From: a virus
Length of the DNA: 27,797 nucleotides
Strand: one strand, 5' to 3'
IMG/VR virus record: IMGVR_UViG_3300027692_000008
Span: 1 to 27,797 of that record
The position numbers and the translations under genes are program-made. The notes below the pieces were generated by a model. That model saw nothing but the letters and a program-made list of their open reading frames with translations. It did no database searches and was not told the DNA's origin. Of the stretch, positions 1-27,797 are shown piece by piece; within the stretch, counting starts at the first letter, position 1; each line of letters opens with the position of its first letter.

Positions 1-379
1 CGATCTCTTTGATCGATCGCAGCAAATCGGTACGGAACTCGTAGGTCGAACCGTGGTAGTACGGCACGCCGTTGATTTTGATCTCAGTTCCGCCGCAAGG
101 CGCGAGGTCAATCCGATACCAATACACGTCCGAACCGTCTTCGGCGACGCGCGAGAAGCGCTCGGTAACGTTGGTCGTGAACATCGAGTTCTGAGCTTGC
201 GCCGAGAGGCGCGAAGACTCTTCTTCCGCGATAAGGCGCGCGGCGCCCGAACGCGCCAACTCTGCTTCAAGTTGGAGAATTCGGGCTTTCAACTGCTCAG
301 AGGTTTCCCCCTGAGCTTCGTCGTTCTCTTCGAACTCGTCACCGCCTTTCGGCGGATCCAGGGGGGTGCGCGGTGGCAT
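1..379 (-). CDS. Phage protein of unknown function, C-terminus cut by window edge
   Basis: The reading frame begins at ATG 379 and is open to the window edge, giving about 126 residues of a longer protein. The first 25 residues are rich in Pro, Asp and Glu. Residues 26-60 form a predicted helix or coiled coil with many Glu, Ala and Arg. The remainder looks beta-rich and includes DVYWYRIDLAPCGG and INGVPYYHG. A GGAG lies 10 bases before the ATG, and the capsid stop is only 17 bases upstream, so the gene is co-transcribed with the capsid gene as part of the late operon. I do not recognise the family. Its position just after the major capsid gene suggests a head or head-completion protein, by inference only. 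Confidence 0.8.
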   Translation of the reverse strand, partial: MPPRTPLDPPKGGDEFEENDEAQGETSEQLKARILQLEAELARSGAARLIAEEESSRLSAQAQNSMFTTNVTERFSRVAEDGSDVYWYRIDLAPCGGTEIKINGVPYYHGSTYEFRTDLLRSIKEI

Positions 380-395
380 CAGTTGTAATCTCCGA

Positions 396-1817
396 TTACG
401 GGGTTGTCACGGTACCGGCAGTATACCCCGGAGCGAACGCAGAACCAGCTTCAACCCGAGCCAAAAATGCTTGGTTCAGGATGATTGAGCCGTAGAAGAC
501 CTTCCACGACACGACGCGGGTTTGATTCAAGGGGTCCGACTTGTCGGCGCCCGTCAGGTAATGGAACTCGGGGTTTTCGAGCAACACTTGGCCGTACGAG
601 TGATTGCCGATGAAGATCGTCGGGAACACGCTCACGCCCGTGGCGGGAGCCGCCGGCGGGGTTTGCGCTACGCCAATGCCCGTCAGCGTGACGGTCTGAT
701 TCGGCAACAGTTGCGTTGCCTGACCAGCGAGCGGGCCGGTGACCGGTACGCCCAGGCCGATGGCGGTAGCCAAGTTGCCGGGGGTGGCTGACGTGCCGAT
801 GTACACGTTGAAGATGTATCCGGCCAGTTGCGGGAGCACAACGCTGATCGAACCCGTCGGGCCTGTGACGCTGATCGCGCTGGAGACCTGATAGATGATC
901 TGCTCAACCGACGTTTGCGCCGGCGCCGCGGTCACGATGATCTGATAACCGGCGTTCGTTGCGAGCGTGCCGCCTGACGTGGAAGCCGTACCGTTGATCT
1001 GCGCGGCGCCGGTCCAGTAGGGCATCAGGTTCGATTCAACGAAGCGCGTGCCGCCAAAGGGGCCGAGTTCGTTGTTGTACAGGCGGTTCACGTCGCTGTA
1101 CGACCAGGCGGTCGCGACGGTCGTGTTTTCGCGCATGTCTTGCGCGGACAACGGATGGATCAGGCCGACGTAGTGTTGCATGACAGCCGGCGATTTCGAC
1201 GGATCGCGGTAAGCGCCCGCTTCGATCATCATGTCTTCGCGCTCGTCGCCCATGAAACGCGGCACGCCGTACGTGAGCATCGAACCCACGATACGGTTGT
1301 TTTCGTGCGGGGTCATCACGTCAGTCGCCAGCAAGTTCGCGCGGCTCGTCTTGCCGTTGGCGTAGTTCACCTGGGTCGTGGCGAGAAGCGTGTTGAACGT
1401 GTTGCGCTCAAGCGTTTCCGGCAGTTGCAGCGCGACCAGTTCGCACGCTTGTTGGAACAAGGGGTGCTTGATGGTCAGGTTCGCCACGTCGGTGATGATG
1501 ACGCGATCGCCCCATTGTTGCGCGGTGGCGGAGACTTGTTGCAGGGCCATGGCTTCGCCCGGGGGCGCGACGCCTTCTTGCAACGGCGCGAACGGCAACG
1601 GCAAGCGCTGGTAGCGCGAGGCCGTGTAGGTCGTGCCGCGATTCGTGTCTAGCTTGAGCGGCTTTCCGAACTGGTATGCGACCAGCTGGCGGCGCGCAAG
1701 CGGTTCGACTTCTTCTTGAATGTACGCTTCCACGTCCGCCGTAAAGCTGGTGGACTGGTTGGTTACACCGGGGAACATCGAGGCCCACAAGAGGCCCAGT
1801 TTGTGCAAGGATTTCAT
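396..1817 (-). CDS. Major capsid protein, N4-gp56 family
   Basis: This 473-residue protein matches the N4-gp56 type of HK97-fold major capsid protein. Characteristic stretches are YTASRYQRLPLPFAPLQEGV near residues 64-83, the following QWGDRVIITDVANLTIKHPL segment, and the late motif GNHSYGQVLLENPEFHYL. Between roughly residues 275 and 395 there is a Gly/Thr/Ala-rich beta segment (for example AGYIFNVYIGTSATPGN) that looks like an inserted immunoglobulin- or FN3-like domain, as some members of this family carry on the capsid surface. Start ATG 1817 has AGAGGAAA directly upstream. It lies 14 bases after the scaffold-like gene, the usual scaffold-capsid order. The N-terminus (MKSLHKLGLLWASMFPGV) shares an FPG-type motif with the two preceding genes. 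Confidence 0.93.
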   Translation of the reverse strand: MKSLHKLGLLWASMFPGVTNQSTSFTADVEAYIQEEVEPLARRQLVAYQFGKPLKLDTNRGTTYTASRYQRLPLPFAPLQEGVAPPGEAMALQQVSATAQQWGDRVIITDVANLTIKHPLFQQACELVALQLPETLERNTFNTLLATTQVNYANGKTSRANLLATDVMTPHENNRIVGSMLTYGVPRFMGDEREDMMIEAGAYRDPSKSPAVMQHYVGLIHPLSAQDMRENTTVATAWSYSDVNRLYNNELGPFGGTRFVESNLMPYWTGAAQINGTASTSGGTLATNAGYQIIVTAAPAQTSVEQIIYQVSSAISVTGPTGSISVVLPQLAGYIFNVYIGTSATPGNLATAIGLGVPVTGPLAGQATQLLPNQTVTLTGIGVAQTPPAAPATGVSVFPTIFIGNHSYGQVLLENPEFHYLTGADKSDPLNQTRVVSWKVFYGSIILNQAFLARVEAGSAFAPGYTAGTVTTP

Positions 1818-1831
1818 GGTTTCCTCTGGGG

Positions 1832-2551
1832 TTAAATTTCGATATTTTCGAGACGCGCTTTCAGCTTGCTACCGCTGCTCGGGCGCCCACGGCCTTGTAC
1901 GTCGCTGCGCACGCCCGGCGACTTGCCGCGCGGCACTGCCGGTGCGGCTGCGCCTTTGGCCTTGGGTTTCAGCTTTCCGTCAGCAATGTCCTTGCCGAGC
2001 ATCCAGAAGTACACATCTTCGCGGGAAGCTTGCTGGCCCCGCGAACGTGCGCGCTGGATCTCTTCTTCCACGCGCTCTGTGTACTTGCTGCGACGCGGAT
2101 CGGTTGCGACTTTGGATTCAAAGCGCGCCCGGTCCGACATGTCTTCCGCGCGGAAAAGCGCTTGCTGCGCTTGCGCCTGCGTTGCTCGCAACGTGCGGTT
2201 AGCCTGGATCTGCCAGCGTTCCATCTCGGAAACGTCGGCGGCGCGAAGGCGTTCTTCCTCGCGCTGGAATTCAGGGTCTATCGCTGGCGTGCGGGATGCA
2301 GCGAGTCGTGCTTCCTCCGCTGCTCGGCCTCGGCGTTCGACTTCAGCCTCAACGCGAGCCAGACGGTCAGCAGTATCATCGCGACGCGTTCGGGCAGCGA
2401 CGGGAGGATCATCAGGAAGATCGTCATCAGGCAGATCATCAGGAAGATCGTCGTCGGAATCAGATGCAGGAAGATCATCAGGGATGTCATTATCATCGCC
2501 GTCAATCCCCGGGAATAGGAGGCCTAGAATCTTTTTGAGCAACTTGGACAT
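1832..2551 (-). CDS. Scaffold-like head assembly protein
   Basis: The protein has 239 residues. The frame is open further upstream, but ATG 2551 is chosen because it has AAGGAAG at good spacing and the upstream gene ends at 2563. Residues 1-15 (MSKLLKKILGLLFPG) form a basic hydrophobic helix. Residues 16-50 are a very acidic repeat built on DDLPDD. Residues 55-150 are highly charged and strongly coiled-coil forming, rich in Arg, Glu and Ala. Near residue 190 comes EDVYFWMLGKDIADGK, and the Lys/Arg/Pro/Gly-rich tail is basic. Acidic N-terminus, long coiled coil and basic C-terminus, directly upstream of the capsid gene, is the usual profile of a capsid scaffolding protein, whose basic tail binds the coat protein. 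The family assignment is inferred from composition and position. Confidence 0.72.
   Translation of the reverse strand: MSKLLKKILGLLFPGIDGDDNDIPDDLPASDSDDDLPDDLPDDDLPDDPPVAARTRRDDTADRLARVEAEVERRGRAAEEARLAASRTPAIDPEFQREEERLRAADVSEMERWQIQANRTLRATQAQAQQALFRAEDMSDRARFESKVATDPRRSKYTERVEEEIQRARSRGQQASREDVYFWMLGKDIADGKLKPKAKGAAAPAVPRGKSPGVRSDVQGRGRPSSGSKLKARLENIEI
2407..2452. repeat. 19-bp direct repeat inside the scaffold-like gene
   Basis: The sequence GATCATCAGGAAGATCGTC occurs at 2407-2425 and again at 2434-2452, with a third partial copy near 2473. On the minus strand it encodes the acidic DDLPDD repeats of the scaffold-like protein. The repeat unit keeps the reading frame, so it probably arose by local slippage or duplication that lengthened the acidic segment. 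Confidence 0.85.
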
Positions 2552-2562
2552 TTGTCGCTTCC

Positions 2563-3072
2563 TTATGGGGCTACGCCAGAACCGACCGATTGCAGGGTCG
2601 CCGTGGGCGTCGCGCCGACTGCGGTGATCTGGAGGATGTAATCGACCCACGTATCGGTGGTGATTGCAACGTGACCGGTGAGAGTCCAGCCCGTGTTCGT
2701 GGTGATCGTCGCGGTCGAGGTGGAAGTGTTCAGTACCCGCCACACGATGGTCGAGCCGACTACCGCTTGCTGTGGGGTCATCGTAGCGAGCAGCGTCGTT
2801 ACCGTCGGAAGCGTGATTGCTGCGCCCGCGCTAAGCGAACTGATCAGGAGGTAGCTTTGCTCCGCTGCCATCGTCTGTTGCTGCGACAGTGTCGTAGCGC
2901 CAGTGCCTGCATACACGTTGTATGCGGTAGCGGGCCAAGGGTTCTGCGACGTGATGGCGTTGATCAGACTGATCTGATCAGGCATGGAGCCATTATCCGC
3001 GATAATGGGGGTTTGGCCTTGAATCGCCGGGAACAACGAGCCGATCAGTTCGGCCAAACGGATTTTTCGCAC
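2563..3072 (-). CDS. Beta-rich head-associated protein of unknown function
   Basis: The frame can start at TTG 3084, but GTG 3072 is more likely because GGAG sits six bases before it (TTGGAGcatatcGTG). That gives 169 residues. The N-terminus MRKIRLAELIGSLFPAIQG resembles the N-termini of the scaffold-like and capsid proteins that follow. After residue 35 the protein is rich in Thr, Ala, Val and Ser with few charges, which suggests an all-beta fold; WRVLNTSTSTATITTNTGWT is typical. This composition and the place directly before scaffold and capsid genes would fit a capsid decoration or head fibre protein, but I recognise no named family. Its stop lies 11 bases before the scaffold-like start, so the genes are co-transcribed. 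Confidence 0.75.
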   Translation of the reverse strand: MRKIRLAELIGSLFPAIQGQTPIIADNGSMPDQISLINAITSQNPWPATAYNVYAGTGATTLSQQQTMAAEQSYLLISSLSAGAAITLPTVTTLLATMTPQQAVVGSTIVWRVLNTSTSTATITTNTGWTLTGHVAITTDTWVDYILQITAVGATPTATLQSVGSGVAP

Positions 3073-3124
3073 GATATGCTCCAATAGTGGCTTTCGCCGG
3101 TTATATGCTGTTTGTTACTAAAAG

Positions 3125-5014
3125 TCAACGTACGCGCCGCGCGCGTATGAATCCGTTAGCCGTAGCTGTGCTTACCGCGAAGTTACAGAGCGTCACTAGA
3201 TACGCCGTACCGCTTGCGGCGATATTAACCCGCGAGGTAGGAGCTTGGATTATTTCGCCTATTCCCGTCGCCGGAGTTGCATTCAGCTGGACGAAATTGC
3301 CGCCATTGGCCGCGCCAAACGTGGCTGAAGATGTGCCTATCCCCACTGTGCAGCCTGTGGAAGTGGTCGTCCCTGCGGGCAGAAAGGTAGTCGTCCCTGT
3401 CACATCCCAATCGCCCGCCGTGAGCGGCGTACTGGTGGCGTTTGAGGCCACGCCGGTCGTAAGAGAAGTCCCGGTTGTGGCATTCGTAACATATTCGCCC
3501 ACACTGCCCGCGTTGGCGTTGTTTCCCGCTGCCGTGCCAACGATCCCGTTTGTCGTTGAGGGGGCAATCGCTCCCCCTACGTTCAGCGCGCCGCCGATAC
3601 CGACCCCGCCTACCACGGCGAACGCGCCTGTTGTCGTACTTGTCGAAGTAGTAGGGCTCGGCAGCTTCAGCTGCCCGCTGCCCCCGGTGAGCGAGTTGAA
3701 CTCCAGATTGCCCGAGCCATCGAACGTGATGCCCCAGCCCACCGCGCCCGACGTATTGTCGAGGATGATGTGGTTCCCTGCGTTATTCCGAATGTGCAGG
3801 GATTCCGTTGTGTGTGCGCCAATCGCGCCAAGCGCGTTCGCGAAATTATCGCCGATCGCGATATTCCCGAAGTCCTGCCCAATCGAGTAGCCTGCTTCCA
3901 CGCGCCACATGAGTTGTGCGCCCGGTTCGATAGTTGGACTCGGCGTGCCGTTGCCGTCATCCACTTCCCAAAACGAGTTGCCGTTCGTGCAGGTGTTCGC
4001 CGTGTAGGTGATATACGCCGAGGTACAAGCCGGGTAGGTCGTTTGCCCCGTCGCCAGCACTGGGTCACTGCCGACAAAGCCGTGAAAGTCGTTCGAAGAC
4101 CCGGGGAAGAAGTTCGAACCGTCATTTCGGATAATGAATTCGACGGAAGGCGCCGTGCTTGAGAACTGGTTGACGGAGATGTTTTGGAAGTGGTTCGTGT
4201 CTCCCGCGATCACAAAACCAATCGCGCCCGCGCCGAGTTCCATGTAGATATTGCGGAAGATGTTCTCGCTGGCGTTGACCGTCAGCGCGCCGCCGCCGGC
4301 ATACGCGCCGATGTTGATACCGTTGCTCGGGCTGCTTGGAACGCCGCCCCCGCCAATGAAGTTCTGGATCTGGATGTTGTCAAACGTGTTCCACTGCGAA
4401 CTCGCGGTGGCGCCCGTGTTGAAATTCGTGTTCGTGACGTGCGCCACGTTCAGGTCAATCGTGCTGGATCCGCTGAAGTTGAACGCCGTGATGTCTTGGA
4501 AGCGCCCGCCGTTCAAGGTCGCGATGAAAATTGCATCTTCCGCCGTGCCTAGGTTTCCATTGAACGTCATTCCGATTACGGAATTCCCGTTGATAGGCAA
4601 GCTGGACGTGTTGACAGTGGGCGACGTGATAGACAGCATGATCCCGCCTGTCGCGCCGATCCACTTCAATTGGCACCCGTTCGATCCAAAGATAAATGGT
4701 CCGTTGTTGTTCGGTACGTTCGCGCCGGTCATCGCGCAGCGCAAAGTTACATTGCTCGCAGTTTCCGTTAGCGTGCTTCCAATTGCGCAAACTTGCCCCG
4801 GGGGAAACAAGACTGTGCCGCCGCCTGCGGTCTGCGCGGCATTGATCGCGTTTTGAATCGCCGTCGCGTCGTCGTGCGATCCATTGCAAAGTGCGCCGAA
4901 CTGGCTCGGCGTGTACTGCGCGGTGCCATTGATCGCCTTGTACGTCGGGCTCGGGTAGTTCTGCCCGAACGCAACCGTCGAGACGAAAAGTAAAAGGGCT
5001 AGTATTTTTCTCAT
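3125..5014 (-). CDS. Tailspike with pectate-lyase-like beta-helix
   Basis: The 629-residue protein begins at ATG 5014, overlapping the upstream stop as ATGA. Residues 1-17 (MRKILALLLFVSTVAFG) look like a cleavable signal peptide with an A-F-G cleavage site, which is unusual for a virion protein. Residues 38-80 contain FGALCNGSHDDATAIQNAIN and then GGGTVLFPPGQV, the entry of a pectate-lyase superfamily right-handed beta-helix. A helix rich in Asn/Ile/Gly ladders runs to about residue 400. Next comes TSTTTGAFAVVGGVGIGGAL, a stretch common in phage fibres. The C-terminal domain, including LTAGDWDVTGTTTFLPAG, resembles the receptor-binding tip seen in many fibres. The likely role is binding, and perhaps cleaving, host surface polysaccharide. 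Catalytic residues cannot be assigned from sequence alone. Confidence 0.87.
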   Translation of the reverse strand: MRKILALLLFVSTVAFGQNYPSPTYKAINGTAQYTPSQFGALCNGSHDDATAIQNAINAAQTAGGGTVLFPPGQVCAIGSTLTETASNVTLRCAMTGANVPNNNGPFIFGSNGCQLKWIGATGGIMLSITSPTVNTSSLPINGNSVIGMTFNGNLGTAEDAIFIATLNGGRFQDITAFNFSGSSTIDLNVAHVTNTNFNTGATASSQWNTFDNIQIQNFIGGGGVPSSPSNGINIGAYAGGGALTVNASENIFRNIYMELGAGAIGFVIAGDTNHFQNISVNQFSSTAPSVEFIIRNDGSNFFPGSSNDFHGFVGSDPVLATGQTTYPACTSAYITYTANTCTNGNSFWEVDDGNGTPSPTIEPGAQLMWRVEAGYSIGQDFGNIAIGDNFANALGAIGAHTTESLHIRNNAGNHIILDNTSGAVGWGITFDGSGNLEFNSLTGGSGQLKLPSPTTSTSTTTGAFAVVGGVGIGGALNVGGAIAPSTTNGIVGTAAGNNANAGSVGEYVTNATTGTSLTTGVASNATSTPLTAGDWDVTGTTTFLPAGTTTSTGCTVGIGTSSATFGAANGGNFVQLNATPATGIGEIIQAPTSRVNIAASGTAYLVTLCNFAVSTATANGFIRARRVR

Positions 5015-5244
5015 GATATCGAAATCGATCCGCCGTTATTCCAAACTACGCCCGGTGTTTCGGGTTGCACTGTAGGTAAAGGCGCGAGTCCTGCGCTCCA
5101 CCCAAAACCGCCCCACACCGGCGGCGGTGATAGGAGCGCTGCTAGTGTAGTCAAACTGACCGCACAAAGCACGTTTTCCCCGTTCTGGCACTGGCGAATC
5201 ATGACGACTTCGCTGCCGTTTATAGGCTGAAGTGTCCCGGTCAC
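5011..5244 (-). CDS. Small tail-associated protein with WNNGG C-terminal motif
   Basis: This 77-residue protein starts at GTG 5244, overlapping the stop of the fibre-type gene as GTGA, and its own stop overlaps the tailspike ATG. No strong Shine-Dalgarno is visible, so it probably relies on translational coupling. The C-terminus ends PETPGVVWNNGGSISIS, closely matching the end of the upstream 301-residue protein (PGTAGVIWNNGGTLSQS). Similar LPT...G..WN..G.L..S endings recur in many phage tail-region proteins. The middle is Pro/Gly/Trp-rich. I cannot assign a function; it may be a tail fibre accessory or a tip-like unit. Confidence 0.75.
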   Translation of the reverse strand: MTGTLQPINGSEVVMIRQCQNGENVLCAVSLTTLAALLSPPPVWGGFGWSAGLAPLPTVQPETPGVVWNNGGSISIS

Positions 5245-6146
5245 GATTGAGATAGCGTGCCCCCGTTGTTCCAGATCACGCCCGCTGTTCCGGGGAGCGT
5301 GGTCGGGAGGGAGTTGAAGTACGCAAGGAACGCTACCCCGAAGTTAGCGGTGCCTTCGCCCAAGAGGGAGACCGCTGGCCACACGTCGTTCACGCCGTCA
5401 GTCTGAAGTAGGATCGCCGTGGAGTTGTTTGTGCCTTGAGGCAGCACGACCCCGTTCCCGATCGTACCGCCCGCACCGTTGCTCAGTAAAACCGTGAGCG
5501 TGAACGCACCCGTCGTGTTGTTGTTGAATTCGACCGAACGCGACGCGGTGTTGTAGGTTCCGTTCTGGATGACGAAAGTTACATTGCTTGTGAGCACGCC
5601 CGTGAAGGTGACCGTGCGACGGCCGGGGGGTACGTCAACTGCTGCTGCGACTACGCCTGTCGTGTACCCCGTTCCGCCGTAAGGGATCGTAACGCCTGTA
5701 ACGCCACTGCCAGATACGGAGCTTACGCGAACGATCGCGTCATAGTTGCCCGCTGCCAGCACCAACAGATCGCCCGCGGCATAGCCGCTACCGGGATTAG
5801 AGATCGTCAAAACCCCGGAGACCACGCCCCCCGAAGCGAATATGACGATCTGTGCGCCGCTGCCTCGTGACGCCTGGTTGTAGAGCCCGCCTGTAACCGC
5901 GAACGGAACCGTCGCTGTAGCGCGGCTGTTCTGCTGATTCACAAACGCGTCAGTCGCTACCAGCGTGGAGTTGTCCAGCGGGTTTTGCGTGACTGCGTTC
6001 AAAGGTAACGTGCCTGACGCCAGTAGATTCAGATCGACCGTGACTTGCTGCGCGAGCGAGTTAATTGCCGCCTGCACTTCCTCTGGCGGGACATCGGTGC
6101 CCGCTGACCGGACACGATAGGGGGTGATAAAGAATTCATCAGCCAC
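5241..6146 (-). CDS. Tail fibre-type structural protein
   Basis: This 301-residue protein starts at GTG 6146 with AGGAG six bases upstream. It overlaps the metallopeptidase gene by eight bases. Residues 1-50 are helical (PPEEVQAAINSLAQQVTVDL). Residues 85-170 hold Gly-rich beta repeats of a type common in phage fibres, with GSGYAAGDLLVLAAG and GTGYTTGVVAAAV as two related units. Residues 185-270 form a further beta-rich part ending LLQTDGVNDVWPAV. The last 20 residues carry the WNNGG motif shared with the next gene. The placement between portal/metallopeptidase and tailspike supports a tail or adsorption-apparatus role, perhaps an adaptor that anchors the tailspike; that last point is inference. 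Confidence 0.8.
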   Translation of the reverse strand: MADEFFITPYRVRSAGTDVPPEEVQAAINSLAQQVTVDLNLLASGTLPLNAVTQNPLDNSTLVATDAFVNQQNSRATATVPFAVTGGLYNQASRGSGAQIVIFASGGVVSGVLTISNPGSGYAAGDLLVLAAGNYDAIVRVSSVSGSGVTGVTIPYGGTGYTTGVVAAAVDVPPGRRTVTFTGVLTSNVTFVIQNGTYNTASRSVEFNNNTTGAFTLTVLLSNGAGGTIGNGVVLPQGTNNSTAILLQTDGVNDVWPAVSLLGEGTANFGVAFLAYFNSLPTTLPGTAGVIWNNGGTLSQS

Positions 6147-6477
6147 GGATAGCTCCTATTCGCCTTGCGGGGCTTGGGTATCCGTCGCATTGTACATTCT
6201 GGTCGAACCTGCGCAGTAGCGCTATCAAACCCTGTGCGTGGCCGCAATCGGCAGCGTGCTTGTCCGCTTCAAACTCTTGGCGCTCGCACAGGTAGAAAAA
6301 CCCTTCGGGGTCGAAAAACGCACGAAACGTAATGACCCACCATATGCGCTTCCACGCGTGGAGGTGTTTGATATGCCCTTCTTCGTGCGCGAGCACGGCG
6401 AACTTTTCCTCTAGAGGGAGTTTGAAAAACTCGTCCCCTAGCTGGATTGTGCCCCACGGCGTGGAGCGCGCGATCAT
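6139..6477 (-). CDS. Small M48-like zinc metallopeptidase
   Basis: This 112-residue protein starts at ATG 6477, overlapping the portal stop as ATGA. It contains HEEGH at residues 31-35, an intact HExxH zinc-protease motif on a predicted helix, and EFEAD at residues 68-72, which matches the ExxAD third-ligand motif of M48 (Ste24/HtpX-like) peptidases. Between them lies an aromatic hydrophobic stretch (WKRIWWVITFRAFF) that may touch membrane. At 112 residues it is a minimal version of the fold, much shorter than host HtpX. Its place between portal and fibre genes points to virion maturation or late-stage function; a role in lysis or host protein cleavage is also possible. Its substrate is unknown. 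Confidence 0.8.
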   Translation of the reverse strand: MIARSTPWGTIQLGDEFFKLPLEEKFAVLAHEEGHIKHLHAWKRIWWVITFRAFFDPEGFFYLCERQEFEADKHAADCGHAQGLIALLRRFDQNVQCDGYPSPARRIGAIRG

Positions 6478-8654
6478 CGCGGCCCCGCCTGCGGATCCGC
6501 CATCTGGTCAGGGTGCACCATGCCCGGAGGCCCTTGCGGGCGAGGCTGGCCGGGTTGCGCGCCAGGGCGTGGCGTTCCCGCGATGCCCGGACCCGCGCCG
6601 CCCGGTGCGCCTTGCTGGCCGGGTTGCGGTCCTTGCGCCTGTTGCATCTTCTGCTGCATGGCTTGCTGATGCGTCTGAATGTGCGCGCGGAACAGGCCGT
6701 GCGGATCGCCGGTCAACTGCGCGCCGTGCATGTGCTCGGTGATGTGCCGCTTGTCGTCATCCGCGGGATGCACTTCGGCGGGCATGCCGTTGTGCATCAT
6801 GAGATTTTCGTCAGACGGCTCCACGTGGTACAGGTTGCGCTCATCGATCAGAATGCGCGGCGCGACTTCCGGGCCGAAGATCTGCTCAGTGCCCATCTCA
6901 AGGATCGGGCCGACGTTCAGCCGGCGACCATCAAGCTGTTGCGGCGGCACACCGCGCAGCACGTTCATCCACGCAATCATTTGCTGCATGCGTTGCATGC
7001 CGGTCTGATAGGCCGTGCCGCACCAGCGGAAGAAGTAACGCTCGCTGAACGCCTGGACAGGAATCTCTTCCTGCTTGGCGCGCGCCCCGACTTCGCCCAT
7101 CGTGACCACGGTCAGTTCCTTCGTGCGGAACTGACGATCGAGTTCGAACATGCGCTCAAGTAGCGGGTTCAACATCACGCCCTCATAGCGCTTCGCGTGG
7201 TCGATGATGTTCGATTCCTGCGACTGCGCTTGCGCGGCGGCCTGCGCCTGGTTCTTCTTGCCCGGTGGCGCTTTGCCTAGCATCGCGTCGTTCACGTCCA
7301 TGGATTCCTGGATCTGCGACTTGATGGCGTTGCACAGGCCCACGGCATCCTTGTAGATCGCCGGGAATTGCGCAAACGATGTCGTGTTCGGGTTCGTCAG
7401 CCATACCGCCGCCAAGCCCATTACCATCGACTGGTAGTTCGGGTTTGCAAGCGGATCGGTCATCACGATGGGCAGAAGCGCGTATTGCGCAGAATCCATT
7501 CCCATATTGTAGAAATCGTTGATATTCCACTGTAAATACTTTACAGGTTCAATCCGACTTATGCCGTAGAACGACCCTTGGATGCGCTCAACCGGAGCAG
7601 AGATAATTGGGCGCTTCTTAGACCAAAATGGATTTCGGATAATGCCAAGAATGACTTCAGGACCGGCGTAGTAGATGAAGCAGGGTTCTTTGCCTCGTCC
7701 TTCTTCCAATTCGAGATTCGCGTGGACTTCATAAATTAATGCGTATTTGTACGTTCCTTCCGTACGAACACCGGCATCCGCTGTGCGGCGTTTATTCGGC
7801 ACGCGCTTTTGGCGCCCGCCGTCCGGTTCGTTCAGATTGTCCATAATCTCTTTAGCGTTCCAACCGACGAATACGTTTTCGTCAATGAACTGCTGAACAG
7901 ATTCTTTCGTGAGACGAAGACGAATGGCCGTGGCCGTCGCTTTTTCAAGATCATTGACGGTCGGCGGATACACCGCAAGATCATCGACCGCTATCGGGGT
8001 GATGTCGGGCATCTCATCGATGATCTCTTTTTCTTCTATATCCCACTCTTCATCAACAGTGATGTCCTCGGCCTCGACGCCTGTTTCCTCATCAGAAAGG
8101 ATAGGCGGCTTTTTCACGAGTTCCGTAATGCGCCGAGTGGTGCGCATCCAATCCACGTATAGGCACCACTGGCCAGTGACATCACCGGATAGCATGTCAG
8201 CCCGCACGATATCTTTGAGATTAGTCTTACGAATGTAGTGCTCAAGCAATGCGAGCGTGGGGTACGGCGTAACGTTCGCCGGTCCTACCGCGTCCACGTG
8301 CTTGTAGTTCGCAGGAAACAGAGTCGCTAGAGTGCGCTTGCACCGTGCGTTGATGCAGTCCCGGACTACTGGAACGTAGCACTGGCTGTTTCCGGAATAC
8401 TGCTGATTCTCGTCAGGGATAGCGTTATAGATGTTCCACGCTTCCTCCACGCGGTCTGATTGCTGCTGCTTATTTTCGTAGCACTTTTGGATCTTCGGGT
8501 ACAGCTTGCAGGCTTCGATATAGGCGTCGGAACCCTGGTCTTCTGCCCAATTCTCGATTTCTTCGTCCAGCCTTTCAGCGTCAATTGCCCGCGAATCGAC
8601 TGTCTCGATTACGGGCAATTCCTCTGCTTTGACTTCCTTTTTCTTGCGCGCCAT
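6474..8654 (-). CDS. Portal protein, podovirus type
   Basis: This 726-residue protein has the features of a podovirus portal. It has a charged helical N-terminus, then YSGNSQCYVPVVRDCINARC near residues 85-105 where the polypeptide enters the portal core. A long alpha/beta region follows with IQGSFYGISRIEPVKYLQWN and DFYNMGMDSAQYALLPIV around residues 370-410, typical of P22-like and N4-like portals. A helical stem and crown come next (KNQAQAAAQAQSQESNIIDH). The last 65 residues are Gln/Pro/Gly-rich low complexity. The portal forms the dodecameric ring through which DNA enters and to which terminase docks. ATG 8654 overlaps the upstream stop as TAATG. Gene order terminase, small proteins, portal supports the call. 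Confidence 0.92.
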   Translation of the reverse strand: MARKKKEVKAEELPVIETVDSRAIDAERLDEEIENWAEDQGSDAYIEACKLYPKIQKCYENKQQQSDRVEEAWNIYNAIPDENQQYSGNSQCYVPVVRDCINARCKRTLATLFPANYKHVDAVGPANVTPYPTLALLEHYIRKTNLKDIVRADMLSGDVTGQWCLYVDWMRTTRRITELVKKPPILSDEETGVEAEDITVDEEWDIEEKEIIDEMPDITPIAVDDLAVYPPTVNDLEKATATAIRLRLTKESVQQFIDENVFVGWNAKEIMDNLNEPDGGRQKRVPNKRRTADAGVRTEGTYKYALIYEVHANLELEEGRGKEPCFIYYAGPEVILGIIRNPFWSKKRPIISAPVERIQGSFYGISRIEPVKYLQWNINDFYNMGMDSAQYALLPIVMTDPLANPNYQSMVMGLAAVWLTNPNTTSFAQFPAIYKDAVGLCNAIKSQIQESMDVNDAMLGKAPPGKKNQAQAAAQAQSQESNIIDHAKRYEGVMLNPLLERMFELDRQFRTKELTVVTMGEVGARAKQEEIPVQAFSERYFFRWCGTAYQTGMQRMQQMIAWMNVLRGVPPQQLDGRRLNVGPILEMGTEQIFGPEVAPRILIDERNLYHVEPSDENLMMHNGMPAEVHPADDDKRHITEHMHGAQLTGDPHGLFRAHIQTHQQAMQQKMQQAQGPQPGQQGAPGGAGPGIAGTPRPGAQPGQPRPQGPPGMVHPDQMADPQAGPR

Positions 8655-8872
8655 TACCCGATGACCTTACCGGCCAACTTGCGCGCGAGAGACGTGCCGC
8701 TATTGCGGTCGCCGGGGGTGCGCGCGGGGCGATCGTCTTCTTCCGGCTTCTTGGAAGTGCGACCGTAGGTCGTATCCGTCTTCTTGCCGCCGTAGGGGTT
8801 ACCCAGGCGCAGTTCAACCGACTCCGACCAGTTGCGCCCGTTGTTGCCGCGCTTGTCTTTCTTCGTAGCCAT
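8654..8872 (-). CDS. Small basic protein, unknown
   Basis: This 72-residue protein starts at ATG 8872, preceded by AAGGGG, and overlaps both neighbours by one to three bases. It is rich in Lys, Arg, Gly, Asn and Asp (for example KKDKRGNNGRNWSESVELRL) and probably disordered apart from a short C-terminal helix (SLARKLAGKVIG). I do not recognise it. It is the last of four tiny basic proteins between terminase and portal. Confidence 0.65.
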   Translation of the reverse strand: MATKKDKRGNNGRNWSESVELRLGNPYGGKKTDTTYGRTSKKPEEDDRPARTPGDRNSGTSLARKLAGKVIG

Positions 8873-9015
8873 TACCGCCCCTTCTTCATTTTGGGTTTCA
8901 TTGACGTTTTCGCAGCGGGCATCGGCGGCATCTTGCTGCCCTTGCCCGGAGTCTTGCGCACGTCCTTCGCGCCCGACTCGCTCATCTTCGCGTCTTTCGG
9001 TTCGCGGTGCGCCAC
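8872..9015 (-). CDS. Small Lys/Pro/Met-rich protein, unknown
   Basis: The frame encodes 47 residues from GTG 9015 or 37 from ATG 8985. GTG 9015 is only one base after the previous stop and is preferred for coupling, though its ribosome site is weak. The C-terminal half (KMPPMPAAKTSMKPKMKKGR) is extremely basic with alternating Lys, Met and Pro. Its stop overlaps the next ATG as TAATG. It could neutralise DNA or bind a head component, but that is speculation. Confidence 0.55.
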   Translation of the reverse strand: MAHREPKDAKMSESGAKDVRKTPGKGSKMPPMPAAKTSMKPKMKKGR

Positions 9016-9016
9016 G

Positions 9017-9163
9017 TCAGCCGCCCATGCGTGGAGTCTTCGGCGGTGCGCTTTTCTTCATCGCCGGATCGGTCGCCTTACCGCCGCCCTTGATGGCGGA
9101 CTCGGGCGCTTTCTTACCGGGGGCCGTATAAACCCGGTTCATCCGGCCTTTCTTGTTTTCCAC
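9017..9163 (-). CDS. Small basic protein, unknown
   Basis: This 48-residue protein starts at GTG 9163, immediately after the previous TAA and with AAGGGA six bases upstream. It is Lys/Pro/Gly-rich (APGKKAPESAIKGGGKATDP, then MKKSAPPKTPRMGG) and likely unstructured. It has the same basic character as its neighbours. No family is recognised. Confidence 0.6.
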   Translation of the reverse strand: MENKKGRMNRVYTAPGKKAPESAIKGGGKATDPAMKKSAPPKTPRMGG

Positions 9164-9328
9164 TTACAGTCCCTTGCGGCGCATCACTTCGCGCATCGGG
9201 CCGCCGACGAGTTTTTCGCCCACTTTCTCAGGCTTGCCTTCCGCGCCGCCCTGGGATTTCCCTTTGTAAAACGAAACCGGATTTTGCGAAGGTGCTTTAG
9301 GAGCGATCGGTGCGCGCGAGATAGCCAT
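9164..9328 (-). CDS. Small protein following terminase, unknown
   Basis: This 54-residue protein starts at ATG 9328, two bases after the terminase stop, with GGAG seven to ten bases upstream. The N-terminal half is Pro/Ala/Ser-rich (MAISRAPIAPKAPSQNPVSF). The C-terminal half is Gly/Lys/Glu-rich and ends in a short basic helix (MREVMRRKGL). The excellent ribosome site and tight spacing support a real gene in the late operon. Function unknown. Confidence 0.65.
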   Translation of the reverse strand: MAISRAPIAPKAPSQNPVSFYKGKSQGGAEGKPEKVGEKLVGGPMREVMRRKGL

Positions 9329-9330
9329 GA

Positions 9331-11337
9331 CTAGTTTCTCCGAGGTAGAGACGTGAAATATTGAGCACCCTGAGGGTTTGTGGCCGAATGTAACTCATCT
9401 GGAAGCGAATTTCCAGCACTAGAGCAAATTACGAACGCCGCCGCCTCCAAACCCTCGATTAGCGTCCTGTGTGGCCCGCGTTCCGGTTCCCCGCTTTGCT
9501 GGCCGTTCTTCATCGTGGGCAGGTTGTAACCCCCCGCCATCGCGTTCATGGTGTGCCGCGCGTTGCTATCGACCAGGAACAGCCGCTGCCCTTTCATCTC
9601 CGTGCGGATCATCGGGCTTAACGCGCCGCGCGCCATCGTGGAGTACGCCCCGCGCATCGGGTTCAACTTCGCCGCGCGCAACGCCGCCATCAGCGGCATG
9701 CGGTCCTGCTGGTCCATCACGTCGGCGGGGAGCCATGCCGTAACTCGCGCACGAGGGAAAGCTGCACGAACGAGTTGCATAACGTCCGGTACGGCTTGCG
9801 ATGGAGGTACAGGAGAAATCCAGTCGGCAACCGCAACAAGACGCTCACCCTCCACAGCCAGCAATACAGCTGTAGTTTCATTTCCAGACGCGTTAAAACA
9901 AATCGCAAGCGCATCGCGCTGGCTCGGCTCGTACTCGCTGGTGAGGTTCTTTTCACCGAAGTCTTCATAGATCGCCGTCCCCGAGAATACCCGCTGGGCG
10001 TACGCCAGCGCGTTAAGAATGTCCCGCTTGCCCGAAGGGAAGTTCAAGATCTCCGCGACCAGTTGCGCATGTGCGCCGCGCCCGCCCACCAGCACGATGT
10101 CGCCTGCTTCGAAGAACGGTTGCAGGCCCATGATGAAGGCTTCCTTGCTCCTGTCCTGCGGCGCCTGAAGCGCCTTCAACGGCAAGCTCTCCCCGCGGCG
10201 CAACATCTCCGCGCGCATCGGCTGCATCAACCACTCGTCTAGAGAATTCTTCTCGATCGCAACCGTTGCGCCGTCATATCGACGGGAGGTCTCAAAAGCA
10301 TCCGCGATGATCTCGTCGGGCTTCCAGTACTGGCCGGAGCTTGCGTGCACGAGGATCTTGGTGCCGAGGCGGGAAACAACCACACGTCCAGTCCGATCAG
10401 ACTTCCCAATGTTAGCAGTGCGGGCAGGATCGACAATATGCACTTTCGGTAACCACGGCGCCGGATCAATTGCCACCTCATGAATGTGTTCGGCTTCGAA
10501 CGGCTTATCAGTGCTCCCGATCGCCATCAGCATGTATTCCTGCAAGAAGCCGCGAAGCTGCCCCGCGCGCTCCGCCTGGTCGCGCTTTTTCCTGATCCAC
10601 TCCATCGGGTAGCGCTCCGGCCACAACGCGACGGTTGCCGGATCATCGATGTCCCCGTTGCAGATCGGGAAGCTTCTGGACGTCCAGTCGGGGTTCTGGC
10701 GCAAACGCACGATCATGCAGTCTTCGGCCAAGGGGGTTCCGGTGACCCGGATCTTCCCCTTCTCCTTGTCCATCGCCGGCATCAGTTCAAGATAAATCTT
10801 GCGCATGGAAGCGTCCACCGCTTCCTTCGTCTTCACTCGCTCCTTGTTCTCCACGTCATCGAGATAGCAACGGTCCGGGCGCAAGTCGTGCCACTTGAAG
10901 CCGCGTATTTCCTCTTCCCACCCGTGCGCCTCAATCATCACGCCGTTGGCGAGTTCTATCTGATTCTCGTTCCACACGTTGCCGGCCACGCGCAATTTCC
11001 CGAACAGCGCGAGCAACTTCATGTTCTTCAACGCTTCGAACTTGATCGCTTCCAGGCGCTGGCAGGCTTTCGTGTAGGTCTCACCCAGGATGATGCAATA
11101 CCCGAAGTTCTGGAAACACGCTTCCAGCAGCAAGAACTCTTCGGACAACGTGGACTTGCCGCCTTCGCGGAACATCTCAATCTGCACGAACTCGTCTTGT
11201 GACCGCCACAGGTCCATCACTTCCACGTGCGCCGCCGGTGACGCCTGAGGATGCCTGTGGGGGAAAACCATTGCACTTGCCAGCGCCCGGTCTTCCGAGA
11301 TTACGTGCAGCGTTGCCGCGCTGGTCATTGAAGCCAT
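9331..11337 (-). CDS. Terminase large subunit with extra C-terminal domain
   Basis: This 668-residue packaging motor has an ATPase part with a Walker A variant FREGGKST at residues 56-63, Walker B CYLDD followed by V-E-N at 157-164, and coupling motif RVTGTP at 197-202. The RNase H-like nuclease follows with IVDPAR (Asp303), VAIEKNSLDEW (Glu362) and KRDILNALAYA (Asp439). Large terminases usually end soon after this, but here about 200 more residues repeat the same order of segments without the acidic residues, apparently a second inactive nuclease-like domain (see findings). Terminase cuts concatemeric DNA and pumps it through the portal. ATG 11337 opens the late operon; only a weak GGA precedes it, and Met4 is an alternative start. 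Confidence 0.93.
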   Translation of the reverse strand: MASMTSAATLHVISEDRALASAMVFPHRHPQASPAAHVEVMDLWRSQDEFVQIEMFREGGKSTLSEEFLLLEACFQNFGYCIILGETYTKACQRLEAIKFEALKNMKLLALFGKLRVAGNVWNENQIELANGVMIEAHGWEEEIRGFKWHDLRPDRCYLDDVENKERVKTKEAVDASMRKIYLELMPAMDKEKGKIRVTGTPLAEDCMIVRLRQNPDWTSRSFPICNGDIDDPATVALWPERYPMEWIRKKRDQAERAGQLRGFLQEYMLMAIGSTDKPFEAEHIHEVAIDPAPWLPKVHIVDPARTANIGKSDRTGRVVVSRLGTKILVHASSGQYWKPDEIIADAFETSRRYDGATVAIEKNSLDEWLMQPMRAEMLRRGESLPLKALQAPQDRSKEAFIMGLQPFFEAGDIVLVGGRGAHAQLVAEILNFPSGKRDILNALAYAQRVFSGTAIYEDFGEKNLTSEYEPSQRDALAICFNASGNETTAVLLAVEGERLVAVADWISPVPPSQAVPDVMQLVRAAFPRARVTAWLPADVMDQQDRMPLMAALRAAKLNPMRGAYSTMARGALSPMIRTEMKGQRLFLVDSNARHTMNAMAGGYNLPTMKNGQQSGEPERGPHRTLIEGLEAAAFVICSSAGNSLPDELHSATNPQGAQYFTSLPRRN

Positions 11338-11852
11338 TGGGGTCCGTAGGAGTTTGCGATTTGTTGCGAGTTTAACCCATCGATGTTTTTACGGTTCGCG
11401 GTTTGGGAAAGCGGTCTGCAAAATTTATCACCCCGTCCGGCGGGGGCCAGCGGGTTCCCAGAGTTGAGAATCATTCGCATCCGAGGCGAATCCGAATCGT
11501 TGACAACACAATTTGTTCGTTTAAATCCATTATGTCAACTAAAGCGTTTGCTTAATTGCTTAATAATCAACGACTTAGCGCAAACCGCAAATCACAACTC
11601 CATTATCACTGTGCGCCACCTTTCGATATCATCCGTCTGTCTTACGATTCGCCAACAACGATTTACGGTTCGTAATCAATATTCCAAGCATTCGCATCAG
11701 TGTCCGTTTTGCAGTAGTTTGGCCCAAACTATCGCGAACCGGACAAAGATCGTGCTCACACACATACGCGCGTTCTATATAACCAAAAGTTCTAAAGACT
11801 TGTATAGCATCTGCTATAGTGAAAGTGCTCACAACGAACCGAGAGATCAATC
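11338..11852. promoter_or_regulatory. 515-base intergenic control region between divergent operons
   Basis: I see no convincing gene here. The region is more AT-rich than its surroundings. It holds a 7-bp inverted pair GTTGACA (11499-11505) and TGTCAAC (11533-11539), so a TTGACA-like -35 box faces inward on each strand. A tandem 8-bp repeat TGCTTAAT lies at 11549-11564, and a CCCCG/CGGGG hairpin at 11431-11445. Short repeats include CATTCGCATC (near 11472 and 11690) and TTACGGTTCG (near 11389 and 11663). It must contain the promoter of the leftward late operon and contains a rightward promoter at its right end. I could not identify a near-consensus late promoter, which may mean that a phage-encoded factor is needed. 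Confidence 0.6.
11806..11852 (+). promoter_or_regulatory. Promoter and leader, copy 1 of a recurring cassette
   Basis: AGCATCTGCTATAGT ends at 11820 and gives an extended -10 (TGC plus TATAGT at 11815-11820); no good -35 box is visible. The leader then carries ACAACGAA beginning 11 bases after the -10, and a GAGAG ribosome site before ATG 11853. The same arrangement recurs at 17576-17635 (minus) and 22464-22520 (plus). Confidence 0.65.
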
Positions 11853-12038
11853 ATGAAAACCGAATCCGAACTGCTTTCCCTTGAACGCGCAAAAGTTTGC
11901 ACACTCGTCCACACCGTCATCACTCCCTTGGCGAATGCCTACATCGAGGTAGCGTGCGCTGACATGTGGTTGCCTGAGACGCAAAGGCACTGGACAATCC
12001 GCAGGACCGTCGACTACACGAGGATATGCATCCAATGA
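11853..12038 (+). CDS. Small protein, unknown
   Basis: This 61-residue protein starts at ATG 11853 with GAGAG upstream and directly follows a promoter. It looks helical (MKTESELLSLERAKVCTLVH) and has two Cys, two Trp and a basic C-terminus (HWTIRRTVDYTRICIQ). Its stop overlaps the next ATG as ATGA. It is the first gene of a two-gene rightward unit. I recognise no family; position and size fit an early host-interaction or regulatory protein. Confidence 0.6.
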   Translation: MKTESELLSLERAKVCTLVHTVITPLANAYIEVACADMWLPETQRHWTIRRTVDYTRICIQ

Positions 12039-12214
12039 TCACCTACGTCATCGTGGCACCCGGCGAAGAAGCGCTCGGCTACATCCGCTCAGATGGGCCG
12101 CCTAGCATCGAAGACATGACCGAGCACTTATCGATCCTCGCGGGCTTCAAAGACCGTGACGACTTCGTGCAGGCAAACCCCGGAATGTGGCTCGGCTACC
12201 AGGAGCTTCACTGA
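12035..12214 (+). CDS. Small acidic protein, unknown
   Basis: This 59-residue protein is read from ATG 12035, overlapping the upstream stop as ATGA. An in-frame ATG at 12026 lies too close to the AGGA ribosome site, so 12035 is preferred. The sequence begins with a beta strand (MITYVIVAPGEEALGYI), followed by an acidic helix (SIEDMTEHLSILAGF) and ends in WLGYQELH. It is compact and probably folded. No family is recognised. A hairpin begins ten bases after the stop. Confidence 0.6.
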   Translation: MITYVIVAPGEEALGYIRSDGPPSIEDMTEHLSILAGFKDRDDFVQANPGMWLGYQELH

Positions 12215-12218
12215 AACG

Positions 12219-12242
12219 CAAAAACGGCCCGCTAAGGGCCGT
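12219..12242 (-). terminator. Intrinsic terminator of the primase operon
   Basis: ACGGCCC (12224-12230) pairs with GGGCCGT (12236-12242) around a five-base loop, GCTAA. On the minus strand the stem is followed by five T and then GCG, a classic intrinsic terminator placed nine bases after the stop of the last leftward gene. On the plus strand it lies just after the 59-residue gene but lacks a T-tract, so it may terminate weakly in that direction. Confidence 0.8.
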
Positions 12243-12250
12243 TCGCTTGT

Positions 12251-12430
12251 CTACCTCTCGCCTAGTACCTCCCCGACCTGTGAAACCCGCCTGGCGGCTT
12301 CTGCCAGCTTCTCATCGGCCAGGGCGATGCACGGCTGGCACCACATCGGCCCCGACCAGCGGACCAACTCCAAGAGACCTACGTCAAACGGCTTGGAACA
12401 CGCAACACAGAAAACCGAATCTCGTTTCAC
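12251..12430 (-). CDS. Small zinc-ribbon-like protein
   Basis: This 59-residue protein starts at GTG 12430, overlapping the previous stop as GTGA. It has two CxxC knuckles, CVAC at residues 8-11 and CQPC at 31-34, about 20 residues apart, followed by a helix rich in Ala, Glu and Arg. Such a four-Cys arrangement binds one zinc ion and is common in small phage nucleic-acid- or protein-binding proteins. It is the last gene before the terminator. The exact role is unknown. Confidence 0.65.
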   Translation of the reverse strand: MKRDSVFCVACSKPFDVGLLELVRWSGPMWCQPCIALADEKLAEAARRVSQVGEVLGER

Positions 12431-12615
12431 TTCATCTCCTTCATCATCGCCCAGATCTGAGCCACGCTTTCTTCCACTTCGATCTCAACGCGGTTCTCTG
12501 CCAGTTGCACGCGACTACCACTTTCGTAGCCCGTGCAAACCATCGCGATGCGGGCGATCGGGATAAGCATCTGAAAACGCTTTTCGGTTGCAGTTCTCGT
12601 CACTCTTATAAACAT
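12427..12615 (-). CDS. Small protein, unknown
   Basis: This 62-residue protein starts at ATG 12615 with AAAGGA upstream. The N-terminal half is basic and beta-like (MFIRVTRTATEKRFQMLIPI). The C-terminal half is an acidic helix (RVEIEVEESVAQIWAMMKEM). It lies 129 bases after the primase-helicase stop, beyond the CCTCAGC repeat cluster, so it may be expressed by read-through or from a promoter in that cluster. I recognise no family. Confidence 0.6.
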   Translation of the reverse strand: MFIRVTRTATEKRFQMLIPIARIAMVCTGYESGSRVQLAENRVEIEVEESVAQIWAMMKEMK

Positions 12616-12648
12616 TTCATTTTCCTTTCATTTAATGGTTTTGTCTTG

Positions 12649-12825
12649 GCTGAGGTTGCTGAGGTGCTGAGGTCTTATAGACACCTCAGCAACCTCAGAC
12701 TTCAGCCGAACCTCAGCACAACCTCAGCACAACCTCAGCAACCTCAGCCGAGAAAATCCTCAGAATCGTCCAAGCTATAGCAGTCAAGGCTTTGCCTTAT
12801 GGCCCCCATTTGTTCCAACCTCAGC
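12649..12825. repeat. CCTCAGC/GCTGAGG heptamer cluster, possible origin or operator
   Basis: GCTGAGG occurs at 12649, 12658 and 12666. The reverse complement CCTCAGC occurs at 12684, 12711, 12722, 12733, 12742 and 12819, with degenerate copies at 12693 and 12758. A perfect 17-bp inverted repeat pairs 12650-12666 with 12682-12698 around a palindrome, GTCTTATAGAC. The copies at 12711, 12722 and 12733 are exactly 11 bp apart. The cluster straddles the 3' end of the primase-helicase gene and the following gap. Iteron-like arrays beside a replication gene often mark origins; an operator or attenuator is the alternative. Confidence 0.85.
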
Positions 12826-14723
12826 AACACCACAGCCATGTTTTTTTTCTGTTTTCCGGGGTACTTGTCAAGAAGAATTTCAAAAATCTTATCCTGGTGG
12901 ACTTTTCCGGTCGTGGATTTGTGCAGTTCGTCTTCGATAACCGCCAAAACTTCGCGGCTCAAGTCGTACCGTGAATCGTTCAGATTGGCAAGTTTCGAGG
13001 GCCTCTTCCCCGTCTTCTCGACATCCTTCTTGATTGGTTCCACAACGCAAGTCGTGACCTCGTCACCTTCACCGTCGTGGCCGACGACAACGCGTTTGAG
13101 TACGAAACTGAAACTGCTGCCGGTGGCGTCGTCACGCGACTTGGAAAGAACGGCACCGTGCTCCTTGTCGTTCTTGAACACTTCCATGACGAAATCGGCG
13201 CCCGCGAAGAGGGCTGACGAACCCCGCATGCCTTTGCTGTCCTCCTTGCCTGTGTGGTGTACCGCGAGCACCATCGCGCCCGTAGCGAGGCTCAGATCCT
13301 TGCACGCGGCGAGGAACAGGCCCATGTCCTTCGCACTGTTCTCATCCCCTGAATGCGAAGCCGCCATCGTATCCAGGATGATCAAGCCCGCTTGGCCGAT
13401 GGCGTCGGCGAGTTGTTGTGTGTCCGAAGACAGCAGATTGGGTGCGGATGCGATGATGTCGGGGCGCGCGCCGTCGGGGCATACATACTGGTCGTAGGCG
13501 TCCATTCGCTTCTTGACGCCCTCGCGGGCTTCTGCCGCCACGTACACCACGCGGCATTCGGATACCTTGCGCCCGCGCCAAGCGGCACCGCGCGCCACAG
13601 TGGCGGCGAGATCCAGCACGAAGAACGTCTTGCCGGACCCCGACTGGCCGTAGAGAATCCCGACTTCGGCTTGTGGAAGCACGCCCTTGATGATCCACGG
13701 CACGCTCAGGTAATTCTGCTTGTAATCGCCCCAAGCGTGAACCGCGAAGGGGTTGTCAGACTTGGCACGCGGTTTGTGTTCTTCCTTCGGCGGCTGGCCG
13801 GTCTCGGGCAGGAAAGAGCGAAGCGTAGTCATGCGGCCTGTGTAGCTGCCGATCGAGGCGTACTTGGCTTCGAAGACTTCATCGATGTGCTTGCCTGACT
13901 TCTGCGAGTAGGCGCGCGCCACTTCGATACCCGCTTCGCCCAGCTGGTGGTGCACGGCGCACAGCACGCCGAACCACCGATCGTAGTCGTCTTCGTCGTT
14001 CTTGATGCGCGAAACTACCCATTCGGCTTGGGCGTCGGTCAGGTTGGTCTTGTCGATGTGGTCAATGAATGGGTCATCTCCTGCACTTGCTGCAATATCT
14101 CGTTCTGCCGGCGCAGACTTTCGAGACCAAAGCCCGTCATCAACCATTCTTCCCGCAAGTATCTCGAATGCGTCAACAACGCGTTGAGCGTCATTTCGGG
14201 AAAGGGCGGGAAGTGATTCGCGGGCGGTAGACCGGATTCCGTCATCAGCCAAGCCGTCCCACCAATCGTAGGGTCTGAGAGTTTCCGGATGAACGTGATA
14301 GGCAACCCACTGCTGCCCGTCGCCAAGGATTTCGACTTTGTGATCATTTACGCCATCCGTATAAACATTGGAAGTCAGTTTCTTGAAAGGATCGTCGGAG
14401 CGAAACGGAATCAGGAACTTCGGCGCGCGACCCGTGCGCGTCATCAGCGCTTCGCCGGGGAAGATCCCGTCAATCAGGTCCGACATTTCTTGAGCCGCCG
14501 CTTCATCCAGGATATCCACGTCGATTGCAGGCGTGTAGCGGGCCAGCACGCCGATGCCGGCATCCGCCGAGCCGTTCGCCGCCATCTTGTGAAACGTCGG
14601 CTTGTCGAGCTTGAGCGACGGCCAGCCTTTGAGCCTTGGCCCCTTGCTGCCCGGAGGCAACGGGACAATGAGATAACCCTGGTCGAGTAGCTGCTCGCCC
14701 AGGTTTTTGAAGTATTGAGTCAT
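12744..14723 (-). CDS. Primase-polymerase/RecA-like helicase fusion
   Basis: The protein has 659 residues from ATG 14723, which overlaps the upstream stop as ATGA and has GGAT upstream; an in-frame TTG at 14750 is less likely. Residues 1-165 form an archaeo-eukaryotic PrimPol domain with catalytic AIDVDILD (Asp68, Asp70), RTGRAPKF near 96-103 and the late His in YHVHPET near 142-148. Residues 240-305 resemble a PriCT linker. Residues 340-560 form a RecA-like ATPase with Walker A GQSGSGKT (359-366), Walker B LIILDTMAAS and LAVHHTGKEDSKGMRG. A winged-helix-like tail follows. It should prime and unwind DNA at the phage replication fork. It is transcribed opposite to the polymerase operon. Confidence 0.92.
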   Translation of the reverse strand: MTQYFKNLGEQLLDQGYLIVPLPPGSKGPRLKGWPSLKLDKPTFHKMAANGSADAGIGVLARYTPAIDVDILDEAAAQEMSDLIDGIFPGEALMTRTGRAPKFLIPFRSDDPFKKLTSNVYTDGVNDHKVEILGDGQQWVAYHVHPETLRPYDWWDGLADDGIRSTARESLPALSRNDAQRVVDAFEILAGRMVDDGLWSRKSAPAERDIAASAGDDPFIDHIDKTNLTDAQAEWVVSRIKNDEDDYDRWFGVLCAVHHQLGEAGIEVARAYSQKSGKHIDEVFEAKYASIGSYTGRMTTLRSFLPETGQPPKEEHKPRAKSDNPFAVHAWGDYKQNYLSVPWIIKGVLPQAEVGILYGQSGSGKTFFVLDLAATVARGAAWRGRKVSECRVVYVAAEAREGVKKRMDAYDQYVCPDGARPDIIASAPNLLSSDTQQLADAIGQAGLIILDTMAASHSGDENSAKDMGLFLAACKDLSLATGAMVLAVHHTGKEDSKGMRGSSALFAGADFVMEVFKNDKEHGAVLSKSRDDATGSSFSFVLKRVVVGHDGEGDEVTTCVVEPIKKDVEKTGKRPSKLANLNDSRYDLSREVLAVIEDELHKSTTGKVHQDKIFEILLDKYPGKQKKNMAVVLLRLEQMGAIRQSLDCYSLDDSEDFLG

Positions 14724-15307
14724 ATGAGATCCAGAATAGGCGAGCGGCAACGCGAAGCCATCTCAACCAACCAAAGGGCGAAAGCTTCGGGCGTTGCTTC
14801 CCTCTCGCGCCGCGTAACTTCCGGGCGGAAGGCCGGGTGATCCCTGTGTTGCCGGCCGTTCGAGTTAGCTATAACGTGAGTAGGGCGGCCGGGGCGGAAA
14901 GGCAATGGTGGCACTTCTTCGGGAGAGCATCCGCAAACGTAAAGCGCAGTCGCTTTGTCAGCCTTATGCCCCCAGTGGAACTGTTTTACATGGACGGTGA
15001 AGCCGCCCCACTGATCGGTTTCACCAAGCGCGGGCAAAGGTTTTTCCTTCCACAAGCGCGATGCGCGAGGATGCTCAAGCACGCCGCCACACACGCGGAT
15101 CATGTCTACCGCCCATAGAGCCAACTCCCGCTCGCCAGGTCTCGGATTTGCCATATGCGATAGTTGGCCCCAAGCGCGGCACGGCGGGTGCGCAACGATA
15201 GGGTCAAAGCCCGTGTATGTAAGCGCGTTTCTGTCCGCATCGAACACATCACAATCGGGAAGAGTTTTGTACACACTGTCTTTTCGCGCGAAGAGAACAG
15301 CCACCAT
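14720..15307 (-). CDS. HPPC-motif phage protein, possible degenerate methyltransferase fold
   Basis: This 195-residue protein starts at ATG 15307, overlapping the AlpA-like stop as TGATG, with GGAGG just upstream. Most of the longer upstream open frame is a shadow of the AlpA-like gene. Residues 1-30 include VLFARKDSVYKTL and CDVFDADRNA. Residues 39-46 read AHPPCRAW and residues 76-80 VLEHP. The Pro-Cys motif followed by an LE(H)P motif recalls motifs IV (PC) and VI (ENV) of cytosine-5 methyltransferases, but the SAM-binding FxGxG motif is missing and the protein is short. I have the impression that similar proteins are frequent but uncharacterised in phages. It lies between regulator and primase-helicase, so a DNA-related role is plausible. 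Confidence 0.7.
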   Translation of the reverse strand: MVAVLFARKDSVYKTLPDCDVFDADRNALTYTGFDPIVAHPPCRAWGQLSHMANPRPGERELALWAVDMIRVCGGVLEHPRASRLWKEKPLPALGETDQWGGFTVHVKQFHWGHKADKATALYVCGCSPEEVPPLPFRPGRPTHVIANSNGRQHRDHPAFRPEVTRREREATPEAFALWLVEMASRCRSPILDLI

Positions 15308-15477
15308 CAGGCCTCCGCTTTCTTCGAATCGATATAGGCAAGAATGTCTTCCTGCTTCCAGAAGACGCGCCCGCCCACGCGGACCGGTTTCGGGAAGTCG
15401 GGTTCGGCCATGCGCAGGTACAGGGTGGAGCGAGCGACGGGTATGAGCGCCAGAACGTCGGCGATGGGGATAAGCAC
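15307..15477 (-). CDS. AlpA-like helix-turn-helix regulator
   Basis: This 56-residue protein starts at GTG 15477 with AAGGAG six bases upstream. It matches the AlpA/excisionase winged-helix family: a leading IADVLALIPVARSTLYLRM helix-turn-helix, then DFPKPVRVGGRVFWKQEDIL, where the wing (PVRVGGRVFW) and the following helix are highly typical. These proteins bind short direct repeats and act as transcriptional regulators or excisionases. As first gene of the primase operon it may autoregulate it. No integrase is visible in the window, so an excisionase role cannot be supported. Confidence 0.88.
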   Translation of the reverse strand: MLIPIADVLALIPVARSTLYLRMAEPDFPKPVRVGGRVFWKQEDILAYIDSKKAEA

Positions 15478-15512
15478 GGTAATCTCCTTTGGTTGTCCGG
15501 TACTGTCCGAGC

Positions 15513-15541
15513 ATCCTACGCTCAGAGAACCGAACGCGCAA
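15513..15541 (-). promoter_or_regulatory. Predicted sigma70-type promoter of the primase operon
   Basis: On the minus strand TTGCGC (15541-15536) and TAGGAT (15518-15513) are separated by 17 bases. Each matches four of six consensus positions. The pair lies between the upstream terminator and the AlpA-like gene, where a promoter is required. Confidence 0.45.
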
Positions 15542-15545
15542 TAAG

Positions 15546-15571
15546 AAAAAGCCCGCTTGAGAAGGCGGGCT
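15546..15571 (-). terminator. Intrinsic terminator of the Cro-like operon
   Basis: AGCCCGC (15550-15556) pairs with GCGGGCT (15565-15571) around an eight-base loop. On the minus strand the stem is followed by TTTTTCTTATT. It lies 25 bases after the stop of the 38-residue membrane protein and separates two leftward operons. Confidence 0.85.
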
Positions 15572-15596
15572 CAAATTACAACGAAGGAGATTTCGG

Positions 15597-15713
15597 TTAG
15601 TGTATCAGACGGAACAACCAGAGGCCTATATAAAACATAGCCGAACAGTACACCGCGATTGCGCAGGCGACGCCGTACCAGCCCAAGGCGTTATGAGGGC
15701 GCGGGCCGCTCAT
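15597..15713 (-). CDS. Membrane microprotein, 38 residues
   Basis: ATG 15713 overlaps the upstream stop as ATGA. The short polar N-terminus (MSGPRPHNALG) is followed by a single hydrophobic segment (WYGVACAIAVYCSAMFYIGL) and ends WLFRLIH. It should span the membrane once. It is the last gene before a terminator. Holin/antiholin, exclusion or other membrane-targeted functions are possible, but nothing in the sequence decides between them. Confidence 0.6.
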   Translation of the reverse strand: MSGPRPHNALGWYGVACAIAVYCSAMFYIGLWLFRLIH

Positions 15714-16423
15714 GATTTCGCTCCGTTCGCTTGCAGAAGGGCGCGCGCTTCATCGAGCGCGGAACGCAGGGGCGCGGCACCGCCAGCAAAGTGAGTTTGT
15801 GCCGCCTCTGCGAGTTTCCGCAACGCGCCCATAGCGGCAGACGGGTGACGATAGAGCGGCACCACATCAGGATCTGCCGCATAGTTCGGATCTACCTGCG
15901 CCCATGTTCCCCAACGTTCATCGAACTGGAATAGCGCGAGTGGCTTCTCGTCCAGCATGCTAGGGGCCTGCGCATTGGCTGGCGGTGCAGCGTTGTACGC
16001 CTCCCTGAAGTCAATAACTGAGATAGCGACATGACCGCCGCAGACCGAAGTCGCGGCAGCAATTGCGTTAAACGTTTTCTGATACGGGAAATCCACCGCC
16101 ACGCTACCCGCGCTCGGCGCTTGGGGTGCGTTATCTGCGGCAGGCTGGGTGGCGTAGAGCAATGTTTCTGCGCCGATCTCTTCCCACGGAACCAGGGCGT
16201 GCATGTGCCAGCCGAGAATGGGATCACTGCCGATGATCTTGCCCACCGGCTCCGCAACGGATACATGGGCGGTGGCGCGGTCGGCTGCGATGACGGCTCG
16301 GGCAAAAGCGAGCAGATCCGCATTTGCGTATCGGCTAGGTGACGTGCAAACGACGTGGAATTCACGCGCCTTGCAGAATACAAAATCGTCGCTCAATTGC
16401 GCACGCTTTTTATGCTCGTCCAT
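15710..16423 (-). CDS. Phage accessory protein, unknown
   Basis: ATG 16423 is chosen over the longer frame because GAGG lies seven bases upstream; it gives 237 residues. Residues 1-55 include VFCKAREFHVVCTSPSRYAN and LLAFARAVIAADRA. Two related segments end in a short strand plus Pro (GAETLLYATQPA near 105-116, and DVVPLYRHPSAA near 195-206), the style of Ead/Ea22-like and DUF551-like phage accessory proteins. The C-terminus is a helix rich in Ala and Leu. I cannot assign a function. It belongs to the Cro-like leftward operon. Confidence 0.7.
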   Translation of the reverse strand: MDEHKKRAQLSDDFVFCKAREFHVVCTSPSRYANADLLAFARAVIAADRATAHVSVAEPVGKIIGSDPILGWHMHALVPWEEIGAETLLYATQPAADNAPQAPSAGSVAVDFPYQKTFNAIAAATSVCGGHVAISVIDFREAYNAAPPANAQAPSMLDEKPLALFQFDERWGTWAQVDPNYAADPDVVPLYRHPSAAMGALRKLAEAAQTHFAGGAAPLRSALDEARALLQANGAKS

Positions 16424-16424
16424 A

Positions 16425-16745
16425 TCACCGCCTCGTAAGCATCGCGAGTCTTTCGTGACTGCGCAGGGTTGAGTTGTAGCCGACAAGATCTTCATCCAGT
16501 CGGAGATTCACATACGGTGGCTGTACCCTGTGCTCGGCGAGCTTGAACGCGCTGCCTAGGTACCGCTCACCGCACGCTTGCACTTTGCCCTCTGCTTCCA
16601 GGTCTCGTAGCCACCGGCGCATGTCTTGCGTAGTCGCGCCGAAGTCCTGCGCGAGATTGAAAGTCGTGTAAGCAACACCAGGTTTCATCTTGGCGATCAC
16701 GTCTTCAGCAACGGAAGGCGTGAGATAGACTTTGCGTTTAGTCAT
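16425..16745 (-). CDS. Small winged-helix-like DNA-binding protein
   Basis: This 106-residue protein starts at ATG 16745, overlapping the previous stop as ATGA. Residues 25-70 read as a winged helix: TTFNLAQDFGATTQDMRRWL forms the helix-turn-helix, followed by DLEAEGKVQACGERYLGSAF as helix end and wing. The N-terminus is basic (MTKRKVYLTPSVAEDVIAKM). It is probably a transcriptional regulator of the early region. The identity of its operator is unknown. Confidence 0.65.
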   Translation of the reverse strand: MTKRKVYLTPSVAEDVIAKMKPGVAYTTFNLAQDFGATTQDMRRWLRDLEAEGKVQACGERYLGSAFKLAEHRVQPPYVNLRLDEDLVGYNSTLRSHERLAMLTRR

Positions 16746-16927
16746 CTGAACCTCTTCGCGTAGGCATCCGGGTCGTAGCTCGTGAGTCCGCTGCCGCCTT
16801 CGGCTAAGGGCTTTTCTTTCGACAACTCATCAATCGCCTCCGTCAGCAGCGCAGCGAGATTTCCCTGCCCCCGCTGGTCAAGATCGATAGCGGCGTTCGT
16901 GAGTCGTAAAATCAGATAGTGGTTCAT
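16742..16927 (-). CDS. Small helical protein, unknown
   Basis: ATG 16927 is preferred to an ATG at 16954 because AAGGAAG lies just upstream and it overlaps the preceding stop. The 61-residue product has two helices (LILRLTNAAIDLDQRGQGNL and LAALLTEAIDELSKEKPLAE) and a Gly/Ser/Tyr-rich tail ending AKRFR. No family is recognised. Confidence 0.6.
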   Translation of the reverse strand: MNHYLILRLTNAAIDLDQRGQGNLAALLTEAIDELSKEKPLAEGGSGLTSYDPDAYAKRFR

Positions 16928-17133
16928 TTGGCTTCCTTTGTGAGACCGCGCCATGGCCTATCCTGAGTTTGCGCGCGCCCGGACGATACAGATCCGTCAT
17001 TAAAGATTAAAAACCAATCCCTGCCATCGAAAAAATCAAACGAGTCTTCCTGTGCGGAGAAATCATACTTCCGTTCGTAGCGACCAGCGCGCACCGGCTT
17101 TACGTCGCCAGAATACCAAGCCGTCTTTTTCAT
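16924..17133 (-). CDS. Small phage protein with WRGL C-terminal motif
   Basis: This 69-residue protein starts at ATG 17133, overlapping the upstream TAA. It begins WYSGDVKPVRAGRYERKY, continues with FFDGRDWFLIFNDGS and ends WRGLTKEAK. The order 'PVRxGxYE... W... WRGL' is common in small uncharacterised phage proteins, which are probably compact beta domains. The function is not known to me. Confidence 0.65.
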   Translation of the reverse strand: MKKTAWYSGDVKPVRAGRYERKYDFSAQEDSFDFFDGRDWFLIFNDGSVSSGRAQTQDRPWRGLTKEAK

Positions 17134-17420
17134 TAGCAGTCCCCAGATTTATAAAACTTGCATTGAGCGCACGCTACAGCCAGATCCCCGCGACGCACTT
17201 CGGGAAGCGGTGAGTGACGCTTACGCTTATTGATAGAAGCGATCGCTTTCTCGATTCGCCCCGCCATTTCGCTACTCGCCACAAAAGGCTTGCCGTTACC
17301 GCGCACGCCGTAGTCCAGCTGGTAGAGCGTGGAGAGCGAGGTGTGAGCCTTGATGGCAAGCTCCTTCTTTTCCGCACTTGTGGAATTTGCCATCCAGTCT
17401 TTGTACTTCGAAATTGTCAT
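17133..17420 (-). CDS. Cro-like regulator with C-terminal cysteine cluster
   Basis: This 95-residue protein starts at ATG 17420 with AGGAG five bases upstream. Residues 15-62 form a Cro/XRE-like helix-turn-helix: KKELAIKAHTSLSTLYQLDY, then VASSEMAGRIEKAIASIN. The tail carries CAQCKFYKSGDC, three Cys that could bind metal, an uncommon addition to Cro-like proteins. Its gene is transcribed away from the divergent promoter pair at 17576-17719, so it is the natural candidate for repressing the rightward replication operon or its own promoter, by inference. Confidence 0.75.
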   Translation of the reverse strand: MTISKYKDWMANSTSAEKKELAIKAHTSLSTLYQLDYGVRGNGKPFVASSEMAGRIEKAIASINKRKRHSPLPEVRRGDLAVACAQCKFYKSGDC

Positions 17421-17428
17421 AAGTGCTC

Positions 17429-17575
17429 CTAGCCGAACGACGCAAGCAGATTTTCACGGCTAAGTGTGACGAACTCAACCCCGCGCACTGACTTAAGGAC
17501 AACGAATGCGCTGTTAGTGTCGCCTGAAAACAGAACGAAGGTCTTGCGGTCGCTCTTGCGGATATATCGAATCAT
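17429..17575 (-). CDS. Small protein, unknown
   Basis: This 48-residue protein starts at ATG 17575 with GGAG eight bases upstream, and is the first gene of the leftward Cro-like operon. It alternates basic and hydrophobic residues (MIRYIRKSDRKTFVLFSGD, then AFVVLKSVRGVEFVTLS) and looks like a small beta domain. No family is recognised. Confidence 0.65.
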   Translation of the reverse strand: MIRYIRKSDRKTFVLFSGDTNSAFVVLKSVRGVEFVTLSRENLLASFG

Positions 17576-17635
17576 GTTATTTGCTCCGTTTCGTTGTTGA
17601 TGACTGAACTATAGCAGATGCAAAATATAAAGCAA
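17576..17635 (-). promoter_or_regulatory. Promoter and leader, copy 2 of the recurring cassette
   Basis: On the minus strand TTGCTT (17635-17630), a 16-base spacer ending GCATCTGC, and TATAGT (17613-17608) form a sigma70-type promoter with an extended -10. The leader carries ACAACGAA 11 bases after the -10 and GGAG before ATG 17575. Distance from -10 to ATG is 32 bases, identical to copy 1. Confidence 0.72.
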
Positions 17636-17648
17636 GTGCTAAATTTTC

Positions 17649-17719
17649 TTGACAAGCCCTTAGGCGAGTGACCTATAATTCATTTCGTCGTAGCCCATCA
17701 ACCGAAGGAGATAAACGAT
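17649..17719 (+). promoter_or_regulatory. Promoter of the rightward replication operon
   Basis: TTGACA (17649-17654) and TATAAT (17674-17679) are both perfect consensus boxes, separated by 19 bases, slightly longer than optimal. AAGGAG lies nine bases before ATG 17720. Its -35 is only 13 bases from the -35 of the divergent leftward promoter, so one regulator bound between them could control both. Confidence 0.75.
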
Positions 17720-18154
17720 ATGTCTTTAGAATCACAAATTGGCATCCTAACCGATGCAGTGCGCGAACTCACGTCCGCGCTTAATTCGTATGGCGTACGT
17801 CAGCATAACGCTGAAGTAGTTAAGACAGTCGAAGCAAAGCGCATCTTGCCGCTTACTGACGCGGATCACAAGCCGAAGGAAGAACTCCCAAACGCGAAAT
17901 CGGAAGAGACGCAGCAAACCACCTCGCCCGCTTCCGAGCCTACAGAGCCCGAATCCGCGCCGGTCACTTATCAGGACGTTAAGGACGTAACGATCTCCAT
18001 GAGCAAGACGGATCTCGCCAAGACAAAAGCTGCGTTGTCACGCTTCGGTGTTGCTAGCGCCAAAGGCTTGAAGGAGGAACAGTGGGCGGAGTACCACGCC
18101 TACCTGCTCAAGGTACAAGCCGGTGAAATCAATCCGGAAGAAAGCCATGGTTGA
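17720..18154 (+). CDS. Unknown first protein of the replication operon
   Basis: This 144-residue protein starts at ATG 17720. Residues 1-22 form a helix (ESQIGILTDAVRELTSALNS) that may oligomerise. Residues 45-82 are a Pro/Glu/Ser/Thr-rich linker. Residues 83-140 form a helical C-terminal domain (LAKTKAALSRFGVASAKGLK, then QWAEYHAYLLKVQAG). Similar short C-terminal domains occur in phage recombination and ssDNA-binding proteins, so a link to the DUF2800/DUF2815 genes that follow is plausible. The next gene starts eight bases before its end. Confidence 0.75.
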   Translation: MSLESQIGILTDAVRELTSALNSYGVRQHNAEVVKTVEAKRILPLTDADHKPKEELPNAKSEETQQTTSPASEPTEPESAPVTYQDVKDVTISMSKTDLAKTKAALSRFGVASAKGLKEEQWAEYHAYLLKVQAGEINPEESHG

Positions 18155-19394
18155 AACCGTCGAGTATCACGCCCTAGCAAGCCCTTCGGGCGCACACCGT
18201 TGGCTTAGCTGTGCAAACTCCCTGGCAATGGAGATCGGCCAGCCGGGAGGCGATTCGAAAGCCGCCGATCTCGGAACCGACAAGCACGAACTGTTGGCGA
18301 TGTGCCTGGAGTTGAAGTCCGACGCGACTGACTACGAAGGGCATGTGATGAAGCGGGGGCATGAGGTTACCCGTGCATTCGCCATCGATGTGCAAACTGT
18401 GCTGGACAACGTGCGCGATCGGATTCGCAACTACGAAGCCCAAGGCTGCACGGTAACGGTCGAGATCGAACAGGACGTACCTATCGACCAGATTACCGGC
18501 GAGAAGGGCGCCACGGGCCGCGTAGACATCGTGCTCATCGTTTCGTGGCCTGATGACCATGCGACGGGTGACGTGATCGATGCGAAGTTTGGTTACCAGG
18601 AAGTGGACGCTGAAGAGAATCCGCAACTCATGATGTACGCCCACGGGGTGCTTCAGAAGTTCGGACTGATCGAGGATTTCACTGAGTTAAACCTGGTTAT
18701 CGAACAGCCTCTGCGGACTGGAAATGAGTTTACAGTCCGCCCCGGTAGCATAGAAGAGTGGGCAGAAGCCGAAGCAGGTCCGGCGGCAACGAAGGCTATC
18801 ATGATTCACAAGATGGTTGGCGAACGTGCGCTGAAGGAAGAGGATTTCGCGCCGGCTGAAAAAACCTGCATGTGGTGCAAGGCAAAAGCGGTTTGCCCCG
18901 CCCTGCTCGCGAAGGTTGAAGAAACGATCGGCGCGGACTTCGAAGCTTTAGAGACGACGACGGGTCGCGACCCTGAAACGGTTACGGTCGAACGCTTGGG
19001 CGAAATCTTCCCAAATCTCGAACTCGTGGAGGACTGGATCAAAGCGGTAAGAGCGCGCATCGAGTTTGAGATGTTTGCAGGCCGCAAAGTACCGGGCGTA
19101 AAGGTAGTGGCGGGCAAGCGCGGTAACCGAGCGTGGGCGGACGACGCAGAAGCCGAAGCGATGCTCAAAGCAATGCGCGTGAAGCAGGACGAGATGTACA
19201 GCTTCAAGCTGCTAGGCCCTAAGCCGATCCTTGAACTTCTGAAGAGCAAGCCGCGAAACCTGAAGAGGATCGAACAGCTTGTGATTCAACCCGAAGGCAA
19301 GCCGCATGTAGTGTTGGACTCGGACAAGCGTCCGGCGATTGAAATTAAACCTGTCGATGACGGCTTTGAAGCCGACGAAGAGGATCTATGCTAG
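18147..19394 (+). CDS. DUF2800 nuclease, Cas4/RecB-like
   Basis: ATG 18147 (GGAAG upstream) is chosen over GTG 18123 and gives 415 residues. The protein belongs to the DUF2800 branch of PD-(D/E)XK nucleases. Visible active-site elements are GRVDIVL (Asp127), DVIDAKFG (Asp145, Lys147) and NPQLMMYA (Gln160, Tyr164). Cys22 in WLSCANSL together with Cys241, Cys244 and Cys250 matches the four-Cys iron-sulfur arrangement of Cas4 and AddB. In phages this family accompanies DUF2815 and PolA genes and is thought to act as a recombination or end-processing exonuclease. The C-terminal 150 residues (for example GRKVPGVKVVAGKRGNRAW) are typical of DUF2800. Confidence 0.9.
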   Translation: MVETVEYHALASPSGAHRWLSCANSLAMEIGQPGGDSKAADLGTDKHELLAMCLELKSDATDYEGHVMKRGHEVTRAFAIDVQTVLDNVRDRIRNYEAQGCTVTVEIEQDVPIDQITGEKGATGRVDIVLIVSWPDDHATGDVIDAKFGYQEVDAEENPQLMMYAHGVLQKFGLIEDFTELNLVIEQPLRTGNEFTVRPGSIEEWAEAEAGPAATKAIMIHKMVGERALKEEDFAPAEKTCMWCKAKAVCPALLAKVEETIGADFEALETTTGRDPETVTVERLGEIFPNLELVEDWIKAVRARIEFEMFAGRKVPGVKVVAGKRGNRAWADDAEAEAMLKAMRVKQDEMYSFKLLGPKPILELLKSKPRNLKRIEQLVIQPEGKPHVVLDSDKRPAIEIKPVDDGFEADEEDLC

Positions 19395-19552
19395 TTCGCT
19401 CTAAAAACACAATCATCATTACCGAAACGGACCTGCTGGGCTGCGACAACTGGATCACGCAAGTTACCAAACTTCTCGCGCATTTCTTGAGTGAAAAGCG
19501 GGAAGCCACGGATGTCCGCATTGAGATCGATTTTTCATTTTTTAAGGAGTAG
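19388..19552 (+). CDS. Small protein between nuclease and SSB genes
   Basis: This 54-residue protein starts at ATG 19388, overlapping the end of the nuclease gene by seven bases, with GAGG four bases upstream. It reads as beta-helix-beta: SKNTIIITETDLLG, CDNWITQVTKLLAHFLSEKR, then TDVRIEIDFSFFK. The coherent amphipathic pattern, good ribosome site and operon spacing support a real gene. Function unknown. Confidence 0.7.
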   Translation: MLVRSKNTIIITETDLLGCDNWITQVTKLLAHFLSEKREATDVRIEIDFSFFKE

Positions 19553-19556
19553 CACC

Positions 19557-20129
19557 ATGGAAGTCATGCTGAAGAATGTACGTATCGCGTTTTGCCAAGC
19601 CCTTTTGGGCGAAGCGGAAGACTATCAGGGTAACGGCGTGTTCCGCCACTCAGCCACGTTTCTGATCGAACCGGGCAGCGCAAACGACAAGGCGGTCAAG
19701 GACGCCATCAAGGCCGAAGCCGTGAACGTTTGGGCTAAGAAGGCTGATTCGATGCTGGAATCGCTCAAGGGCAATTCGAACAAGTACTGCTACCAGAACG
19801 GAAACACGAAGGACTACGATGGGTTCGAAGGCAAGATGTTCATCGGCGCGCACCGCAAGAAGGCCGACGGGCGCCCGATGTTGCTGGATAGCGTCAAGGA
19901 TCCTGAAACCGGGAAGGCTGCGAAGCTGACCGGATCAGAAGGCCGGATCTACGCGGGCTGCTACGTCAACGCCAAGATCTCGATTTACTGCCAGCCAGGA
20001 CAGAACAGCGGCGTGCGCGCGGGGCTTCTCGGTGTCCAGTTCGCAGCACCCGGTGACAGCTTCGGCGGCGCGGGTCGTGCGAAGGAAGACGACTTCGATG
20101 CAGTGGATGCAGAAGACGACTTGGCCTGA
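19557..20129 (+). CDS. DUF2815 single-stranded DNA-binding protein
   Basis: ATG 19557 follows AAGGAG by seven bases and gives 190 residues. The protein is of the DUF2815 family: an opening beta segment (MLKNVRIAFCQALLGEAEDY), HSATFLIEPGS, then YDGFEGKMFIGAHRKKADGR and GRIYAGCYVNAKISIYCQPG. The last 20 residues are Asp/Glu-rich (EDDFDAVDAEDDLA), the acidic tail characteristic of phage SSBs such as T7 gp2.5, which recruits other replication proteins. It should coat ssDNA during replication and recombination. Confidence 0.9.
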   Translation: MEVMLKNVRIAFCQALLGEAEDYQGNGVFRHSATFLIEPGSANDKAVKDAIKAEAVNVWAKKADSMLESLKGNSNKYCYQNGNTKDYDGFEGKMFIGAHRKKADGRPMLLDSVKDPETGKAAKLTGSEGRIYAGCYVNAKISIYCQPGQNSGVRAGLLGVQFAAPGDSFGGAGRAKEDDFDAVDAEDDLA

Positions 20130-20131
20130 TC

Positions 20132-20407
20132 ATGGCGCGCTATTCTTGCCGATGCAGTAACAGCAAGTGCAGAGCGCGCCGTACGTTCCCCCGCCACCCC
20201 GAGCATTACATTCGCCCGCCAAAGTGTTTCTACTGTAGCGGGCGAGTCTTCATCGTGGACCCCTGGATGATGAAGCGCGATACGCGGGCAATGGGGTGCA
20301 TGTGCGCCGGCTATGCGTGGGGCGGCGTTATGTCAGGCGCGATGCATAGGCGCGGGTCGCTGCACTGTTGGTACACAAACGACGGAAGAGATAAGGCTTT
20401 CTTATGA
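20132..20407 (+). CDS. Multi-cysteine zinc-binding protein
   Basis: This 91-residue protein starts at ATG 20132, two bases after the SSB stop; no clear Shine-Dalgarno is present, so coupling is likely. Eight Cys occur at 6, 8, 13, 32, 35, 56, 58 and 79. The first five (CRCSNSKCRARR, then CFYC) look like a zinc ribbon with a very basic patch suited to nucleic acid binding. A Gly/Met-rich middle (CMCAGYAWGGVMSGAMH) is odd. Its stop overlaps the polymerase ATG as ATGA. The conserved place between SSB and polymerase suggests a replication accessory. Confidence 0.75.
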   Translation: MARYSCRCSNSKCRARRTFPRHPEHYIRPPKCFYCSGRVFIVDPWMMKRDTRAMGCMCAGYAWGGVMSGAMHRRGSLHCWYTNDGRDKAFL

Positions 20408-22467
20408 AACTCTGGTGGGATCTTGAAACCTATTCGGAAACCCCGATCAATGACGGGGCGCACCGCTACGCGGAGAAGGCAGAGGTTTTGCTGTTCGCGT
20501 GGGCGGTCGATGACGGCCCGGTACAGTGCTGGGACCTGACAAAAAGCCGCGCTATCCCAACTGATCTCGATCTAGCGATTATTAATGCTACGGAATACTG
20601 GGGGCACAACTCAGGAATGTTCGACCGCGTCATACTTCGGCGCGCGCATTCTCCGCTTCAGAGTAGGATGCAAAACGACAGCCAACACCGCGACACGATG
20701 GTCCAGGCACTTTGCCACGGGCTTCCGGGCAAGCTGGACACGCTGTGCGATATCTTCCGGCTGGAAGCCGATGTCGCGAAGTCTAAGCGCGGCAAGCAAC
20801 TCATCCAGATATTTTGCAAACCGCAAGCAAAAAACAGCAAGCTGCGCCGCAAGACTCGCGAGACGCATCCCGCGGAGTGGGCGGAGTTCATCGAGTACGC
20901 GAAGTCCGATATCACGTCTATGCGCGTGCTGCACCAGAAAATGCCGAAGTGGAATTATCCGAACAACGAATTCGAACTGAAGCTTTGGCAACTCGATCAA
21001 CGAATCAACCAAGCGGGGGTATATGTCGATCTTGAACTTGCAACCAAGGCGATTGAAGCGGTTGACGTTGCGCAAGCCGGCCTTGCAGAAGATGTTACAG
21101 AAGCAACAGGCGGCAGGGTCACTGCCGCGACACAACGAGATAAGCTCCTTAAGCACATACTTGCTGAACATGGAGTACTTCTGCCAGATATGCGGGCAGA
21201 CACACTCGAGAGAAGGCTTCAAGACCCATCGCTGCCGGATGGTGTTCGCGACCTGATCGGTATGCGCTTGATGGCGTCCACGTCATCGGTGAGCAAATAC
21301 AAGCGCGTGATGCGCTCTACGTCTTCCGATGGCTACTTGCGCGGGATTATTCAATTCTCTGGCGCGGGGCGCACTGGACGTGATGCAGGGCGTTTATTCC
21401 AGCCGCAGAACTTGATGCGCCCGACGCTGCCCGCCGAAGAGATTGACGAGGGCATAGAAGCGATCAAGGCGGGTTGCGCGGACCTGATCACGGATAACGT
21501 TATGGAGTTGTGCGCGAACGCCATGCGCGGCGTTATCATCGCGCCACCAGGGAAGAAGCTGGTCGTCGCCGACTTGTCGAACATCGAGGGCCGCGTGCTG
21601 GCTTGGCTCGCCGACGAAGAGTGGAAGCTCCAAGCATTTCGGGACTTCGATGCGGGGATCGGGGAAGACTTGTACAAACTCGGTTACGGGAGCACGTTTG
21701 GCATTTCGCCTTCGGAGGTGAACAAATCGCAGCGCCAGATCGGGAAAGTTATTGAACTGTTCCTGGGTTTCGAAGGGGGCATCGGAGCGTTCATGACGGG
21801 AGCAGCAACGTACGGCATCGATCTAGACGAGATACGCGCTCAGGTGCCAGCGGAGGTTTGGCGCGAGGCAGAAAAGTTTTACACTTGGTCGCAGGATATG
21901 AAGCGCCCTGACTTCGGGTTAAAGGTCGAAACATTTCTAATGTGTGATTCGATCAAGCGCTTATGGCGCCGCGCGAATAGCAAGATCGCTAGCTACTGGC
22001 CGGAAGTTCGCGACGCGGCGTTAGCAGCGACGCAGTATGAAGGAACGGAGGTGAAGTGCCGCAGGGTTACGATGATCCGCAAAGGCAACTGGTTGCGCAT
22101 CATCCTGCCAAGCGGGCGATCGTTATCCTACCCCGCGCCGCGCGTCGAGGATGGCAAACTCAGTTTCATGGGCGTCAACCAGTATTCGCGCAAGTGGTCC
22201 AGGATCAGCACCTACGGCGGCAAGCTGGTCGAAAACATGACGCAAGCCGTAGCGCGCGACGTGTTCAAAGCGAACGCATTTCGCATTACGGATGCCGGGT
22301 ACGAAATCAAACTTCCGGTCCACGACGAAGATATATGCTACGCACCCGACCGGCCTGAGTTCAACGCCGAACATTTGTCAGGACTACTCGCGACCAATCC
22401 TGCTTGGGCTCCCGATTTACCCCTAGCCGCTGCCGGTTTCGAAGGGTATCGGTACAGAAAAGATTGA
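20404..22467 (+). CDS. DNA polymerase, family A, with 3'-5' exonuclease domain
   Basis: This 687-residue polymerase shows proofreading motifs WWDLETYSE (Exo I, Asp6 and Glu8), GHNSGMFDRVIL (Exo II, near 68-79) and EYAKSDITSM (Exo III). Polymerase motif A is VVADLSNIEGRVLAWL, motif B is RQIGKVIELFLGFEGG, and motif C is LPVHDEDICY. Motif B lacks the FGxxYG of bacterial Pol I and has the LG(F/Y)xGG form seen in phage relatives. There is no 5'-3' exonuclease domain, as usual for phage PolA. It is the replicative polymerase and presumably works with the oppositely transcribed primase-helicase and with DUF2815. Confidence 0.95.
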   Translation: MKLWWDLETYSETPINDGAHRYAEKAEVLLFAWAVDDGPVQCWDLTKSRAIPTDLDLAIINATEYWGHNSGMFDRVILRRAHSPLQSRMQNDSQHRDTMVQALCHGLPGKLDTLCDIFRLEADVAKSKRGKQLIQIFCKPQAKNSKLRRKTRETHPAEWAEFIEYAKSDITSMRVLHQKMPKWNYPNNEFELKLWQLDQRINQAGVYVDLELATKAIEAVDVAQAGLAEDVTEATGGRVTAATQRDKLLKHILAEHGVLLPDMRADTLERRLQDPSLPDGVRDLIGMRLMASTSSVSKYKRVMRSTSSDGYLRGIIQFSGAGRTGRDAGRLFQPQNLMRPTLPAEEIDEGIEAIKAGCADLITDNVMELCANAMRGVIIAPPGKKLVVADLSNIEGRVLAWLADEEWKLQAFRDFDAGIGEDLYKLGYGSTFGISPSEVNKSQRQIGKVIELFLGFEGGIGAFMTGAATYGIDLDEIRAQVPAEVWREAEKFYTWSQDMKRPDFGLKVETFLMCDSIKRLWRRANSKIASYWPEVRDAALAATQYEGTEVKCRRVTMIRKGNWLRIILPSGRSLSYPAPRVEDGKLSFMGVNQYSRKWSRISTYGGKLVENMTQAVARDVFKANAFRITDAGYEIKLPVHDEDICYAPDRPEFNAEHLSGLLATNPAWAPDLPLAAAGFEGYRYRKD

Positions 22468-22520
22468 CAAGCGTTTTGCAACTGCTATAGTTCAGCCACA
22501 AACAACGAACGGAGAAAATA
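22464..22520 (+). promoter_or_regulatory. Promoter and leader, copy 3 of the recurring cassette
   Basis: TTGACA (22464-22469) and TATAGT (22486-22491) are separated by 16 bases, with TGC making an extended -10. The -35 overlaps the last codons of the polymerase gene. ACAACGAA begins 11 bases after the -10, and GGAG precedes ATG 22521. This is the strongest of the three copies and gives the distal genes their own promoter. Confidence 0.78.
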
Positions 22521-22697
22521 ATGTTCAGCAGAGACAACAAACACTACCGCGCAACGCCACGCACGATCCAGCAAGCGTTCGGCGCGTACCACCGCTACGA
22601 CATTGCGGTCTGCAAGAAGCACGAACGCCTGTGCGCGGTTATCGGCGTGCTGATCGTCGGCGTGGTTTTCGGTTTGCTGATGGGGTGGCGAGGATGA
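22521..22697 (+). CDS. Membrane microprotein, 58 residues
   Basis: ATG 22521 follows GGAG by eight bases directly behind promoter copy 3. Residues 1-36 are basic and soluble (KHYRATPRTIQQAFGAYHRY). Residues 37-55 form one transmembrane segment (LCAVIGVLIVGVVFGLLMG). The protein would have its N-terminus in the cytoplasm by the positive-inside rule. The next gene starts within its stop as ATGA. Function unknown; a strong dedicated promoter suggests early or high expression. Confidence 0.65.
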   Translation: MFSRDNKHYRATPRTIQQAFGAYHRYDIAVCKKHERLCAVIGVLIVGVVFGLLMGWRG

Positions 22698-22786
22698 TTC
22701 ACCTAGCAATGCTGTTCTTCGCGGGCTATGGCGTAGCTTCATTCGTCAAGGACATACTGGAGGCATTCCAAGATGCGCGAAAGTGA
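22694..22786 (+). CDS. Membrane microprotein, 30 residues
   Basis: ATG 22694 overlaps the preceding TGA as ATGA. The peptide has a hydrophobic half (MIHLAMLFFAGYGVASFV) and an amphipathic charged helix (KDILEAFQDARK). It overlaps the VRR-NUC start by 14 bases, and its end carries that gene's ribosome site. It could simply be the coupling spacer, but composition and context fit a real small membrane peptide. Confidence 0.45.
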   Translation: MIHLAMLFFAGYGVASFVKDILEAFQDARK

Positions 22787-23051
22787 AATCGAAGCTTATT
22801 TCATCAAGAGGGTGAAAGAGCACGGGGGTGAGCAACGCAAGTGGGTGTCCCCAGGCCGCAAAGGCGTACCAGACCGCATACTGATTCTCGGCGGAAACGT
22901 GTACTTTGTGGAGTTGAAAGCGCCGGGTAAAGCGCCACGCCCGGATCAACTGCGCGAACACGATAAGCTTCGCCGTCAGGGGGCTCGTATTTCGATTATC
23001 GACAGTAAGGAAGGCGTGGACGCTTTCCTTCCACCAAGGAGAACAACGTGA
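22773..23051 (+). CDS. VRR-NUC nuclease
   Basis: This 92-residue protein starts at ATG 22773 with GGAGG nine bases upstream. It is a stand-alone VRR-NUC domain of the PD-(D/E)XK type. The motif KGVPDRILIL holds the catalytic Asp, YFVELKAPGK the ExK, and RPDQLREHDKLRRQGA the conserved Gln and following helix. Family members in phages resemble Holliday-junction or flap nucleases that act with the neighbouring SNF2-type helicase. The adjacency of VRR-NUC and SNF2 helicase is a recurrent phage arrangement. Confidence 0.93.
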   Translation: MRESEIEAYFIKRVKEHGGEQRKWVSPGRKGVPDRILILGGNVYFVELKAPGKAPRPDQLREHDKLRRQGARISIIDSKEGVDAFLPPRRTT

Positions 23052-23128
23052 CTTTCATCGGAATTATGGGCTGGATTGCGGTTGCAGCGCTCGTAGTCGA
23101 ATTCGTCTACAAGGCGGGGCGCAAGTGA
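23048..23128 (+). CDS. Membrane microprotein, 26 residues
   Basis: GTG 23048 overlaps the VRR-NUC stop as GTGA and has AAGGAG seven bases upstream. Its stop in turn overlaps the helicase GTG as GTGA. The peptide is one transmembrane segment (MTFIGIMGWIAVAALVVEFV) with a basic tail (YKAGRK). Strong ribosome site plus double coupling argue that it is translated. Function unknown. Confidence 0.6.
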   Translation: MTFIGIMGWIAVAALVVEFVYKAGRK

Positions 23129-24495
23129 AGCTTCGCCCTTACCAGCAACTAATCATCGACCACGTCTTAGATAAGGAGCGATGCAATGCCTTTGTGCCAA
23201 TGGGCCTTGGCAAGACAATCTCGACCCTCAAAGCCCTTGAGGCGCTCTCCCTCGTTGACGATTCGCCGACGCTCGTTCTTGCTCCGCTTAGAGTCGCGCA
23301 GAGCACCTGGCCGGATGAAGTTAAGAAGTGGGGGCTGGACCTACCGACCACTGCTGTTGTCGGCACAGCCCAGCAAAGGGCTCAGGCACTGCGTGAGGAC
23401 TCGGCTATCTTCACCACGAACTACGAAAACCTACCGTGGTTGATTGACTGGTACAAGTACAACCCTCGCCCTTGGCCGTTCAAGACGATCGTGGCCGACG
23501 AGGTAACGAAACTCAAAGGCTTCCGCACGCGCCAGGGCACTAAGCGCGCCAAGGCACTTGCTGAAGTTGCACACAAAAAGGTGGACAGATGGATTGGGCT
23601 GACTGGGACGCCTGCACCAAATGGGCTGAAAGACTTGTGGGGACCAATGTGGTTTGTCGATGGGGGCCAGAGACTTGGGAAGTCTTTTAAGGCCTTTTCA
23701 CAACGATGGTTCCGGTCGAGCTTCGATGGGTACGGCCTGGAGCCCCTGGATTCTGCCCAGGCGGAGATACAGAGTCTAATTTCCGACGTGTGCTTATCCT
23801 TGGATGCGAAGGACTACTTCAATCTCTCCGAGCCGATCAGGAACAAAATAGTAGTGGATCTGCCTCACAAAGCGCGCCAGCAGTATCGGGACATGGAAAA
23901 GAAGATGTTCCTGGAACTGGAGGGGCACTTGGGGCCGACGGAAGTCGAAGCGCTGAACGCGGCATCGAAGACCCAGAAGTGCTTGCAGCTCGCGAACGGC
24001 GCAATCTATACCGATGAAGCGCGCAACTGGACGGAGGTCCATGATGCCAAGATTCAAGCCCTTGATGACATCATCGAAGAGGCAGGGGGCGCCCCCGTAC
24101 TTGTCGCTTACCATTTTAAGCATGATCTTGTTCGTTTGCGCGCCGCTTTTCCTCGCGGCCGCGTGCTTGATTCCAATCCAGAGACTATTAGAGCTTGGAA
24201 CGCGGGGAAAATACCGGTTCTGTTTGCTCATCCTGCTAGTGCTGGTCATGGTCTTAATTTGCAGGACGGCGGCAACATCATCGTGTTTTTCTCAGTGAAC
24301 TGGAACCTGGAAGAACACCAACAGATCATTGAGCGGATAGGCCCGACTCGCCAGATGCAAGCAGGGCATGACAGACCGGTTTTCATCCACTACATCTTGG
24401 CGAATGACACGGTGGATTTCGACGTGCTGGAGCGACTTGAGAGTAAGCGTTCGGTGCAGGACATTCTTATGCAAGCAATGAAAAGGAGAAAGTAA
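23125..24495 (+). CDS. SNF2-type superfamily 2 helicase
   Basis: This 456-residue protein starts at GTG 23125, coupled to the upstream microprotein. It begins with the Q-like motif LRPYQQLIIDHVL, then Walker A MGLGKT (26-31), LVLAPLRVAQSTWPDEVKKW (motif Ia region), motif II VADEVTKLK, and motif III LTGTPAPNG. In the C-terminal RecA domain come LVAYHFKHDLVRL, HPASAGHGLNLQDG (motif V) and QQIIERIGPTRQ (motif VI). Motif II is DEVT rather than the usual DEAH/DESH. Phage members of this family are linked to DNA repair, recombination and replication restart together with VRR-NUC. Confidence 0.92.
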   Translation: MKLRPYQQLIIDHVLDKERCNAFVPMGLGKTISTLKALEALSLVDDSPTLVLAPLRVAQSTWPDEVKKWGLDLPTTAVVGTAQQRAQALREDSAIFTTNYENLPWLIDWYKYNPRPWPFKTIVADEVTKLKGFRTRQGTKRAKALAEVAHKKVDRWIGLTGTPAPNGLKDLWGPMWFVDGGQRLGKSFKAFSQRWFRSSFDGYGLEPLDSAQAEIQSLISDVCLSLDAKDYFNLSEPIRNKIVVDLPHKARQQYRDMEKKMFLELEGHLGPTEVEALNAASKTQKCLQLANGAIYTDEARNWTEVHDAKIQALDDIIEEAGGAPVLVAYHFKHDLVRLRAAFPRGRVLDSNPETIRAWNAGKIPVLFAHPASAGHGLNLQDGGNIIVFFSVNWNLEEHQQIIERIGPTRQMQAGHDRPVFIHYILANDTVDFDVLERLESKRSVQDILMQAMKRRK

Positions 24496-25049
24496 TGCGA
24501 AGGAATTTCGGGACCGACGAGGCTTGGTACGCCTGGTCTACGGAGATAGACGCAAGAGTTAAGCAACTCGAAAAACACATCCACTATCCTCACAACGAAG
24601 TAGCGATGAAAGAAGCCGCCAAGGCGCAAAATGCACCGCTAACTGATGCCCGCATATTCGAGATAACTAAACTCGCAGATTTCGGAGACATAGAGTTCCA
24701 ATGCCGGGACTTCCCTGCCGATAAAGCTCTCGCAATCGCGCGCGTACGCAAACTACTAGAACTAGCGGCCCAGACCCCACACAACGAAGTAGCGATGAAA
24801 GAAGCCGCTGCCAAGGCGCAAGCGCAACCTGAACCGATGCAAAGCTACGCCCGGATGCAAGCCCAAACGATTATCAGCGAAGTCTATCCGCCGCCCATGC
24901 GCGCAGATACCGAAGCAATTCTCGCGCTGACGAAGTTCGCGAAGCGCTTGCTCAACCCGGAAGATCTCGGCCACGCGGTGACGTTCGAAGTGCGCCAGCT
25001 TGCGCGCCGCGCGCTGGGGTTGCCGGAGGTTAAGGAGTACGACTTGTGA
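24495..25049 (+). CDS. Helical protein with internal duplication, unknown
   Basis: This 184-residue protein starts at ATG 24495 inside the helicase stop (TAATG), with AGGAG six bases upstream. It is predicted mostly helical. The segment PHNEVAMKEAA followed by KAQ occurs twice, 63 residues apart, and the underlying DNA repeat is perfect over 29 bases. The C-terminal region (EAILALTKFAKRLLNPEDLG) is rich in basic helices. No family is recognised. The position after helicase suggests an accessory to DNA transactions, but nothing more can be claimed. Confidence 0.7.
   Translation: MRRNFGTDEAWYAWSTEIDARVKQLEKHIHYPHNEVAMKEAAKAQNAPLTDARIFEITKLADFGDIEFQCRDFPADKALAIARVRKLLELAAQTPHNEVAMKEAAAKAQAQPEPMQSYARMQAQTIISEVYPPPMRADTEAILALTKFAKRLLNPEDLGHAVTFEVRQLARRALGLPEVKEYDL
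24591..24808. repeat. Perfect 29-bp direct repeat within a coding region
   Basis: The 29 bases at 24591-24619 recur exactly at 24780-24808, an offset of 189 bases (63 codons), so the frame is kept. After three extra bases in the second copy the similarity continues with AAGGCGCAA. This is a recent in-frame internal duplication. Confidence 0.9.
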
Positions 25050-25567
25050 AAACCTGTACGAAGTGCGGGGTTGAGAAAGAGTTGAGCGAGTTCGCAAAGT
25101 CAAAAGCAAGAAAAGACGGGGTTTTTATCTGGTGCAAGCCGTGCCAGAGGGCTTACGACAAAACCCGCCGAGAGTTGTACGTTGAAAGAGAAAGGGAACG
25201 CAGCAAAAAGAAGTATTGGGCGAACGTGGCGGAATCGCGCTTAAAAAACAAACTGAAGGAGCGGGAGGCAAGGGCTGCAGGTAACAGAGTAGACACCTCT
25301 CAGTGGAGGAAGGAAAACCCCGAAAAGTACAGAGACTGGCAAAAGAAGTACTGGGCGTCTCAAGCAGTGAAGGAACGGCGTAAGACGGTAAGAGAGGCGG
25401 CCCCTGATGGGTATTTGAAAAGTAAAGTTCGTTCCCTACGGGAAGCGACATCCGAAGAACTCGCCAATTATCGCGAAACACTATTCATAAAGCGCGAAGC
25501 AGATGCTTTCAAGAAGTTCCTAACCCAAATTGAAGAGAGGCTTGAAAATGGCACGACAACTAGTTAG
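25046..25567 (+). CDS. Zinc-knuckle protein, HNH-associated type
   Basis: This 173-residue protein starts at GTG 25046, overlapping the upstream stop as GTGA, with AAGGAG eight bases upstream. Residues 4-33 carry CTKC and CKPC separated by 22 residues, with ELSEFAKSKARKDGVFIWC between, a zinc knuckle often found at the front of phage HNH or endonuclease VII-like proteins. No HNH motif follows. Instead residues 40-125 are extremely Arg/Lys/Glu-rich helices (for example ERERSKKKYWANVAES) with Trp-Lys repeats, suited to DNA or RNA binding. The role is unknown. Confidence 0.72.
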   Translation: MKTCTKCGVEKELSEFAKSKARKDGVFIWCKPCQRAYDKTRRELYVERERERSKKKYWANVAESRLKNKLKEREARAAGNRVDTSQWRKENPEKYRDWQKKYWASQAVKERRKTVREAAPDGYLKSKVRSLREATSEELANYRETLFIKREADAFKKFLTQIEERLENGTTTS

Positions 25568-25811
25568 CACCGGCAAACTCCGTACCTTCCTTTCCGACGC
25601 ACTGGTGAAGATGGATGCAGGCGAGATGACGGCGGAAGATGTGAGCGCAATGGCGAAGCTGGCTGGCCAGATCAATGAAAGCTTGTACGCCGAAATCCGC
25701 TTCCAACGCTTGCAACTGGAATTGAAGCGCGAGGTCGGCAAGTTCGGCGAGTTGATCATTGGCGATACTGACGGCAACGAGAAAGTACGGAATCCCCCGG
25801 AGGAAAAGTGA
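25548..25811 (+). CDS. Small helical phage protein, unknown
   Basis: ATG 25548 (GAGAGG seven bases upstream) gives 87 residues and overlaps the preceding gene by 20 bases. It is all-helical: VSTGKLRTFLSDALVKMDAG, then EDVSAMAKLAGQINESLYAE and RFQRLQLELKREVGKFGELI. Similar short helical proteins are frequent in phages before accessory genes and are usually uncharacterised. It may dimerise through the last helix. Confidence 0.7.
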   Translation: MARQLVSTGKLRTFLSDALVKMDAGEMTAEDVSAMAKLAGQINESLYAEIRFQRLQLELKREVGKFGELIIGDTDGNEKVRNPPEEK

Positions 25812-26620
25812 AGCTCTACAGCACAACCGACGCGGGCAAGTCGATCCACAAAGCGCACGGGCAGTTCACGCATGTGGTGCTTAACCGTTCGACCACGCTT
25901 TCCCGCGCAATACCATTCAACTCGCGCACGATCGTGGACTTGCCCCTCTACCAGTACGCGAGCTGGATTCCCGAGTCGGAGTTGCAGCTTCGCAACTGGT
26001 GGGACAGGGGCGGTGTGCTGATCGCCCAGGATAGCCACCTGACGCTCCCCGAGGGGCCGCCCGACGTGACAGTACTGGCCGAATGCCCCTACGACCTGTT
26101 CAGGCTGGAAACCACGAATCAGTTCAACCGAGAGTACGGAGTGGTTCCGAACCCGGTATCGTGGACTGCGCACGACGAGACGGTAGACCTACGCCATCCG
26201 CCGGTGGACTTCCTGAAAGAGATCTGGCACCACTGCGGGGGGCGTCAGATGTCGCCTTCCGAGTTGTCGCAAGCATCGGGGTGGCCCGTGGCGCAAGTCC
26301 AGCTTATGAAGAACTGTTTCAAGCCGGAGGAATGGTGGTATGTCCAGAAGCGCCTGAAGCCTGACCGCAGCGAGTTGATGCCGGCATGGGATTGGCTGGA
26401 GGGTGGCGCGGTTCCGAAGCGCGAAGTCACGAAGTCGGGTTACCGCGCAGCGGTGGAGGAACTAGGGCGCTTCGGGTATATCGGCTTGAAGAAACTGCAC
26501 CACTACCCGAGTGAAACGCCCAAGTGGCGCGCGCTTGAGAAAGAGCGCAACGCGGCGCTTAAGTCCTTGGCTGATGTTCGATTACTTGTGGAATCGCTTC
26601 CCGACCATCTGTCATCGTAA
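25808..26620 (+). CDS. Unknown protein, last gene of the rightward operon
   Basis: This 270-residue protein starts at GTG 25808, overlapping the upstream stop as GTGA with GGAGG four bases upstream. Residues 60-145 contain WIPESELQLRNWWDRGGVLI and ECPYDLFRLETTNQFNREYG. Residues 150-185 resemble a helix-turn-helix (MSPSELSQASGWPVAQVQLM). A basic region and a C-terminal helical segment rich in Glu/Leu follow. I recognise no family. The 3' end overlaps the convergent gene by 62 bases. Confidence 0.75.
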   Translation: MKLYSTTDAGKSIHKAHGQFTHVVLNRSTTLSRAIPFNSRTIVDLPLYQYASWIPESELQLRNWWDRGGVLIAQDSHLTLPEGPPDVTVLAECPYDLFRLETTNQFNREYGVVPNPVSWTAHDETVDLRHPPVDFLKEIWHHCGGRQMSPSELSQASGWPVAQVQLMKNCFKPEEWWYVQKRLKPDRSELMPAWDWLEGGAVPKREVTKSGYRAAVEELGRFGYIGLKKLHHYPSETPKWRALEKERNAALKSLADVRLLVESLPDHLSS

Positions 26621-27092
26621 TCACGGTTTGCCGTATCTCTTTAATTCTTGGAGCATTCGCATGATAAAGGGCATTCAACTCGGCCAGGGCGTTCTCACTC
26701 TCGGAATTACCTGCGCGCGCCGACCCTCCCCCGGTCAGAGCAAGCGCCGCGTCGAGTTTGACTTTTGCGAGAGCGGCACTGTCACCGAAATTCATCGTAG
26801 CGAGCTTGTGGACTTCTTTTATGCCATCGACGCGGAAAACCCTTACGAGGTCTGCGACCTGATTTTCAAACTGGTCGGAACTGAGACGAGAATAAGCCGG
26901 ATCAACTTTGACCTGCTCAACAGCCCCAGCGAAGGCTTGCAGGGAAGCGCTGCGACGGATGTACTGGTCGATCTCGCGAGCGGTACATCCGAGCGCACAA
27001 GCGGTGAGGAACAAGTCACCTTTAGCCTCGGTTAAAGCCGTTTTGATTGACGCTTCGGAAATCAGACCAGCCTTTCGCGATTCGCTGGTCAT
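26559..27092 (-). CDS. Helical DNA-binding protein, possible terminase small subunit
   Basis: This 177-residue protein starts at ATG 27092, overlapping the previous stop as ATGA. Residues 15-55 (TALTEAKGDLFLTACALGCT, then AREIDQYIRRSASLQAFAGA) form an N-terminal helix-turn-helix of the type used by terminase small subunits for DNA recognition. The middle (LATMNFGDSAALAKVKLDAA) recalls the GD...A...VL segment after it. The C-terminus is helical. If correct, this is the packaging DNA-recognition subunit, placed far from the large subunit in this window. A general phage DNA-binding protein is the alternative. Confidence 0.62.
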   Translation of the reverse strand: MTSESRKAGLISEASIKTALTEAKGDLFLTACALGCTAREIDQYIRRSASLQAFAGAVEQVKVDPAYSRLSSDQFENQVADLVRVFRVDGIKEVHKLATMNFGDSAALAKVKLDAALALTGGGSARAGNSESENALAELNALYHANAPRIKEIRQTVITMTDGREAIPQVIEHQPRT

Positions 27093-27247
27093 TTTTTCGT
27101 AGCCTTCTTCGCGGGCAAGCCCTTAAGCGACTTGCCCACTTGCGATTTCACGAACTCTTTGCCCACGCGCTTGGGGATGCCCAAGCCGGAGCGGCCCGCT
27201 GCTGCCGCATGCATGGCGGCGTTTTGGGCTTTCGATTTCATCGGCAT
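27089..27247 (-). CDS. Small basic Ala/Lys-rich protein
   Basis: This 52-residue protein starts at ATG 27247 with AAGGA six bases upstream, and its stop overlaps the next ATG as ATGA. It is Ala/Lys/Gly-rich (MPMKSKAQNAAMHAAAAGRS, and a tail GLPAKKATKK), similar in character to the tiny basic proteins between terminase and portal. It overlaps another candidate frame for 125 bases. Function unknown. Confidence 0.6.
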   Translation of the reverse strand: MPMKSKAQNAAMHAAAAGRSGLGIPKRVGKEFVKSQVGKSLKGLPAKKATKK

Positions 27248-27311
27248 GATCTTTCCTTATGTCTTCGCACATGCATTTATACATCGGATTGCCGCATCGG
27301 CCACAGTCCAT
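27123..27311 (-). CDS. Small cysteine-rich protein overlapping its neighbour in another frame
   Basis: ATG 27311 overlaps the upstream stop as TGATG and has GGAG five bases before it. The 62-residue frame begins MDCGRCGNPMYKCMCEDIRK, a four-Cys knuckle that looks real. The rest (residues 25-62) lies antiparallel to nothing but in another frame of the 52-residue gene and is less convincing. Either both proteins are made from overlapping frames, or a sequence error or recent frameshift has lengthened a shorter zinc peptide. Confidence 0.5.
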   Translation of the reverse strand: MDCGRCGNPMYKCMCEDIRKDHADEIESPKRRHACGSSGPLRLGHPQARGQRVREIASGQVA

Positions 27312-27797
27312 CAATACTCCATTCCGGTAGCAAAGCCCATAGCCTGAAGAATGGGCAGTTGTTTCTTCATCTTGGACCCGATATCGATTCGATAAAACGG
27401 GCTATTCGGGATCTTAACCTTTTTGATGGCCGCGTACACGCTTCGCCGCGCGCCGGATACGGTTGCGCCTTCGCCGGTTGCGACTAAGGTGTAATCGCCC
27501 GCGGTGACCGGGCCGGGGAGGTCAACCACTTTCCCGTTCACCTCGCGCGGCGCGACGCCCATCATTATCTCCGACCAGTGGAGGTGTTCCATGTCTTCGG
27601 CGCCGTAGACCGGGATTCCACACAGGTCACGGTTCGTGACGTGCGAGTAGGGGAAGTCGGGGAGCGCCATTACAACACTCGCGCTTACAACGTCGGTGCG
27701 TATCTTAAGCGTGTCCTTACCGTCGCAAGCGTCCTTCATCCATTGCGCCTGATCGCCGATGATCAGCGAAGTCAGGCTGTGGCGGATCGGCCATCCG
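27311..27797 (-). CDS. PurD/GARS-like ATP-grasp protein, N-terminus outside window
   Basis: About 161 C-terminal residues are visible and the frame is open to the window edge. The final region (GATVSGARRSVYAAIKKVKI then FYRIDIG) matches the C-terminal domain of phosphoribosylamine-glycine ligase, where host enzymes have the helix-strand pattern ending FYRRDIG. Upstream, SASVVMALPDFPY and LCGIPVYG match the GARS segment that reads VVLASGGYP in host PurD. Host PurD makes glycinamide ribonucleotide in purine synthesis; a phage copy could serve nucleotide supply or ligate an amino acid to another acceptor, such as a modified base. The catalytic ATP-grasp core lies outside this window, so activity cannot be judged. 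Confidence 0.75.
   Translation of the reverse strand, partial: GWPIRHSLTSLIIGDQAQWMKDACDGKDTLKIRTDVVSASVVMALPDFPYSHVTNRDLCGIPVYGAEDMEHLHWSEIMMGVAPREVNGKVVDLPGPVTAGDYTLVATGEGATVSGARRSVYAAIKKVKIPNSPFYRIDIGSKMKKQLPILQAMGFATGMEY

Follow-up and report, generated by a model that had tools for sequence, protein, structure and literature searches.

A hypervariable repeat array behind a phage AAA_25 primase-helicase gene: a predicted self-recognised iteron origin

Introduction

The repeats bound by SaPI Rep and by SCC Cch2 lie just behind the genes of these proteins (PMC7581432), and the rep-ori segment of EcCICFT073 maintains a plasmid, with both rep and ori being required (PMC6092414). In pRN1 an essential stem-loop lies just downstream of the ORF904 gene, and the authors of that study propose the same arrangement for Bordetella phage BIP-1; in RSF1010 the hairpins ssiA and ssiB serve priming (PMC4234260). 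E. coli island arrays of AAGTGAG or AAGTGGG may already be visible in Fig. 2a of PMC6092414. Our literature search, which had little reach into subscription papers, found no description of arrays behind AAA_25 phage genes. How initiators and origins co-evolve and become mutually incompatible is a long-standing question for iteron replicons.

Here we describe a repeat array in a 27.8-kb virus record, referred to in its entirety as the window, which contains phage terminase, portal and replication genes. An earlier note had proposed that an array of CCTCAGC heptamers at the end of the primase-helicase gene is a candidate replication origin, and the comparisons below support that proposal.

Organization of the repeat array

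All nine exact copies of CCTCAGC in the window fall between positions 12649 and 12825, with 3.65 copies expected for the entire window in shuffled sequence, and among unrelated heptamers the most clustered one reaches four copies per 200 bp. The earlier note had the number of exact copies right but their orientations exchanged, as CCTCAGC reads forward six times and in reverse three times on the plus strand. Its packing of the copies into about 180 bases also stands, except that the outlying copy at 12819-12825, which sits in coding sequence, is probably not an array member because in relatives it does not change along with the repeat word (L016). CCTCAGC is also the BbvCI recognition site, and all nine such sites of the phage record are located in the array or at the end of the adjoining gene.

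Multiple short iterons lie immediately 3' of the presumed replication-initiator gene, and the array begins on the stop codon itself, the TGA (12744-12746) being contained in the first GCTGAGG in coding-strand sense. Reading on in this sense there are four direct copies of GCTGAGG at spacings of 9, 11 and 11 bp, a degenerate copy and two further direct copies, followed by the short palindrome GTCTATAAGAC, three inverted copies, an A+T-rich stretch and the next gene (Table 1). The three copies reported at exact 11-bp spacing are confirmed at 12711, 12722 and 12733. The perfect 17-bp inverted repeat is likewise present (12650-12666 and 12682-12698), but it is centred at 12674 and not on GTCTTATAGAC (12672-12682) as had been described. 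The iteron sets are fused in the window, and the A+T-rich stretch is beside them rather than between them.

Table 1. Coordinates of the array components and of the primase-helicase gene in the window.
Feature	Coordinates	Strand	Basis or details
Inverted iterons GCTGAGG	12649-12655, 12658-12664, 12666-12672	+	Motif count
Hairpin: inverted iteron pair 12666-12672 / 12684-12690 around GTCTTATAGAC (12672-12682)	12666-12690	.	Sequence and clade comparison
Direct iterons (coding-strand GCTGAGG)	12693-12748	-	12742-12748, 12733-12739, 12722-12728, 12711-12717
Degenerate direct iteron	about 12700-12707	-	Part of the 12693-12748 direct set
Direct iteron CTGAGG	12693-12698	-	Part of the 12693-12748 direct set
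A+T-rich stretch adjoining the array, candidate unwinding site (role inferred); also contains the ribosome-binding site of the next gene	12612-12646		Sequence
Primase-helicase gene (Prim-Pol, PriCT_2, AAA_25, C-terminal winged helix), presumed initiator	12744-14750	-	ORF, Pfam, alignment
Predicted C-terminal winged helix, proposed iteron-binding domain, about residues 593-660	12771-12974	-	AlphaFold2, Foldseek
Predicted recognition helix, about residues 635-647, containing Asn637	12810-12848	-	AlphaFold2

The gene behind the array (12427-12615, minus strand) encodes a 62-residue product without Pfam or PHROG matches that by eye has some likeness to small FlbD-like proteins; in L010 and L019 an unrelated cysteine-rich protein is encoded at this position. 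A terminator-like site at 12222-12244 closes the genes downstream of the array. Positions 15543-15592 (minus strand) match the Rfam family Betaproteobacteria_toxic_sRNA below threshold (23.5 bits, gathering score 50, E 0.92); this match is probably the terminator-like hairpin found there.

A fixed place and a changing repeat word

Close relatives with 69-93% identical protein have the same array at the same place, and the array also occurs in more distant relatives with other repeat words, so that the occurrence in relatives for which the earlier note had called was found. At 60-67% identity the array is present, and in most of these relatives direct copies of GCTGACTT replace GCTGAGGTT (L013, L015, L016 and L025); at 49% identity the word is TTGAGCA, and at 27-41% identity the words include ATCACA, GCCGCA, GGATAA, CGGGAC, GGTAAC, GAGTCA, GGGTAC and many others. 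The word changes in all copies together between lineages, with more than 20 different words in all, and concerted change of this kind is what a protein binding site predicts.

A first survey found a significant array in 58 of 60 stop-codon regions, and a wider one found arrays at 43 of 72 loci, the 29 loci without an array including a group of similar array-less loci; the loci are related to one another and the survey counts are therefore not independent. After thinning of related loci, and with an array defined as five or more non-overlapping occurrences of a single hexamer within 300 bp, both strands counted, arrays were found at the ends of 37 of 38 related genes versus 14 of 332 other gene ends on the same contigs. 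The homologues in Caulobacter GB2A and mycobacteriophage JAMaL have no array behind the gene. In one further locus (L041:4719-5050) there is no array at the stop codon, and GGGACA repeats with a CCCTTTAGGGG hairpin start about 200-300 bp downstream; this array is displaced, lies outside the surveyed interval and was hence missed.

In a frequent layout a block of two or three direct and one or two inverted iterons is followed, after a spacer, by two direct copies, the hairpin and a final one or two inverted copies; many relatives have two iteron sets separated by a spacer. The spacing of neighbouring iterons on the same strand peaks at 9-10 bp, about one turn of DNA.

The palindrome GTCTTATAGAC belongs to the hairpin at 12666-12690, which is this clade's version of the family hairpin with CTTTAG or CTATAG at its centre. 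All ten of its base pairs are kept in every relative of the clade, two of them with changes on both sides. A centre of CTTTAG, CTATAG or a close form is present in 46 of 81 loci with an array, in one of the 27 loci that lack one and at 43 of 640 control gene ends, and the hairpin centre is therefore far more constant than the variable iterons.

Similar arrays occur in elements other than phages. The 35-kb circular plasmid of M. currus encodes a TOPRIM primase and an AAA_25 helicase, and behind the helicase gene there is a GCAACA array, the strongest on that plasmid, consisting of three direct, one inverted and two direct copies, CCCTATAGGG and two inverted copies. No other replication initiator was recognised with Pfam and NCBIfam in the subset of its proteins that was scanned. 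Four circular plasmid records of 17-38 kb (L175, L176, L180 and L182) contain phage genes and an AAA_25 gene with an iteron array behind it, and are likely phage-plasmids or satellites caught as circles.

Proposed recognition of the iterons by the helicase

The product of the primase-helicase gene has 668 residues and contains Prim-Pol, PriCT_2 and AAA_25 domains (Pfam); its start codon is uncertain, with relatives suggesting the ATG at 14723. AlphaFold2 models the C-terminal 94 residues with helices at residues 19-37, 45-55 and 61-74 followed by two strands (mean pLDDT 74), and Foldseek searches with this model return mostly winged-helix proteins, at weak E-values.

A first scan of genome contigs with the protein family of the window gave no match. 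An E. coli satellite island beside roxA encodes an AAA_25 helicase that is a homologue of the window protein (28% identical, E=8e-36), with AAGTGAG repeats behind its gene. Alleles of the island helicase have Asn at the variable position of a K-X-F motif in the predicted recognition helix together with AAGTGAG, and His together with AAGTGGG, in two sequence backgrounds. Scanning genomes identified 80 further loci, mostly in Enterobacterales, and the residue agrees with the base at GTG-X-G in all 62 scorable loci (N-A 19, K-G 29, H-G 8, S-C 5, G-C 1), the helix position having been located by pattern and not from the structure of a complex, and the GTG-X-G motif having been chosen after the first arrays had been seen. 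A tree built from 61 rows of the helicase core, with the C-terminal part left out, has at least eight residue changes and at least seven base changes. The independent pairs, three N/A and two S-or-G/C, all agree, and their number is too small for a sign test to give 0.05.

The repeat word is element-specific and matched to the C-terminal domain of the presumed initiator, as judged from the concerted word changes and from these AAA_25 homologues. The window protein has Asn637 at the aligned position and the word TGAGG, which fits the satellite match and is not an independent test of it, both Asn637 and TGA being constant in the window's own clade. Within this clade the word GAGG accompanies the helix KKNMAVVLL or KRNLAVVLL (the window and L020) and GACTT accompanies RRNMVPLVL, a correspondence that is suggestive only. 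Identity across the whole C-terminus is a weak predictor of the repeat word (r=0.21), and the word-determining signal appears to reside in the recognition helix rather than in the C-terminus overall. The earlier note had offered either the primase-helicase or an AlpA-like protein as the binder of the array; because of the residue-base match in homologous helicases, the data point to the adjacent helicase and away from the AlpA-like protein.

The AAA_25 island can be compared with a second island beside roxA. This one, EcCICFT073 in CFT073, encodes a D5-type (SF3) helicase with GGTAGA repeats behind the gene, and its protein is 62% identical to the AAA_25 island protein over the first 125 residues, the N-terminal primase domain. 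The two islands (L181 in E. coli O145, with AAA_25, and L186:12242-14285, EcCICFT073, with the D5-type helicase) share a primase domain, have different helicases and each have their own array; helicase and array therefore differ together, and on sequence grounds the pair is a natural swap of helicase plus putative origin.

Alternative explanations and a proposed mechanism

The suggestion that the array could equally be an operator or an RNA structure controlling the two small genes downstream is disfavoured, since the array persists where the genes behind it differ, the long mRNA stem is not conserved and the iteron spacing fits one turn of DNA. An operator, bound either by a regulator or by the primase-helicase itself, is an unlikely reading, even though the downstream genes have the same orientation, a ribosome-binding site comes directly behind the array, and an initiator bound to iterons may also influence transcription. 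The array remains with the helicase in relatives whose downstream genes differ from those of the window (L010/L019, L015 and L016), the repeats of homologues match the recognition helix of the helicase itself, and a scan for promoters and terminators found none in the array; the TATA-like centre of the hairpin is not conserved in relatives.

A long transcript stem governing translation, decay or termination would account for the folding of the array RNA, which is far better than that of shuffled sequences (z -7.6), and for the compensatory changes in the hairpin, but folding of the opposite strand is just as good (z -7.8), and the outer 18-bp stem of the possible mRNA is broken at word-specific bases in a sister clade. 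Direct copies that have no pairing partner also change in concert, there is no U-run, and an Rfam search of the window gave no family at the array, with only a sub-threshold match to mir-766; we regard such a structure as very unlikely to explain the array. Clustered repeats are generally known at packaging, partition and recombination sites too, but a site of this type is extremely improbable here, as the array is tied to the helicase gene in phages, plasmids and satellites alike, irrespective of their terminase, ParA or integrase, and the window's large terminase gene is 1.3 kb away. Cumulative GC skew, put forward earlier as a check on the origin, turns at about 17,500 where the genes switch from the minus to the plus strand; it therefore marks gene direction and is uninformative about the origin.

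We thus consider that the array is very probably the replication origin of the phage, or its core. The position of the array, its concerted variation, its spacing and its hairpin are read from the sequences themselves, as is the residue-base match in homologues, and from these we infer binding in this phage, ring loading, unwinding and priming at the hairpin. In the mechanism we propose, the winged helix of each subunit would dock onto one iteron, the direct and inverted repeats would position helicase rings on the DNA, the DNA of the hairpin or of a neighbouring stretch would be opened, and the fused Prim-Pol domain would synthesise the first primers, perhaps at the hairpin.

The distribution of the arrays suggests that such origins are common in phages with AAA_25 primase-helicases. 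On balance we favour the broader view that the AAA_25 helicases of phages, phage-plasmids and satellites define a widespread and unrecognised class of two-part origins, in which hypervariable iterons would be recognised by the winged helix of the helicase itself through a simple residue-to-base code, a near-invariant CTTTAG/CTATAG hairpin would serve in loading or priming, and helicase and array would form one mobile cassette. The repeat, so far unannotated, becomes the predicted origin of a large phage group, with a simple rule for finding it, namely to search behind the AAA_25 primase-helicase gene, and the residue-base match provides a testable model for the co-evolution of initiator helicases and origins and for their mutual incompatibility.

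Comparison with known systems

Several described origins share some of these features. The pRN1 ORF904 protein also combines Prim-Pol, helicase and winged helix in one polypeptide (PMC4234260), but its helicase is SF3, and there are no iterons and a single large stem-loop. The RSF1010 origin resembles the array in having iterons plus hairpins and a RecA-like helicase, RepA, that is related to AAA_25 (PMC4234260); it differs in using three separate proteins, RepA, RepB' and RepC, with RepC as a dedicated iteron binder. No RepC-like gene was found among the window proteins scanned, and a hairpin is present in the array. Phage P4 alpha likewise combines primase, helicase and winged helix and binds repeats at the P4 origin (PMC4234260), although with a TOPRIM primase, another helicase family and other repeats. 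In SCC Cch2, as proposed here, the helicase C-terminal domain binds repeats downstream of its own gene, at a putative origin (PMC7581432), whereas the repeats are AAGTG in three copies only, the helicase is D5-type and the primase is separate.

The nearest parallel is with the rep-ori of SaPIs and PICIs, where the origin also lies directly 3' of the initiator helicase gene (Ubeda et al.; PMC6092414; PMC7581432) and there are also sets of short element-specific iterons and a DNA-binding domain at the helicase C-terminus, the latter being predicted here. The tested E. coli PICI has an SF3 (D5) helicase, whereas here an AAA_25 helicase is fused to Prim-Pol, in a full-size phage and with a CTTTAG-type hairpin; Pfam finds AAA_25 and no D5_N or SF3 domain in the window protein, which has no significant alignment to the EcCICFT073 protein. 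Origins of the SaPI/PICI type have two iteron sets on either side of an AT-rich region, to be compared with the two spaced sets of many relatives and the fused sets of the window. PICIs have a satellite gene set that lacks a full complement of virion genes, and the window instead encodes a large terminase, a portal and its own DNA polymerase. The element is not a PICI and its helicase is not of the D5 family. As a predicted origin, the array is at odds with the published opinion that only PICIs have this layout. From these sequence comparisons we conclude that the array is a predicted self-recognised iteron origin of the SaPI/PICI type, carried by a full-size phage, served by another helicase family and provided with an added hairpin.
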